Source: Pelagibacteraceae bacterium GOM-A1 (GTDB lineage Bacteria > Pseudomonadota > Alphaproteobacteria > Pelagibacterales > Pelagibacteraceae). Taken from it: a stretch of 54,946 bases of DNA. Where the stretch lies: contig LHBX01000017.1 in the NCBI GenBank assembly GCA_001704065.1, positions 1 through 54,946 of the forward strand, in the 5' to 3' direction. The notes beneath the pieces were generated by a model. It saw nothing but the letters and a program-made list of their open reading frames with translations, was not told the DNA's origin and did not search any database. Position numbers and translations under genes: made by a program. This document shows positions 1-54,946 of this stretch, piece after piece. The number at the start of each line of letters is the position of its first letter. Position 1 is the first letter of the stretch.

Positions 1-198
1 AGCTGCATTACCAATTCCAATATGACCATCATCAGTTTCAATTTCACAAATTAACCATTCATGAAATCTGAAAGAACCCATGGCATCTGATTTTTCATAA
101 AGTAAATCTGATGCATTTGTGCAAAAATTATTTTGTGGAGGAACTGTTTTACCATTCCATTGATATACTTTTGTTCTTATATCTTTAATTTTAGACAT
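1..198 (-). CDS. Enolase-superfamily (mandelate racemase-like) sugar-acid dehydratase, N-terminal fragment
   Basis: Only the first 66 codons lie in the window; the gene continues past position 1. The protein starts [18 protein letters not shown] and includes [20 protein letters not shown], the N-terminal capping-domain pattern of mandelate racemase/muconate lactonizing enzymes, closest by eye to L-rhamnonate dehydratase-type proteins. The catalytic barrel is out of view, so the substrate is unknown. It starts directly at the pdxA-like stop codon with no gap, so the two genes are probably one transcript. The SDR and FAH genes on the other strand would supply the later steps of a 2-keto-3-deoxy acid pathway. 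The family assignment is fairly firm; the rhamnonate or fuconate role is inference. Confidence 0.6.
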
Positions 199-1191
199 TT
201 AATTTAAATTTTGAGCCATTCTTAGTGCAATTTTAAACGATTGCAATGTTGGCTCCAAATTTGCCTGATTTTTTCCAGCAATATCAAACGCAGTTCCATG
301 CGCAGGTGTTGTTATTGGAATTGGAAGACCACCTTGAACTGTTACCCCTCTATCAAATCCAAAAGCCTTTAGTCCAGATTGAAGAGCATCATGATACATT
401 CCAACAATGCAATCATGATTTTTATTTTTAAATGCTGTAATGAAAGAAGTATCACATGGCAAAGGACCATCAGCATTAATACCAAGTTTTTTTGCTTCCT
501 CTATTGCTGGTATTATCTCATCTTTTTCTTCATTACCAAACTCTGCATGAGGGTTAAGAGCTTGAACCGCAACTCTTGGATTTTCTATACCGTTTAATTT
601 CATTGCTTCATTAATCAATTTTATTGGCTTCATTATTTTATCTTTCTTAATATGTTCTGGAACTTCTTTGATAGGTATATGAGATGTCACGCGTGCAGTC
701 CAAAAATTATCTACTACATTAAATTCACAAAAAAAACTTTTTACATTTAATTTATCAGCCATATGATGTAATTCGTCATCAAATTTACATCCACCTAATT
801 TTAAGCTTGTCTTATTAAAAGGACCAAAATTAATAGCATCAATTTTTTTCTCTTTCGCAAGTTCTAGTGCTAAATTTAATGCATTTAAAACAGTTTCTCC
901 AGATTCGGCAGAGCACTCTGATAAATTATAATCTTTGTTTTTACCCTTAGAGATATCTAAAAAATACTTACTTTTTTTATCAAAATTTATTTCATCAAAA
1001 TCAGTAACAATTTCTAGGTCTGAATTATTTCCTGAAATTTTATCTCCAGCATTTAAAATATTTTTTTCACCAATTATAGTAATGTTTGCATTCGATAGTT
1101 CGTTTTGGGTTAAAAGTTTTGATATAAGTTCTGGTCCAATACCTGATGGATCTCCAAGCAATAAAGCAATATTTTTTTTCTTATTTGTCAT
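199..1191 (-). CDS. pdxA: PdxA-family 4-phospho-hydroxyacid dehydrogenase (PdxA2-like)
   Basis: This 330-residue NAD-dependent, metal-dependent dehydrogenase is of usual PdxA length. It carries the N-terminal GDPSGIGPE motif, metal-binding histidines in ELHHMAD, VTSHIPI and MYHDALQSGLK, and the C-terminal HGTAFDIAGK block. In classic PdxA the enzyme oxidises 4-phospho-hydroxythreonine for pyridoxal phosphate synthesis. Next to a dehydratase and a divergent TTT transporter, it is more likely a catabolic PdxA2-type enzyme acting on D-threonate- or D-erythronate-4-phosphate. It diverges from tctC across a 69-base intergenic region that probably holds both promoters. The family is certain from motifs; the catabolic role is inferred from neighbours. 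Confidence 0.88.
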   Translation of the reverse strand: MTNKKKNIALLLGDPSGIGPELISKLLTQNELSNANITIIGEKNILNAGDKISGNNSDLEIVTDFDEINFDKKSKYFLDISKGKNKDYNLSECSAESGETVLNALNLALELAKEKKIDAINFGPFNKTSLKLGGCKFDDELHHMADKLNVKSFFCEFNVVDNFWTARVTSHIPIKEVPEHIKKDKIMKPIKLINEAMKLNGIENPRVAVQALNPHAEFGNEEKDEIIPAIEEAKKLGINADGPLPCDTSFITAFKNKNHDCIVGMYHDALQSGLKAFGFDRGVTVQGGLPIPITTPAHGTAFDIAGKNQANLEPTLQSFKIALRMAQNLN

Positions 1192-1260
1192 CTTTTTTCT
1201 TACTGTTTCTAACAGATTATGATTAAATATTTAAATATAAATTAACTTAAGAGGGAAATA

Positions 1261-2235
1261 ATGAAAAAAAGCTTTAAACTATTTTTAGCTGCTGCTTTTT
1301 TAGTAACTGAATTTTTCGTTGTAGCACTTCCACTTATGATTACATCTGCAAAAGCAGATGGTCATCCAATACAAGCAATTACTCATGCTGGTTTTGGTGG
1401 TGGTACAGATGTTACTACTAGAATGATGTTGTTAAGAGCAAGAAGAGTTTTAAAACAAGACATGCAATTAGTTAATAAAAAAGGTGGTGGTGGAGCTGCA
1501 TCTATGGACTATATGATGACACTTCCTGCTGATGGTAATCACACTTTGACTTGGACTACTGGTCACGCAGTATCAATGGCTTTAGGTAAAACAAAAGTCA
1601 AAATAAGCGATATGCAACCGCTAGCTAGAGGAACTGATGATCCTCAACTATTTGTTGTTAATTGTAATAATGACATCAAAGATGCTAAGAAATTTATTAG
1701 CACTCAAAAATCAAAATCACTAAAATATGGAACAACTCACACTGGTGGAATTGATGATGTTAGTGCAATTGCATTTACTAAAAAAGGTGGATTAAAAGAT
1801 CCAACTATTGTTGCTTACAAAGGTGTTGCGCCAATTAAAACTAACCTAATCAAGGGAGATATTGATGTAGGAGTTTTAAATTTAGGTGAGGCCCTAACTG
1901 AAATTAATGAAGGCAAACTTTGTGTTTCAGTTGTATTAGCAAATAATAGAATGGCTAAAATAGGAGACTCTCCAACGGCAAAAGAATTAGGGATACCTGT
2001 TTCTTTATCTACTGTTAGAGGTTTCGTAACTAAAAAAGGTGCTCCAGTAGACAGAGTTAAACAACTAGAAGCTGGAATGATGAAAGCTATGAGCCACAAC
2101 TACTATAAAAATTTCCTAACAGAAATTGGTCTTGATGAATCTAGTGTTGTAGGCGCAGATGAATGGGGCAAGCAAATGGAAGAAATGCTTGCTGAAATGA
2201 CAGCTCAACTCAAAGCATTGGGTTACATTAATTAA
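1261..2235 (+). CDS. tctC: Tripartite tricarboxylate transporter substrate-binding protein (TctC/Bug family)
   Basis: This periplasmic receptor has 324 residues. An N-terminal signal sequence (lysines, then a hydrophobic stretch to about residue 28, ending near SAKA) precedes a Bug-type fold with HAGFGGGTDVTTRMML, NKKGGGGAASMDY and a KALGYIN end. It captures a small organic acid for the TctA/TctB permease. The start is supported by GAGGGAAATA directly before the ATG. It is first in an operon with tctB, tctA and a sugar-acid catabolic gene set, so the ligand is probably a sugar acid or related carboxylate rather than citrate. That substrate guess is inference. Confidence 0.93.
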   Translation: MKKSFKLFLAAAFLVTEFFVVALPLMITSAKADGHPIQAITHAGFGGGTDVTTRMMLLRARRVLKQDMQLVNKKGGGGAASMDYMMTLPADGNHTLTWTTGHAVSMALGKTKVKISDMQPLARGTDDPQLFVVNCNNDIKDAKKFISTQKSKSLKYGTTHTGGIDDVSAIAFTKKGGLKDPTIVAYKGVAPIKTNLIKGDIDVGVLNLGEALTEINEGKLCVSVVLANNRMAKIGDSPTAKELGIPVSLSTVRGFVTKKGAPVDRVKQLEAGMMKAMSHNYYKNFLTEIGLDESSVVGADEWGKQMEEMLAEMTAQLKALGYIN

Positions 2236-2253
2236 TAAATTTTGTACATTTAA

Positions 2254-2760
2254 ATGAATGATGTACATAACGAAAAAGGGACAAACAAAAGTTTGTCCCT
2301 TTTTTTTAAAAGTTCATTCATTGTTTCAGCTGTAATAATATTAATTTCTTCAATTCTATTATACTTTACGTTTACTTTTGACATAGTGCCTCCTATATTA
2401 AATAGAGGTATACAGCCAGCAACGTTTCCAAAGGCCCTATTAATTTTAATTATTGCGCTAACTTTATTAACTTATTTTATTTCTCTTAAAAATCCCTGGA
2501 AAAATGAAAAAAAATTACCTAATTCATTTTACATCACTTTGCTTTCATTTGTTGTTTTTATAACTGTTTCAAAATTTTTAGATTTCTTTTTAGGCATAGC
2601 ATTACTTTCAATCATAGTTTCTTACTTTTGGGGAGAAAGAAGAGTTGCCTATTTAATAATGGTATCAATTATATTTCCTTTAATTGTTTTTGTATTTTTT
2701 GAAACAATTTTAGGATTACGATTTCCACCTGGAATTATTACAAATCTTTATTACGGATAA
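2254..2760 (+). CDS. tctB: Tripartite tricarboxylate transporter small permease (TctB)
   Basis: This 168-residue membrane protein has four hydrophobic segments (about residues 18-40, 60-75, 92-115 and 128-160), as expected for the TctB small subunit that pairs with TctA. NRGIQPATFPK after the first segment is typical of the family. The exact start is uncertain. Three ATGs lie close together at the 5' end, and the first 18 codons coincide with a 14-base-pair hairpin followed by T residues. Real translation might begin later at a non-ATG codon such as the ATT near 2320. Stop and tctA start are separated by one base. Confidence 0.85.
   Translation: MNDVHNEKGTNKSLSLFFKSSFIVSAVIILISSILLYFTFTFDIVPPILNRGIQPATFPKALLILIIALTLLTYFISLKNPWKNEKKLPNSFYITLLSFVVFITVSKFLDFFLGIALLSIIVSYFWGERRVAYLIMVSIIFPLIVFVFFETILGLRFPPGIITNLYYG
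2273..2307 (+). terminator. Strong stem-loop with T-run between tctC and tctB
   Basis: A perfect 14-bp stem (AAAAAGGGACAAAC at 2273-2286, pairing with 2291-2304) encloses an AAAA loop and is followed by further T residues to 2307. It has the form of an intrinsic terminator. It lies 37 bases after the tctC stop yet inside the annotated 5' end of tctB. It probably reduces transcription into tctBA or protects the tctC message 3' end, giving more binding protein than permease. Confidence 0.75.
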
Positions 2761-2761
2761 A

Positions 2762-4240
2762 ATGGAAAATTTAGGTTTAATCTTTGCTCCTTTATTTAGT
2801 TATAAATTATTAATTGTTTTATTTTTTGGAACAATTTTTGGATTAGTTCTTGGAGTTCTTCCTGGGCTAGGACCAACAACAGGCGGTGCTTTAATATTAC
2901 CATTTACGATGACACTAGATCCACTATCTGCAATTGTATTACTGACTGCAATTTATTGTGCAGGAACTTATGGAGGTGCGATTACCGCAATTTTAATAAA
3001 TACTCCTGGAACCCCTGCAGCAGCAGCCACATGTTTAGATGGTTACCCTTTAGCACAAAAAGGAGAAGCTGGTAGAGCTTTAGGTATGGCTACTGTTTCA
3101 AGCGTAATTGGTGGAATTGCTAGTGTTGTAGTTCTTATATTTTTTGCACCTTTACTTGCAAATTTAGCTTACGAATTCGGTCAACCTGAATATTTTGCTC
3201 TAGCAATTTTTGGATTAACCATGCTTGCATCAATTGGCGAAGGTAGTCCTATTAAAAATTTAATTGCTGGTGCTTTTGGAATTCTAATTTCAACTGTTGG
3301 TAAAGATTTTATGACATCTATAGATAGATTTACATTTGGAATTAATGAATTGACTGAAGGTATTGGTTTTATTCCAGTAGTAGTAGGTTTGTTTGCTATT
3401 AGTGAAATGTTAACTCAATCTACTTTAATTAATCAAATATTTAATAGAGTAGCTTTAAAGGCAGTTAAACTTCCATCAATCGATGATTATAAAAAAACTT
3501 GGAAAACAATAATTAGATCTAGCGGCATAGGATCATTCATTGGTGTTTTACCAGCAGAGGGAGGAACTGTTGCATCATTAATAGGATATGCTGAAGCAAA
3601 AAGATGGTCAAAAAAACCTGAGGATTTTGGAAAAGGATCAATTGAAGGAATAGCTGGAGCTGAAGCAGCAAATAATGCTGCTACTGGAGGAGCTATGGTT
3701 CCAACGCTAGCTTTAGGCATTCCTGGTAGTGCGACTACAGCAGTAATACTTACAGGATTAATCATACATGGTGTAAGACCGGGTCCAGATTTATTTAGAG
3801 AGCAACCTGAGTTTCTTTATGGAATATTTGGATCAATGCTAATTGCAAATATTTTATTCTTCGTATTAGGATTTTTTGGAGCTAAAATATTTGCAAGAAT
3901 AACTTTAGTTCCGAATAAATTATTATGGCCGATGATTTTTGCAGTTTCTGTTTGTGGAACATATTCTTTAAATCAGTCAATTATTGATGTTTGGTTGATG
4001 CTATTATTTGGAGTTATTGGTTTCTTTATGAGAAGATATGGATTTTCAGTTGTACCTGTAATTATAGGTTTAATTTTGGGTGAATTGGTAGAAGGAACTT
4101 TAAGACAATCGCTTGTTATTTTCGATGGAAACTGGTTAATGTTTCTTCAAAGACCTATTGCATTAACATTTTTTGTTTTATCTTTAATTGCTCTAAGTTT
4201 TCCATTAATAAAGAGAAAGAAAAAAAATGATAAAGTTTGA
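2762..4240 (+). CDS. tctA: Tripartite tricarboxylate transporter large permease (TctA)
   Basis: This 492-residue polytopic membrane protein has about 11-12 hydrophobic segments. It carries the TctA hallmarks GVLPGLGPTTGGALILP near residue 33 and the second, inverted-repeat block GVLPAEGGTVASLIGYAEAK near residue 260, followed by GIPGSATTAVIL. It forms the ion-coupled translocation path that accepts ligand from the binding protein. The length is typical. Its 3' end overlaps the start of the SDR gene by 14 bases, so transport and catabolic genes are translationally linked. Confidence 0.95.
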   Translation: MENLGLIFAPLFSYKLLIVLFFGTIFGLVLGVLPGLGPTTGGALILPFTMTLDPLSAIVLLTAIYCAGTYGGAITAILINTPGTPAAAATCLDGYPLAQKGEAGRALGMATVSSVIGGIASVVVLIFFAPLLANLAYEFGQPEYFALAIFGLTMLASIGEGSPIKNLIAGAFGILISTVGKDFMTSIDRFTFGINELTEGIGFIPVVVGLFAISEMLTQSTLINQIFNRVALKAVKLPSIDDYKKTWKTIIRSSGIGSFIGVLPAEGGTVASLIGYAEAKRWSKKPEDFGKGSIEGIAGAEAANNAATGGAMVPTLALGIPGSATTAVILTGLIIHGVRPGPDLFREQPEFLYGIFGSMLIANILFFVLGFFGAKIFARITLVPNKLLWPMIFAVSVCGTYSLNQSIIDVWLMLLFGVIGFFMRRYGFSVVPVIIGLILGELVEGTLRQSLVIFDGNWLMFLQRPIALTFFVLSLIALSFPLIKRKKKNDKV

Positions 4241-4976
4241 TTTAAGTAATAGGGTTGCGGTTATAACAGGTGGTGCTCAGGGTTTTGGATTTGCAATAGC
4301 GGAAAGATTCATTCAATCAGGTGCAAAAGTTGTTATATGGGATATTGATGAACAAGAAGCAAAGAAAGCCGTTGAAAAAATAAATTCAGAAAACATAAGT
4401 TATAAAATTGTAAATGTATGTAACTTTGAAGAGATTTCTAAAAGCTTAAAAGATATTGAGACTGAACATAATAAAATAGATATTTTTGTAAACAATGCTG
4501 GGATAACAGGCATGAATAAAACAGTTGCAGAATATCCTATTGAAGAGTGGGAAAAAGTTATTCAATTAAATTTAAATGCAGTATTTTACTGTTGCAAAGC
4601 AGTTGTTCCTTATTTGGAAAAAAATAATTATGGAAGAATAGTTAATATTGCATCAATTGCTGGAAAAGAAGGCAATCCTAACGCTGGAGCTTATAGCACA
4701 TCAAAAGCAGGGGTTATTGGTTTAACAAAATCTCTAGGAAAAGAGTTAGCATTAAAAAATATAGCAGTAAATTGCGTAACACCGGCAGCTGCAAAAACAA
4801 GAATATTTGATCAAATGACCGAAGAACATATAAATTACATGCTTTCAAAGATTCCAAGAAATAAGTTTGCAAAAGTTAATGAATTGGCTTCTTTAGTAAC
4901 TTATTTAGCTAGTGAAGAAAACTCTTTTGCGACTGCTGCAGTGTTTGATCTAAGTGGGGGAAGAGCTACTTATTAA
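4227..4976 (+). CDS. Short-chain dehydrogenase, 2-keto-3-deoxy-sugar-acid dehydrogenase type
   Basis: This 249-residue classical SDR has a TGGAQGFGFAIAE nucleotide-binding loop near residue 14, NNAG near residue 88, a serine in NIASIAGKEG, and the catalytic YSTSK near residue 152. The C-terminal AAVFDLSGGRATY ending resembles alphaproteobacterial SDRs found in L-rhamnonate/L-fuconate clusters, where they oxidise a 2-keto-3-deoxy acid at C4. The product would be the substrate of the FAH-family hydrolase downstream in this operon. Enzyme class is certain; the substrate rests on context and C-terminal similarity. It overlaps tctA at its start. Confidence 0.85.
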   Translation: MIKFDLSNRVAVITGGAQGFGFAIAERFIQSGAKVVIWDIDEQEAKKAVEKINSENISYKIVNVCNFEEISKSLKDIETEHNKIDIFVNNAGITGMNKTVAEYPIEEWEKVIQLNLNAVFYCCKAVVPYLEKNNYGRIVNIASIAGKEGNPNAGAYSTSKAGVIGLTKSLGKELALKNIAVNCVTPAAAKTRIFDQMTEEHINYMLSKIPRNKFAKVNELASLVTYLASEENSFATAAVFDLSGGRATY

Positions 4977-5000
4977 TGTATTTAATTTAATATTTTTTTT

Positions 5001-6029
5001 ATGAAATACTCTGCATCTAAAAATAGATACTCAAATATGTTATATAGGACTTGCGGTGACAGCGGTGTAAAATTACCTTTAATCAGCTTGGGTCTTTGGC
5101 ATAATTTTGGTGCCAAAATCCCACTTTCAAATATTAAAAAAATCCTATTTTACGCTTTTGATAGAGGTGTTACTCATTTTGATTTGGCGAATAATTATGG
5201 CCCACCATATGGTAGCACAGAAAGTAATTTTGGAAAAATAATAAGTAAAGACTTAAAAAAATATAGAGACGAACTCATCATATCATCTAAAGCTGGTTAT
5301 GATATGTGGGAAGGACCTTATGGAGAATGGGGATCAAAAAAACATATTATCGCGAGTTGTGATCAAAGTTTAAAAAGAATGAAAGTTGATTATTTTGACA
5401 TATTTTATTCACATAGATTTGACCCAAATACACCTTTAGAAGAGACAGCAGATGCTTTAGAAACTATTTATAAATCTGGTAAAGCTTTATATATTGGCAT
5501 TTCATCTTATTCCTCCAAAAAGACAAATCAAATCTACAAAATTTTAAAATCAAGAAATATTAAATTGTTTATTCATCAACCATCATATTCGTTAATAAAT
5601 AGATGGATTGAAAAAGATTTGACTAAGACAATAAGAAAACTAAAAATTGGATGTATTGCTTTTTCTCCGCTAGCTCAAGGAATGCTATCAGATAAATATT
5701 TAAAAAAGATACCTAAAGTTTCAAGAGCAAGCGATACAACATCATACTTAGATAAATCTTTGATAACAAAAAAAAATTTAAAGATTGTTTCGGATTTAAA
5801 TAAGATTGCAATTAAAAGAGGGCAATCTTTATCTCAAATGGCAATCTCTTGGGTTCTATCAAATAATTATGTAACATCCGCTCTAATAGGAGTTAGAAAT
5901 ATTAATCAATTAAAAGAAAATTTAGAAAGTCTAAACAAACTTAATTTTACAACTTCTGAAATGAAAATAATTAATAAAACCGCAAAAGATGGTAATATTA
6001 ACATCTGGAAGCAATCAAGTTCATATTAA
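5001..6029 (+). CDS. yghZ: Aldo/keto reductase, YghZ-type
   Basis: This 342-residue NADPH-dependent aldo/keto reductase matches E. coli YghZ (L-glyceraldehyde-3-phosphate reductase) through most of its length by eye. Shared blocks include SLGLWHNFG, HFDLANNYGPP, ISSKAGYDMWEGPYG, DIFYSHRFD, LFIHQPSYSLINRW and the tail DGNINIWKQSS. The catalytic Asp and Tyr (DLANNY), Lys (SSKAGY) and His (YSHRFD) are present. In this locus it may reduce or oxidise an aldose or aldehyde intermediate, for example as a sugar dehydrogenase feeding the sugar-acid route; that is inference. It sits in the operon 24 bases after the SDR and one base before the ROK kinase. Confidence 0.9.
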   Translation: MKYSASKNRYSNMLYRTCGDSGVKLPLISLGLWHNFGAKIPLSNIKKILFYAFDRGVTHFDLANNYGPPYGSTESNFGKIISKDLKKYRDELIISSKAGYDMWEGPYGEWGSKKHIIASCDQSLKRMKVDYFDIFYSHRFDPNTPLEETADALETIYKSGKALYIGISSYSSKKTNQIYKILKSRNIKLFIHQPSYSLINRWIEKDLTKTIRKLKIGCIAFSPLAQGMLSDKYLKKIPKVSRASDTTSYLDKSLITKKNLKIVSDLNKIAIKRGQSLSQMAISWVLSNNYVTSALIGVRNINQLKENLESLNKLNFTTSEMKIINKTAKDGNINIWKQSSSY

Positions 6030-6030
6030 A

Positions 6031-6936
6031 ATGCATATTGGTATTGATTTAGGTGGAACCAAAACAGAGTCAATCATTATTGATGAAAATGGAAAAGAGC
6101 TCGAGAGAATTAGGAGAACAACACCAAAAAATTATAATGGAACTTTAGATACAGTATGTGAACTTGTAAATTATTTAGAAGATAAATACAAAAAAAGTTG
6201 TAGTGTTGGTGTAGGCTCGCCTGGAGCTTTATCAAAAGAAACAAATTGTATAAAGGGTGGTAATTCAACCTGGTTAAATGATAGGCCTTTAAAAAAGGAT
6301 ATTGAGCTTAGGCTAAATAGAAAAATATTTCTTGAAAATGATGCTAATTGCTTTGCTTTATCTGAATCAATTGATGGAGCTGGTCTTAACCATGAAATAG
6401 TATTTGGAGTTATAATTGGAACAGGTGTTGGTGGAGGATTAATTATTAATAATAAAATTGTTAATGGATTTAATAACATAACTGGGGAATGGGGACATAA
6501 TCAAATGCCAATAGGAACAAATGATAAGTGGAAAAGGCACGATTGTTATTGTGGTAAAAAAGGATGCATTGAAACATTCCTATCCGGTCCAGGGTTTTCA
6601 AAACATTTTTATGACATTCATAAAATAGAATTAGATGCTAAAATAATTCAAGAAAATGCAAACAAAGGAGATGAAAAATCTTTAGAATTTGTATTTCAAT
6701 ACTTAGATTACTTAGCACGAGGCTTATCCACTGTAATTAATATTGTTGATCCTGGTGCAATTGTTATGGGTGGAGGTGTTTCCAATATGAAGCAGATTTA
6801 TGGAAATATAAATTCAAAATTAAAAAAATATGTATTTAGTGACACTGTAAATACTAAAGTTTTAAAAAATATTCATGGAGATTCTAGTGGCGTAAGAGGA
6901 GCTGCAGATTTAGGAAGATCTAACGATACAATATAA
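6031..6936 (+). CDS. ROK-family sugar kinase
   Basis: I take the ATG giving MHIGIDLGGTKTESII as the start (301 residues). A longer frame beginning at 5989 would overlap the previous gene and place 14 extra residues before the phosphate-binding loop. ROK hallmarks are DLGGTKTE at the N terminus, GVGSPGAL, the ENDANCFALSE catalytic-Asp block, GTGVGGGLI, and the zinc-binding CYCGKKGCIETFLSGPG near residue 172. The enzyme phosphorylates a hexose, aminohexose or related sugar with ATP; the exact sugar cannot be told. It sits between aldo/keto reductase and dehydrogenase genes of the same operon. Confidence 0.88.
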   Translation: MHIGIDLGGTKTESIIIDENGKELERIRRTTPKNYNGTLDTVCELVNYLEDKYKKSCSVGVGSPGALSKETNCIKGGNSTWLNDRPLKKDIELRLNRKIFLENDANCFALSESIDGAGLNHEIVFGVIIGTGVGGGLIINNKIVNGFNNITGEWGHNQMPIGTNDKWKRHDCYCGKKGCIETFLSGPGFSKHFYDIHKIELDAKIIQENANKGDEKSLEFVFQYLDYLARGLSTVINIVDPGAIVMGGGVSNMKQIYGNINSKLKKYVFSDTVNTKVLKNIHGDSSGVRGAADLGRSNDTI

Positions 6937-6945
6937 ATTTAAATA

Positions 6946-7806
6946 ATGAAAAAATATAAAATCGGTTTTATTGGAATAGGTTTAATGGGATTTCCAATGG
7001 CTAAAAATCTTCTAAAATCAAAATATGAAGTTAAAGTTTTTAATAGAACTAAAAATAAAGCCATTAGACTAAAAAAATTTGGTGCGAAAGTATGTAATTC
7101 TCTAAAGGAAGTTGTTAAGGACCAGGATCTAATAATTACCATGTTGTCTGATGATAGGGCTATAAAAAAAATATATTTTAATTCAGAATTTTTAAAAAAT
7201 TTAAAAAAAGGATCTACAGTCATTGATATGAGTTCTGCAAACCCTAGAACAGCAATTAATTTATCAAAATTATTAAAAAAATATAAAATTAATTTTTTAG
7301 ACGCACCAGTTTCCGGAGGCACCAATGGCGCAGAGAATGCAGAGCTCGCCATAATGGTTGGTGGAGATAAGAAAGTTTTTTCTAAAAATTTAAATGTACT
7401 TAAGAAATTAGGCAATCCTGTTTTAGTTGGAAAAAATTCCGCAGGTCAAATAGCAAAATTAGCTAATCAAATAATAGTTGGAATTACAATAGGATCTGTT
7501 TCAGAAGCAATTAAACTATCACAAAAAAATAACGTAAATCCAATTAATATTCTCAAAGCATTGAAAGGAGGATGGGCTGACAGTAAAGTATTGCAAACTC
7601 ACGGACTAAGAATGATCAAAAATGATTTTAAACCAAGAGGAAAAAATTTTTCGCAATTAAAAGATATGAATAACATCCTTGATTGTGCAAAAAATAAAAA
7701 GTTAGAATTACCTTTATCTAAAATAGTAAAAAAAATGTATAATAAACTTGTTAAAAAGGGTTTAGGTAATTATGATCATAGTTCGTTATACAAAAGCTAT
7801 AAATAA
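6946..7806 (+). CDS. NAD(P)-dependent beta-hydroxyacid dehydrogenase (HIBADH/GarR family)
   Basis: This 286-residue protein has the N-terminal Rossmann motif GFIGIGLMGFPMAKNLL, the substrate-binding DAPVSGGTNGAE near residue 122, and the catalytic lysine block SAGQIAKLANQIIVG near residue 165. The family includes 3-hydroxyisobutyrate dehydrogenase, tartronate semialdehyde reductase and L-threonate dehydrogenase. Given PdxA-like and sugar-acid genes nearby, a C3-C4 sugar-acid or tartronate semialdehyde substrate is more plausible than 3-hydroxyisobutyrate; a second family member at 21607-22521 looks like the true MmsB type. It lies 9 bases after the kinase gene. Confidence 0.87.
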   Translation: MKKYKIGFIGIGLMGFPMAKNLLKSKYEVKVFNRTKNKAIRLKKFGAKVCNSLKEVVKDQDLIITMLSDDRAIKKIYFNSEFLKNLKKGSTVIDMSSANPRTAINLSKLLKKYKINFLDAPVSGGTNGAENAELAIMVGGDKKVFSKNLNVLKKLGNPVLVGKNSAGQIAKLANQIIVGITIGSVSEAIKLSQKNNVNPINILKALKGGWADSKVLQTHGLRMIKNDFKPRGKNFSQLKDMNNILDCAKNKKLELPLSKIVKKMYNKLVKKGLGNYDHSSLYKSYK

Positions 7807-7820
7807 TTATTGGAGATGAA

Positions 7821-8663
7821 ATGAAATTACTAAGAGTAGGAGAAAAAAATAAAGAAAAGCCAGCTATATTAGATAAAGATGGAAAGTTGAGAGATATATC
7901 CAAACATATAATTGATTTAGATCCAACTCATTTAAATTTTGAAACATTTGAAAAAATTAAACAAATTGATTTATCATCACAGCCCGAGATTTCAAATAAT
8001 ACAAGAATTGGTTCATGCATAACTAAACCAGGAAAATTTATTGCAATTGGATTAAATTTTTCTGACCATGCAGCGGAAACTGGAGCAAAACCACCAACAG
8101 AACCAATTGTATTTATGAAAGCCACTAGTTCAATCAATGGACCAAATGATGATATTGAAATTACAAGCTATTCAAACAAACTAGATTGGGAAGTTGAGCT
8201 AGGTTTAGTTATTGGAAAAAATGCTAAAAATATTCTAGAGAAAAATTCACAAGATTATATCTTAGGCTATTGTTTAGTGAATGATGTAAGTGAGAGGGAG
8301 TGGCAAATAGAAAAAATGGGACAGTGGGTAAAAGGAAAGTCGCACGATACATTTGGTCCTGTTGGTCCATATCTTGTGACCAAAGATGAGATTAATGATG
8401 TAAACAACCTAAATATGGAATTAGATTTAAATGGTGAACGAATGCAAACGGGTAATACAAAAACAATGATTTTTAATGTAGATCATATTGTTTCATATGT
8501 TAGCAGATATATGTCTCTTCAACCTGGAGATATCATTACCACAGGAACACCCCCAGGAGTTGGAATGGGAATGAAGCCACAAAAATTTTTAAAAGCAGGT
8601 GATGAAATGAGGCTTTCAATTGAACTTCTTGGTGAACAAAAATCAAAAGTAGTAGCAATTTAA
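7821..8663 (+). CDS. Fumarylacetoacetate hydrolase-family protein (2,4-diketo-3-deoxy acid hydrolase type)
   Basis: This 280-residue FAH-fold protein has a short N-terminal domain, then IGLNFSDHAAETG, the metal-binding glutamates in LDWEVELGLVIGK, NDVSEREWQ, a KGKSHDTFGPVGPYL block and TTGTPPGVGMG near the end. FAH-family hydrolases in L-fuconate and L-rhamnonate routes cleave 2,4-diketo-3-deoxy acids to pyruvate plus lactate. That fits the SDR at the start of this operon. A TTGGAGATGAA ribosome-binding site supports the ATG. It is the last gene of the sugar-acid operon. Confidence 0.88.
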   Translation: MKLLRVGEKNKEKPAILDKDGKLRDISKHIIDLDPTHLNFETFEKIKQIDLSSQPEISNNTRIGSCITKPGKFIAIGLNFSDHAAETGAKPPTEPIVFMKATSSINGPNDDIEITSYSNKLDWEVELGLVIGKNAKNILEKNSQDYILGYCLVNDVSEREWQIEKMGQWVKGKSHDTFGPVGPYLVTKDEINDVNNLNMELDLNGERMQTGNTKTMIFNVDHIVSYVSRYMSLQPGDIITTGTPPGVGMGMKPQKFLKAGDEMRLSIELLGEQKSKVVAI

Positions 8664-8686
8664 TCCAAATATAATCTCTTTTTTGA

Positions 8687-8692
8687 TATAAT
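8687..8692 (+). promoter_or_regulatory. TATAAT -10 element directly before the ppc GTG
   Basis: A perfect TATAAT ends five bases before the GTG start of ppc. A start site 6-7 bases downstream would fall on the start codon, and no Shine-Dalgarno sequence is visible. This suggests a leaderless message. No clear -35 element is present at 17-base spacing, and AT-rich sequence makes chance TATAAT common. Confidence 0.3.
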
Positions 8693-8697
8693 AAATT

Positions 8698-11379
8698 GTG
8701 ATCAAAAGAGACCTATACTACGAAAGAATTCCTACAAAATCATTAAGAGAGGATGTTAGGTTTTTAGGAAATTCATTAGGAAATGTAATTAAAGAACAAG
8801 AAGGTAAAAGCTTTTATAATCTTGTTGAGAAAATTAGAAAGTTATCAAAAGCAAATAAAATCCAAAAAAAATCATATAAAAAAATTTCTAGTGAAATAAA
8901 AAGTATTAATCCTAAAAATACTTACAAGCTTGCAAGAGCATTTAATCATTTTATGAATTTTATAAATCTAGCTGAGTCTATTGATGCATCTAGACAACTA
9001 AACCAATATGAAAATAAAAGAGACGGCAAAAATCAAAAAAATATTTTTATAGAAGAAATTTTTGAGAAATTATTTAAAAATAAAAAAATTAATAATAATA
9101 AAATATATAGTTATGCAAAAAATTTAAATATTGGAATAGTTTTGACAGCCCATCCAACAGAGGTCAAAAGAAGAACTTTAATTCAAAAATACCATAAAAT
9201 TACAGAAATACTTGAGGATAGAGAGTTATTTAAAGATCACTCTTCAAAAATAAAATCTTTAAATAAAAAAATTCATGATGAATTTACCATTATCTGGAAT
9301 ACAGATGACTTAAAAAGATCAAAACCGTCTCCAGCCGATGAAGCGCGATGGGGTCTTGCAATAATAGAGGATAGTCTTTGGGAAACTATTCCAAAAGTCT
9401 ACAGAAGACTCAATGATATATTTTTGAAAAATATGGGTAAAGGTTTGCCAAAAAATTTTAATCCTATTGAGTTTGGATCATGGATGGGAGGTGATAGAGA
9501 CGGAAATCCAAATGTAACTTCAAAAGTAACAAAAGAAGTTTTGTTATTATCAAGATGGGAAGCGGCAAAATTGTATGAAAAAGAACTTACCAAATTAATT
9601 AGATCATATTCAATGAAAAAGTGTTCAAAAAAAATTCAAAAACTTACAGGAAAATCATTTGAACCTTACAGAGTTTTCTTAAGACCTTTAAGAGATAAAA
9701 TGCGATTTACTCATCGAGCAATTGAACAGTTTATAGTGAACAAAAAACCTTTAGACTATAACAAATTGCTAAACTCAAAAGAAGAAATTTTAAAACCCCT
9801 TAGAATTGTCCGTGAATCTTTAGAGGAAAATCAAAGTGAAAATATCGCAAGCGGTGAATTATTAGACTTAATGAGAAGAGCAAAATGTTTTGGAATTAAT
9901 TTAGCAAAACTAGATATTAGACAAGAATCATCTAGACACTCACAATTAATTAATGAACTTGTTCAGAAAAAAAATAAACACAATTATTTAAAATGGAGTG
10001 AGGAGGAAAAAATTAAATTTTTATCATCTAAGATGAAAAAAAAATCCAATTTCATCAAAAATTTTAATTTTAAAAATAAAGAAAACAAAGAAGTTTGGTC
10101 AACATTTAAAATTTTATCTGAAGAGCCACCTGAATGTTTGGGGGCTTATGTTATTTCAATGACATCATCTGCATCTGACATTCTCTCTGTATTATATTTG
10201 CAAAAAGAAGCAAATATTAAGAATAGATTAAGAGTTGTCCCATTATTTGAAACATTAGATGACTTAATTAATGCAAAATCAATAATGGCCAGCTTGTTTT
10301 CATTAAAGTGGTACAGAGATTTAATAAAAAATAAACAAGAAGTCATGATTGGATATTCAGACTCAAGCAAAGATGCTGGAAAAATTTGTGCAAGTTGGCA
10401 TCAATATAAGGCTCAAGAAGAAATTATTAAAATTGCAAAAAAATATAAAATAGATGTTACTTTCTTTCATGGAAGAGGTGGTTCAGCGGGTAGAGGTGGA
10501 GGTCCAATTCAAGCTACTTTAAAATCTCAGCCGCCAAATACAGTTAATGGAAAAATTAGAATAACCGATCAAGGAGAAGTTATTCAGCAGAAATATGGAT
10601 ATCAGCCTTTAGCAATTTATAATTTATGTAGCTATATAGGAGCAGTAATGGAGGCAACATTAACACCACCTCCAGTCCCTAAAAAAGATTGGAGGAAACT
10701 AATTGAAAAAATGTCTGATATTTCAAAAAGTTCATATAGAAAAAATATTAATCAAAGTTCAGATTTTATTAAATATTTTAAAACCGTTACGCCACATGTG
10801 TCTTTAGGAAAACTTTCAATTGGATCAAGACCGTCTAAAAGAAAGAATATTGATAATATCAAAGGTTTAAGAGCAATACCCTGGGTATTTGCTTGGACTC
10901 AAATAAGACTAATGCTCCCAGCATGGCTTGGAAGTGCAGAAGCTTTAAGATATTCATCGATAGAAAAATTTGAGAAAACACTAATAGATATGGAAAAAAA
11001 TTGGCCTTTCTTCAATTCAATGATGGATATCTTGGATATGGTAATTTCAAAAGTGGACCCAGATATTTCAAAAATATATGAGGAATACTTAGCTGATAAA
11101 GATTTAAAAAGAGTTGGAAAAAAACTTAGGTTCCAATTCGAAGTTATTAAAAAATTAAATAAAAAGATTACGCCTAAAGAAATTATAAATGAAAGAAAAA
11201 AGTTTAGATCAGGAGTTATTGTAAGAAATATTTACACAGAAGTATTAAATATAATTCAAGCAGTAGTTATGAATAAAATCAAAAATAAAAAATTAAATTC
11301 AGAAAAAAAAAATGATCTTAATGATGCATTATTAACATCTATTGCAGGTATTTCAGCCGCAATGAAAAATACTGGTTAA
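8698..11379 (+). CDS. ppc: Phosphoenolpyruvate carboxylase
   Basis: The enzyme adds bicarbonate to phosphoenolpyruvate to form oxaloacetate, an anaplerotic cytoplasmic step. The 893-residue length is normal. Catalytic features are TAHPTEVKRRT with the essential histidine near residue 152, SWMGGDRDGNPNVT, GYSDSSKDAG, the glycine-rich FHGRGGSAGRGGGP near residue 590, and the conserved C-terminal end MKNTG that forms part of the active site. Translation starts at GTG; no upstream in-frame ATG gives a better N terminus. The stop is followed immediately by the ccdA ATG. Product pyruvate from the upstream locus would meet central metabolism here, but functional coupling is only suggested. Confidence 0.96.
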   Translation: MIKRDLYYERIPTKSLREDVRFLGNSLGNVIKEQEGKSFYNLVEKIRKLSKANKIQKKSYKKISSEIKSINPKNTYKLARAFNHFMNFINLAESIDASRQLNQYENKRDGKNQKNIFIEEIFEKLFKNKKINNNKIYSYAKNLNIGIVLTAHPTEVKRRTLIQKYHKITEILEDRELFKDHSSKIKSLNKKIHDEFTIIWNTDDLKRSKPSPADEARWGLAIIEDSLWETIPKVYRRLNDIFLKNMGKGLPKNFNPIEFGSWMGGDRDGNPNVTSKVTKEVLLLSRWEAAKLYEKELTKLIRSYSMKKCSKKIQKLTGKSFEPYRVFLRPLRDKMRFTHRAIEQFIVNKKPLDYNKLLNSKEEILKPLRIVRESLEENQSENIASGELLDLMRRAKCFGINLAKLDIRQESSRHSQLINELVQKKNKHNYLKWSEEEKIKFLSSKMKKKSNFIKNFNFKNKENKEVWSTFKILSEEPPECLGAYVISMTSSASDILSVLYLQKEANIKNRLRVVPLFETLDDLINAKSIMASLFSLKWYRDLIKNKQEVMIGYSDSSKDAGKICASWHQYKAQEEIIKIAKKYKIDVTFFHGRGGSAGRGGGPIQATLKSQPPNTVNGKIRITDQGEVIQQKYGYQPLAIYNLCSYIGAVMEATLTPPPVPKKDWRKLIEKMSDISKSSYRKNINQSSDFIKYFKTVTPHVSLGKLSIGSRPSKRKNIDNIKGLRAIPWVFAWTQIRLMLPAWLGSAEALRYSSIEKFEKTLIDMEKNWPFFNSMMDILDMVISKVDPDISKIYEEYLADKDLKRVGKKLRFQFEVIKKLNKKITPKEIINERKKFRSGVIVRNIYTEVLNIIQAVVMNKIKNKKLNSEKKNDLNDALLTSIAGISAAMKNTG

Positions 11380-12087
11380 ATGATAGAATTATTTGTTGCA
11401 TTTGGAGCTGGATTGATAAGCTTTTTATCTCCATGTGTACTTCCATTAATACCTGGATATATATCTTATATTTCTGGAAGCTCTTTAAATGAGTTATTAG
11501 AAAAAAAAACAATTAATATATTCCCTATAGTTTTATTTACTTTTGGTTTTTCCATTGTTTTTATAAGCTTTGGAGCTACCGCAACTTTTTTAGGTTCTTT
11601 AATTTTAAGTAACTCTTTTGAATTAAGAATTATTGCAGGAAGTATAATAATCATTTTCTCCCTTCATATTATGGGATTAATTAATATTAAGTTTTTAAAT
11701 TATGAAAAAAGAATTAATACTGAGATTAAATCAGGAAATTTTAGCTCAATATTAGTTGGTATGGCATTTGGATTTGGATGGACTCCATGTATTGGACCTA
11801 TTTTGGGATCAATATTAGCTTTAGCTTCAATTGAGCAAAGTTTGAACCGAGGCATATTGTTACTTGTGTTCTATTCACTTGGTTTAGCACTACCATTTAT
11901 TGCATCAGGTTATTTGATTCAACGTTTTATGGTTGTTACAAAAAATCTAAAATCAAAAATGATAACTATTTCAAGAATTGGTGGAGGATTATTATTGATA
12001 ACAGGAATATTAATGATTACAAACCAGTTGCAAGCTTTAGGATTTTACATATTAAAGTATTTTCCTTTACTTCAGAAACTTGGATAA
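11380..12087 (+). CDS. ccdA: CcdA-type cytochrome c biogenesis / thiol-reductant membrane protein
   Basis: This 235-residue protein has six hydrophobic segments and matches the short DsbD-like CcdA family. The redox cysteines lie in SFLSPCVLPLIPGYISY near residue 18 and GWTPCIGPILGSI near residue 133, each next to conserved prolines. CcdA passes electrons from cytoplasmic thioredoxin across the membrane to periplasmic thiol proteins for haem attachment to cytochrome c. It starts right after the ppc stop and is followed two bases later by an FMN oxidoreductase, so it seems co-transcribed with both. Confidence 0.92.
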   Translation: MIELFVAFGAGLISFLSPCVLPLIPGYISYISGSSLNELLEKKTINIFPIVLFTFGFSIVFISFGATATFLGSLILSNSFELRIIAGSIIIIFSLHIMGLINIKFLNYEKRINTEIKSGNFSSILVGMAFGFGWTPCIGPILGSILALASIEQSLNRGILLLVFYSLGLALPFIASGYLIQRFMVVTKNLKSKMITISRIGGGLLLITGILMITNQLQALGFYILKYFPLLQKLG

Positions 12088-12089
12088 AA

Positions 12090-12677
12090 ATGAAAATATA
12101 CCAAATCGATTGCAGCGCTAGAAAAGAGGGTTCTACCTCAAGGATGCTTGCAAAAAAAATACTTGATAAAGTTAAAAAAGATGATGATGAAGTCATTTAT
12201 AGAGATCTAGATGACGAAATGCTTTTTATATCTGGTTTAACTGAGTCTGGAATGAAAATTCCAGAAAATGAGCAAACAGATGAACATAAAAAAATGTTTG
12301 AATTGTCTGATAAGTTAGTATCAGAGTTAAAAGAATGTGATGTAATTATTATATCAGTGCCAATTTATAATTTTGGCCCACCAGCAACACTTAAAGCTTG
12401 GGCTGATCTTGCAGCCAGAGTAAAATTGACATTTAAATACGGGGATGACGGAAGAAGAAAAGGTTTATTAGAAGATAAGCAGGTCTATTTAGTAATTACT
12501 TCTGGCGGAACAAAAATACAAGGTGAAGAAGACTTTTTAACTCCGTGGTTGATACATATGTTAAATTTTTTTGGTATTAAAAAAATCGATATAGTTGCAG
12601 CAGATCAAATGGCTTTAGATTATGAAAAGTCGATAAAAAACGCTGAAGAAAAAATAAAAGAATTATTTAAAGATTAA
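12090..12677 (+). CDS. FMN-dependent NAD(P)H oxidoreductase (AzoR/flavodoxin-like fold)
   Basis: This 195-residue flavodoxin-fold protein has an N-terminal phosphate-binding SARKEGSTSRML loop, VPIYNFGPPATLKAWADLAAR near residue 90, and SGGTK near residue 137. This pattern is that of FMN-dependent NADH-azoreductases and quinone reductases. It probably reduces quinones or other electrophiles in the cytoplasm; the physiological substrate is unknown. Its 3' end overlaps the convergent dioxygenase gene by 11 bases, with no terminator between them. Confidence 0.85.
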   Translation: MKIYQIDCSARKEGSTSRMLAKKILDKVKKDDDEVIYRDLDDEMLFISGLTESGMKIPENEQTDEHKKMFELSDKLVSELKECDVIIISVPIYNFGPPATLKAWADLAARVKLTFKYGDDGRRKGLLEDKQVYLVITSGGTKIQGEEDFLTPWLIHMLNFFGIKKIDIVAADQMALDYEKSIKNAEEKIKELFKD

Positions 12678-13770
12678 ATTTTCTTTTTAAATGTCTAAGT
12701 TTACCTTCTGTACTATCGAAATCAATGTAGCATCCTTGTAAATATCTATCACCTTCGTTAACATCATACTTTGTTCTTCCATGAAGTAATCTATGATTGT
12801 CCATCATTAATAAATCTCCAGTTTCTAATTTAAATTCAACTTTATATTTATCAGAGTTATATAATTCAGAAATTTTATTTCTAGCTTTATAGAATAAATC
12901 CAATTTTGATTTTTCTAATATCGGAGCATAATCTAATCTTGGACTAAATCTAACTTGTTTAAAATTATTTTTTTCATCCAATTTAATTAACTCAGACATA
13001 TCTTCTAGAACAACTGTTTTGTCTATAAATTTAAATTTTACTTTAACTGAAGATAAAATTTCATAATATTCTGGATAATCCTCTTTGATTTTTTCACTTA
13101 CTGTGTAACCATCAACCAAGGTAGAATTTCCTCCACTCACATTATTCGTAATACAATGCAATAATTGAACACAAGGAACTGGTTTTCTATACGGATTATC
13201 TGTATGTGGAGATAATGCTAATGATGTATAAGCTAAATCATTTGGATTAGGCACAGATCTTACATTAAAAAATTCCCCAAAATTAGTTCTTCTTACACTG
13301 CCAATTGAATTTGCAAATTTAATAATAAAATTATCTTCAGTTGTAACGTTAGTTAAAACTACAAAACCATATTTATAGAATGATACTAATAAATCATACA
13401 TGATTTTTTTTTCAAAAATATCATTTTCAAATTTAAATTTTTGAAAATTATTAAAATTTGAATCCCATTTAATTTTATCAATTGAAATAGGATCAAGATT
13501 TTGCGATTTATACTCATTTAATATTTGATCTTCTTTTATTTTATAATTGGTTCCATCATTGAAAAATAAATTAAGTAATCCATCTTCATTCTCAATTTTT
13601 TCTATATAAATGTTAGTATTTATAGAATTTGGATCAAATAATCTTTGTTGATTTCCTTTATCCAGAGCATCTTCGTTATTTATTCTTTCTCTAAGCCAAA
13701 ATGGATGTATTTCTTCTTTATTATTCCCACTATTTATAAATACTTTTTTAGAATCGATTTCTATTTTCAT
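12667..13770 (-). CDS. Gamma-butyrobetaine hydroxylase-like Fe(II)/2-oxoglutarate dioxygenase
   Basis: The 367-residue protein has a small N-terminal domain of about 85 residues (with HPFWLRERINNED) and a TauD/TfdA-type catalytic domain. The iron triad is visible as SPHTDNPYRKPVPCVQ (His and Asp) near residue 190 and DNHRLLHGRTKYD (distal His) near residue 330; RYLQGCYID at the end supplies the 2-oxoglutarate arginine. Length and architecture match gamma-butyrobetaine or trimethyllysine hydroxylases. In marine bacteria such enzymes act in methylated-amine and carnitine metabolism. The N-terminal zinc cysteines typical of animal enzymes are not obvious here. The gene appears monocistronic. Confidence 0.85.
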   Translation of the reverse strand: MKIEIDSKKVFINSGNNKEEIHPFWLRERINNEDALDKGNQQRLFDPNSINTNIYIEKIENEDGLLNLFFNDGTNYKIKEDQILNEYKSQNLDPISIDKIKWDSNFNNFQKFKFENDIFEKKIMYDLLVSFYKYGFVVLTNVTTEDNFIIKFANSIGSVRRTNFGEFFNVRSVPNPNDLAYTSLALSPHTDNPYRKPVPCVQLLHCITNNVSGGNSTLVDGYTVSEKIKEDYPEYYEILSSVKVKFKFIDKTVVLEDMSELIKLDEKNNFKQVRFSPRLDYAPILEKSKLDLFYKARNKISELYNSDKYKVEFKLETGDLLMMDNHRLLHGRTKYDVNEGDRYLQGCYIDFDSTEGKLRHLKRKFNL

Positions 13771-13857
13771 CTATCTGGATTCTTCTATCAAATTCTAAAA
13801 TTTTCAAGATATTTTATTTGAACTAGTTGTATATTTTAACTATTACTCATCAGATAA

Positions 13858-14661
13858 ATGACCTTCAAAAAAACAAAAGATTTCAGGATTTATTACACCT
13901 TTTTGAATAAGCTTGCTAAGGATTTAACTAATTTTTACTATACCAAACTTAACAAAACTTTTACAATTAATAACAAGTTAAAAGATAAAGGTTATGATCC
14001 CGTTACCAGTGCTGATAAAGCTTTTGAAAAATTTATAAGAAAAAAGATTAATGATAAGTTCCCAGATCATCAAATTATCGGTGAAGAGTTTGGTGCAAAA
14101 AAAACAAAAAGTCTATTTTCATGGATAATTGACCCAATTGATGGGACAAGATCATTTGTCGCTGGAAATCCTACATGGAGCAATTTAATTTCTCTAAATT
14201 ATAACGACGCCCCTATAGTTGGTTTAGCAAATTTTCCAAGAATGAAAAGATACTATTTAAATCAAGATGATAAATCTGCTTTTGTGTTTGAAAATGGAAA
14301 AAAAAGAAAATTAAAAGTAAACAAAAAAATAAAATTTGATTATTTGAAATTAGCTGCTGCTTTTCACGGAACTTTATCTTTTCAAAAACAAAAAAAAATA
14401 ATGAAATTTATCAAGAGAATGCAGTTTCCATGTTTCGATGCACTAACATATTGCCAATTAGCAGAGGGAAGACTAGATATTGTAGCTCAATGTGCAAACA
14501 AAATTTGGGATATACATCCGATAATACCAATTATTAAAGCATCAGGTGGAATAATTACTACATGGGATAATAAAGATGCTTCATTAGGTGGAAACATAAT
14601 TGTTTCAAATAATTTATCAAATCATAAAAAAATTATAAAATTACTCAAGCCAGCTATATGA
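13858..14661 (+). CDS. hisN: Histidinol-phosphatase, inositol monophosphatase family
   Basis: This 267-residue Mg-dependent phosphatase has DPVTSADKAFEKFIR near residue 42, IGEEFG near residue 75, the metal-binding WIIDPIDGTRSFVAGNP near residue 95, and IWDIHPIIPIIKASGG near residue 222. Proteins of this form in alphaproteobacteria act as HisN, removing phosphate from histidinol phosphate, though inositol or other sugar phosphates remain possible. No clear Shine-Dalgarno precedes the ATG. A weak promoter (TTGAAC at 13818, TATTAC at 13841, 17-base spacing) would give a very short leader. It overlaps the next gene by four bases. Confidence 0.82.
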   Translation: MTFKKTKDFRIYYTFLNKLAKDLTNFYYTKLNKTFTINNKLKDKGYDPVTSADKAFEKFIRKKINDKFPDHQIIGEEFGAKKTKSLFSWIIDPIDGTRSFVAGNPTWSNLISLNYNDAPIVGLANFPRMKRYYLNQDDKSAFVFENGKKRKLKVNKKIKFDYLKLAAAFHGTLSFQKQKKIMKFIKRMQFPCFDALTYCQLAEGRLDIVAQCANKIWDIHPIIPIIKASGGIITTWDNKDASLGGNIIVSNNLSNHKKIIKLLKPAI

Positions 14662-15383
14662 AAAATATAATTGTTCTTCAACACATTAAAATTGAGGATC
14701 CTGGTTATATTAAAGATTTAATGTTAAAGGATAGAGTTCATATTAAAACTGTAGAACTTGACGAAGGAGAAAAAATACCTGATGATTTAACTGGATTTGA
14801 TGCAATGTTTTGTATGGGCGGACCAATGGATACTTGGATGGAAAAAGATTACCCTTGGTTAATAGAAGAGAAAAAAAAAATCAAAGAATTTGTAGTAGAC
14901 TTAAATAAACCATATTTAGGTTTTTGTTTAGGTTGTCAATTATTAGGAGAGGTAGTTGGAGGTAAAGTAGTTAAATCAAAAAATCCAGAGATAGGTATTT
15001 TAGACATTAATTTTTTAAACAGTAAAAAGGACGATTTATTATTTAAAGAATATCCTGATATTATTAAATCACTCCAATGGCATTCATATGAAGTTCAAAA
15101 TCTAGAAAATAATAATGATATAACTCTTTTAGCATCATCTCCTGAAACTAAATACCAAATTTTTAAATACAAAAAACATGCTTACGGTATTCAATTTCAC
15201 ATAGAGATAAAAGATACCACTGTAGGAGAATGGGGATGTGTGCCTGAATATAAGTCTGCTTTAGAGAGTCAGTTAGGACAAGGAGCTCTTGATAAATTTG
15301 ATAGTGATGCGAAAGACAACATTCAATCTATGAACAAATATTCTAAAATTCTTTACGAAAACTTCAAAAAAATAGTGAATTAA
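14658..15383 (+). CDS. Class I glutamine amidotransferase-like protein (GuaA-type domain)
   Basis: This 241-residue single-domain amidotransferase has the nucleophile elbow LGFCLGCQLLGEVVGG with Cys near residue 96 and the His-Glu pair in YGIQFHIEI near residue 178. It resembles stand-alone GMP-synthase glutaminase-like proteins that hydrolyse glutamine or gamma-glutamyl compounds. No synthetase domain is attached, so it may act as a gamma-glutamyl hydrolase or serve a separate partner; the substrate cannot be read. The start overlaps the hisN stop in an ATGA arrangement, so the two are translationally coupled. Confidence 0.85.
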   Translation: MKNIIVLQHIKIEDPGYIKDLMLKDRVHIKTVELDEGEKIPDDLTGFDAMFCMGGPMDTWMEKDYPWLIEEKKKIKEFVVDLNKPYLGFCLGCQLLGEVVGGKVVKSKNPEIGILDINFLNSKKDDLLFKEYPDIIKSLQWHSYEVQNLENNNDITLLASSPETKYQIFKYKKHAYGIQFHIEIKDTTVGEWGCVPEYKSALESQLGQGALDKFDSDAKDNIQSMNKYSKILYENFKKIVN

Positions 15384-15393
15384 ATCACTTTAG

Positions 15394-15422
15394 TTTACAT
15401 AATTAATAAGTTAGATTTTTAT
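15394..15422 (+). promoter_or_regulatory. Candidate sigma-70 promoter of the oligopeptide ABC operon
   Basis: TTTACA (15394-15399) and TTTTAT (15417-15422) are separated by 17 bases. The predicted start near 15429 leaves a leader of about 16 bases that includes an AGGAGAG ribosome-binding site before the dppA-like ATG. The -10 is a four-of-six match, so this is tentative. Confidence 0.35.
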
Positions 15423-15444
15423 TTTAATAATATAGGAGAGAGAA

Positions 15445-17007
15445 ATGAAGTATGGGTATTTTATAAAAATTTTATTGGCTTTTTTTCTAGCTTTTGCTCC
15501 AACACAAGCGTTTGCAAAAACTATTAAATGGTCAATGCAGGGTGATAGTTTAACACTTGATCCTCATGCTCAAAACGAAGGTCCTACCACTCAAGTATCT
15601 AGACAAGTATACGAAGCTCTAGTTACCAGAGGATTAGATATGAAAATTGGACCTCAACTAGCAACAGAGTGGAGAACTCAAGGTCCTAATACTTGGATCT
15701 TTAAATTAAGAGAAGATGTTAAATTTTCTGATGGAACTCCATTTACATCTGAAGACGTTGTATTTAGTATTTTAAGAGCAAAACAAAGAACATCTGATTT
15801 TAAAGAATATATTAGTACAGTATCAGGTGTAAAAGCAGTTAATGACTACACAGTAGAAATTACAACAAGTAAACCAAATCCAATTCTTTTAAACCAACTT
15901 TCAAACATTTTTATAATGTCAAAAAAATGGAGTGAAAAGAATTTTGCAGTCATGGCGCAGAACTGGGATGCTGGACAAGAAACATTTTCAGCTACAAATG
16001 CTATGGGAACTGGACCATTTAAAATTACATTAAGAGAACCAAATACTAAAACAGTTTTCAAACGTAATAAAAAATGGTGGGGTACTATGAAGGATGACAA
16101 AGTAACAGAAATTCATCTACTACCTATAAAAAATGCAGCTACTAGAGTTGCAGCTCTTTTATCTGGTGAAATTGATGTTGTTACTGATGCACCTGTCCAA
16201 GATTTAGCTAGAATTAAAAATTCACCTGCTCACAAAGTTGAAAGCACTGCTCAAATGAGAACTATATTCCTTGGTATGGATCAGGGAGCAGATAAACTTA
16301 GAACAGGTAATACAGGTGATAATCCATTCAAAAAGAAAGCAGTTAGACAAGCTCTTTATCAAGCTATAGATATTGAAGCTATTAAGAAAAAAGTAATGAG
16401 AGGTTTAAGTGAACCTGCTGGAATAATTACTTTTCCAGGTGTTAACGGATACACAGAAGAACTTGATAAAAGACTTCCTTATGATGTAGCTGCTGCAAAA
16501 AAACTTCTAGCTGATGCTGGATATCCGAATGGATTTGAAGTTGAGCTTAGATGTCCAAATGACAGATATGTAAATGATGAAGCTATATGCACAGCTGTTG
16601 TTGGTATGTTAGGTAAAATCGGTGTTAAAGTAAATTTATTTGCCCAAACAAAAAGTAAGCACTTTAAAGAACTAAAAGATAATCAAGGTGACTTTTATAT
16701 GTTAGGTTGGGGAGTTCCAACTTTAGATAGTCATTATGTTTTCCATTACTTATATGAAAGTGGAGCAAGCTGGAACAGAGTTAACTTTAGTAACTCTGAT
16801 GTAGATGCTGCGATAAGAGTTATGGAAGGTGAAGTTAACCTAGATAAGAGAAATGCTGCGATAGCTAAAGCTTGGAAAATAGTAAAAGATGATATTTCTT
16901 ATCTTCCTTTACATCACCAAGTTATATCTTGGGCTGCAAAAAAAGATGTTAATGTTCCGATAAGACCGAATAACGAGCCGTTATTCCGTTTTGCGAGCTT
17001 TGACTAA
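15445..17007 (+). CDS. dppA: Oligo/dipeptide ABC transporter substrate-binding protein (SBP family 5)
   Basis: This 520-residue periplasmic receptor has a signal peptide (positively charged start, hydrophobic core, AFA cleavage near residue 25) followed by a family 5 binding fold. Family blocks include DSLTLDPHAQNEGPT, LREDVKFSDGTPFTSEDVV and GTGPFKI. It binds a peptide, opine, nickel complex or similar ligand for the downstream permeases; specificity cannot be deduced. AGGAGAG precedes the ATG. It is the first of a five-component transport operon, and a long inverted repeat separates it from the permease genes. Confidence 0.93.
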   Translation: MKYGYFIKILLAFFLAFAPTQAFAKTIKWSMQGDSLTLDPHAQNEGPTTQVSRQVYEALVTRGLDMKIGPQLATEWRTQGPNTWIFKLREDVKFSDGTPFTSEDVVFSILRAKQRTSDFKEYISTVSGVKAVNDYTVEITTSKPNPILLNQLSNIFIMSKKWSEKNFAVMAQNWDAGQETFSATNAMGTGPFKITLREPNTKTVFKRNKKWWGTMKDDKVTEIHLLPIKNAATRVAALLSGEIDVVTDAPVQDLARIKNSPAHKVESTAQMRTIFLGMDQGADKLRTGNTGDNPFKKKAVRQALYQAIDIEAIKKKVMRGLSEPAGIITFPGVNGYTEELDKRLPYDVAAAKKLLADAGYPNGFEVELRCPNDRYVNDEAICTAVVGMLGKIGVKVNLFAQTKSKHFKELKDNQGDFYMLGWGVPTLDSHYVFHYLYESGASWNRVNFSNSDVDAAIRVMEGEVNLDKRNAAIAKAWKIVKDDISYLPLHHQVISWAAKKDVNVPIRPNNEPLFRFASFD

Positions 17008-17016
17008 ATAATTTAT

Positions 17017-17046
17017 TACAAGCCCTTTTTAATTAAAGGGCTTGTA
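17017..17046 (+). terminator. Stem-loop between dppA and dppB
   Basis: A perfect 12-bp stem (TACAAGCCCTTT at 17017-17028 with 17035-17046) closes a six-base TTAATT loop. It lies 10 bases after the dppA stop. The downstream sequence is A-rich with no T-run, so it is more likely a message-stabilising or processing hairpin than a full intrinsic terminator. Confidence 0.7.
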
Positions 17047-17066
17047 TAAAAATAAAATTTCATAAA

Positions 17067-18050
17067 TTGATAAAGTATTTTTTTAAACGATTGTTTCAAT
17101 CTGCAATGGTTATGCTTGTCGTAGCTTTTGTATCTTTTTCTCTTTTTAATTTTGTAGGAGACCCAATAAATAACATGGTGGGTGAGGAAACATCAGATGA
17201 AGAAAGAGCTGAGTTAAGAGAAACCTTGGGTTTAATGGACCCAATTCATGTACAATTTACTAGGTTTATAATTAATGCCTCTAAAGGAGAATTTGGAATA
17301 TCTTATCAATTAAGAAGACCTGTATCAGAATTAATCATTGAAAGATTACCTGCAACAATTGAATTAGTTTTAATATCTGCTCTAATTGCATTGGTTTCTG
17401 GTACTTTATTGGGAGTATATACAGGCATAAAAAGAAAAGGTTTTTTGAGTGATTTTATCTTAGCAGTTTCTTTATTAGGTGTTTCTCTTCCAACTTTTGT
17501 AATTGGTATTTTATTTATTTATCTTTTTGCAGTTATATTAGGCGTTCTACCATCGTTTGGAAGAGGTGAGGTGGTAGATCTAGGATTTTGGTCGACAGGC
17601 TTTTTAACCATATCAGGTTTAAAAGCAATTATATTACCATCAGTTACTTTAAGTCTTTTTCAAATGACATATATAATAAGACTCGTCAGAGCTGAAATGA
17701 TGGAAATACTTCAGACTGATTACATAAAGTTTGCAAGAGCTAGAGGCATTAATGAAAAAAGCATTAATTATAAGCACGCGCTTAAAAATGGACTAATTCC
17801 AGTAATAACTATTGCTGGAATAAATATTGGAACATTAATTGCTTTTTCAATAATTACGGAAACAGTATTTCAATGGCCAGGTATGGGATTTCTTTTTATT
17901 CAAGCTGTTCAGTTTGTAGATATTCCAATTATGTCAGCATATTTAGTATTTATAGCATTCGTTTTTGTAATGATAAATTTTATAGTCGATATCTTGTATT
18001 ACTTTATAGATCCAAGAATTAGAGTTAAAGGAGATTCAGCTAGTGGATAA
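17067..18050 (+). CDS. dppB: Oligo/dipeptide ABC transporter permease DppB-like
   Basis: This 327-residue inner-membrane permease has six predicted segments, a periplasmic loop after the first, and the cytoplasmic EAA loop near residue 215 (DYIKFARARGINEKSINYKH). I use the TTG start because it gives MIKYFFKRLFQS, the normal DppB N terminus; the next ATG would remove the first membrane segment. No good ribosome-binding site precedes the TTG, so translation may depend on the preceding gene or be weak. It overlaps dppC by eight bases. Confidence 0.92.
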   Translation: MIKYFFKRLFQSAMVMLVVAFVSFSLFNFVGDPINNMVGEETSDEERAELRETLGLMDPIHVQFTRFIINASKGEFGISYQLRRPVSELIIERLPATIELVLISALIALVSGTLLGVYTGIKRKGFLSDFILAVSLLGVSLPTFVIGILFIYLFAVILGVLPSFGRGEVVDLGFWSTGFLTISGLKAIILPSVTLSLFQMTYIIRLVRAEMMEILQTDYIKFARARGINEKSINYKHALKNGLIPVITIAGINIGTLIAFSIITETVFQWPGMGFLFIQAVQFVDIPIMSAYLVFIAFVFVMINFIVDILYYFIDPRIRVKGDSASG

Positions 18051-18972
18051 TAAAGCTTTAACAACTTGGGATAAAATAAAAGATAGTGAAATTTATTTTA
18101 GTTTTATAAAATCTCCTACAGCAATAGTTTCATCAATTTTATTAGCAATAATATTTTTCTGTTCATTTTTTGTAGAATTTATTACACCTTATAATCCATT
18201 CGACCCATCTTCTTTATCATTAATGGATGCATTCACCCCACCATCTTGGACTAGCGAAGGAAAAGTAGAATTTTTACTTGGTACTGATGGACAAGGAAGA
18301 GATATGTTATCGACTATTCTTTATGGATCTAGAATATCTTTGATTGTTGGTTTCTCAGCAATTTTATTTAGTTTAATTTTAGGAGTTGGATTAGGTCTTA
18401 CTGCTGGTTTTTTTGGTGGTAAGTATGAAATGATTGTTATGAGATTAACTGATGTTCAGTTAACAGTTCCAAGTATTTTGATGGCACTTCTTGTTGATGG
18501 TATTGCGAGAGGTATAATTTCGCGTGAACTTCATGACGAGATGGCAATATATGTTTTAATTTTTGCAATTGGTATTTCAGAGTGGCCACAGTTTGCAAGA
18601 GTATCAAGAGCAGCAACTTTAGTTGAAAAAAATAAAGATTATGTCTCAGCATCAACAATTATTGGAGTTTCTAATTTTATAGTTATGTTTAAACATATTC
18701 TTCCAAATATTATGAGACCAGTACTTGTTATAGGAACTATAGGTCTTGCATTAGCAATAATTGCAGAAGCCACATTGAGTTTTCTAGGTGTTGGCGTTCC
18801 TCCAACTACTCCTTCTTTAGGAACATTAATAAGACTTGGAAATGACTTTTTATTTTCTGGTGAATGGTGGATAACTTTTTTTCCAGCAATATTCTTAGTT
18901 GTTTTGGCTTTTTCCATTAATCTATTAGGAGACTGGATGAGAGACACTCTTAATCCTAAATTGAAAAAATGA
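18043..18972 (+). CDS. dppC: Oligo/dipeptide ABC transporter permease DppC-like
   Basis: The 309-residue second permease starts at GTG inside the end of dppB, preceded by AAAGGAG. It has the N-terminal extension typical of DppC/OppC, PYNPFDPSSLSLMDA before the first periplasmic region, LLGTDGQGRDMLS, and an EAA loop near residue 195 (RVSRAATLVEKNKDYVSAS). With DppB it forms the translocation pore. The stop overlaps the ATPase start by four bases. Confidence 0.93.
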   Translation: MDNKALTTWDKIKDSEIYFSFIKSPTAIVSSILLAIIFFCSFFVEFITPYNPFDPSSLSLMDAFTPPSWTSEGKVEFLLGTDGQGRDMLSTILYGSRISLIVGFSAILFSLILGVGLGLTAGFFGGKYEMIVMRLTDVQLTVPSILMALLVDGIARGIISRELHDEMAIYVLIFAIGISEWPQFARVSRAATLVEKNKDYVSASTIIGVSNFIVMFKHILPNIMRPVLVIGTIGLALAIIAEATLSFLGVGVPPTTPSLGTLIRLGNDFLFSGEWWITFFPAIFLVVLAFSINLLGDWMRDTLNPKLKK

Positions 18973-20651
18973 GTTTTTTAAAAATACAAAATTTAAGTGT
19001 AGATTATAAATTGAGAAAAGAGACAGTTCATGCTGCAAAAGATATTAATATTGAGATAAAAAGAGGAGAAATTGTAGGATTAGTTGGGGAGTCTGGGTCT
19101 GGAAAAAGTACTGTAGCAAATGCAATAATTGATTTAATTGACGAACCAGGGAAAGTATCTGAAGGATCAATTTATTTAAGCGACATAAATATTCATGAAA
19201 ATAAAAAAAATATTCTAAGTTTAAGAGGAAAAAAAATTGGATTTATTTTTCAAGATCCTCAGACATCTTTAAATCCTATCTTAACAATTGGACAACAACT
19301 TATTGAAACAATCCAAACTCATTTAAACCTCAGTAACTCAAAAGCAAAAGAAAAAGCAATAAATCTTTTAAAAGAAGTAGGCATAAAAGATGCTGAAAAA
19401 AGATTTAATGATTATCCTCATCAATTTTCAGGAGGTATGAGACAAAGGGTTGTTATATCACTTTCTCTATGTTGTGAACCAGAGTTGTTAATTGCAGATG
19501 AGCCCACAACTGCACTTGATGTATCAATACAATCACAAATATTAGAACTTATCAAAAAACTGACTAAAGAGAGAAACTTAGCAGTTATATTAATTACACA
19601 TGATATGGGAGTTATAGCAGAGACTACCAATAGAGTTGCTGTCATGAAAAATGGTAATTTGGTAGAATTGGGAACAACAAAGCAAATATTAACAGAACCA
19701 AAAGAAACTTATACGAAAAGTTTAGTTAGTTCTGTTCCTCCAACAAATAAAAAAATATCCAGATTTAAAATTATAGAGAAAGAAAGCAATAACCAGGAAA
19801 ACATTAATTTAAAAATTTTAAACAGATGGAATAAAAGAGAGATTTTAAAAAAAGATTTAGTTCAAATAAAAAATCTCTGTAAAACTTTTAATGAAGGTTT
19901 TTTTACAGAAAAATCTCAAAATAATGTATTAGCAGTTGATACTGTTTCATTTAATATACAAGAAGGAAAATCTTTTGGACTTGTTGGTGAAAGTGGCAGT
20001 GGAAAAACTACAATTGCAAAAATGATTGTTAATTTATTTAAACCCACCTCAGGTGAAATTTATTTTGATGATGTATGTATTAATAATATAAAAAGTAACA
20101 AAGAATTACTTAAATTTAGAAAACAAATTCAAATGATATTCCAAGATCCGTACTCTTCGTTGAATGGTAGGCTTAAGGTTAAAGATATCATTGCTGAACC
20201 TATAAAGTTACATGATGCAAATATTAGCTCTAATGAATTAAATGAGTATATAAATGATCTCTTAGACTCTGTGGAGTTATCCAAGTCTTCAGCTGAAAGA
20301 TATCCTCATGAGTTTTCAGGAGGACAGAGACAAAGAATTTCTATTGCAAGAGCATTAGCAACAAAACCAAGATTATTAGTTTGTGATGAGCCAACATCTG
20401 CTTTGGATGTGAGTATTCAGGCTCAAATACTAAATTTACTTAAAGATTTACAAGAACAACTTAATTTAACTATCCTTTTTATAAGTCATGATCTACCAGT
20501 TGTTCGACAAATGTGTGATGATATTGGAGTTTTAAGGAATGGAAAACTATGCGAGGTGTCTGAGACGGAAGAGTTGTTTAAAAATCCAAATCATGAATAT
20601 ACTAAGGAATTATTAAGATTAATGCCTAAAATAGAAACAATTTACAATTAA
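18969..20651 (+). CDS. Fused two-domain oligopeptide ABC transporter ATPase (DppD-DppF)
   Basis: This 560-residue protein contains two complete ABC domains. The first has Walker A GESGSGKSTVANA near residue 39, signature FSGGMRQRVV near 157 and Walker B LLIADEPTTALD. The second has GESGSGKTTIAK near residue 340, FSGGQRQRIS near 448 and LLVCDEPTSALD. Each nucleotide-binding domain is equivalent to DppD or DppF, joined by a short peptide-transporter C-terminal segment (SLVSSVPP). Such fusions are common in alphaproteobacteria. Both domains look catalytically intact, with Q-loops and switch histidines (ITHDMG, ISHDLP). Confidence 0.95.
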   Translation: MSFLKIQNLSVDYKLRKETVHAAKDINIEIKRGEIVGLVGESGSGKSTVANAIIDLIDEPGKVSEGSIYLSDINIHENKKNILSLRGKKIGFIFQDPQTSLNPILTIGQQLIETIQTHLNLSNSKAKEKAINLLKEVGIKDAEKRFNDYPHQFSGGMRQRVVISLSLCCEPELLIADEPTTALDVSIQSQILELIKKLTKERNLAVILITHDMGVIAETTNRVAVMKNGNLVELGTTKQILTEPKETYTKSLVSSVPPTNKKISRFKIIEKESNNQENINLKILNRWNKREILKKDLVQIKNLCKTFNEGFFTEKSQNNVLAVDTVSFNIQEGKSFGLVGESGSGKTTIAKMIVNLFKPTSGEIYFDDVCINNIKSNKELLKFRKQIQMIFQDPYSSLNGRLKVKDIIAEPIKLHDANISSNELNEYINDLLDSVELSKSSAERYPHEFSGGQRQRISIARALATKPRLLVCDEPTSALDVSIQAQILNLLKDLQEQLNLTILFISHDLPVVRQMCDDIGVLRNGKLCEVSETEELFKNPNHEYTKELLRLMPKIETIYN

Positions 20652-20660
20652 GGAGGTGAA

Positions 20661-21053
20661 ATGGCAGTTTTTAATATGATTGAAGAAGCTGATGCTACAG
20701 GAAAAGTGAAAGAGGTATTTGAAGATATAAAAAAGAAGAGAAATACAGACTACATAAACAATTTTTGGAAAATGTTAGCCAACAACCCAGAAACTTTAGA
20801 GAGAACTTGGACCTCTATACAGCAAGTGATGAAAAAAGGTGCTTTGGATGAAATGACAAAAGAGCTTATTTATGTTGCAGTTTCAATGACAAATAGTTGT
20901 GAGTATTGTATTAAATCTCACAGTATCGCTGCTAAATCTAAAGGTGCTACTACAGAGATGTTAAGCGAACTTATTGCAGTTGTTGCAATGGCAAATGAAA
21001 CAAACAGACTTGTTGAATCATATCAGGTAAAAGTTGACAAAGTTTATGAATGA
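20661..21053 (+). CDS. Carboxymuconolactone decarboxylase / AhpD-like protein
   Basis: This 130-residue helical protein has the AhpD-type redox motif NSCEYCIKSHSIAAKSKGA (CxxC followed by a histidine, near residue 75). Proteins of this kind act as alkylhydroperoxidase-like thiol oxidoreductases. Its start is preceded by AAGGAGGTGAA, one of the strongest ribosome-binding sites in the window. It follows the ABC ATPase by nine bases and overlaps the DUF924 gene, so all seem co-transcribed. A direct role for it in use of the transported ligand is not evident. Confidence 0.88.
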   Translation: MAVFNMIEEADATGKVKEVFEDIKKKRNTDYINNFWKMLANNPETLERTWTSIQQVMKKGALDEMTKELIYVAVSMTNSCEYCIKSHSIAAKSKGATTEMLSELIAVVAMANETNRLVESYQVKVDKVYE

Positions 21054-21606
21054 TAGAGCCAAAGCAATATTAGATTTTTGGTTTGATGATATGGTCGTTG
21101 AAAAGCGATTTAAAAGAGATGATAATTTTGATCAATTGATTAGAGACAAATTCAAAGATGATCATGAAAAAGCTACTTTAAATGAATATGATGATTGGCA
21201 AGATGAACCATTAAGCACTCTAGCTTTAGTTATTTTATTGGATCAATTTTCAAGAAATTTATATAGAGATGATAAAAAAGCTTTTGAGTTTGATCATAAA
21301 GCAAGACTGATTGTAAATGATGCAGTCTATAACGGGTATCTTGATCAAATGGATGAATATCAACGTTTTTTCATGCTATTGCCATACATTCACAGTGAAG
21401 AAGTTATAGATCATGATAGAGCATATAAATTGTTGGATAACTATTTATCTAATCATCCAAACTATAATGAGATAAAAAAATTTTGGAAAGATCATACCGC
21501 TGCAATTAAACGATTTCATAGATATCCTCATCGAAATAAAGTTATGGGGAGAAAATCTACACCAGATGAGTTAAAATTTTTGGAGAGTCCAAATTCCTCT
21601 TGGTAA
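21046..21606 (+). CDS. DUF924-family protein
   Basis: I choose the ATG giving MNDRAKAILDFWFDDM (186 residues) over a TTG four codons earlier; it overlaps the AhpD-like stop by eight bases. DUF924 proteins share the N-terminal LDFWF motif, LDQFSRNLYRDD near residue 65, FFMLLPYIHSE near residue 105 and HRYPHRNKVMGR near the end. All are present. The fold is helical and TPR-like; the biochemical role of the family is not established. It ends one base before a convergent dehydrogenase gene. Confidence 0.88.
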   Translation: MNDRAKAILDFWFDDMVVEKRFKRDDNFDQLIRDKFKDDHEKATLNEYDDWQDEPLSTLALVILLDQFSRNLYRDDKKAFEFDHKARLIVNDAVYNGYLDQMDEYQRFFMLLPYIHSEEVIDHDRAYKLLDNYLSNHPNYNEIKKFWKDHTAAIKRFHRYPHRNKVMGRKSTPDELKFLESPNSSW

Positions 21607-22521
21607 TTATTCTATTGGATAATCCCAAGCATCTCCGCCAATTACCTTTGATATAGCAGAAAAATCTTTCGAACTGTTTCCATCCTCACAAAACTTTGAA
21701 TATATTTCTAATGCCATCTCTCCTAATGGAGTAGATGCATTTGCATTTTTAGCACATTCATTTGCAAGTTTTAAATCTTTGTTCATCATACCTGCAGAAA
21801 AGCCTGGCTTATATTTATTGTTAGATGGAGTTCCTTCAATTAATCCAGGTAAAGGTGGATAAACTGAAATAGGCCAACTATTTCCGGAAGCATTTTTCAT
21901 AATTTCATGAACTTTCTTTATATCTATATTCAATCTTCTTGCTAACATTAATGACTCTGAAGCAGCAATCATTGTTATTCCAAGAGACATGTTGTTACAA
22001 ATCTTTGCACCGTTTCCGCTTCCTATCTCTCCAGCATGATAAATATTTTTACCCATTAATTTTAAAATAGGTAAAGCTTGATTAAATGCATCATTTGATC
22101 CACCAACCATAATATTTAAAGTTGCTTTTTGTGCACCCATCACTCCACCACTTACTGGTGCATCAATCATCTTAATACCTTTTTCATTTGCTTTCTTTCC
22201 TATTTCTTTAGAGGTATCTATATCGATTGTTGAACAATCTATTAGTAGACAATTTTTAGAAACTTTATCTAGAACACCATTTTGTTTTAAATAAACTTCT
22301 TTTGAATGTTTTCCCTCAGGCAGCATAGTGATTACAACAGACGTTTCACTATTGATTAGTTTTCCAAAATCCTTCTCAACATCAAGATTATTTTCAACTG
22401 CTTTATCAATCATTTCTTTAGAAACATCAAAAACCTTAACCTTTTTCCCTGCGTTCTTTAAATTACAGGCCATTGGGTTTCCCATATTACCAACTCCTAT
22501 AAAAGCTATATTTTCACTCAT
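21607..22521 (-). CDS. mmsB: 3-hydroxyisobutyrate dehydrogenase (MmsB-like)
   Basis: This 304-residue NAD-dependent enzyme has FIGVGNMGNPMACNLKNAG at the N terminus, DAPVSGGVMGAQKATLNIM near residue 120, and the catalytic-lysine block GEIGSGNGAKICNNM near residue 165. The KPGFSAGMMNKDLKLA segment is characteristic of 3-hydroxyisobutyrate dehydrogenase of valine breakdown. It would oxidise 3-hydroxyisobutyrate to methylmalonate semialdehyde. It is the last gene of a minus-strand run that starts with the TRAP transporter, so the TRAP system might import a related hydroxyacid; that link is speculative. Confidence 0.85.
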   Translation of the reverse strand: MSENIAFIGVGNMGNPMACNLKNAGKKVKVFDVSKEMIDKAVENNLDVEKDFGKLINSETSVVITMLPEGKHSKEVYLKQNGVLDKVSKNCLLIDCSTIDIDTSKEIGKKANEKGIKMIDAPVSGGVMGAQKATLNIMVGGSNDAFNQALPILKLMGKNIYHAGEIGSGNGAKICNNMSLGITMIAASESLMLARRLNIDIKKVHEIMKNASGNSWPISVYPPLPGLIEGTPSNNKYKPGFSAGMMNKDLKLANECAKNANASTPLGEMALEIYSKFCEDGNSSKDFSAISKVIGGDAWDYPIE

Positions 22522-22533
22522 ATGACATCCTCT

Positions 22534-22755
22534 CTATTTAGTAATTTTTTCCACTAATTTATTAACCAACGGTGCAACAAAAGTTGTTGCAACTAATGCA
22601 ACTGGCAAACTAATAGACCAAGCTTTGAAAAATCTCTTGTAATAAAATTCATCATAACCTGTATTTATAAATGTAATAATTAGGGTCATTAACAAACTCA
22701 TTCCTAAACCCATAAAAAAAACGAAAAGAATTTTAGAAAATTTTTTTGGAAACAT
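22534..22755 (-). CDS. Small DUF2798-type membrane protein
   Basis: This 73-residue protein has two hydrophobic segments (about residues 9-30 and 47-66). It contains the MGLGMSLLMTLIITFINTG and WSISLPVALVATTFVAPLVN patterns of DUF2798 proteins. Function is unknown. It sits between the MmsB-like and PEP-mutase-family genes; its first base is shared with the stop of the preceding gene. Confidence 0.7.
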   Translation of the reverse strand: MFPKKFSKILFVFFMGLGMSLLMTLIITFINTGYDEFYYKRFFKAWSISLPVALVATTFVAPLVNKLVEKITK

Positions 22756-23630
22756 TATTTATATTTGTCTTCAATATCGTAATATTCGTTGAAGCCAACT
22801 ATATCTCTTAAGTCTGAAAATTTAGAAACATTTTTATTATAAACTTTATTTTTCATTTTATTCAAACATTCTTGCATCGTTTTTACTGATGCACTCATTA
22901 GGGTTAGAGGCATTACAGCAATTTTATAACCAATTTCCTCTATTTCATTAATTTCTAATAATGGGGTTTCACCATCTTCGATCAAATTTAACATATGATG
23001 ACCTGGAACTTCTTTGATAATTTTTTTCATATCTTCTTTATTTTTAACAGCTTCAATAAATAAAATATCAACACCAAGTTTTGAAAATGATTGCATTCTT
23101 TTAATTGCATCATCTAATCCTCTAGTTGCTATGGCATCAGTTCTTGCCATTATTAAGATATCTTTATTTCCATATTCTCTTGCGTCCACTGCAGCTTTAA
23201 TTCTTGAGTTAGCTTCATCAAGATCGACAACATCTTTTCCCTTTGTGTGACCACATTTTTTTGGCCACTTTTGGTCTTCAATCATCACACCAGCTGCTCC
23301 TGCATCCGCATACCCTCTTACAGTTCTAAATACGTTCACTGAATTTCCATATCCAGTATCCCCATCAAATATTATTGGAATTGATGTAGCATTGCATATA
23401 TTTCTTACTTGTTCTGCCATTTCAGAAAAAGAAATTAAACCTGTGTCCGGCATACCAAGTTTTGTTGATGAAACACTGAAGCCAGACATAAACCCAACTT
23501 TCAAACCTTCTCTTTCAATTAATTTTGCTGATAATGCATCAAAGCATCCAGGCATTACAATTATTTCTGGTCCATTTAATAACTGTCTTAATTGTTCTGC
23601 TTTATCTTTTGATTTTATTTTTGAAAACAT
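22755..23630 (-). CDS. Isocitrate lyase / PEP mutase family enzyme
   Basis: This 291-residue TIM-barrel enzyme has PGCFDALSAKLIEREG near residue 27, the metal-binding FDGDTGYGN near residue 83, and KKCGHTKGK near residue 124, a variant of the KRCGH active-site loop of isocitrate and methylisocitrate lyases. Members include methylisocitrate lyase, oxaloacetate decarboxylase and dimethylmalate lyase. The presence of the cysteine loop favours a lyase over a phosphonomutase. Substrate is not resolved. It lies two bases from the TRAP large permease and shares the operon with the MmsB-like enzyme. Confidence 0.85.
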   Translation of the reverse strand: MFSKIKSKDKAEQLRQLLNGPEIIVMPGCFDALSAKLIEREGLKVGFMSGFSVSSTKLGMPDTGLISFSEMAEQVRNICNATSIPIIFDGDTGYGNSVNVFRTVRGYADAGAAGVMIEDQKWPKKCGHTKGKDVVDLDEANSRIKAAVDAREYGNKDILIMARTDAIATRGLDDAIKRMQSFSKLGVDILFIEAVKNKEDMKKIIKEVPGHHMLNLIEDGETPLLEINEIEEIGYKIAVMPLTLMSASVKTMQECLNKMKNKVYNKNVSKFSDLRDIVGFNEYYDIEDKYK

Positions 23631-23632
23631 AT

Positions 23633-24904
23633 TTATAATTTAAAAGGTATATATAATGCTAGGTCAGGGAATAAGTAAATAACAAATACTGTAAATAACA
23701 TTATAATGACAAAAGGTATCACACCTTTAGCTATTTCTGACATTTTTGCTTTACCAATTGCTTGGAGAACATAAATATTTAGTCCAACAGGAGGTGTAAT
23801 TAATGCGCACTCAATCATTAGTGTAAAAATTATTCCAAACCAAATTAAATCAATATTCATTGCAGCGATTGAAATCGAAAATATAGGCATCATGATTAAA
23901 ATTAATGAAAGAGTTTCCATTATAAATCCTAAGATTAACAAAGTAATACAAACAACTAGTATAAATAAACCGGTCTCATTAATATTAGTAACTATGAAAG
24001 ATGATAAATCTTGAGGAATTCTATAAAGAGAAATTGCTTTACCAAAAACTTTAGCTCCTGCAATAATTATAAATATTGTTACTGTAGTTTTCATTGTCTC
24101 CAAACCAGCTTCGATAAAACCTTTAAAATCTAATCTTTTTTTAGCCACAACGTAGATAAATGATATTAAAAAACCAATTCCACCTGCTTCTGTTGGTGTA
24201 TAAATTCCTGCATATATTCCACCCAGCATGATGAAGGCCATTAATAATATCGGCAAACCTCTTTTTGTGTATTTAATTTTTTCTTCTAAAGTGCTGGATA
24301 CATTTTGAACTTCTTTATTAAAAAATTTTACGTAAAAAACTGAAAAGATAATAAAAAATAATGCTAAAACTATTCCAGGCCCAATTCCTGCAAGAAACAT
24401 ACTTAGTACAGACTCTTCAACAACAAATGCATAAACAATCATTGGAATTGATGGAGGAATTAAAATCCCTAATGTTCCACCTGCAGCCAAAATACCTAAA
24501 GTAAAGTTTCTGTGATAACCTCTATTGATCATTGCAGGAAATGCTACAGTTGAGATTGTTGCTGCAGTAGCCACTGATGATCCAGATATAGCAGCAAAAA
24601 TACTGCAAGAAACTATAGTTGCTATTGCTAAACCGCCTGGAAAATTTCCAACCCAGCTTTGAGCAAAATTAAAAAGATCTTCTCCAACACCTGCTTTTAA
24701 TAATATATTAGACATCATCAAAAACATCGGAACAGCTAATAAAATAAAGTTATCTGCCACACTGTAAAAAGTTTGTGGGATCATTAAAGGAGAAATATCT
24801 CCAAATAACATTAAACCCAATCCTATAGAACCTAAACCAAATGCTATTGGCACTCCTAAAAAAAGCACAAAAAATAACAAAAATAATATTATTGCTACTG
24901 TCAT
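23633..24904 (-). CDS. dctM: TRAP transporter large permease (DctM)
   Basis: The 423-residue integral membrane protein has about 12 hydrophobic segments. Family marks include VPMFLMMSNILLKAGVGEDLF near residue 57, CSIFAAISGSSVATAATI near residue 100, GGTLGILIPPSIPMIVYA near residue 141 and ITPPVGLNIYVLQAI near residue 367. It forms the sodium-coupled path of the TRAP system. Its start overlaps the small-permease stop by four bases. Confidence 0.96.
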   Translation of the reverse strand: MTVAIILFLLFFVLFLGVPIAFGLGSIGLGLMLFGDISPLMIPQTFYSVADNFILLAVPMFLMMSNILLKAGVGEDLFNFAQSWVGNFPGGLAIATIVSCSIFAAISGSSVATAATISTVAFPAMINRGYHRNFTLGILAAGGTLGILIPPSIPMIVYAFVVEESVLSMFLAGIGPGIVLALFFIIFSVFYVKFFNKEVQNVSSTLEEKIKYTKRGLPILLMAFIMLGGIYAGIYTPTEAGGIGFLISFIYVVAKKRLDFKGFIEAGLETMKTTVTIFIIIAGAKVFGKAISLYRIPQDLSSFIVTNINETGLFILVVCITLLILGFIMETLSLILIMMPIFSISIAAMNIDLIWFGIIFTLMIECALITPPVGLNIYVLQAIGKAKMSEIAKGVIPFVIIMLFTVFVIYLFPDLALYIPFKL

Positions 24905-25377
24905 TTAATTATATCTTTGATGTATTTAGGTACTTCGAAAAGCACTCTTAATACCAAAAATGCAAAACATAATGGTATCGCAAATTCTGTAAGAAAGGAT
25001 GGAACATCTAAAATTGTAGAGCTTGTTCTTCCAACTTTAAGAGAGTCGTAAGCAATTAACCATCCATAATAAAGTACAAATCCACTAAAAATTAAAATGA
25101 ATATTGCACTTATTAAATCTAATATCTTTTTTCCTTTATCTCCTACTTTGTCATATATAACTGTTATTCTGATAAAATCATTTTTATGAAAAGTATAAGT
25201 TAAAGCTAAATAAGTAGCCCAAATTTGTAAAAATCGAGAAATTTCATTTACCCAAATAGTAGGTGAATTAAATATGTATCTCATGATAACTTCGTAAGAA
25301 ACTATAAAGCCTATCATAATAAATAACGCTGAAGCTAAATAGCCAGAATATTTTACAATTTTGTCGTAGGTATTCAT
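24901..25377 (-). CDS. dctQ: TRAP transporter small permease (DctQ)
   Basis: I use the ATG giving MNTYDKIVKYSGYLAS (158 residues). A GTG five codons earlier falls inside the hairpin that follows dctP and is unlikely. Four hydrophobic segments are visible, with the DctQ-type block RYIFNSPTIWVNEISRFLQIW near residue 35. It partners DctM in the membrane. It is the second gene of the dctPQM operon. Confidence 0.92.
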   Translation of the reverse strand: MNTYDKIVKYSGYLASALFIMIGFIVSYEVIMRYIFNSPTIWVNEISRFLQIWATYLALTYTFHKNDFIRITVIYDKVGDKGKKILDLISAIFILIFSGFVLYYGWLIAYDSLKVGRTSSTILDVPSFLTEFAIPLCFAFLVLRVLFEVPKYIKDIIK

Positions 25378-25380
25378 TTG

Positions 25381-25405
25381 AAAACCCCGCACTTATGTGC
25401 GGGGT
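25381..25405 (-). terminator. GC-rich stem-loop between dctP and dctQ
   Basis: On the minus strand a perfect stem, ACCCCGCAC pairing with GTGCGGGGT around an ATAA loop, is followed by a short run of T residues (complement of 25381-25384). It lies 11 bases after the dctP stop and just before the dctQ ATG. The stem is the most GC-rich element in this AT-rich region. It resembles a partial intrinsic terminator that would favour dctP over dctQM expression. Confidence 0.75.
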
Positions 25406-25416
25406 ATTTATATGAT

Positions 25417-26406
25417 TTAAAGTTTATTTGCAGCTTTTACAAGTTTATCACCAACTCCACCAGCTCCACCTGTTCTAGAAATGTAATCATCAATAACAGA
25501 TGATGATGCTTTTTTAAGAGCAGAAACTTCTGAACTACTTAGGTTTACAATGTTCATTCCATTTGCTTTTGCTTCTTTGTAAGCACCAGCTTCAATGTTA
25601 GCCATGTCATCTCTTACAGCTTTTTCAGCTACTTTTGATGCTTCAGCTATAGCGTCTCGTTGTTTTTGAGTTAATGAGCTTAGCCATTTGTCATTAGCAA
25701 CAACAACGAATTCGATATCGCCATGATTTGTAACTGTTAAAGTATCCATTACTTGATATAATTTTCTAGATTTTACACCAGATACACCAGTCATACCTGC
25801 ATCAACTGTATTTCTTTGATAAGCTAAGTATTGCTCAGATCCAGATATTAATGCTGGTTTACCACCCAAAGAACTCACAAAAGCTCCAAGTGTTTTTCCA
25901 AATACTCTAATTTTTTTATCTTTAAAGTCAGCCGGAGTTTTCATTGGACCGCCATTAGATAACATAATAGCTGATCCATAAGCTTGATAATAAAGTGGAA
26001 CTGCTCCTGTCTTAGCTATTGCAGGATCAAGAATAGCTCTTATCTCAGATCCAGCTTGAGTTGCTTTTCTTACTTTTTGTTCTGAATCAAATAAGAACGG
26101 AAGATAGAAAACATCAACTTCAGGATTAGTTCCTGCAAATCTTGTTATAGATGCAACACCAGCTTCAATTGCTCCTGAACCAACAGCTTGTGGAACTTCT
26201 TTATCTTTGTAAAGTTGCGCAGAGTCGTAAATCTCAACTTTAATGTCTGATCTTGATTCTAATTCTTTTTTAAATACCAAAAGGTTCTGACCTAAGTGAG
26301 CCTTTAATGGTAATTGAAGTGTAATTCTCATTTTTGTTTCTGCCAAACTTGCACTGGCAAAAGAAACGAAAATTAGAGAAAATATTATTCTTTTAAAGAT
26401 TTTCAT
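25417..26406 (-). CDS. dctP: TRAP transporter substrate-binding protein (DctP family)
   Basis: This 329-residue periplasmic receptor has a signal peptide ending near residue 22 (SASLAET) and a DctP-type fold: LPLPK-like start (MRITLQLPLKAHLGQNLLVF), KKIRVFGKTLGAFVSSLGGKP near residue 145, and GMTGVSGVKSRKLYQ near residue 208. GAGGGAAATAAC precedes the ATG. The substrate is likely a carboxylate; the family arginine corresponds to the KIRV segment. It is divergent from an EamA transporter gene across a 75-base gap containing an AAGTCGACTT palindrome. Confidence 0.94.
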   Translation of the reverse strand: MKIFKRIIFSLIFVSFASASLAETKMRITLQLPLKAHLGQNLLVFKKELESRSDIKVEIYDSAQLYKDKEVPQAVGSGAIEAGVASITRFAGTNPEVDVFYLPFLFDSEQKVRKATQAGSEIRAILDPAIAKTGAVPLYYQAYGSAIMLSNGGPMKTPADFKDKKIRVFGKTLGAFVSSLGGKPALISGSEQYLAYQRNTVDAGMTGVSGVKSRKLYQVMDTLTVTNHGDIEFVVVANDKWLSSLTQKQRDAIAEASKVAEKAVRDDMANIEAGAYKEAKANGMNIVNLSSSEVSALKKASSSVIDDYISRTGGAGGVGDKLVKAANKL

Positions 26407-26441
26407 GTTATTTCCCTCTTTTTTGTTTAATCTGACTATTT

Positions 26442-26451
26442 AAGTCGACTT
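26442..26451. promoter_or_regulatory. AAGTCGACTT palindrome in the dctP/EamA divergent region
   Basis: A perfect 10-base palindrome lies 36 bases before the dctP start, in the only non-coding gap between two divergent genes. The position suits an operator. It is short, and no second copy was found in the window. Confidence 0.3.
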
Positions 26452-26481
26452 TAAAATTAAATACAATATTAATAATCATCA

Positions 26482-27381
26482 ATGAATTGGATAATTGTAG
26501 CTATTTCTGGGGCTTTTTTTCAAAATCTTAGATCAACTTTACAGAAAAAACTTAATCAAAAGGTATCAACTATTGCATCTACTTATGTAAGATTTGCTTT
26601 TGCATTACCATTTGGGACAATTTTATTTTTTTTGTATTTTCAAGACTTAAATGTAATCCCTGAAATTCTAAGTCAAAAAAAATTTATATTTAACGTATTA
26701 TTAGGTTCAATTTTCCAAATAATTTTTACATTTGTTTTACTTTACTTATTTAGATTTGCTAATTTTGTAGTTGGAACTTCATTAAGTAAGACTGAAGTTA
26801 TTCAGGTTGCGATTTTTGAATATTTGATAATAGGGGACAAATTAAATAAATTTGGAATAACAGGTATTATCGTATCTACAATTGGAGTAATTATACTTTC
26901 GATTAAAGACTTAAGTTTATTTCTAAAAAACTTATTTTCAAAAACAACTTTAATTGGTTTATCCGCAGGGCTATTCTTGGGTTTAAGCGTTGTATATTTT
27001 AGAGCAGCAGCATTAACATTGGAAAATTTTAGTAATAACTTTGAAAAAGCTATAGCAACCCTATTTTTTGGTCTAGTTATACAAACAACATTAGTTACTA
27101 TTTATTTAATTATATTTGAAAAGTCACAGTTTAAAAAATTATATGAAAACAAGTACGAATGTTTGACAGCAGGATTAGCTGGATTTCTCGCAACATTATC
27201 TTGGTTTTATGCTTTTACGTTAATACAGTCTTCATTTGTTAGAGCTATCGGCCAAATAGAATTATTATTTAGCTATGTGTCTTCAAAGTATATGTTTAAA
27301 GAAAAAGTCAAAATTACAGAAATTTTAGGGATAATTATATTTGTAGTAGGTGTACTAATTTTACTACTTAATAAAAGCTAA
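26482..27381 (+). CDS. EamA/DMT-superfamily transporter
   Basis: This 299-residue protein has ten hydrophobic segments arranged as two repeats of five, the EamA architecture. The N terminus (MNWIIVAISGAFFQNLRSTLQKKLNQK) retains the family Asn-Leu-Arg pattern, and the C-terminal half repeats it near residue 160 (LSAGLFLGLSVVYFRAAAL). DMT transporters of this type export or import metabolites such as amino acids; the substrate is unknown. It converges with the SMR pair and overlaps the last SMR gene by four bases. Confidence 0.83.
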   Translation: MNWIIVAISGAFFQNLRSTLQKKLNQKVSTIASTYVRFAFALPFGTILFFLYFQDLNVIPEILSQKKFIFNVLLGSIFQIIFTFVLLYLFRFANFVVGTSLSKTEVIQVAIFEYLIIGDKLNKFGITGIIVSTIGVIILSIKDLSLFLKNLFSKTTLIGLSAGLFLGLSVVYFRAAALTLENFSNNFEKAIATLFFGLVIQTTLVTIYLIIFEKSQFKKLYENKYECLTAGLAGFLATLSWFYAFTLIQSSFVRAIGQIELLFSYVSSKYMFKEKVKITEILGIIIFVVGVLILLLNKS

Positions 27382-27713
27382 TTAATTCTTCCAAGATAAT
27401 TAACCATTACAACACCAATAATAATTAAAAAAATCCCAATTAACCCATACATATTTGGTATCTGGTTATATTTAATCATACCGAAGACTAAAATAGCAGC
27501 CACTGTTATCCCACTATAAGTAGCATAAGTAAAACCTACTGGTATCATAGACATTGTTTTTGCAAGTCCATACATAGTTATACACATAAAAGCTATTGAT
27601 AATATCGTTGGAGTTAATTTTGAAAATCCATCTGAAATTTTAGCAAAACTATTTGCAGCAATTCCTGTTGATATAGCTAATACCAAATAAATATAACCAG
27701 ATAATGGTTTCAT
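27378..27713 (-). CDS. SMR-family small membrane protein lacking the catalytic Glu (first paralogue)
   Basis: This 111-residue protein has four membrane segments and the SMR core IPVGFTYATYSG and GVVMVNYLG. Aligned without gaps to EmrE, GYIYLVLAISTGIAANSFAK places Gly17 at the position of EmrE Glu14, the proton- and substrate-binding residue. Lys25 matches EmrE Lys22. EmrE Trp63 is a tyrosine here. It is the last gene of a ten-gene operon and overlaps its SMR neighbour by four bases, as in paired SMR systems. The loss of Glu14 makes a standard proton-coupled cation exporter unlikely. ArnE/ArnF-like lipid flippase subunits are a precedent for EmrE-like proteins without this residue. Confidence 0.82.
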   Translation of the reverse strand: MKPLSGYIYLVLAISTGIAANSFAKISDGFSKLTPTILSIAFMCITMYGLAKTMSMIPVGFTYATYSGITVAAILVFGMIKYNQIPNMYGLIGIFLIIIGVVMVNYLGRIN

Positions 27714-28045
27714 TTATTTGTTCCTAATAAGTTAACTATTAAGACACCCGATATAATTAAAATCAATCCAATTATTGTATAAAAATTTGGTACTTGATTA
27801 AATTTTATAACACCAACAGCAGCTGTTGCAATTATACATAAGCCTGCAAAAGAGGCATATGTTATTCCAACTGGTATACTTTTCATAACTAAAGACAAAG
27901 TATACATGCATCCAACAATTGTTACTGCTGTGATTATACTAGGTATTAATAATGTAAAACCTTGAGCACTTTTAGCAAAACTGTTAGATGCTGTTCCAAG
28001 AATTACTGCGATTAATAAAATTATATAAGCAGTTATATTATTCAT
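27710..28045 (-). CDS. SMR-family small membrane protein lacking the catalytic Glu (second paralogue)
   Basis: I take the ATG giving MNNITAYIILLIAVILGTAS (111 residues, the same length as its partner). An earlier ATG in the frame would add 19 residues with no membrane character and overlap the isomerase gene deeply. Again Gly17 occupies the EmrE Glu14 position, followed by ASNSFAKSAQGFT, and the Trp63 position is Phe. The shared G-x3-N-S-F-A-K motif in both proteins shows that the change is conserved, not random decay. Together they likely form a heterodimer. It overlaps the isomerase gene by eight bases. Confidence 0.8.
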   Translation of the reverse strand: MNNITAYIILLIAVILGTASNSFAKSAQGFTLLIPSIITAVTIVGCMYTLSLVMKSIPVGITYASFAGLCIIATAAVGVIKFNQVPNFYTIIGLILIISGVLIVNLLGTNK

Positions 28046-28634
28046 TTGCCTTCGACCATTTGATTGCATCTTCCATTCTATCATCTCCCCAGAATATTTC
28101 ATTTTTTACAACAAATGACGGACTTCCAAATATTTTGTTTTTTCTAGCTTTTTCTGTATTTGATAAATAAATATTATTTATTTCCTCAGAGCTTGCCTCT
28201 GAAACAATCTTTTCTTTATCTAAGCTTAGTTTTTCGCAGATTTCACTCAAGTTGGGTTCAACAGCAGGCTCTTTTCCTTCTTGAAACCATCGTTTATACG
28301 TAAGCTGAACGTAATCTACACCCCAGTTATTTTTTAAACCTAATATTGCAATTTTATTAGCTAAATCAAATTCTGTTAAAGGGTAAGGGACTGGTGTTTT
28401 GGCAAAAAATCCATAATTTTTTGCTCGTCTTTCTATGTCCCTCCACATGTAATCTACTTTATTTTTTTTTTCTTTAGGAAAGGGAACATTGTTCATTTCT
28501 TTCATTATTGCTCTCACACTAAAAGGAGTCCAGCTAAACTTAATTTGATGTTGTTTTTCTGCTTCTAGTGCTCGAGTAACGGAAAGATAAGTATAAGTAC
28601 TTCCGATAGAAAAATAGAAATCTATGTTGTTCAC
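28038..28634 (-). CDS. DsbA-like 2-hydroxychromene-2-carboxylate isomerase-family protein
   Basis: This 198-residue protein has the thioredoxin/GST-kappa fold of HCCA isomerases: IDFYFSIGSTYTYLSVTRA at the N terminus with the serine that replaces the redox cysteine, FSWTPFSVRAIMKEMNN, WRDIERRAKNYG near residue 65, and FGSPSFVVKNEIFWGDDRM at the C terminus. Members isomerise aromatic catabolites using glutathione, or act as DsbA-like oxidoreductases. The lack of a CxxC favours the glutathione type. It begins directly after the NTF2-like gene, inside the ten-gene operon. Confidence 0.85.
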   Translation of the reverse strand: MNNIDFYFSIGSTYTYLSVTRALEAEKQHQIKFSWTPFSVRAIMKEMNNVPFPKEKKNKVDYMWRDIERRAKNYGFFAKTPVPYPLTEFDLANKIAILGLKNNWGVDYVQLTYKRWFQEGKEPAVEPNLSEICEKLSLDKEKIVSEASSEEINNIYLSNTEKARKNKIFGSPSFVVKNEIFWGDDRMEDAIKWSKANE

Positions 28635-28955
28635 TTATTTTGGCATTGGTGTTGCGCCAGTTTCTAAACTAATCATTTTACCATCTTTGTATTTGTAGAC
28701 TGCCATAACTGCTTCTACATTACCATCATCAAATGTTACGAACGCATGGTGAACACCAACTTCATCATTTTCATAAACAATTCTAGTTTTATCTTGCTTG
28801 ATATCACCACTCATTGCCCATTTGATAACATCACCTTTAGTTAAAACACTCCCTGATTTATGCATTGTGAATTTAAAATCATCATGCAAAAGTTCGTTCA
28901 TTGCTGCTTCATCTTTATTTTTAATTGCAGCACTATATTTTTCTAATATTGACAT
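28635..28955 (-). CDS. NTF2/SnoaL-like small protein
   Basis: This 106-residue protein shows the NTF2-like pattern: an N-terminal helix (MSILEKYSAAIKNKDEAAMN), LLHDDFKFTMHKSG, and a beta-sheet region ending FDDGNVEAVMAVYKYKDGKM. The family forms a cone-shaped pocket and includes polyketide cyclases, isomerases and binding proteins. No catalytic residues can be assigned. It is located between a DUF1330-like gene and the isomerase gene; another NTF2-like gene starts the operon. Confidence 0.78.
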   Translation of the reverse strand: MSILEKYSAAIKNKDEAAMNELLHDDFKFTMHKSGSVLTKGDVIKWAMSGDIKQDKTRIVYENDEVGVHHAFVTFDDGNVEAVMAVYKYKDGKMISLETGATPMPK

Positions 28956-28966
28956 TTTTTTCTCCT

Positions 28967-29257
28967 TTATGCTCCTTTAATTATTAATGTATTTGATACT
29001 GTATTATCTAATCTAATTTGTCTGATAGGTTTATATATTTCTGAATTGTACCACTCAAAAACTTTTTCATAGGATGGGAATTTAATTACAACAGTTCTTG
29101 GATATTTCCACTCACCTTCAATAACTTCATTTTCGCCACCTCTTATTATGTATTCGCCGCCAAACATTTGAGCAGTTGGAGGAGCTTTTTCCAAATACTC
29201 TTTGTAATTTTCAGGATTTAGCACATTAATATTTAATATGATATATCCTGAAGGCAT
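28967..29257 (-). CDS. DUF1330-family protein
   Basis: This 96-residue protein has the DUF1330 pattern: YIILNINVLNPENYKEYLEKA, FGGEYIIRGGENEVIEGEW near residue 31, and VVIKFPSYEKVFEWYNSEIY near residue 56. The family adopts a dimeric ferredoxin-like fold. Its biochemical role is not established. It is the third of three consecutive 96-residue genes of this operon. Confidence 0.85.
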   Translation of the reverse strand: MPSGYIILNINVLNPENYKEYLEKAPPTAQMFGGEYIIRGGENEVIEGEWKYPRTVVIKFPSYEKVFEWYNSEIYKPIRQIRLDNTVSNTLIIKGA

Positions 29258-29280
29258 TACAAACCTTATTACAAAAATTA

Positions 29281-29571
29281 TTACATATCTACTTTATTTA
29301 ATTCGTAGACACTGTAACTTTCCATAACTTCTTTCATAACTGGACCTGATACTGGATTACTTCCATCTATGAACGCTTTTAGAGCAGCTTTATTGATCAC
29401 AAAAATTTTAAACATTACTGTTTTTTTGTCAGGTGCAACTGTTCCAATTGTTTTTGATACATTTGCAACTTTCGATCTCTCTGCCATACCAGCATCTGAT
29501 TGCATAAAGCCCATAAACTTTTCTAGCATCCCTTCTTTAAGGTGAGCTACGACTAATGTTTCTGTTTCCAT
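29281..29571 (-). CDS. Small ferredoxin-like-fold candidate, unknown function
   Basis: I do not recognise a named family with confidence. The 96-residue sequence has alternating strand and helix segments: ETLVVAHLKEGMLEKFMGFM, a central GTVAPDKKTVMFKIFVINKA, then a helix ALKAFIDG. This is consistent with a dimeric alpha/beta barrel. By eye it aligns over its central third with the next gene upstream (29599-29889), so the two may be divergent paralogues. No signal peptide or cysteines are present. Confidence 0.65.
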   Translation of the reverse strand: METETLVVAHLKEGMLEKFMGFMQSDAGMAERSKVANVSKTIGTVAPDKKTVMFKIFVINKAALKAFIDGSNPVSGPVMKEVMESYSVYELNKVDM

Positions 29572-29598
29572 AATTTATCCTTTCTTTATATTAATTGT

Positions 29599-29889
29599 TT
29601 ATCCACTAAAATTTTCCATAAAATCTTCATGCATTGGTGTAATCTTTGCTGAATCTAAATCCACACCTGCTTCAGCTCTTGCTGCATGAAGTTCTTTGTC
29701 ATTTTTAAATGCTTCAAAACCTTGCATGGTTGCATACTTAACGATTACAGTAAATTTTGAAGGGTCTTCTTTAGATACACCCGCAAAAATAATAGTAGCA
29801 CCAAATCCTTTAATTTTTTCAGCATTCGCCTTTACCATATTCATCCAAGATGAAAATGATTTTATATTTTCTTCTATTTTTATGATCAT
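29599..29889 (-). CDS. Small DUF3764-like protein, unknown function
   Basis: This 96-residue cytoplasmic protein contains SFSSWMNMVKANAEKIKGFG, then IIFAGVSKEDPSKFTVIVKY near residue 34 and FEAFKNDKELHAARAEAG. The GVSKEDPSK strand-turn is reminiscent of DUF3764 proteins of marine cyanobacteria, an assignment I make from memory with moderate confidence. A ferredoxin-like fold is likely. Function is unknown. It follows the secreted cupin gene by 13 bases. Confidence 0.65.
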   Translation of the reverse strand: MIIKIEENIKSFSSWMNMVKANAEKIKGFGATIIFAGVSKEDPSKFTVIVKYATMQGFEAFKNDKELHAARAEAGVDLDSAKITPMHEDFMENFSG

Positions 29890-29902
29890 TTCTTTTTCCT
29901 TT

Positions 29903-30301
29903 TTATTTTACCGGTGTCATAATTTTCTGTCCTTCGACACCAATTGCAACTACAATCGCTTTAACTGGAACATTTCCAATATTTTTCGACTCGTGTACAA
30001 TTCCAACATCTTCAACAAATGCATCACCAGCTTTGAATACTTGGGTTTTTCCTTCATGAATTAATTCAATTTCACCTTGCTGGATCATAATTAAAACTGG
30101 AAATGAGTGCGTATGAGGAGTTACAGGAGCTCCTACAGGTACAGTAAATTCAAAAGCTGTTATTTTTGCTTTTCCAGTAGGGTATACAATATCATTTCCC
30201 ATTCCTGTTTGACTTGTTGATAGAATTCTCTTTACGTGGCTATCTGCGTAAACATTAGCTGTAAATAAACTTAAAATTAATACTAAAATTGTTTTTTTCA
30301 T
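29903..30301 (-). CDS. Secreted cupin-domain protein
   Basis: This 132-residue protein has a clear signal peptide (KKTILVLILSLFTANVYA, cleavage near residue 19) and one cupin barrel. Metal-binding histidines are visible in VTPHTHSFPVLIMIQQGE (His-x-His near residue 62) and VGIVHES near residue 101. The glutamate usually found four residues after HxH is missing, so a three-histidine metal site is likely. Location should be periplasmic. Role unknown; it might bind or transform a small molecule together with the neighbouring secreted protein. Confidence 0.82.
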   Translation of the reverse strand: MKKTILVLILSLFTANVYADSHVKRILSTSQTGMGNDIVYPTGKAKITAFEFTVPVGAPVTPHTHSFPVLIMIQQGEIELIHEGKTQVFKAGDAFVEDVGIVHESKNIGNVPVKAIVVAIGVEGQKIMTPVK

Positions 30302-30314
30302 TTTTTCCTTTCAG

Positions 30315-30782
30315 TTAGTTCAAATTATAAGTACCAACGATTTGATTGTAAGATTGTACAACTCCATCTTTAGCTGAATCAATTTGCGCATAAGATGTTG
30401 TTCCACCTCCAGAAATATTCTCATATTTCCCTGTTCCACTTACAAACTTCCATCTTAATATTTTTCCCATTACGCCTTCGTAATGTGTTGTTGTAGTACT
30501 ACCATCTTCAAATTTGTTTATACAAATGCCTGTCTCAAAACCTTTTCCTTTAAGTCCAACAATTGATCCAACACAATATGATGAAGATCTGTCACCAAAA
30601 GTTGTTCCCTCAATAGCTTTATTACCAATAGTTCCTTCATATATTATCGAAAAATTGCCTTTATCATCACCTATAACTTTAGAAGTGCCAGAGAAAAAAC
30701 CAGTTTGTTTAATTTGTCCTTGCTCAGCAAAAGCTGTACTCGACATAAATACGAAAATTAAAATAAAATATAATTTTTTCAT
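30315..30782 (-). CDS. Secreted beta-barrel-like protein of unknown function
   Basis: This 155-residue protein has a signal peptide (MKKLYFILIFVFMSSTAFA). The mature part is glycine- and threonine-rich and predicted to be mostly beta strands. It contains GTGKYENISGGGTTSYAQ near residue 115, a pattern seen in allene-oxide-cyclase or dirigent-like barrels, and two cysteines (SSYCVGS, TGICINK). The barrel suggestion is tentative and no function is assigned. It lies six bases downstream of the first gene of the operon and next to the secreted cupin gene. Confidence 0.72.
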   Translation of the reverse strand: MKKLYFILIFVFMSSTAFAEQGQIKQTGFFSGTSKVIGDDKGNFSIIYEGTIGNKAIEGTTFGDRSSSYCVGSIVGLKGKGFETGICINKFEDGSTTTTHYEGVMGKILRWKFVSGTGKYENISGGGTTSYAQIDSAKDGVVQSYNQIVGTYNLN

Positions 30783-30788
30783 AAACTC

Positions 30789-31163
30789 TTACTTCTTAAT
30801 TGCATTGAACATGCTTAGTGTGTCATCAAACGCAATAAATAATGTCAGTTTACCATCATCGCTTACTTCAAAATAATGACCAAAAATAGTATCCATGCCA
30901 TCTGCCTTAGCAGTTGCTTTAACAAACACTTTATTCCCCTCACTAATCATCATATCAGGGGTTACTGAAAAATTACTCCAAAGATTTGGAACTTGCATCA
31001 TGGTTTTCATATATGCCTCTTTGCCTTTATGAGTTCCTGACATTGGATGCTTATCCCCAGGATAAATCCAAGTGATATCATCATGTACCATTTCCATAAA
31101 TCCCTCCATATCTCCTTTGCCAAAAAGTTCATATCCTTTTTTAACTACTTCTTTTGCGTCCAT
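30789..31163 (-). CDS. NTF2/SnoaL-like protein (first gene of the ten-gene operon)
   Basis: This 124-residue protein has the SnoaL/NTF2 pattern: VVKKGYELFGKGDMEGFMEM, VHDDITWIYPGDKHPMSGTHK near residue 26, KEAYMKTMMQ, and GHYFEVSDDGKLT near residue 94. Such proteins include ketosteroid-isomerase-like enzymes and ligand binders. It is the promoter-proximal gene of the operon, after an 82-base gap that separates it from cysK. It is not obviously a duplicate of the 106-residue NTF2-like gene further down. Confidence 0.82.
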   Translation of the reverse strand: MDAKEVVKKGYELFGKGDMEGFMEMVHDDITWIYPGDKHPMSGTHKGKEAYMKTMMQVPNLWSNFSVTPDMMISEGNKVFVKATAKADGMDTIFGHYFEVSDDGKLTLFIAFDDTLSMFNAIKK

Positions 31164-31245
31164 AAAATTTCCTTAATTTTTTAATTATTATTATTTATTG
31201 TAAGTTAAAAATGTAATGGTTTTATTACAGTGCTGATATGCGTGA

Positions 31246-32247
31246 TTATATCCAATCGGGATAAGGTAAACCTTTTTCAATTAAAAAAGGTTTATTAAAC
31301 ATCTTTGAGTTGTATCTGTCTGATTTGTCGCAAAGAATAGTGACAATAGTTTTTCCTGGTCCTAATTTTTTACCCAATCTTATTGCGCCTGCAATATTTA
31401 CTCCACAACTTGTTCCAAGACTTAAACCTTCATTTTTGATTAAATCATATAGTATTGGCAAAGACTCTTTATCTTCAATTGAAAAGGCTCCATCTATTTT
31501 TGCTTCTGCAAAATTAGCAGTTACTCTGCTGGATCCAATGCCTTCAGTTATTGATCCACCTTCAGCTTTTAACTCACCGTTTTCAATGTGATTGTAAAGA
31601 GAGGATCCCTTTGGATCTGATAGATAAATTTTTATATCTTTATTTTTCTCTTTTAAAAAACTACTTACTCCACCAATTGTTCCCCCAGTTCCAGAAGAAC
31701 ATACAAATCCATCAACTTTACCTTCAGTTTGTTCCCATATCTCAGGACCCGTTGTATTATAGTGACCTTTTGAGTTTGCTGTATTATCAAATTGATTTGC
31801 CCAAACAACTCCGTGATTATTTGAACTTTTTAGGTCTTCAGCCATTCTAGCAGCAACTTTAACAAAGTTATTTTCATCTTTATAAGGTTTTGGTGGAACT
31901 AATTTTAAATCTGCACCAATATTTCTTAATGTATCTTTTTTTTCTTGAGTTTGATTATCATTCATTACAATAATCGTTTTGTAACCAAGTGAATTTCCAA
32001 TAAGGCATAAACCAATGCCAGTGTTTCCTGCAGTTCCTTCTACAATTATTCCACCTTTAGATATTAATTTTTTTTGTTCAGCATCCCTTATTAAAGCAAG
32101 TGCTGCTCTGTCTTTTACAGATCCTCCTGGATTTAAATATTCGGCTTTACCATAAATGTTACAGCCAGTTATTTCAGATGCAGCTTTCAGTTTTATTAAA
32201 GGAGTATTTCCAATTGATTGGATAAAATCATCCTTGTAATTTTTCAT
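31246..32247 (-). CDS. cysK: Cysteine synthase A (O-acetylserine sulfhydrylase)
   Basis: This 333-residue PLP enzyme combines O-acetylserine with sulfide to give cysteine. It has IGNTPLIKLKAASE, NPGGSVKDRAALALI with the PLP lysine near residue 45, GTAGNTGIG near residue 71, the phosphate loop SSGTGGTIGGVS near residue 179, and SLGTSCGVN near residue 271. The C-terminal extension ending GLPYPDWI is usual in alphaproteobacterial forms. Its ATG shares a base with the cysE stop, so the two are coupled and should feed one another. Confidence 0.93.
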   Translation of the reverse strand: MKNYKDDFIQSIGNTPLIKLKAASEITGCNIYGKAEYLNPGGSVKDRAALALIRDAEQKKLISKGGIIVEGTAGNTGIGLCLIGNSLGYKTIIVMNDNQTQEKKDTLRNIGADLKLVPPKPYKDENNFVKVAARMAEDLKSSNNHGVVWANQFDNTANSKGHYNTTGPEIWEQTEGKVDGFVCSSGTGGTIGGVSSFLKEKNKDIKIYLSDPKGSSLYNHIENGELKAEGGSITEGIGSSRVTANFAEAKIDGAFSIEDKESLPILYDLIKNEGLSLGTSCGVNIAGAIRLGKKLGPGKTIVTILCDKSDRYNSKMFNKPFLIEKGLPYPDWI

Positions 32248-32822
32248 TATTCTTTTTCCTCATTGCCATTTGTAACAGCATAAGGTTTAAATTCTTCAGT
32301 TGCTGTTCCAACATTCTTAGCAGGTATTCCTACCATAACAGCATTTTCAGGAACATTTTTTGTTACAACTGCATTAGCACCAATTCTTGCATTTTTCCCT
32401 ACAACTACAGGCCCCAAAATTTGTGCCCCTGAACCAACAACAACATTATCATGAAGAGTAGGGTGTCTTTTAATTTCTCTTTGATCATTGGAATTTATGC
32501 TTGGAGATATTCCACCTAAAGTAACCATATGATAAATTGTTACGTTATCTGCAATGTCAGATGTTTCACCTATAACGACGCCCATACCGTGATCAATAAA
32601 TAAATTTTTACCTATCTTAGCTCTTGGATGAATTTCAATACCAGTTAAAAATCTTGAAAATTGAGAAATTATTCTTGCGATAAGATCGAATTTTGCAGTA
32701 GCAAAAAAATTTGCAATTCTGTGAAAAAATACAGCCTTAACGCCAGGGTACGTTAATATTACACTTAACTTAGATCTTGCCGCTGGATCCCTATCAATAA
32801 TTGATTGCAAATAGCCATTCAT
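32247..32822 (-). CDS. cysE: Serine O-acetyltransferase (short EpsC/CysE type)
   Basis: This 191-residue acetyltransferase has a short N-terminal helical part ([21 protein letters not shown]) and a left-handed beta-helix of hexapeptide repeats: [20 protein letters not shown] near residue 82 with the catalytic histidine, [16 protein letters not shown], and [26 protein letters not shown]. It makes O-acetylserine from serine and acetyl-CoA for cysK. The short form lacks most of the N-terminal domain of enteric CysE. It is the middle gene of a cysteine/sulfide module. Confidence 0.93.
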
Positions 32823-32859
32823 AGACTGCCTATATAGTTATTAATGTTGGAATTTAAAG

Positions 32860-33555
32860 TTAATTAATATTGTCTAAAGTAAGCCCTTTTACATTAGCTG
32901 GCACTGCGACATCCATCATTTTTGGATTTGCAAGATTTAGATTATTCATTATATCCGCGTATTCTTCCTTTGAACTTACTTTTAATCTTGGATTATTATT
33001 TTTTTCATTTTCAATAGTGGAAAATTTCTTGCCATTATAATCATGAGCTGGAAATACGAGAGTTTTTTCGGGTAATTTTAATAATTTATTAAATATAGAA
33101 TCATAAGCATCGTAAGCATTACCATTTTGAAAATCTGTTCTACCACTTCCATTTATTAAAAGTGTATCTCCAGTAAAAACTCTATCATTCATCAAAAAAC
33201 TATAAGAGCAGTCAGTATGACCAGGAGTATAAATTGCTTGAAGTTCAACTTCTTCAACTTTAATTTTTTCACCATCTTTAATTCTTAGATCTATCACTTC
33301 TGATTTAGATTTTTCTCCCATAACTCTTATACAGTTTGTTCTTTTATTTAATTCATTTAATGCTGAGATGTGATCAGCATGAATGTGAGTATCAATTACT
33401 TTTACAAGTTTAAGATCTAAATTATTTAATATAGTTGAATACTCATCAGAATGTTCAATGACTGGATCAATTATTAATGCTTCTCTACCTTCACCACTTG
33501 CAATTATATAAGTGTATGTAGAAGATTTTTGATCGAAAAGTTGTTCAAATATCAT
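32860..33555 (-). CDS. ETHE1-like persulfide dioxygenase (metallo-beta-lactamase fold)
   Basis: This 231-residue protein has THIHADHISALNELNKR near residue 56, YTPGHTDCSYSF near residue 109, FTGDTLLINGSGRTDFQNG near residue 131 and FPAHDYNGK near residue 167. The GSGRTDFQ segment separates ETHE1-type persulfide dioxygenases from glyoxalase II. It oxidises glutathione persulfide to sulfite with a mononuclear iron. Its position ahead of cysE and cysK implies a role in sulfide or persulfide balance. It is divergent from a peroxiredoxin gene. Confidence 0.9.
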   Translation of the reverse strand: MIFEQLFDQKSSTYTYIIASGEGREALIIDPVIEHSDEYSTILNNLDLKLVKVIDTHIHADHISALNELNKRTNCIRVMGEKSKSEVIDLRIKDGEKIKVEEVELQAIYTPGHTDCSYSFLMNDRVFTGDTLLINGSGRTDFQNGNAYDAYDSIFNKLLKLPEKTLVFPAHDYNGKKFSTIENEKNNNPRLKVSSKEEYADIMNNLNLANPKMMDVAVPANVKGLTLDNIN

Positions 33556-33577
33556 AAATACTTAACTTTATAAAAGT

Positions 33578-33606
33578 TTGCTTAGTAAAACAATCTTTCA
33601 TATAAT
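33578..33606 (+). promoter_or_regulatory. Sigma-70-type promoter of the peroxiredoxin gene
   Basis: TTGCTT (33578-33583) and a perfect TATAAT (33601-33606) are 17 bases apart. They lie 24 bases before the peroxiredoxin ATG, leaving a short leader with the strong AAGGAGGAGA ribosome-binding site. The -35 is a weak match; the spacing and -10 are ideal. Confidence 0.55.
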
Positions 33607-33629
33607 ATTTTTTTTATAAGGAGGAGACA

Positions 33630-34289
33630 ATGTTAAAAATAAATAGTATGTGTCCTGATTTTCAAGCTAAAACAACTGAAGGAGATATTTCTTTTCACGA
33701 ATGGTTAGGTGATAGTTGGGGAGTTATTTTTTCACACCCTAAAGATTTTACACCAGTTTGTACTACAGAACTTGGTGCTTTAGGATTAATGAAAGATGAA
33801 TTCGATAAAAGAAATGTCAAAGTAATTGGTTTAAGCGTTGATGGGGTAGAGGATCATAAAAAATGGCTAGATGATATTAAAGATGTATCTGGTACAAAAC
33901 CAAATTATCCAATTATTGCTGATGAAGATTTAAAAGTAGCAAAATTGTTTAATATGTTGGAAGCAGATGCTGGAACAACCTCAATGGGTAGAACTGCAGT
34001 TGATAATGAAACTGTAAGAACTATTTTTGTAATCAGACCTGATAAGAGAATTGGATTATATCTTACATATCCTATGGCAACTGGAAGAAACTTTTTAGAG
34101 ATTTTGCGAGCAATAGACTCTATGCAGCTAACAGCTAAACATAAAGTAGCTACTCCTGCTAATTGGAAAAAGGGAGAGGATGTTGTTATTTTGCCAGCGA
34201 TTAAAGATGATGAAGCTAAAAAAATATATCCAGATGGATGGGAAACTGTAAAACCTTATCTAAGAAAGGTACCAGATCCTTCTAAGTAA
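33630..34289 (+). CDS. 1-Cys peroxiredoxin (Prx6 type)
   Basis: This 219-residue thioredoxin-fold peroxidase has the peroxidatic site SHPKDFTPVCTTELG with Cys44. No C-terminal resolving cysteine is present. The long C-terminal part (TPANWKKGEDVVILPAI, then YPDGWETVKPYLR) is typical of Prx6. It removes hydrogen peroxide or organic peroxides in the cytoplasm. A strong AAGGAGG ribosome-binding site and good promoter suggest high expression. It is divergent from the persulfide dioxygenase. Confidence 0.95.
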   Translation: MLKINSMCPDFQAKTTEGDISFHEWLGDSWGVIFSHPKDFTPVCTTELGALGLMKDEFDKRNVKVIGLSVDGVEDHKKWLDDIKDVSGTKPNYPIIADEDLKVAKLFNMLEADAGTTSMGRTAVDNETVRTIFVIRPDKRIGLYLTYPMATGRNFLEILRAIDSMQLTAKHKVATPANWKKGEDVVILPAIKDDEAKKIYPDGWETVKPYLRKVPDPSK

Positions 34290-34290
34290 A

Positions 34291-34944
34291 TTGGATAAAA
34301 ATATTTTAAACCGACAATCTCAGCATTGGGAAACTAATTTCTCAAATAAGCCTGAGATGTTTGGTTTAGAACCAAGTTTACCTGCAAAAAAAGCTTTAAA
34401 TATTTTCAAAGAAAATAATTATTCTAAAATTGTTGAGCTAGGAGCAGGTCTAGGAAGAGATAGCATTTACTTTGGAAAGAATTCGATAAATGTGACAGCA
34501 TTAGACTATAGTGAAAATGGAATTAAAATTATCAATGAAAAAATAAAAAAAGAAAATTTAACATCTTCAATTTCAACATTAAAATTTGACATAAGAGAAG
34601 ACTTACCATTTGAAACTAATTCAGTTGACGCTTGTTATTCACATATGCTTTATTGCATGGCTTTAACCCAGAAAGATTTGGACAAACTTAATAGCGAAAT
34701 TCATAGAATTTTAAAACCTGGAGGATTAAATATTTACACAGTCAGAAATACTGATGATGGAGACTATAAAAAAGGAATTCATAGAGGAGAAGATCTATAC
34801 GAAATAGATGGTTTTATTATTCATTTTTTTTCTAAAGATAAAATACTGAATTTAACAAATGGATTTAAAAACTTAAATATTGAGTATTTTGAAGAAGGAT
34901 CATTTCCAAGAAAATTATATTTTATTTGTAATAAAAAAAATTGA
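34291..34944 (+). CDS. Class I SAM-dependent methyltransferase
   Basis: This 217-residue protein has the SAM-binding motif IVELGAGLGRDSIYF near residue 50, the acidic TALDYSENGI near residue 70, FDIREDLPFE near residue 94, and HRILKPGGLNIYTVRN near residue 131. This resembles TehB/UbiE-like small-molecule methyltransferases. The substrate is unknown. It begins with TTG one base after the peroxiredoxin stop and has no clear ribosome-binding site, so translation may depend on the preceding gene. It ends two bases before a convergent racemase. Confidence 0.85.
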   Translation: MDKNILNRQSQHWETNFSNKPEMFGLEPSLPAKKALNIFKENNYSKIVELGAGLGRDSIYFGKNSINVTALDYSENGIKIINEKIKKENLTSSISTLKFDIREDLPFETNSVDACYSHMLYCMALTQKDLDKLNSEIHRILKPGGLNIYTVRNTDDGDYKKGIHRGEDLYEIDGFIIHFFSKDKILNLTNGFKNLNIEYFEEGSFPRKLYFICNKKN

Positions 34945-34946
34945 AT

Positions 34947-35648
34947 TTACTTTAAATTTTTGTATTTTTTCATGCAAACTTGAGCTAACAAAAGATTTGG
35001 GTCTATAAATAATTTTGAATCTTTTGCTTTTTTAAAAGATTTGTATGAAAAAATAGCTATTGGTAGTTCTGTACAACCAAGAATTATTTTTTTACATTTT
35101 TTTTTCATTAAAAATTTAACTGCTGGTCTTAAAGCTTTTTCAGCATCTTTTACTTTACCTTTTTTCACATATTTAATTGCAGTATTTACTGAACTCTTTT
35201 GTAACCTTTCACTCGGACTTATCAAATTATAATTTTTTTCAAAATACTTATGGTAGATTTTTGTGTCTAAAGTAGCTTCAGTACATAATAATCCTATAGT
35301 TGAATTTTTCTTAAATTTTTTTTTTGTGTTTAAATATACCTCTTTTGGCATACTAAGAAATGGTACTGATATTTTTTTTTGAATATCTTCATGCCAGTAA
35401 TGTGCTGTGTTGCAAGGCATTACAATAAACTTGCACTTATTTTTTTCCAGCATTTGACAACCAGCAATTAATTCTTTTAAAACATTTTTGTATTGTTTTA
35501 AATTCTCTGCTCTTCGTGGTGTATTTGATTTATTATAGAGGACAAACATTGGGTATTTTTGATCTAATTTTCCTCTGTTTAATTTTGCAAGCTTATCACA
35601 AAAGTCTAAGCCCGCTTGAGTTCCCATACCTCCTAATATACCAATCAT
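34947..35648 (-). CDS. Aspartate/glutamate racemase-family protein
   Basis: This 233-residue cofactor-independent racemase has GILGGMGTQAGLDFCDKL at the N terminus, the first catalytic cysteine in FIVMPCNTAHYWHEDIQ near residue 79, and the second in KKIILGCTELPI near residue 192. Both cysteines are intact. The family interconverts L- and D-aspartate or glutamate, or related amino acids, without PLP. It appears monocistronic. Confidence 0.9.
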   Translation of the reverse strand: MIGILGGMGTQAGLDFCDKLAKLNRGKLDQKYPMFVLYNKSNTPRRAENLKQYKNVLKELIAGCQMLEKNKCKFIVMPCNTAHYWHEDIQKKISVPFLSMPKEVYLNTKKKFKKNSTIGLLCTEATLDTKIYHKYFEKNYNLISPSERLQKSSVNTAIKYVKKGKVKDAEKALRPAVKFLMKKKCKKIILGCTELPIAIFSYKSFKKAKDSKLFIDPNLLLAQVCMKKYKNLK

Positions 35649-35731
35649 AATTTAAATAATATCTTCTATATTAAAATTCAAAACATCTATATAGATATTT
35701 AAATAACAGCAAAAATATATTGACGCTAATT

Positions 35732-36901
35732 ATGAATAGAAATTTATCTTTACTTACGTTAAGTCAGATATTCGGTTTTACAACAGCAACTATAACAGTA
35801 TTTCTCAGTGGAATTGTTGGTTCCCAAATTAGCTCAAATCAATCTTTATCAACTTTGCCAACTGCTTTATTCGTAGTTGGAACTGCAAGTTTTACTGTCT
35901 TAGCGGCTAATATTATGAGTAAAATTGGAAGGAGAAATGGTTTTGTATTTGCGGCTATAGGAAGTTCATGTTCTGCACTACTTGCTGCTTTTGCAATCAG
36001 TCAGAAAAATTTTAATTTATTTTGTCTATCTTGCTTAATTCTTGGAATGGGAGCTGCATTTAATCATCAATATAGATTTGCAGCAGCTGAAAGTGTTGAA
36101 AAAGACAAAATACCAAAAGCAATTTCTACTCTTCTAATGGCAGGGATTGTGTCAGCATTTTTAGGCATAAGTCTTGCAAATTACACTAAAGATTTAATCC
36201 AAGATCAATTGTATGTTGGTTCTTATCTTTTATTATCTTTCCTTTCTTTTATGCCTGGAGTTTTTTTATTTTTTTTCAAAAATGTAGAAAATGTTCAGGA
36301 GGATAGTTTAAAAGAAGGAAATATAAGAAATCTAAAATCTATCGTATTACAACCAAGGTTTTTACAAGCAATTACTGCAGCTGCTTTTGCTTATGCTGTA
36401 ATGTCATTTTTAATGACAGCAACTCCTTTAAGTATGCATGTTATGGAAAATATGAGCTTGAAAGAAACTGGGTTAGTATTACAATTTCATGTGGTTGCAA
36501 TGTTTTTACCTTCGCTAATAACAGGTAATTTAATAAAAAAATATGGACACAGTGCAATAATTTATGGTGGAGTTTTATTTTTTTTCATCACAGTTCTTTT
36601 AAGTTTATTTGAACAGACATATCTTAATTATATGCTCTCATTAATTTTTTTAGGTCTCGGTTGGAATTTTTTGTTTATATCAGGTACCAGCTTAGTAGTT
36701 TTGACTTATAACAAAGAAGAAAAATTTAAAGTACAAGGGATAAATGATTTAATTGTTTTTTCAACTATGGCTTTGGCTAGTTTATCGGCTGGAATTTTAC
36801 TAAATTCTATTGGATGGAAAATGATGAATCTTATTTGTATTCCATTTTTAATATTAATTATTTTAGTAAGTTTTGTCGCTGATAAAAAATCAGTTTCTTA
36901 A
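35732..36901 (+). CDS. MFS transporter
   Basis: I use the ATG giving MNRNLSLLTLSQIFGFTTAT (389 residues); a TTG four codons earlier is possible but less typical. Twelve hydrophobic segments are visible, with MSKIGRRNGFVFAAIG near residue 68 as the MFS loop 2-3 motif. The protein resembles YbjJ/YfcJ-like uncharacterised efflux carriers. Substrate unknown. It is followed two bases later by a LysE-type exporter, so the pair may form an export operon. Confidence 0.85.
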   Translation: MNRNLSLLTLSQIFGFTTATITVFLSGIVGSQISSNQSLSTLPTALFVVGTASFTVLAANIMSKIGRRNGFVFAAIGSSCSALLAAFAISQKNFNLFCLSCLILGMGAAFNHQYRFAAAESVEKDKIPKAISTLLMAGIVSAFLGISLANYTKDLIQDQLYVGSYLLLSFLSFMPGVFLFFFKNVENVQEDSLKEGNIRNLKSIVLQPRFLQAITAAAFAYAVMSFLMTATPLSMHVMENMSLKETGLVLQFHVVAMFLPSLITGNLIKKYGHSAIIYGGVLFFFITVLLSLFEQTYLNYMLSLIFLGLGWNFLFISGTSLVVLTYNKEEKFKVQGINDLIVFSTMALASLSAGILLNSIGWKMMNLICIPFLILIILVSFVADKKSVS

Positions 36902-36903
36902 AC

Positions 36904-37518
36904 ATGTCTTTTCTTTTTTTAGGTTTTTTGACGGGTTTAACATTAATTTTTGCAATAGGACCACAAAATGTTTTTGTAATAGAGCAAGGACTAAAGAGAC
37001 AATATATATTTTTAGTTTGCTTAGTCTGTGCATTATCTGATTTGATTTTAATTTTCTTAGGTATCTTTTTATTTAATTATTTTTCTAATTATTTTAATAA
37101 TGTAGTGGAGCTAATTTTAAATATCCTTTTAATTATTTTTTTATCTTTTTTTATTTATGGAAAAATTAAAGAAATATTTAAATTTAAATCTTTAGAATTC
37201 AAAAATAATGTCATAGCACAGAGCTCATTTAATATTTTTATTAAGACCTTAGGTTTTACATATTTAAACCCACACGTATATTCTGATACAGTATTTTTTT
37301 TAGGAAATTTCTCAAAATCTTTTAATATTGAAAACAAAATTTACTTTGGAATAGGTGCTTCAATAGCCTCTTTTTTATTTTTTTTTTCTTTAGGATATTT
37401 ATCTAAGATTTTTTCGAACAAATTAAATAACAGAAGCTTTTGGAAATACATAAATATTTTTATTATAATATTTATGTTAGGTATAATTTTTTACATTATT
37501 AGAGATATTATTTATTAA
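36904..37518 (+). CDS. LysE/ArgO-family amino acid exporter
   Basis: This 204-residue protein has six hydrophobic segments. Its N terminus has GFLTGLTLIFAIGPQNVFVI, the conserved GPQNxFV motif of LysE/ArgO exporters of lysine or arginine, and TLGFTYLNPHVYSDTVFF near residue 116, which matches the second family motif. It probably exports basic amino acids. Its 3' end overlaps the convergent HAD-like gene by 11 bases. Confidence 0.88.
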   Translation: MSFLFLGFLTGLTLIFAIGPQNVFVIEQGLKRQYIFLVCLVCALSDLILIFLGIFLFNYFSNYFNNVVELILNILLIIFLSFFIYGKIKEIFKFKSLEFKNNVIAQSSFNIFIKTLGFTYLNPHVYSDTVFFLGNFSKSFNIENKIYFGIGASIASFLFFFSLGYLSKIFSNKLNNRSFWKYINIFIIIFMLGIIFYIIRDIIY

Positions 37519-38167
37519 AGATTTTTTTTGATAATTTATTAACCTTTAAATAGTTTCCATCAAATTCGTATTGAGTGTGATATTTTCCAGGAAACGCAAT
37601 GCATTTTATATCTGCACTTAAAGCAGAATTTAAACTTTCTTCTGTATCTTCAATTGCAACACATTCCTCTGAGTTAATATTCAAGTATTTTAAAGCATAA
37701 TTATAAATATCGGGATATGGTTTTTCTCTTAATATGAATTCATTGTTGCCGATAAAATCAAAATCTTTTTTTTCAATTCTTCCTCTTAACGAGTTAAAAA
37801 TAGAATTGATATTATTACTTGTTGTTGAGCTAGCAAGCCCAATTTTTATTTTGTTCTTTTTGCAAAATTGAATTATTTCTTTTACACCGTCTCTAGGCTC
37901 AACTTTGTGTTTGTTTAAATATTCATTAAAAATTTTGGTTTTTAAATTTCTTATTTTTTTTCCATCTATTTCAATACTAGTATCTTTTGCGTAATCATTA
38001 ATTCTCGTCGTTCCACCTGATTTTGACAATAGTTTTCTGTATATATCTTCATCCCAAAACCAGTCTAAACCACTTATTTTAAAAGCTTCATTAAATGCGT
38101 CTCTTTGAAGATCTGATGTCTCAGCTAAGGTTCCAATTGAACCAAATAAAACAGCTTTATAGCTCAT
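37508..38167 (-). CDS. HAD-superfamily beta-phosphoglucomutase-like protein with degenerate motif I
   Basis: The start is set at the ATG giving MSYKAVLFGSIGTLAETSDL (219 residues), which overlaps the stop of the upstream permease in a TAATG arrangement. The longer frame merely reads through permease DNA. HAD motif II (LASSTTSN near residue 117), motif III (REKPYPD) and motif IV (AIEDTEESLNSA) are present. Motif I, normally DxDGT, reads GSIGT, so both the nucleophile and the acid/base aspartate are gone. Phosphotransfer by the usual route is therefore not expected. I recall similar FGSIGTL proteins in other alphaproteobacteria, which would make it a conserved subfamily rather than a local mutation. 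It is the distal gene of an ABC transporter operon. Confidence 0.85.
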   Translation of the reverse strand: MSYKAVLFGSIGTLAETSDLQRDAFNEAFKISGLDWFWDEDIYRKLLSKSGGTTRINDYAKDTSIEIDGKKIRNLKTKIFNEYLNKHKVEPRDGVKEIIQFCKKNKIKIGLASSTTSNNINSIFNSLRGRIEKKDFDFIGNNEFILREKPYPDIYNYALKYLNINSEECVAIEDTEESLNSALSADIKCIAFPGKYHTQYEFDGNYLKVNKLSKKIFNK

Positions 38168-39048
38168 TATCCCTTCACGGCACCAGCTGTTAATCCACTG
38201 ATTACTTGTCTTTGGAAAAACATGACTAACATAAATAAAGGAGCAGTAGCCGAAACAACTGCTGAAACAGCCCACATCAAATTACCTTCATGTTGATTTG
38301 TTCCAAGATAACTTTGTATTTTAGGAACCATAGTATGATTTTCCTGATTCAATAAAAGAGCAGTCACTGTAAAATCATTATACGCAAGCATTAAACTAAA
38401 TAATCCAGCTGTTATTACTCCAGGCCACATAACTGGCATAATGATATGTCTAAATGCTTGAAAATAAGAACAGCCATCAATTAAAGCACTTTCATCAAGT
38501 TCTTTAGGAACAGTTTTAAAAAATGAATACAATAACCATAATGTAAATGGTTGATTTATTGCAACAAGAACAACAATGGTCGTTGGTAGTATTCCCCAAA
38601 TTTGTAATTGAAAAAACGGAAATAAATAACCAGAGACTAATGTAATATGTGGCATTGCTCTAAAAATTAATGCTGCAATTAAAATCCAAAATGCATAATT
38701 TCTTGTTGATCTAGATAAAGCATAAGCTCCCAAGGTCCCGAGGAACAATGAAATGGTTACAACAAAAAATGTAACTATAACTGTATTCCTAGATGCTTTC
38801 CAAAACTCTCCTTCAGTCCATGCTTGACTATAAGCATCTGTTGTAAACTTTCCTCCAGTTTCTAACAATGTATTGAATGCTGTAATAGCATACCACCAGT
38901 CGGCTCTTGAAAAAAAGTCAGCTCTTACTTTAAATGACCCCCAGAAAGTCCAAATAAAGGGAAAGCATGCAACCAACAACCAAACTATTATAAAGGTTGT
39001 ATTAAAAATTTTTAAAGCATTTGATCTTTTATCAAGTCCGTATTCCAT
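38167..39048 (-). CDS. Sugar-type ABC transporter permease, MalG/UgpE family
   Basis: This 293-residue inner-membrane protein has six hydrophobic segments and an EAA loop near residue 195 (KELDESALIDGCSYFQAFRH). The N-terminal FPFIWTFWGSFK segment is usual for the CUT1 family. It pairs with the MalF-like permease, which ends one base before it. No ATPase gene is present in this operon, so a shared MsmK/UgpC-like ATPase from elsewhere is presumably used. The substrate is unknown. Confidence 0.92.
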   Translation of the reverse strand: MEYGLDKRSNALKIFNTTFIIVWLLVACFPFIWTFWGSFKVRADFFSRADWWYAITAFNTLLETGGKFTTDAYSQAWTEGEFWKASRNTVIVTFFVVTISLFLGTLGAYALSRSTRNYAFWILIAALIFRAMPHITLVSGYLFPFFQLQIWGILPTTIVVLVAINQPFTLWLLYSFFKTVPKELDESALIDGCSYFQAFRHIIMPVMWPGVITAGLFSLMLAYNDFTVTALLLNQENHTMVPKIQSYLGTNQHEGNLMWAVSAVVSATAPLFMLVMFFQRQVISGLTAGAVKG

Positions 39049-40077
39049 TTATCTCGCTGTCCTAAATTCCTTCCATGTTCTTATTAAAACTGGTGCCAAA
39101 AGTATGGCTATCCCAACAATTGTCATCATTGAGGTGGCTGCGGCTGAACCAAATAATATTACTTCCTCATTAACGAGGTTATCATAAATTAACCATGACA
39201 ATGATTGAGCACTTCCTTCAGCACTGAAACCAATTATAGGTTCAAAAACTCTAAAATTATCCATCAAGGATATGAGAGCAACAAATGTAACTACAGGATA
39301 AATATGAGGCAAAACAATATGTCTTACTCTCTGCCATCTTGATGCTCCATCAATAATAGCTGCTTCAACAGGTTCTTGCGGAACAGTTTGTAAAGCTGCA
39401 TAAAATACTACAAAAGCAAATGGTGAATGGTGCCAAATTCCATATATTATTATAGTTATCCAAGTAAGAGTTTTTGAAGATTTTAACGATAAATAAGGAT
39501 CATCCATTAACATTTGCAAATTCGCGCCAATAATTCCTTCTGCATCTATCATCCAAAATAAAACTAAAGAACCTACCAGTGGAGTAACAATCATCGGCAA
39601 TATGGTTCCAAATATTAATGGTCCTCTAATTCTTCTAGTTACTGCATTAAGACTTAATGCAATTATAAAACCTAAAAGTAAGACGTTAGGCGTTACAAAC
39701 AAACAATAAGTTAAAGTAAAAATTAGAGCCTTGTAAAAGGGTAGGTTGGTAACTTGATCTACAAATTCCCCAAAACTATTTGTTTCATTCCAAAATTTTC
39801 CAATTTCTTCTATTGCAAGATGATTTCTATCTACATAAGTCCCAAATCCATTGAATTTTCCTAAAGGCTTTTCTTCTCGAATTTTAGAGGTTTTTTCTTG
39901 GTCAACAACTATTGAAACTGTACATCCAAAAGGATCACATTTTTTTACTTCCTTAACTACTTGGTCGTGCTGTGCATAAAATGATTGTATCCCTGTTGAA
40001 ATAATAGGAAGACCTATAAATAAAATCATTGCCAATCCAGTTGGCAAGAAAAACCAAAAGAAAGTTTTGTTAGGCAT
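39049..40077 (-). CDS. Sugar-type ABC transporter permease, MalF/UgpA family
   Basis: This 342-residue permease has six membrane segments and an EAA loop near residue 239 (PVEAAIIDGASRWQRVRH). Between the first and second segments there is an extra periplasmic region of about 80 residues. It includes KKCDPFGCTVSIVVD, with two cysteines five residues apart that could form a disulfide. Larger periplasmic insertions occur in MalF itself. It follows the binding-protein gene after a strong hairpin. Confidence 0.91.
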   Translation of the reverse strand: MPNKTFFWFFLPTGLAMILFIGLPIISTGIQSFYAQHDQVVKEVKKCDPFGCTVSIVVDQEKTSKIREEKPLGKFNGFGTYVDRNHLAIEEIGKFWNETNSFGEFVDQVTNLPFYKALIFTLTYCLFVTPNVLLLGFIIALSLNAVTRRIRGPLIFGTILPMIVTPLVGSLVLFWMIDAEGIIGANLQMLMDDPYLSLKSSKTLTWITIIIYGIWHHSPFAFVVFYAALQTVPQEPVEAAIIDGASRWQRVRHIVLPHIYPVVTFVALISLMDNFRVFEPIIGFSAEGSAQSLSWLIYDNLVNEEVILFGSAAATSMMTIVGIAILLAPVLIRTWKEFRTAR

Positions 40078-40086
40078 TAATATAAT

Positions 40087-40110
40087 AAGTGGGGATTTTC
40101 ATCCCCACTT
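40087..40110 (-). terminator. Stem-loop between the binding-protein and permease genes
   Basis: On the minus strand a perfect 10-bp stem (AAGTGGGGAT with ATCCCCACTT) closes a GAAA tetraloop. It lies 12 bases after the binding-protein stop and 9 bases before the permease ATG. Downstream is ATTATATT rather than a T-run. A GNRA-capped stem suits message stabilisation or partial termination. Confidence 0.75.
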
Positions 40111-40122
40111 AAAATTTATTGA

Positions 40123-41343
40123 TTATAGAAAGCCTTGTTCTTTTGCTTTACTCATGTAAGCTGCTTCCACATCTTTTAAAGCTTGTTCTGCTGACTCTTT
40201 ACCTTGTAAAAATTCAACAATCTCACTTCCTAATGCACCATGCATTAAACCCATTTGTGGTAACATTGGATATGGTTTAGCTTTCATTTTAACAGCTTCG
40301 ATAACTCCAATTGATTTCGGTCCAGGCTTAAAACCTTCAATTAACCAAACAGCTTGATCCGCTGCATCTGCAACCATCTTTTTGTTAGCAGCTGCGTGTG
40401 CCAAAGCTCTAAATGTTGCTTCAGCATCAGCGTCAGATCTATTTTTTGCTAATGTGAAACCGTCCCACCATAAAGTCGCCGCTGGTATGTTTCCTCCAGC
40501 AACTGTTGCTGGTCCAGTTAATTTAGTTGCAGCTGTAATTTTTGCATCACCATCATCATCAAGCAATGTTCCTGATCTTGATGCCCAAAGAGTCATTAAT
40601 GCAACATTTCCAGATTCCCATTCAACCTTAATAGCTTCACTATCGTGAGTTAAATAATCTGGGTTACTTAAACCTGCTAATTTTTTTAGCATATTTAATG
40701 TTGCTACGCCTTTTGCATTGTTAATGCTTGGCTGAGCAGTTCCTGCCTTAAAGAATTCTCCTCCATGTCCAATGTACATGTTAACGAATTCTTCTGCTAA
40801 ATTCCAACCAGCTTTGTATGCTGCTGCGTAAGGATATTGCATTTTACCAGAAGCTCTTATTTTTTCTGATGCCGCAACTACTTCCTCATATGTTTTAGGA
40901 ACAGCTATACCCAATTCTTTTAAAACATCTTCTCTGTAATATAAGTGCTGAGTGTTTGCCATAAAAGCAACTGCCATTATTTTTCCATCAATTGTTATCA
41001 ATTGAGAGTCTTGTATTCCTTTTCCATATTTCTTGACAAGATCATCAAGTGGTCTAATTAAGTCTTGGTTCATCAAAGGAACTATAGAGCTATTTGCTGC
41101 AATTCTTGCAGAAAACTCTGATGGATTTGCAGTTAGAGCTGGTACAGCAATTTTATTGTGCTCAGATGAGTGTGTGACTTTAAAATCTGCACTTCCTTTA
41201 CATCCTTTAGCAGTTTCCACGAAAGTTCTTAAAGCTGGAAAATCATTAGCTAAAATATTTATTGATCCACTCTTAATGTTACAATCTGCATAAGCAGAAG
41301 TTCCAAAAAGAAGAAACAATAAAGATATTAATATTTTTTTCAT
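40123..41343 (-). CDS. Sugar ABC transporter substrate-binding protein (SBP family 1)
   Basis: The start is set at MKKILISLLFLLFGTSAYAD (406 residues) because a GAGGGAAACAAAT ribosome-binding site precedes that ATG. The upstream in-frame ATG is itself part of that leader. The signal peptide ends near residue 19. Mature sequence includes NKIAVPALTANPSEFSARI, the hinge block AVAFMANTQHLYYREDVLKEL near residue 122 and WESGNVALMTLWASRSGT. Family 1 receptors bind sugars, polyols or glycerol-phosphate-like ligands. It begins the operon with two permeases and the HAD-like protein. Confidence 0.91.
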   Translation of the reverse strand: MKKILISLLFLLFGTSAYADCNIKSGSINILANDFPALRTFVETAKGCKGSADFKVTHSSEHNKIAVPALTANPSEFSARIAANSSIVPLMNQDLIRPLDDLVKKYGKGIQDSQLITIDGKIMAVAFMANTQHLYYREDVLKELGIAVPKTYEEVVAASEKIRASGKMQYPYAAAYKAGWNLAEEFVNMYIGHGGEFFKAGTAQPSINNAKGVATLNMLKKLAGLSNPDYLTHDSEAIKVEWESGNVALMTLWASRSGTLLDDDGDAKITAATKLTGPATVAGGNIPAATLWWDGFTLAKNRSDADAEATFRALAHAAANKKMVADAADQAVWLIEGFKPGPKSIGVIEAVKMKAKPYPMLPQMGLMHGALGSEIVEFLQGKESAEQALKDVEAAYMSKAKEQGFL

Positions 41344-41389
41344 ATTTGTTTCCCTCATTAAATTTAAATTTATGAATGAAAGGATATAT

Positions 41390-41403
41390 ATTCCCTAGGG
41401 AAT
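41390..41403. promoter_or_regulatory. Perfect 14-base palindrome ATTCCCTAGGGAAT upstream of the ABC operon
   Basis: This palindrome lies in the 73-base gap upstream of the binding-protein gene and next to a TATATA that could be its -10 on the minus strand. The central CTAG and the position suggest a dimeric repressor operator. The absence of any loop bases makes an RNA hairpin less likely. Confidence 0.5.
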
Positions 41404-41416
41404 TTAAAAGTATTTT

Positions 41417-42544
41417 TTAAATCGCATTTGACGCAAGCTCTGCACCTGCGACCAAAGATTCAAATTTCTTGTAAACAATATTTTCATCAACATTTCCAAA
41501 GCCTGCAAAAGTACTAAATCCACAATCACTTCCAGCCATCAATTGATCTTTATCAATTACTTTTGAATACTGAATTATTCTATTTTTTACTAACTCTTCA
41601 TGCTCTATGAAGTTTGAGGTTGAGTCTATTACACCAGGAACTATTACTTTATCATTAGGAAGTTTAATATTCTCAAAAACCTGCCATTCATGAGCATGTC
41701 TTGGGTTCGAGGCTTCAATTAAATAAGTTTGGATATTTGCTTTTAAAGCAATAGGTAATATTTTTTCTAATTCAATATCGTGAAGATGTGGTCCTTCATA
41801 ATTTCCCCAGCAGATATGCATTCTCAACTTAGAGGCATCGATATCTTTGGTTGCTTCATTAAGACATTCGATTTGTTTTTCAGCTCTAACCAAAAATTCT
41901 TCATCTGATACATTTTTAAAAGTCATATGTCTTGCTAGTGCAAGATCTGGGCAATCAATTTGCAATAATAAATCATTCTTTGTTATTTCATCGTATTCAG
42001 TTTTCATCATTTTTGATAATGCCTCTAAATAATCATCATCATTTTTATAGAATTTGTTTGGAAGAAAATTTGAAATTACTCCTGGTGAAGCAGAGTTAAT
42101 AAATCCTTGAGGATGGTTATTTTTTTTTAACGCTGATTTTAAATTACTGATATCTTTAGTAAGAGACTCAGTATCTTTGATTTTTAAATCAGCAGTACAA
42201 CATGGTCTTGTATAAGTAGGCGTACCCCCTGATTTTGCAATTTTTTCTTTATATGATGGAAAATCATCCAAGTCTTTAGGAGCTCTTCTTTCGCTTTCAC
42301 CGCTAAAGCCATGTAAACGATCCTTGACGTAGGTAGCGTAGCTTATTTTTGACATTTCACCATCACTTATAATGTCAATTCCGATATCAATTTGTTTTTT
42401 TACAATTTTGTTTACATCTTCTTCAATTATCTTATCAAGTTCTCCTTGATCAAATAATTCATTTTTATCTTTTTTAAATAGTATCTCAGATAGCTTTTTT
42501 GATCTTGGCAGACTTCCAACATGTGTGGTTTTAATTTTATTCAT
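41417..42544 (-). CDS. MetE-like cobalamin-independent methyltransferase-domain protein
   Basis: I start at MNKIKTTHVGSLPRSKKLSE (375 residues); a start nine codons earlier would run into the preceding gene. The protein matches only the C-terminal catalytic barrel of MetE. Zinc ligands are visible: MHICWGNYEGPHLHD (His and Cys), a glutamate in YLIEASNPRHAHEWQ, and AGSDCGFSTF near the end. Stand-alone MetE barrels transfer methyl or other alkyl groups to or from thiols, and may not make methionine. Neighbours are NTF2-like and cupin genes, which argues for a catabolic or demethylating role; that is inference. Confidence 0.82.
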   Translation of the reverse strand: MNKIKTTHVGSLPRSKKLSEILFKKDKNELFDQGELDKIIEEDVNKIVKKQIDIGIDIISDGEMSKISYATYVKDRLHGFSGESERRAPKDLDDFPSYKEKIAKSGGTPTYTRPCCTADLKIKDTESLTKDISNLKSALKKNNHPQGFINSASPGVISNFLPNKFYKNDDDYLEALSKMMKTEYDEITKNDLLLQIDCPDLALARHMTFKNVSDEEFLVRAEKQIECLNEATKDIDASKLRMHICWGNYEGPHLHDIELEKILPIALKANIQTYLIEASNPRHAHEWQVFENIKLPNDKVIVPGVIDSTSNFIEHEELVKNRIIQYSKVIDKDQLMAGSDCGFSTFAGFGNVDENIVYKKFESLVAGAELASNAI

Positions 42545-42549
42545 AGTTT

Positions 42550-43509
42550 TTACATTAATATTTGTTTCCAAATAGCTACTTCATCAAATAATACCCATTC
42601 TCTTATTATTTTATCATCTCTTAATTCTGCATGATTTATACCCATTATAAATAAATCTTTGTCAGTCTTTTTCCCAAATTCTTCACTGTCTTTAGAGTGC
42701 TTACCACTTAAAAACCATCTGATTGTTGCTTTTTGATTGTTATTTTTTTCATCTAATGATGCAACATGTTCGATTGTAAACTTTATTTCAGAAAATATAT
42801 TTTTTAAAGAGCTCCAATATTTAATTATATCTTCACTGCCATTTCCAACTTTATTACTTGGCCAAAATAGACTGGCTGCTCTATCATAATCTTCAAAATC
42901 ATAATCATTATTAAATATTTTCTTTAAAATATTGGAATATATATAACCTGATGAAACTTCATTAACTTTTACTGGAGTATAATCTGATTTTTTATCAGAA
43001 GATCTATTAAAAACTTTGATAGCTTTAGACACCCCACCTTCTTTATCAATTAAATGCCTTGCAAATTGCGCAGGTGTATAACCTAGCTGTCGAACCATTG
43101 CACCTTGATCTCTCACAATCCACTCATCATAAACCTGATTATTTTTACATGCACAGTCAGCTATAACTCTATAAACAATTTTGTTTCCTGTTTTTTTTCC
43201 GTAATACCCGTCATTTAAATGTGTAGCTTTGCTCAGAATTCTGTGAGATGAATGATATCCTTCATCGTCATTTCCACTCCAAATTACATCTTCACCTAAT
43301 AATTGTCTGTCTGGAAATTCGTCTAAAGTTTTATAAGTTGCATCAATAACAGGTTTAAAACCATAGGTTATTCCAAAGGGTGATCTTACAGGGATATTCT
43401 CTGAATAATATTTAGATATCGACTCGACATCTTTCCCTTCCCAAATTTGTTTAGTAATTTTTAAAATGTAATCAGTTAAATTTTTATAATTACTATCAAA
43501 TCCTTTCAT
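42550..43509 (-). CDS. Tandem NTF2/SnoaL-like protein
   Basis: This 319-residue protein appears to contain two NTF2-like domains. The first (about residues 10-150) has YYSENIPVRSPFGITYG, GYHSSHRILSKATHLNDG and VYDEWIVRDQGAMVRQLGY. The second (about 185-319) has FWPSNKVGNGSEDIIKYWS and FIMGINHAELRDDKIIREW. Such domains bind hydrophobic or aromatic ligands and can act as cyclases, isomerases or dehydratases. No exact function is known. Its start overlaps the stop of the bicupin gene by one base, so both are in one operon with the MetE-like gene. Confidence 0.8.
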   Translation of the reverse strand: MKGFDSNYKNLTDYILKITKQIWEGKDVESISKYYSENIPVRSPFGITYGFKPVIDATYKTLDEFPDRQLLGEDVIWSGNDDEGYHSSHRILSKATHLNDGYYGKKTGNKIVYRVIADCACKNNQVYDEWIVRDQGAMVRQLGYTPAQFARHLIDKEGGVSKAIKVFNRSSDKKSDYTPVKVNEVSSGYIYSNILKKIFNNDYDFEDYDRAASLFWPSNKVGNGSEDIIKYWSSLKNIFSEIKFTIEHVASLDEKNNNQKATIRWFLSGKHSKDSEEFGKKTDKDLFIMGINHAELRDDKIIREWVLFDEVAIWKQILM

Positions 43510-44447
43510 TAGATCTGACTTACAAAATTTAAAATACTATTTTCTGAATTATTACAAGAGATATCTATTTTGCTACTCAAAGGAACTGAAAAAGTGTCTC
43601 CTTTTTCTAATTTTATATTTGAGTTTCCTATTACTATTTTCCAATTACCTTCTTGAGCAAAAAGAACGGTAGGCTTTATACATTCAATACCCTTAATTTC
43701 GCCAGATATAGAATTTAATGTTGTTAAATTAAATCCAGTATCTTGTTTGATTGAAGGTTCATAAGTTTTTTTATTAAATTTGTTTCCTAATACTTGATAT
43801 AATTTAATACCATTAACTTCATCGCTAATATTGTTTTGTTTATTTCTATAAATATTTTTTTCTAATTCTTCTGGCAAATAATTATCAAATCTTTCTAATT
43901 CATCTTGAGTGATAGGCTCTATCATCTTTCTACCGTTAGGCACTTCAACCTTTTTTAAATCTATTAACGAATTATCATCAAGCAATGCCATACCGGTCTC
44001 TTTTGCCTTTTTTAAAATTTCCGGAACCCATGTTATTATACCAGGATCATCTCCGCCTAATACAACAAACATCAAACTTTCTTTATCTCCAACATTTTCA
44101 AATGCCCTGAACATATTTGTAGGCATTGAAATTATATCGCCAGCTTTTAATATTGTTTCTTGTTTTCCATCAGCACCCCAATAAAATCTCCATTTACCTG
44201 AGTAAATTACAAACACTTCAGCCGTAGTATGACTGTGAAGACCAGATCCATTTTTTGGCATAGCACTCACTGCTCCTAAATTATACCCATGTAAAGACTG
44301 TATTTTTATTAGTTGTTTTGTGTCTTCAGCGACACCACGTCCAATAATTGTATAATTTTTTCTTTCTTTATGACCTTCTAATCTACCCTCTACAAAAGGA
44401 AGGCTACTCGGAACGAGCTCATTAAATTTTGCCAATCTATCAATCAT
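43509..44447 (-). CDS. Bicupin protein
   Basis: This 312-residue protein has a strong N-terminal cupin domain: GSGLHSHTTAEVFVIYSGKW with HxH and the following glutamate near residue 75, then GDIISMPTNMFRAFENVG near residue 107. A second, weaker barrel near the C terminus (NWKIVIGNSNIKLEKGDTFS) lacks the metal histidines. This layout occurs in gentisate-dioxygenase-like and sugar-binding bicupins. It begins the minus-strand operon bicupin, NTF2-like, MetE-like and diverges from another tandem NTF2 gene. Confidence 0.8.
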   Translation of the reverse strand: MIDRLAKFNELVPSSLPFVEGRLEGHKERKNYTIIGRGVAEDTKQLIKIQSLHGYNLGAVSAMPKNGSGLHSHTTAEVFVIYSGKWRFYWGADGKQETILKAGDIISMPTNMFRAFENVGDKESLMFVVLGGDDPGIITWVPEILKKAKETGMALLDDNSLIDLKKVEVPNGRKMIEPITQDELERFDNYLPEELEKNIYRNKQNNISDEVNGIKLYQVLGNKFNKKTYEPSIKQDTGFNLTTLNSISGEIKGIECIKPTVLFAQEGNWKIVIGNSNIKLEKGDTFSVPLSSKIDISCNNSENSILNFVSQI

Positions 44448-44474
44448 ATTCTTGTTATTTATCTCTATTTAAAT

Positions 44475-44490
44475 ATAAATTGCAATTTAT
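44475..44490. promoter_or_regulatory. Perfect 16-base palindrome ATAAATTGCAATTTAT in a divergent gap
   Basis: The palindrome occupies much of the 41-base gap between the divergent bicupin and NTF2-like genes and overlaps the ATG of the latter. Its position and symmetry suit a dimeric repressor able to control both operons. AT-rich composition raises the chance of accidental symmetry, but 16 bases without mismatch is notable. Confidence 0.5.
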
Positions 44491-45577
44491 GCAAATAGAA
44501 CAATTTGATACAGGTCTTAAAATTAAGAAAAACATTGAAGATGTAGAAATTACACCTATCCAAAACTTAAATAATAAAAAATTTATTATTGAGAATTTTA
44601 GAAATATTTATGGATTAAAAAAGATTAATCTTAAAAAAAATTTACTAAATATATTTGACAAAGATATCAAAGTTAATTGTTTTGAACCATTAAATGAATT
44701 TAATGGCATAGATAATTTTATAGAAAAATTTTGGAATCCTTTATTTGATGCATTTCCAGACATCGAAAGAAGAGAAAATATCATCCTTGGAGGCTCTTTT
44801 AGAGACAAAGTCCAAGTTGGTTCTTATTCTACTTTATCAGGTTTCTTTTTAAAGCCTTGGTTAGGTATAAAACCAAATTTTAAAATGATTAATCTTAAAT
44901 GTTGTGAAATTCATGAAATTAAAAATGAAAGAATTATTGAAAGTCATATCTTAATTGATGTGATGGATTTTTTAAGACAAGCTGACAAATGGGTTATTAA
45001 TCCATCAAGAGGATCCGAAGGAGCATGGTTACCTCCGTTTAATACAGATGGAGTAAATTTTTTTGAAGAAGACATGAGTAAATCTAAAAATTCATTACAA
45101 CAGGCTTTGAGCATGAATAGAAGTTTAGATATTAAACCTGAGAAAGAAAATATTTCTAAAGATGAATTAAGACAAAGGTTAATAAATCATCCTCAAAAAG
45201 AGTTTTGGCACAAAGATATGATTTGGTACGGTCCTTGTGGAATTGGAACATCGAGGTCATTAGAAGGATTTGTAGATATGCATCAGCTACCTTTTAGAAA
45301 ATCATTTTCTGAGAGAAATTATTGGGAATTAGGACATTATTGCGAAATTGGAGACGGAAAATTTTCTCTATGTGGTGGATGGCATAGTTTAAAGGCAAAG
45401 TATGGATCAAATGATTGGCTTGGATATACAGCAGATAACCAAGACGTTGTTATGAGAGTAATGGACTTTTATCATCATGATGAAGGATTAATTAGAGAGA
45501 ATTGGGTACCTATAGATGTAGTTCATATTTTAAAACAAATAGGTATTGATGTGTTTGAAAAAATTAAAAATACTTAG
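44489..45577 (+). CDS. Tandem NTF2/SnoaL-like protein, divergent partner
   Basis: I start at MQIEQFDTGLKIKKNIEDVE (362 residues); an earlier ATG would overlap the divergent bicupin start. Two NTF2-like halves are visible. The first (about 40-180) has FNGIDNFIEKFWNPLFDAFP and IIESHILIDVMDFLRQA; the second (about 235-362) has KEFWHKDMIWYGPCGIGTSR, CGGWHSLKAKYGSNDW and DEGLIRENWVPIDVVHIL. It resembles in architecture the 319-residue protein across the gap. Function unknown; common control through the palindrome at its start is likely. Confidence 0.78.
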   Translation: MQIEQFDTGLKIKKNIEDVEITPIQNLNNKKFIIENFRNIYGLKKINLKKNLLNIFDKDIKVNCFEPLNEFNGIDNFIEKFWNPLFDAFPDIERRENIILGGSFRDKVQVGSYSTLSGFFLKPWLGIKPNFKMINLKCCEIHEIKNERIIESHILIDVMDFLRQADKWVINPSRGSEGAWLPPFNTDGVNFFEEDMSKSKNSLQQALSMNRSLDIKPEKENISKDELRQRLINHPQKEFWHKDMIWYGPCGIGTSRSLEGFVDMHQLPFRKSFSERNYWELGHYCEIGDGKFSLCGGWHSLKAKYGSNDWLGYTADNQDVVMRVMDFYHHDEGLIRENWVPIDVVHILKQIGIDVFEKIKNT

Positions 45578-45631
45578 ATTTAAATAAGTTTATAGTTTTT
45601 GAGTGTAATAGAAAAAAATAAAATTATTTAT

Positions 45632-46918
45632 TTAGTTAGAGAAACCATACTTTCTAAGTCTCACATCACCAGTTCTAGCATGAGCCTCCATACCTTCATA
45701 TCTAGAAATTCTAGCTGCTGCAGCACCAACTTCTTTGTTAGATTCTTTATTCATCTTTTGGTAAGTAACTGTTTTTATAAATTTTCCAACGTATAAGCCT
45801 CCAGTATATTTTCCTGCACCTTTTGTTGGTAGAATATGATTTGGTCCAGAGCATTTATCTCCATATGCAACTGTTGTTTCTTCACCTAAAAATAAAGAAC
45901 CATAATTTTTAAGATTTTTTAAATACCAGTCTAAGTTTTCAGCTTGAACCTCCAAATGTTCAGGTGCATATTCATCACTCACTTTCATCATTTCTTCTTT
46001 GGTATCACACATAATTACTTCTCCATAATCTCTCCATGCAGCATCAGCATTATTTCTATTATGTTCAGGTAGTTCTTGAATAATTTCTGGAACTCTTTTT
46101 ATAACATAATCACATAAAGATTTATCAGTAGTGTAAAGCCAAGCTGGAGAGTCAGGACCATGTTCAGCCTGTCCAACTAAATCATAAGCGATTATTTCTT
46201 TGTCCGCTGTATGATCTGCAATAATGCCTATTTCGGTTGGTCCTGCAAATAAATCAATTCCAACTTTTCCAAATAAAATTCTTTTAGACTCTGCTACAAA
46301 TTTATTTCCAGGTCCAACAATCATATCTACTTCAGGATTACCAAAGCAACCATAAGCTAGAGCACCAATTGCTCCTATTCCACCTATATTCATAATTACA
46401 TCTGCACCACATAGGTTAGCTGTATAAATTATAATTGGGTTTGCACCATTTGAATCTTTTGGTGGACTTGTTGCAATTACATTCTTTACTCCTGCAACTT
46501 TTGCTGTTGTCACACTCATTATAGCAGAGGCGATATTATTGTATCTTCCACCAGGAACATAACACCCAACAGTATTTACAGGTATTAATTTTTGTCCCGC
46601 TATTAAACCAGGTGATAATTCAACTTCTGAGTCTTTTCCAAGATTTTCAAGCTGGTGTTCTGCAAACTTCCTAACTCTTTCATGAGAAAACTGAATATCG
46701 TCTTTAATCTTTTGATCTAAAGTTTTATTTATTTCTTCAATTTTTTCTTTGCTAACAATTATATCACCTTCATAATTATCAAATTTTTTTAAAATATCTT
46801 TGACACCTTGATCTTTAGTTTTTTCTAAATCTTTTAAAATAGAACTTACCTTAGTTCTTGTTTCATCTTCTCCTGTAAATGCAGTTTTTTCAGCTTTTTT
46901 TATATAAGTAATTGCCAT
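45632..46918 (-). CDS. hpsN: Histidinol-dehydrogenase-family protein, sulfopropanediol dehydrogenase (HpsN)-like
   Basis: This 428-residue NAD- and zinc-dependent dehydrogenase belongs to the HisD fold. Zinc and catalytic residues are in VGQAEHGPDSPAW near residue 228, GDKCSGPNH near 352 and EGMEAHARTGDVRL near 410. VGCYVPGGRYNNIASAIMS, in place of the HisD-type VPGGTA segment, and SYGDK/AYGDK-type C-terminal blocks fit HpsN, which oxidises 2,3-dihydroxypropane-1-sulfonate to sulfolactate. The absence of other his genes around it also argues against histidine synthesis. HisD-like enzymes for other diols are possible. It follows the phosphotransacylase gene by 59 bases. Confidence 0.78.
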   Translation of the reverse strand: MAITYIKKAEKTAFTGEDETRTKVSSILKDLEKTKDQGVKDILKKFDNYEGDIIVSKEKIEEINKTLDQKIKDDIQFSHERVRKFAEHQLENLGKDSEVELSPGLIAGQKLIPVNTVGCYVPGGRYNNIASAIMSVTTAKVAGVKNVIATSPPKDSNGANPIIIYTANLCGADVIMNIGGIGAIGALAYGCFGNPEVDMIVGPGNKFVAESKRILFGKVGIDLFAGPTEIGIIADHTADKEIIAYDLVGQAEHGPDSPAWLYTTDKSLCDYVIKRVPEIIQELPEHNRNNADAAWRDYGEVIMCDTKEEMMKVSDEYAPEHLEVQAENLDWYLKNLKNYGSLFLGEETTVAYGDKCSGPNHILPTKGAGKYTGGLYVGKFIKTVTYQKMNKESNKEVGAAAARISRYEGMEAHARTGDVRLRKYGFSN

Positions 46919-46977
46919 TATTTTTCCTCTAATTTTACAAATATTTAAATTATATAAGATGTTTATTCAATAAAAGT

Positions 46978-47889
46978 TTAATCTAAAGCAACAACAGCTG
47001 CAGCTATAGAAGCAAGTCTTGCTGTCGCATCATCTGATCTACTTGTTATAACAACAGGTACTTTACCTCCAACAACTACGCCTGCTGCACATGCTCCCAT
47101 AAAATAAATCATCATTTTTACAAGCGCATTTCCAGTTTCGACATTTGGAACTAATAATACATCAGCTTCCCCAGCAACTATATTCTCAATTCCCTTAATA
47201 GAAGCAGATTTTTTTGAAATACTATTGTCAAATGCTAAGGGTCCAAAAATATCAGCATTAAAATTTTCTTTACTCGCTAATTCAGTTAATTCTTTAGCTT
47301 CAACCGAACTCTGCACACTATTAATAACTTCTTCTGTTGCTGAAAGGATAGAAATCTTTGGTCTTGGAATATTAATTCTATGACTAAAATCTATAACATT
47401 TCTTAAAATATGCATTTTAGTTTTTAGGTTAGGAGAAACATTCAATGCTCCATCGGTTATGATTAATGGTTTGTCATCTTTTTGTAATGTCATATGCCAA
47501 ATATGACTTAGTCTTGTTTTTCCAATTAATTTGAACTCTCTCTTAAGAACTTCTTTCATCAATATATCAGTATGAATATGTCCTTTTACAATAATTTTTA
47601 CTTTGTCATCTGATGCAAGTTTTGTTGCAATACTTGCTGTATTATTTTCAACTGGCTCATTAATTATTTCAAAATTTGATATATCAAATTTAAGTTCATC
47701 TGCGCATTCTTGTATTTTTTGTTTATCACCTATTAATATTGGGGTGATCAATTTTTCAGAGACAGCATCCATTACCGACATCATTGGTAATTTTTTACCC
47801 GCATTTACAATGGCTGCTTTTACTCCTCTTTTTTGATGAGCTATGTTAAGTAGATTAACAGGGCAAACTGTGGATTTATCAGATAACAT
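46978..47889 (-). CDS. Phosphate acetyl/butyryltransferase-family protein
   Basis: This 303-residue protein has MSVMDAVSEKLITPILIGDK near residue 35, KIIVKGHIHTDILMKEVLKRE near residue 100, LIITDGALNVSPNLKTK near residue 145, and VLLVPNVETGNALVKMMIYF near residue 248. All are typical of the phosphotransacetylase/phosphotransbutyrylase family. It would interconvert an acyl-CoA and an acyl phosphate. No acetate or butyrate kinase gene is adjacent. In sulfonate degradation a Pta takes acetyl phosphate from sulfoacetaldehyde acetyltransferase, which would fit the HpsN-like neighbour, but Xsc is not in this window. Confidence 0.85.
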   Translation of the reverse strand: MLSDKSTVCPVNLLNIAHQKRGVKAAIVNAGKKLPMMSVMDAVSEKLITPILIGDKQKIQECADELKFDISNFEIINEPVENNTASIATKLASDDKVKIIVKGHIHTDILMKEVLKREFKLIGKTRLSHIWHMTLQKDDKPLIITDGALNVSPNLKTKMHILRNVIDFSHRINIPRPKISILSATEEVINSVQSSVEAKELTELASKENFNADIFGPLAFDNSISKKSASIKGIENIVAGEADVLLVPNVETGNALVKMMIYFMGACAAGVVVGGKVPVVITSRSDDATARLASIAAAVVALD

Positions 47890-47973
47890 ATGAGTTTAAA
47901 TATTTGTTATGGTTCTAAATATCAATATTTTTTATTACGTTCGATATAAAAATAGTTTAAAATTGAACAAACG

Positions 47974-48822
47974 ATGGAGATAGTTACAAAAATTGCACCT
48001 ATAGCGTTAGCCTTTATAATGTTAGGTCTGGGATTGGGCTTATCAACTAGAGATTTTTTAAGAGTTATAAATAATCCAAAAGATTTTACAGTCGGAATAA
48101 TTTGTCAATTAATCCTTCTCCCATTCGTCGCTTATATTTTACTTTTAATATTAAGATTACCAGTTGAATTAGCTTTAGGATTAATGATTATTGCTGCTGC
48201 TCCTGGAGGAGTAACTTCAAATGTCTTAACAAAATTTGCAAATGGAGATGTTGCATTATCTATTTCGTTAACAGCAGTAGGTAGTTTAATTAGTATTTTT
48301 TCTGTTCCATTTATTGTTTTTTCTTCAGCAAAATTATTAGGTGTAACTGATTTATCCTCAGATATTACGATGACTGGTATTGCTCTTAAAATGGCACTAG
48401 TTGTAACTGTGCCAGTAATTCTTGGAATGATAATTAGAAGATTCGCTGAAAACTTTATTTCATCTAATATTAATATTGTAAATAGAATTACAGGTATTTT
48501 ATTTATTGTTGTATTTGCAGCGATATGGATTGAGGAAAGAGAAAATATAATATCATACTTAGGTCAAGCGGGTTTAGCTGTTTTAATATTAAATGTAGTC
48601 ATGATGACTTTGGCATTTTATATTGCAAAAGGTTTTGCAACTGGAATACCACAGAGAAAATGTATTTCTTTAGAATGTGGATTACAAAATGGAACTTTAG
48701 CTGTATTTGTAGCAACACAAATTTTCAATGATGTCGCTTACATGGTTCCCACAGCTGCTTACGCATTAATAATGTATATAACTGGATTTATATTTATATA
48801 TATTCTTAAAAATTCTAATTAA
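47974..48822 (+). CDS. Bile acid:sodium symporter (BASS)-family transporter
   Basis: This 282-residue protein has nine or ten hydrophobic segments. Sodium-site motifs are present in IIAAAPGGVTSNVLTKFANGD near residue 70 and SLECGLQNGTLAVFVATQIF near residue 230. Bacterial BASS proteins move organic anions, including pyruvate-like acids, pantoate and sulfonated compounds, with sodium. It is divergent from the phosphotransacylase gene and probably supplies its pathway. Its 3' end overlaps the convergent regulator gene by eight bases. Confidence 0.88.
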   Translation: MEIVTKIAPIALAFIMLGLGLGLSTRDFLRVINNPKDFTVGIICQLILLPFVAYILLLILRLPVELALGLMIIAAAPGGVTSNVLTKFANGDVALSISLTAVGSLISIFSVPFIVFSSAKLLGVTDLSSDITMTGIALKMALVVTVPVILGMIIRRFAENFISSNINIVNRITGILFIVVFAAIWIEERENIISYLGQAGLAVLILNVVMMTLAFYIAKGFATGIPQRKCISLECGLQNGTLAVFVATQIFNDVAYMVPTAAYALIMYITGFIFIYILKNSN

Positions 48823-49777
48823 GATTTATTTGATTGTAGGTTCTTTTTATAAAAACATTTATTGATTTTAAATTTTCATCTTGGATTATCGACATATCTT
48901 TAAAATTTTGTTTGCTGACATCAAAATTTATCAATTTATTTTTGTCTAAAGAAATAAATTTATTTTTAATTAATTTTTTGATTTTTCTTACTACTGTTGG
49001 TCTTGGTATTCCTGTTATTTCAGAAATAGACATTGCATTAATTCCTTTTATTTTTTTATTAATAATTTTATCTCTCCATTTATCCAAATAACTATCAACT
49101 CCTTTAAGTTGTCTTCCAATTTTTGAATTATTATTCAAAATTATAGTTCCTAAAATAGTAAATATTTCCATATCACCAAAATAATTTTTCCATCTTAAGC
49201 AGTATGGGAATAAAAATTTATAAAATTGATACCAGCAAAATGAGAAATTATGTTTTATTAAGTTATTAATTTCATTACTGGACATTTCGTTTTTTGTAAC
49301 TTTTTCTTCTTTTAAAATTTGACTAAAAACGGATAAAAGTGTGCATATATTTTTTAATGTATCATTTGGCTGTGTTGAATTGTATGCACTTCTGTCTATT
49401 GTAATCTTCTTGCCCTTTTTTTTAATTATTCCCTTTTTTTCTAGAGATATAACTTTTCTTCTGACACTTTCTTTGGGTATTCGAAGATCCTTTGATATTC
49501 TTATGAGGTTAATTTTCTCAATCTCTAATGTTTTATCCTTATAAAAATTATTGAAAGTTATATTTAAATTATTTCGTCTGTAAAAATCAAACTGTTTACT
49601 AATCAAATAAATTAGAATTGTGTAAGTATCTATATCTTTAAACACTTTATAAGCACCGACTGTCCATTCAGACATAAGTTTTAAAAAAAAAGGACTTAAA
49701 ATATCAAAATGGTTTTTGAAAATTTTATCGATAAGCTCATCATCTAGTTCAGAATTTACACTTGGTAGCTGCTTCAT
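48815..49777 (-). CDS. Duplicated winged-helix transcriptional regulator
   Basis: This 320-residue protein contains two copies of an HTH module. The first is RISKDLRIPKESVRRKVISL (about residues 93-112) followed by EKKGIIKKKGKKI. The second is SISEITGIPRPTVVRKIKKL (about residues 251-270) followed by KNKFISLDKNKLI. Each is preceded by a long helical segment (MSEWTVGAYKVFKDIDTYTILIY; FYKFLFPYCLRWKNYFGDMEIFTIL). The whole protein therefore looks like an internal duplication that would mimic a dimer on DNA. I do not recognise a named family. Tandem repeats upstream of its start are candidate autoregulatory sites. Confidence 0.78.
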   Translation of the reverse strand: MKQLPSVNSELDDELIDKIFKNHFDILSPFFLKLMSEWTVGAYKVFKDIDTYTILIYLISKQFDFYRRNNLNITFNNFYKDKTLEIEKINLIRISKDLRIPKESVRRKVISLEKKGIIKKKGKKITIDRSAYNSTQPNDTLKNICTLLSVFSQILKEEKVTKNEMSSNEINNLIKHNFSFCWYQFYKFLFPYCLRWKNYFGDMEIFTILGTIILNNNSKIGRQLKGVDSYLDKWRDKIINKKIKGINAMSISEITGIPRPTVVRKIKKLIKNKFISLDKNKLINFDVSKQNFKDMSIIQDENLKSINVFIKRTYNQINLN

Positions 49778-49787
49778 AATGTATCAA

Positions 49788-49837
49788 AACCCAATTTGAA
49801 CAATTTTAAAACTTGAGTCAACCCATTTTGAACAGTT
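49788..49837. repeat. Two 18-base direct repeats, operator-like
   Basis: AACCCAATTTGAACAATT (49788-49805) and AACCCATTTTGAACAGTT (49820-49837) match at 16 of 18 positions. Their starts are 32 bases apart, three helical turns, so both face the same side of DNA. They lie between the divergent starts of the duplicated-HTH regulator and a small membrane protein gene. Confidence 0.65.
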
Positions 49838-49878
49838 AAATTCTGTAAAATTTTTTTACTATATGATTTAATAATTTA

Positions 49879-50085
49879 ATGAGTACTGAAAGCTTAAACA
49901 GAACATCTAATATTGAAATACCTGAAAAAAAACTAAGAGTAATTCGAATGTCCCCTCGTAAAGTAAATATAGATGTTCTAAAGAAACGAGTAATCACTGA
50001 AAAGAAAAAAGAAGCACTTCAGTCAAAAATAATAATACTTTCAGTCTGTTTATCTATTGGAATACTAGGTTATTTTGCAGGTTAA
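49879..50085 (+). CDS. Small single-span membrane protein, unknown function
   Basis: This 68-residue protein has a basic N-terminal part rich in lysine and arginine (PEKKLRVIRMSPRKVN; KKRVITEKKKEALQS) and one hydrophobic segment at the C terminus (IIILSVCLSIGILGYFAG). It would be a tail-anchored inner-membrane protein with a basic cytoplasmic face. I recognise no family. It is divergent from the regulator and downstream of the tandem repeats. Its stop overlaps the convergent Ldh2-like stop by four bases. Confidence 0.6.
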   Translation: MSTESLNRTSNIEIPEKKLRVIRMSPRKVNIDVLKKRVITEKKKEALQSKIIILSVCLSIGILGYFAG

Positions 50086-51086
50086 TTAGCTAAGAGAATA
50101 TCTAAATCCTTTTTAATATTTTTTGGAATTTTTATAGATTTTTTTGAGTTTGTTTTTGCTCTTAAAAACTTTTGCTCGCCAGGATAAAAGATTGTTTGTC
50201 CTTTTAAATTAGGTATTTTTTTTATTCTTTTAATATTTTCTTTTATCTCTTTTTTATAATCTTTAACAAATAGATTGTCTTTAAATGCTAAAAATAAGTG
50301 ACCGATATTTTGCGGCCCAGAGAAATCATCGAATGGGTCTTTTACTTTGCCACCGTGATTACTTCCAACAAATACTCCAGTTAAAATATCTACCATCCAA
50401 GCTAATCCAGATCCTCTAAATCCAGCTATTGGAAGTTGTACCCCAGCTAGAGCTTCCTTTGCATTTGTAGTTGGTTTACCAAATTTGTTTAAAGCAACTC
50501 CATATGGTATTTTTTTTCCTAACTTTTCTGCGATCCTAATTTTACCTCTATTAATCATAGACATTGATGTATCTAGTATAAATGGAACCTTGCTATTAGT
50601 TTGAGTTCCAAAACATATTGGATTAGTTCCAAAGACTGATTTTTTCCCACCAAAAGGCGCAATAGCTGGAGGAGCATTTGTAAATGCGAATGTTATTAAA
50701 TTTTTTTTAACCGCTTGCTCAACGTAGTATCCGGATAGACCATAATGTCCGCTGTTTTTTACAGCAACTAACCCAATCCCTGTTTTTTTTGCGTTTTGAA
50801 TAGTTTTTTTAATAGCCTCATCTGCTGCAACAAAACCAATAGAATTATCAGCATCAATTATTGATATAGATTTTGATATATTTTTTACAGTTATTTTAGG
50901 TCTCGGATTAATGACTTTTTTTGAGATTCTTTCACAATACATTTTTAAACGAGACAATCCATGTGAAGGCGCACCCACAAGCTCTGCATTCATAATTGCA
51001 TTTGCGCAAACTATAGAGTGTTTTCTACTTAATTTAAAATTAGTAAAAATTTTAATAATTAAATTTTTAAGCTCTTTTTCATTCAT
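50082..51086 (-). CDS. Malate/L-lactate/sulfolactate dehydrogenase (Ldh2/ComC family)
   Basis: This 334-residue NAD(P)-dependent enzyme has HGLSRLKMYCERISKKVINP near residue 40, VKNSGHYGLSGYYVEQAVKK near residue 105 with the catalytic histidine, FGTNPICFGTQ near residue 148, and PIAGFRGSGLAWMVDIL near residue 212. The family includes (R)-sulfolactate dehydrogenase, L-malate and ureidoglycolate dehydrogenases and imine reductases. Proximity to an HpsN-like gene, which makes sulfolactate, favours a sulfolactate role, but this is inference. The gene is monocistronic. Confidence 0.88.
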   Translation of the reverse strand: MNEKELKNLIIKIFTNFKLSRKHSIVCANAIMNAELVGAPSHGLSRLKMYCERISKKVINPRPKITVKNISKSISIIDADNSIGFVAADEAIKKTIQNAKKTGIGLVAVKNSGHYGLSGYYVEQAVKKNLITFAFTNAPPAIAPFGGKKSVFGTNPICFGTQTNSKVPFILDTSMSMINRGKIRIAEKLGKKIPYGVALNKFGKPTTNAKEALAGVQLPIAGFRGSGLAWMVDILTGVFVGSNHGGKVKDPFDDFSGPQNIGHLFLAFKDNLFVKDYKKEIKENIKRIKKIPNLKGQTIFYPGEQKFLRAKTNSKKSIKIPKNIKKDLDILLAN

Positions 51087-51236
51087 AATTTATGTAAACA
51101 TAATTGATTTGAAAATTAAACTATAAATTGAATATTTTTTTTATTTTTTAAAATTATCTTTAAATTTAAAGTAACAAAAGATTAACATTATTCGTTTAAA
51201 TTTATTATCATTAACTAATAAAAAAGTGAGGGATAT

Positions 51237-52274
51237 ATGAAAAATATACTTAAAGTAGCTTCTATGGCTCTAGTTCTTTCATTAACACTTTTCGGTATCA
51301 CAAATAAAGCTTCAGCTGCAAAACTAACTTTATATTGCAGTGTTGAAATAGACGTTTGTGAAATGCTTGAACAAGCTTATGAAAAAGAAACTGGAACAAA
51401 AGTTGCTATGACAAGAGCAAGTAGTGGTGAAACTTTTGCAAAAATAAAAGCAGAAGCATCAAATCCAAAAGGAGATGTTTGGTTTGGTGGAACAGGTGAT
51501 CCACATTTAACTGCAGCACAAGAAAATTTAACTGAGAAATATAAATCTGTTCATTTTAATGATTTATTACCTGCAGCTCAGAACCAAGCAAAAAATGCTG
51601 ATTTTAAATCAGTAGGAATTTATGTTGGTGCATTAGGTTTTGGATACAACAAAGATCTTTTAGCAAAAAAAGGTCTTCCAGCTCCAAAATCATGGATGGA
51701 TTTAACAAAACCAATATATAAAGGTGAAATACAAGTAGCAAATCCAAACTCATCTGGAACTGCTTACACTACCTTAGCCACTATTCTTCAAATATTTGGA
51801 GAAGATAAAGGTTGGGATTACATGAAAAAACTTCATGCAAACATAAATACATATACTAAATCTGGTTCTGCACCAATTAAGGCAACTGGTAGAGGTGAAA
51901 ACTTAATCGGTATTTGTTTTCAACATGATGGTGTGAAACAAACAAAAAAAGGTTTGCCGGTTGTTACTGTCTCTCCAGCTGAAGGAACTGGTTATGAAGT
52001 TGGATCTATGAGTATTATTGCAGGTGCAAGAAATATGAAGGAAGCTAAAAAGTTTTATGACTGGGCTTTAAGTCCCGCTATTCAAACTATGGTCTTCACT
52101 TCAGGAAAATCTTTGCAAGTGCCATCTAATACTAAAGCAAAAGCTGATCCTGATGCTCCAGACTTATCAACAATAAACTTAATTGATTATAATTTTAAAG
52201 TTTACGGAGATAAAAGTACTAGAGCGAGTTTGTTATCCAAATGGGATAACGATGTTTCTGTAATTCCTAGATAA
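51237..52274 (+). CDS. AfuA/FbpA-type ABC transporter substrate-binding protein
   Basis: This 345-residue periplasmic receptor has a signal peptide ending near residue 27 (NKASAAK) and a family-1-like iron/phosphonate-type fold. Distinct blocks are KLTLYCSVEIDVCEMLEQAY, GDVWFGGTGDPH near residue 80, IQVANPNSSGTAYTTLATI near residue 162 and GTGYEVGSMSIIAGARN near residue 247. The paired tyrosines that hold ferric ion in FbpA are replaced by a region reading CFQHDG, so iron may not be the ligand. AfuA proteins bind sugar phosphates and related receptors bind phosphonates. GAGGGATAT precedes the ATG. The 150-base region upstream is the largest gap here. Confidence 0.88.
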   Translation: MKNILKVASMALVLSLTLFGITNKASAAKLTLYCSVEIDVCEMLEQAYEKETGTKVAMTRASSGETFAKIKAEASNPKGDVWFGGTGDPHLTAAQENLTEKYKSVHFNDLLPAAQNQAKNADFKSVGIYVGALGFGYNKDLLAKKGLPAPKSWMDLTKPIYKGEIQVANPNSSGTAYTTLATILQIFGEDKGWDYMKKLHANINTYTKSGSAPIKATGRGENLIGICFQHDGVKQTKKGLPVVTVSPAEGTGYEVGSMSIIAGARNMKEAKKFYDWALSPAIQTMVFTSGKSLQVPSNTKAKADPDAPDLSTINLIDYNFKVYGDKSTRASLLSKWDNDVSVIPR

Positions 52275-52280
52275 GGAATT
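52262..52280 (+). promoter_or_regulatory. Short inverted repeat across the binding-protein stop and permease ribosome-binding site
   Basis: AATTCCT (52262-52268) pairs with AGGAATT (52274-52280) around a five-base loop. The right arm is the Shine-Dalgarno sequence of the permease gene and the stop codon is in the loop region. A seven-bp stem is weak, but it could hide the ribosome-binding site until ribosomes finishing the first gene melt it. Confidence 0.45.
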
Positions 52281-52282
52281 AA

Positions 52283-54481
52283 ATGAGAGGGCTCGTTATC
52301 TGTTGGATGCTCATCGGAGTATTGGGTTTCCTAATATTTCCATGGTATGTAACAGGTGACGGGTTTTTCTCAATAAACTGGATATTAGAATATTCTTTAG
52401 AAGATTATGGTTCTGTATTACCACAGGTATTTATAAATAAAAAATATTGGCTCCTTCCTTTAATTATTCCTTTATTCTTTCCATTATCAACCTTAAAATT
52501 AAATCAGAATAATCCCATTTATTCTAAAATTTTCTTGTATTCAGGATTGTTTGGCATTTTTTATTTTATTCTTCAGGGGTTTTCGATTGGTATAAGAGGG
52601 TGGAATTTTGAAATCTTTCAGTCGATTTTTGGTGATGTAGAAAATCAATTTGGAGTAGGGTCTGGTGCAGTTCTTTTATGCTCTACATTTATTTTTTATA
52701 TTACACATGGGCTATCCTCACGTGGGTGGTTGAATGGAGATAATTTTATTGTAGGAAGTATAGGAAGTATAATTATTTTAGTTTCAACTTTCGTTTTTTT
52801 TCCTATTTTTAGAATGTTTGCTGTTGCCTTTAAAGGCACAGAAGGTGGATATGAAATTAGTAATTTTTCAACCAAAATATTTAATAAAGGAATTTGGGGT
52901 CTTGATTGTTTGTATAGTGATTATGCATGTGGTGTTTTTTGGAACACTGTTACTATGGGAACACTTACAGCTTTCTCATCAACAATTTTGGGTTTAGGTT
53001 TTGCTTTATTAATTGCAAGAACAAGTTTTAAATTTAAAAAAACCATTAGAATTTTATCTGTTTTACCAATCATAACTCCTCCATTTGTAATTGGTTTAGC
53101 GATAATAATTTTATTTGGTAGAACGGGAGTCGTAAGTTCTTTTTTGGAGTGGGCTTTCGAGATAGAGCCCTCGAGATGGATTTATGGTTTACCAGGAATA
53201 TGGTTTGCACAAACTCTTGCTTTTACACCTATCGCTTTTTTAGTTTTAATAGGAGTTGTTGAAAGTGTAAGTCCTGCAATGGAAGAGGCTTCACAAACAT
53301 TGAGAGCTTCAAAATGGCAAGTTTTTAAAACTGTTACATTACCTTTAATGAGACCTGGAATTGCAAATGCATTTTTGCTTGGGTTTATTGAAAGCTTAGC
53401 TGATTTTGGAAATCCACTTGTACTAGGTGCCGAATATGATGTTTTATCTACAGAAATATTCTTTGCAATTGTGGGTGCACAGTATGATGAAACTAAAGCT
53501 GCAATATTAGCAATGATTTTATTAACCGTTGTTCTGGTAGTATTTTATCTTCAGAACCAATGGTTGGGAAAAAAATCCTATATTTCAATTTCTGGCAAAG
53601 GGGATAGTGGAGTTCATCCTGAATTACCAAATAATACTAAGTGGATAATTTACTCAACTGTTCTACCTTGGGCACTCCTTACATTTATAATTTATATAAT
53701 GATTATGTTTGGTGGATTTGTAGAGATGTGGGGTGTAGATCACAGTTTTACGTTAAGACACTATGTTGAAGCATTTAGTGTTGAATGGGTTAAAGAAAGA
53801 GGAATTTTATGGACTGGTACCGCGTGGAATTCTTTTAACACTACTTTTGCGATAGCATTAATTTCATCATTTCCTACTGCTGCAATAGGTATTTTAACAG
53901 CATATCTTCTTACAAGACATAAGTTTAAAGGAAAAAATGCTTTTGAATTCGGCACAATGTTAAGTTTTGCAATACCTGGAAGTGTTATTGGTGTAAGTTA
54001 CGTTTTTGCGTTTAATGTTCCGCCACTTGAACTTACAGGAACAGGAATTATTTTGGTAATCGCTTTTGTATTTAGAAATATGCCTGTTGGGGTTAGGGCA
54101 GGTATAGCTTCGATGAATCAATTAGATCCTCACTTAGATGAAGCTTCATCAACATTGAATGCATCTAGTTCTCAAACATTTAGGAATGTAATTCTTCCAT
54201 TGCTTAAACCTGCAATTACTGCTTCTTTAGTTTTTAGTTTTGTTAGAGCAATGACGGCAATAAGTGCTGTTATATTCCTTGTTAGTGCTAATTATGATTT
54301 AGCTGTCTCATATATATTAGGAAGATTAGAAAACAATGATTATGGTCTAGCAATTGTTTATTCGTCTGCATTAATTGTTGTTATGTTATTTACAATAACT
54401 TTAATGCAATTAATAATAGGTAAACGTAAATTAGGGAGAAGAGAGCAAACAGAAGGAATACTACAAGGAAATTTTGTATAA
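52283..54481 (+). CDS. AfuB/FbpB-type ABC transporter permease, double-length
   Basis: This 732-residue permease is a fusion of two permease domains, each with an EAA loop: MEEASQTLRASKWQVFKTV near residue 333 and LDEASSTLNASSSQTFRNV near residue 615. About 16 hydrophobic segments are visible, including roughly five in an N-terminal extension of about 170 residues. Both loops look intact, so a single protein can form the whole pore, as in FbpB and AfuB. It starts eight bases after the binding-protein gene and its stop shares a base with the ATPase start. Confidence 0.92.
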   Translation: MRGLVICWMLIGVLGFLIFPWYVTGDGFFSINWILEYSLEDYGSVLPQVFINKKYWLLPLIIPLFFPLSTLKLNQNNPIYSKIFLYSGLFGIFYFILQGFSIGIRGWNFEIFQSIFGDVENQFGVGSGAVLLCSTFIFYITHGLSSRGWLNGDNFIVGSIGSIIILVSTFVFFPIFRMFAVAFKGTEGGYEISNFSTKIFNKGIWGLDCLYSDYACGVFWNTVTMGTLTAFSSTILGLGFALLIARTSFKFKKTIRILSVLPIITPPFVIGLAIIILFGRTGVVSSFLEWAFEIEPSRWIYGLPGIWFAQTLAFTPIAFLVLIGVVESVSPAMEEASQTLRASKWQVFKTVTLPLMRPGIANAFLLGFIESLADFGNPLVLGAEYDVLSTEIFFAIVGAQYDETKAAILAMILLTVVLVVFYLQNQWLGKKSYISISGKGDSGVHPELPNNTKWIIYSTVLPWALLTFIIYIMIMFGGFVEMWGVDHSFTLRHYVEAFSVEWVKERGILWTGTAWNSFNTTFAIALISSFPTAAIGILTAYLLTRHKFKGKNAFEFGTMLSFAIPGSVIGVSYVFAFNVPPLELTGTGIILVIAFVFRNMPVGVRAGIASMNQLDPHLDEASSTLNASSSQTFRNVILPLLKPAITASLVFSFVRAMTAISAVIFLVSANYDLAVSYILGRLENNDYGLAIVYSSALIVVMLFTITLMQLIIGKRKLGRREQTEGILQGNFV

Positions 54482-54946
54482 TGAAAAAAGCAGAAGTAAA
54501 ATTTGAAAATATTACAAAAAAATTTAATGAGACTGTTGCTGTTGATAATGTGAGTTGTACTTTTGAAGCAGGAACACTGACTACATTACTAGGTCCTTCT
54601 GGATGCGGAAAAACCACTTCTTTAAGAATTATTGCTGGTCTAGAAAGAGCTAGTAGTGGCAGAATTTTAGTAGAAAATGAAGATGTAACATTATTACCAG
54701 CAACAGACAGAGATGTATCTATGGTATTCCAATCTTATGCTTTGTTTCCACACATGAGTGTGCTTGAAAATGTATCTTATGGTTTGAAGATGATTAATGT
54801 TCCAAAAGAAGAATTTACAGAAAAGTCATTAGAAACTCTTAAGTTAGTTAATTTAGAAGGTTACGAAAATAGGATGCCTTCAGAGCTATCGGGGGGTCAG
54901 CAACAAAGAGTTGCGGTTGCAAGAGCAATTGTGCTGAAACCTAAAG
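54481..54946 (+). CDS. ABC transporter ATPase (AfuC/FbpC-like), truncated by the window end
   Basis: Reading from the ATG gives an open frame of 155 codons that runs off the window. It begins MKKAEVKFENITKKFNETVA and contains Walker A LGPSGCGKTTSLRIIAGLE near residue 38, the Q-loop in VSMVFQSYALFPHMSVLENV near residue 80, and the signature SELSGGQQQRVAVARAI near residue 133. This is the CUT1/iron-type importer ATPase. The Walker B and C-terminal regulatory domain are beyond the edge. It is translationally coupled to the permease by a TAATG junction. Confidence 0.93.
   Translation, partial: MKKAEVKFENITKKFNETVAVDNVSCTFEAGTLTTLLGPSGCGKTTSLRIIAGLERASSGRILVENEDVTLLPATDRDVSMVFQSYALFPHMSVLENVSYGLKMINVPKEEFTEKSLETLKLVNLEGYENRMPSELSGGQQQRVAVARAIVLKPK

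Follow-up and report, generated by a model that had tools for sequence, protein, structure and literature searches.

Ten-gene run downstream of cysteine synthase

The window analysed here is a stretch of 54,946 nt from Pelagibacteraceae bacterium GOM-A1 (GCA_001704065.1, contig LHBX01000017.1, forward strand). Examination of the minus strand from 31163 to 27378 confirmed all ten open reading frames, g1-g10, in agreement with an earlier note on this DNA that had described ten minus-strand genes with gaps of 27 bases or less. The spacers from g1 to g8 were 6, 13, 13, 27, 23, 11 and 0 nt, and the last three genes overlapped, g9 (ATG at 28045) with g8 by 8 nt and g10 with g9 by 4 nt. A run of 10 genes of at most 200 aa arose in 2 of 100000 shuffles of the 61 window genes (listed by hand), where the 200-aa threshold was set after the data had been seen and strand was ignored. 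The promoter scan returned 42 sites against 39.2 expected. Pfam families over the cut-off were found for g1, g3, g4, g6, g7, g8, g9 and g10, and none for g2 and g5. As evident from the features listed below, g4, g5 and g6 are indeed three proteins of 96 residues; signal peptides, judged by eye, were present in g2 and g3, which had been called exported.

22534..22713, minus strand: member of the DUF2798 family (cluster c8), 59 aa, outside the array and past the TRAP gene group
27378..27713, minus strand: g10, SMR-like subunit 2; PF00893 (Multi_Drug_Res) 68 bits, cut-off 23.7
27710..28045, minus strand: g9, SMR-like subunit 1; PF00893 (Multi_Drug_Res) 56.4 bits, cut-off 23.7, scored on the longer 27710-28102 frame
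28038..28634, minus strand: g8, kappa-GST-like/2-hydroxychromene-2-carboxylate isomerase-like protein, GTG start, 198 aa; DSBA 93.7 bits, cut-off 25.6
28635..28955, minus strand: g7, NTF2-like (DUF4440), 106 aa, core gene; 30.7 bits, cut-off 25.2
28967..29257, minus strand: g6, DUF1330, 96 aa; 101.3 bits, cut-off 23
29281..29571, minus strand: g5, predicted dimeric alpha-beta barrel fold (AF2 model), 96 aa, no named family
29599..29889, minus strand: g4, DUF3764, 96 aa; PF12594 27.5 bits, cut-off 24
29903..30301, minus strand: g3, signal-peptide cupin, 132 aa; Cupin_2 46 bits, cut-off 27.2
30315..30782, minus strand: g2, signal-peptide protein, predicted allene-oxide-cyclase/dirigent-type barrel (AF2 model), 155 aa
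30789..31163, minus strand: g1, NTF2/SnoaL-like, 124 aa, first slot; SnoaL_2 48.3 bits, cut-off 27
31246..32247, minus strand: cysteine synthase (PALP), upstream island anchor
32247..32822, minus strand: cysE-like hexapeptide acyltransferase (Hexapep), upstream anchor

Cysteine synthase was detected in 91 of 121 genomes of the genus (E<=1e-100), including 19 of the 19 that were at least 90% complete, and the cysE-like gene repeatedly adjoined it across loci. The neighbours in the window are the CysE-like protein, cysteine synthase, an MBL-fold hydrolase and an AhpC/1-Cys peroxiredoxin.

Structural comparison of the small proteins and the SMR-like pair

The AF2 model of g2 (pLDDT 87.8) gave VIA Z-scores of 15.4 with 2q03 (rmsd 2.2, 122 aligned), 14.3 with PloI4 (rmsd 3.8, 130 aligned) and 13.4 with the pyocyanin demethylase 5k21 (rmsd 2.6, 117 aligned). 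On this model, g2 is predicted to be an eight-stranded barrel of the allene-oxide-cyclase/dirigent type; the fold is common to allene oxide cyclase, dirigent, DUF3224 and pyocyanin demethylase barrels, but identity to them is about 10% and g2 is probably exported. Among 18 distinct sequences, g3 showed an invariant HTH and a later His.

The g5 model was of higher pLDDT (95.6; Foldseek probability 1.00), and its Foldseek and VIA matches included ABM, NIPSNAP, LsrG, YgiN and SnoaB. The best VIA matches were 9lmn (Z 9.2, rmsd 3.0, 88 aligned) and 3gz7 (Z 9.0, rmsd 2.7, 87 aligned), with 20 of 1000 chains at a Z of at least 8. The predicted topology is a ferredoxin-like beta-alpha-beta-beta-alpha-beta arrangement, as in the dimeric alpha-beta barrel superfamily, a common fold for which ribosomal S6-type chains scored Z 7.1-7.7 beside the ABM rows. 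No enzyme could be assigned to g5 because the structural matches were tied and included unrelated ferredoxin-like proteins. Although g5 appears to share its fold with the ABM, NIPSNAP and LsrG barrels, it differs from them in having neither a Pfam family over the cut-off nor a PDB sequence match; g4 is a DUF3764 protein and g6 a DUF1330 protein. Profile comparison of g5 with g4, g6 and cluster c11 gave no convincing link, the best probability being 36.6% and out of register. The proposal that most of the proteins have ligand-pocket folds held for those folds that could be assigned from Pfam, AF2 models, Foldseek and VIA; resemblance of fold does not establish function.

The g8 sequence matched PDB entry 2imd with an E-value of 2.1e-13, and the two PDB entries that it matched at E<=0.01 both carry the name of (possible) 2-hydroxychromene-2-carboxylate isomerases. 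A Ser that is invariant in 27 distinct g8 sequences aligned with the Ser of 2imd, which we take to be the glutathione-activating residue. Together with the DSBA match, these results fit the description of g8 as DsbA-like and of glutathione type, and the sequence suggests that it is related to the 2-hydroxychromene-2-carboxylate isomerase/kappa-class GST group. A catabolic pathway of the 2imd type was not recognised among the flanking genes scanned around g8.

By PF00893 and by comparison with EmrE (E 8.2e-20, alignment nearly end to end), g9 and g10 fall within the four-helix sequence family of SMR transporters (EmrE, QAC, Gdx and paired forms). As in the paired transporters EbrAB and MdtIJ, the two homologous subunit genes are adjacent. 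The pair and its kin keep the SMR residues Tyr60, Lys22, Gly90 and Gly97 but differ from proton-coupled SMR proteins in the replacement of the membrane-embedded Glu14 by Gly, of Thr18 by Asn and of Trp63, a substrate-pocket residue, by Phe or Tyr. In EmrE numbering, g9 has Gly14, Asn18 and Phe63, and g10 has Gly14, Asn18 and Tyr63. All 152 distinct island SMR-like proteins had Gly14, Asn18, Lys22, Tyr60 and an aromatic residue at position 63 (76 Phe and 76 Tyr), which bears out the view that the terminal pair is unusual; Gly14 was also present in 75 of 75 full-length proteins of an earlier set. The third SMR protein of the same genome kept the Glu, and Glu14 and Trp63 were found in 18 of 18 SMR loci read in other alphaproteobacteria. 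The absence of Glu14 from both subunits could mean a loss of transport. Decay of the pair is disfavoured because Gly and Asn are invariant and dN/dS is low in divergent pairs. In the portion of Bay and Turner 2009 (PMC2716321) that deals with YvaD, loss of E14 is described for that protein, which is said to be under very little selective pressure; unlike YvaD as portrayed there, both partners of the island pair lack Glu14 and are conserved.

Island content and order across Pelagibacter

To place the window among its relatives, we annotated 170 loci, of which 123 contained cysteine synthase and 116 reached a recognised far flank, with 110 unique islands. The ten genes are not a fixed operon but one version of a combinatorial island that lies immediately downstream of cysE-cysteine synthase. 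There were 68 gene arrangements among the 110 unique islands, and the exact ten-gene set occurred in 13 of the 116 complete loci, some of which were the same genome fetched twice. Co-orientation was seen for 1009 of 1049 island genes, the median gene length was 110 aa, and the spacers (median 13 nt) were at most 50 nt in 786 of 895 cases.

The island is usually closed by g7 and one or two SMR-like genes, and the upstream slots hold a changing pick from about 20 tiny-protein families in nearly constant order and mostly one direction. These families include dimeric alpha-beta barrels, NTF2, cupin and AOC/dirigent barrel proteins and small membrane proteins, and several have no Pfam match. Cupredoxin (c30) and TPR (c45) slots were present in some strains. 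The c8 family lay inside 55 of 110 islands, and its DUF2798 match at 78.2 bits comes from a member other than that in the window. Presence in the 110 islands was 47 for g1, 37 for g2, 35 for g3, 45 for g4, 89 for g5, 79 for g6, 104 for g7 and 70 for g8; 80 loci had been fetched by g7 and some picked by g5. In the set collected by the flank gene only (39 complete loci), 32 arrangements were found, with SMR genes in 36, g7 in 35 and g5 in 26. At least two SMR genes were present in 79 of the 110 islands, one in 27 and none in 4; since g7 was also missing from 6, no single gene is obligatory.

Across the 68 distinct arrangements, 1188 of 1247 pair orders agreed, compared with a mean of 62% and a maximum of 65% in 200 shuffled orders, a null that ignores shared ancestry; 91 of 115 family pairs were never reversed. 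Where the cysteine synthase genes were 97-99% identical, 94 of 111 pairs differed in content; at 99% identity or above, 5 of 43 did. Point estimates of dN/dS in divergent pairs of eight genes were 0.04-0.16; g5 and g6 were saturated in divergent pairs, and close pairs gave 0.07 and 0.05, respectively.

In close relatives, g2 was deleted or decayed. In particular, one locus without g2 (L049) had a g3 that opens with the start and signal peptide of g2, L070-L072 retained a g2 scar, and a second case of a g2-like N-terminus on g3 was seen, by resemblance, in two other sequences. At the few junctions examined, slots were lost by deletion, once within the signal-peptide-coding sequence.

Additionally, some of the island families come together again at different loci in other genera and other families. 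A c6-g6-g5-c11-c7-c41-c12 group was found in another genus (L031, L035, L036 and L038-L043; L067 was similar), a c7-c154-g5-c40-g7-c8-SMR group at L064, g5-c40-g7 and g5-c40-c23-g7 groups in family f31, and small genes with ABM, YdhR and SnoaL_2 over the cut-off at L148. The idea that these genes form a module was therefore upheld, as nearly all the islands examined have these families gathered next to cysE-cysteine synthase and subsets of them regroup elsewhere. Singly occurring homologues, which the earlier note had named as grounds for abandoning that idea, were found for g5 (L046, L047, L048 and L053) and count in part against it.

Possible roles of the island

We tentatively favour, at a probability of roughly 40%, a set of exchangeable proteins that handle reactive small organic molecules, with an SMR-like exit that is not proton-coupled in the usual way. 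Each slot protein would bind or convert its own class of small organic molecules, most of them hydrophobic or reactive, for example quinones, oxidised lipids or further products of phytoplankton; the cysteine genes and the isomerase of glutathione type may point to thiol chemistry. Lacking a proton-coupling carboxylate, the SMR-like pair would pass a product that is neutral or anionic through the membrane, either by facilitated transport or by flipping, and would not run standard cation/proton exchange; strains would differ in their slots because local chemistry differs. It is possible, if somewhat doubtful, that the island is an ordered rack of interchangeable pocket proteins that feeds one conserved SMR-derived pair working without the Glu14 proton switch (an uncoupled or lipid-like transporter, which would be a new class) and is kept polymorphic in Pelagibacter populations as a chemical-niche repertoire. 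Such a rack, if real, would be a new kind of modular small-molecule system and would amount to a bacterial version of a detoxification gene family, set out as a haplotype-shuffled cassette. The island is likely a candidate site of local chemical adaptation.

An oxidative-stress or thiol-repair island, in which the slot proteins and the isomerase guard against peroxides and photosensitised damage using the neighbouring cysteine and redox genes, is unlikely. The CysE-like protein, cysteine synthase, MBL-fold hydrolase and AhpC/1-Cys peroxiredoxin nearby agree with it, as do the c30 and c45 slots, and a study that looks for cercosporin-resistance genes (PMC4608573) contains the term NTF2-like 19 times. 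However, the slot folds are those of ligand-pocket proteins and not of peroxidases, the cysteine genes are constant while the slots vary, and no RNA family reached the gathering score near the array.

Neutral recombination, with the region downstream of cysteine synthase as a permissive site in which short genes gather and vanish without function, we consider quite unlikely. Fast turnover of content, visible deletion scars and the slot families without Pfam matches are what such a hotspot predicts, and with slow loss it would explain part of the pattern; yet dN/dS point estimates are low in every case that could be measured, the slots are filled by the same few families and not by random genes, and these keep a near-fixed order and are regrouped at unlinked loci.

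One dedicated pathway, in which the ten genes build or degrade a single small molecule stepwise and the SMR pair exports it, is improbable. Tight packing and the 13 loci with the exact set speak for it, but 68 arrangements in 110 islands leave most genes dispensable, and this count does not support the earlier note's idea of one set of genes working together on a single small molecule. A search for ketoacyl synthases gave no polyketide core, because the genome, which is 95.4% complete, has only one ketoacyl-synthase match; this lies on another contig, and none was present among the nine flanking genes scanned.

An integron-like mobile array, a phage-borne one or a set of immunity genes for defence is very improbable: the island's interchangeable small co-oriented genes, gained and lost singly, resemble integron cassette arrays, but attC sites are too large for a median spacer of 13 nt, the window's spacers of at most 27 nt have no repeat family in common, 0 of 10 proteins matched PADLOC models at E<=0.001, matches to phage families were confined to the two SMR proteins among the ten (QacE plus two unknown profiles), and no relative of g5 turned up in a pattern-limited scan of viral contigs.

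Pelagibacter cells are among the most numerous in the sea and have a stripped-down genome, in which some ten tiny-protein genes re-dealt between close relatives are unexpected. The SMR-like pair also gives access to a transporter family in which the 'essential' SMR glutamate is gone and a natural substitute is conserved, so that its loss can be studied. Four hypervariable regions of SAR11, HVR1-4, as well as 'polymorphic gene indels', were described by Wilhelm et al. 2007 (PMC2217521); in the relevant part of that paper, this variation is one of presence and absence under purifying selection, as in the island. As far as their coarse annotations allow, the HVR1-4 gene lists given there name surface polysaccharide, pilin, secretion, transport and unknown genes and no island gene types. 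The island offers a small and countable system for testing the proposal made in 2007 that gene presence and absence in SAR11 is a balanced polymorphism and, compared with the indels as described there, its variation is concentrated in one ordered array.

Gene content and order of the island

The earlier note described ten packed minus-strand genes (g1 to g10) as an operon. These genes were present, with spacers of at most 27 nt and overlaps at the end of the array. The packing was thus borne out, but a fixed gene content was not: the locus proved to be a combinatorial island, placed between cysE-cysteine synthase and a far flank, in which gene families fill slots in a nearly fixed order. The features of the window are as follows.

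31163-27378, minus strand: the array g1 to g10, ending in the SMR-like pair g9 and g10
26482-27381, plus strand: EamA family gene converging on g10 and overlapping its end by 4 nt
22534-22713, minus strand: 59-residue member of the family c8 (DUF2798), about 5 kb beyond the array
32860-34289: genes for an MBL-fold hydrolase and, on opposite strands, an AhpC/1-Cys peroxiredoxin, adjoining cysE/cysteine synthase; a redox/thiol neighbourhood

When the 61 genes of the window were shuffled 100000 times, only 2 shuffles produced a run of ten genes of at most 200 residues; the scope of this test was the window rather than the whole genome.

Loci were collected from neighbourhoods found in searches with g5 (match in 39 of 147 family genomes) and with cysteine synthase (E≤1e-100; 91 of 121 genus genomes, and 19 of the 19 that were at least 90% complete), together with 80 named Pelagibacteraceae loci obtained via g7. 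Of 170 annotated loci, 123 contained a full cysteine synthase and 116 reached a recognised downstream flank; the other seven were left out, and merging of identical islands gave 110 unique islands at the DNA level. Genes were called with a home-made codon-score caller and families were built by BLAST single linkage and HMMs, so that some families, among them g4, g7 and c6, are mixtures of sub-families; within g4, for example, the short type showed 14-21% identity with the g4 of the window.

The 110 islands revealed 68 arrangements of 1049 genes with a median length of 110 residues, 981 of which encoded at most 160 residues and 1009 of which were co-directional, and the median spacer was 13 nt (895 spacers). 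The most frequent families were SMR (106 islands), g7 (104), g5 (89), g6 (79) and g8 (70), where the g7 and g5 counts are inflated because these genes had served as queries for 80 loci (g7) and 38 stretches (g5). The remaining array families were g1 (47), g4 (45), g2 (37) and g3 (35), and the additional families included c8 (55), c6 (52), c7 (44), c11 (35), c40 (24), c12 (GYD; 20) and c23 (16). The Pfam matches of c40 (cupin-like; Cupin_2), c11 (SCO4226-like) and c41 (ABM) were below cut-off, and c7 and c23 had no meaningful Pfam match. A flank-gene set of 39 complete loci, taken from 40 of the 91 cysteine synthase matches that were hand-picked for contig room, showed 32 arrangements, with SMR in 36, g7 in 35, g6 in 28 and g5 in 26. 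Of the 116 loci, 13 carried the exact ten-gene set of the window, with a few of these 13 being one genome fetched twice.

When each distinct arrangement was counted once (68 in all), 1188 of 1247 pair orders agreed with the majority order, whereas agreement in 200 shuffles averaged 62% and did not exceed 65%. No reversal was seen for 91 of the 115 family pairs; families duplicated within an island were left out, and part of this agreement reflects inheritance, because the shuffles ignore shared ancestry. Island content differed in 94 of 111 pairs with 97-99% cysteine synthase gene identity and in 5 of 43 pairs with at least 99%. Slot order is nearly constant while content turns over faster.

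The EamA gene formed the island flank in 32 of the 110 islands. In the window, c8 stands behind this gene and a TRAP/PEP-mutase-like gene group, and in many relatives c8 adjoins the SMR genes, which suggests that, in the clade of the window, an insertion of the EamA and TRAP/PEP-mutase-like genes separated c8 from the SMR pair.

Predicted folds of the slot proteins

Eight of the ten proteins had Pfam matches over cut-off (SnoaL_2, Cupin_2, DUF3764, DUF1330, DUF4440, DSBA and Multi_Drug_Res twice), and g2 and g5 had no Pfam family above it. A sequence search of the PDB gave no match for g5 and a single weak match for g2 (E 0.34). Alignments of relatives yielded confident AlphaFold2 models (pLDDT 95.6 for g5 and 87.8 for g2). 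The g5 model has a dimeric alpha-beta barrel fold, with a Foldseek probability of 1.00 to SO0527, LsrG, NIPSNAP and ABM proteins. Its best VIA matches showed Z-scores of 9.2 (rmsd 3.0, 88 aligned residues) and 9.0 (rmsd 2.7, 87 aligned residues); 20 of 1000 chains scored at least 8, and unrelated ribosomal S6-type chains scored 7.1-7.7. The g2 model shows an allene-oxide-cyclase/dirigent/DUF3224-type barrel, with VIA Z-scores of 15.4 to 2q03 (rmsd 2.2, 122 aligned residues), 14.3 to the cyclase PloI4 and 13.4 to pyocyanin demethylase. A common ancestry of the small barrels was not supported by profile comparison.

The assignment of g8 as a glutathione-type DsbA-like isomerase is consistent with its matches to 2-hydroxychromene-2-carboxylate isomerases in the PDB. 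Its serine aligned with the serine of these isomerases and was invariant in 27 distinct g8 sequences.

The SMR-like pair

The terminal pair had been proposed to be an unusual SMR membrane transporter. We found the sequences to be SMR-like and indeed unusual: Glu14, the membrane-embedded proton-coupling residue of EmrE, was replaced by Gly. This Gly, which falls on EmrE Glu14 in the PDB alignment, and Asn in place of Thr18 were first seen in 75 of 75 and finally in all 152 distinct full-length SMR-like proteins of the island family. Lys22, Tyr60, Gly90 and Gly97 were retained in these proteins, and Trp63 was replaced by Phe (76) or Tyr (76). The pair is therefore SMR-like by sequence but is not classed here with the proton-coupled SMR transporters, of which Glu14 is a defining feature. 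In one locus, L109, position 14 was read as Val in a shifted alignment, and the SMR genes of the same genome in L149 had Gly14.

Twenty SMR loci, two of them from Pelagibacter, were taken from among the 40 matching genomes of the class; Glu14 and Trp63 were kept in all of the other 18, from other alphaproteobacteria, so that no Gly14-type SMR was found outside the genus in the loci read. Among 289 genomes of the class, only the two from the Pelagibacter genus scored as highly as island members do (E of about 1e-47 or better), and the next matches (E 1.5e-23 and weaker) were canonical in the 18 loci read. The third SMR protein of the window's own genome (contig C59, L231 1492-1824) is also canonical in having Glu14 and Trp63; by eye, its gene adjoins one resembling an acyl-CoA/AMP synthetase. 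At the downstream end of L081, L093, L097 and L098, a Gly14-family SMR-like gene was inverted relative to the array. The accessible text of Bay and Turner (PMC2716321) describes loss of E14 for YvaD, a partner under very little selective pressure.

Slot turnover, regrouping and proposed function

Alignment of the window with close relatives showed how the slots change. In L049, g2 is absent and g3 opens with the start and first signal-peptide residues of g2, which indicates that at least one loss cut through the signal-peptide-coding sequence; a second, different g2-like N-terminus was found on g3 in two other sequences, as judged by resemblance. L070, L071 and L072 contain a decayed g2 remnant (signal peptide and stub) between g1 and g3, which is a visible stage of slot loss. 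L073 lacks g1 and g2, and L051 has four extra genes between g2 and g3. In several islands, c11/g3 and c12/g4 also had exact sequence of 22 nt or longer in common close to their gene starts, possibly marking further recombination joints.

Single-pair point estimates of dN/dS, given without errors, were 0.04-0.16 in divergent pairs for the eight genes with measurable dS (g1-g4 and g7-g10). For g5 and g6, dS was saturated in divergent pairs, and close pairs gave 0.07 and 0.05. The close pairs of g9 (dN/dS 0.615) and g2 were uninformative, as dS was 0.026 and near 0, respectively.

The neighbourhood comparison suggested in the earlier note gave a divided answer: subsets of the families regroup elsewhere, but g5 stands alone in L046, L047, L048 and L053. 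The arrangement c6-g6-g5-c11-c7-c41-c12 was found in other contexts in a second genus of the family (L031, L035, L036 and L038-L043; L067 is similar), and L064 contains c7-c154-g5-c40-g7-c8-SMR away from cysteine synthase. Other alphaproteobacterial families contain g5-c40-g7 and g5-c40-c23-g7 (L140 and L141), g7-g6-g4 (L147) and g7-g4 (L144).

This re-assembly at other loci, together with the low dN/dS, the family restriction of the slots and their conserved order, makes it unlikely that the island is a purely neutral hotspot. Four hypervariable regions of SAR11 are known from Wilhelm et al. (2007; PMC2217521), who raised balanced polymorphism as a speculative explanation for variable gene indels that are under purifying selection; the cysteine synthase island is not described by the gene lists in the accessible part of that paper. 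A single ten-step pathway, in which the ten proteins act jointly on one small molecule as had been proposed, is also unlikely, because most slots are dispensable. The best reading is instead an interchangeable set of pocket proteins that would act on different small organic molecules and would have in common a thiol-linked isomerase and a membrane route derived from SMR proteins; the folds and the neighbouring cysteine synthesis, MBL-fold hydrolase and peroxiredoxin genes point to quinones, oxidised lipids and other algal products as the putative substrate class.

Several other candidates were rejected. There was no PADLOC match for a defence system, and the genome contained only one ketoacyl-synthase match for a polyketide pathway. 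The integron and viral readings were rejected, as no repeat family common to the window's spacers was found and only the two SMR proteins of the ten matched phage families; a pattern-limited scan of viral contigs found no g5 relative. Four riboswitch or other RNA matches near the array were all below gathering scores, and promoters and terminators at the array were at chance level. Literature searches found no account combining SAR11 or Pelagibacter with DUF1330, or Pelagibacter with 'antibiotic biosynthesis monooxygenase', and the match for Pelagibacter, cupin and polyketide cyclase concerned ectoine synthase. Pelagibacter and 'small multidrug resistance' were mentioned together in four papers; no description of the locus was found among the matches listed, which cover few subscription journals and are no proof that it is undescribed.

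A looser small-gene array, interrupted by one opposite-strand gene, was found in another alphaproteobacterial family (L148, 8615-13989). SnoaL_2, ABM and YdhR were each matched over cut-off by a single member, and one more was assigned to the g1 family solely by its HMM; matches to DUF3764 and Dirigent stayed below cut-off.
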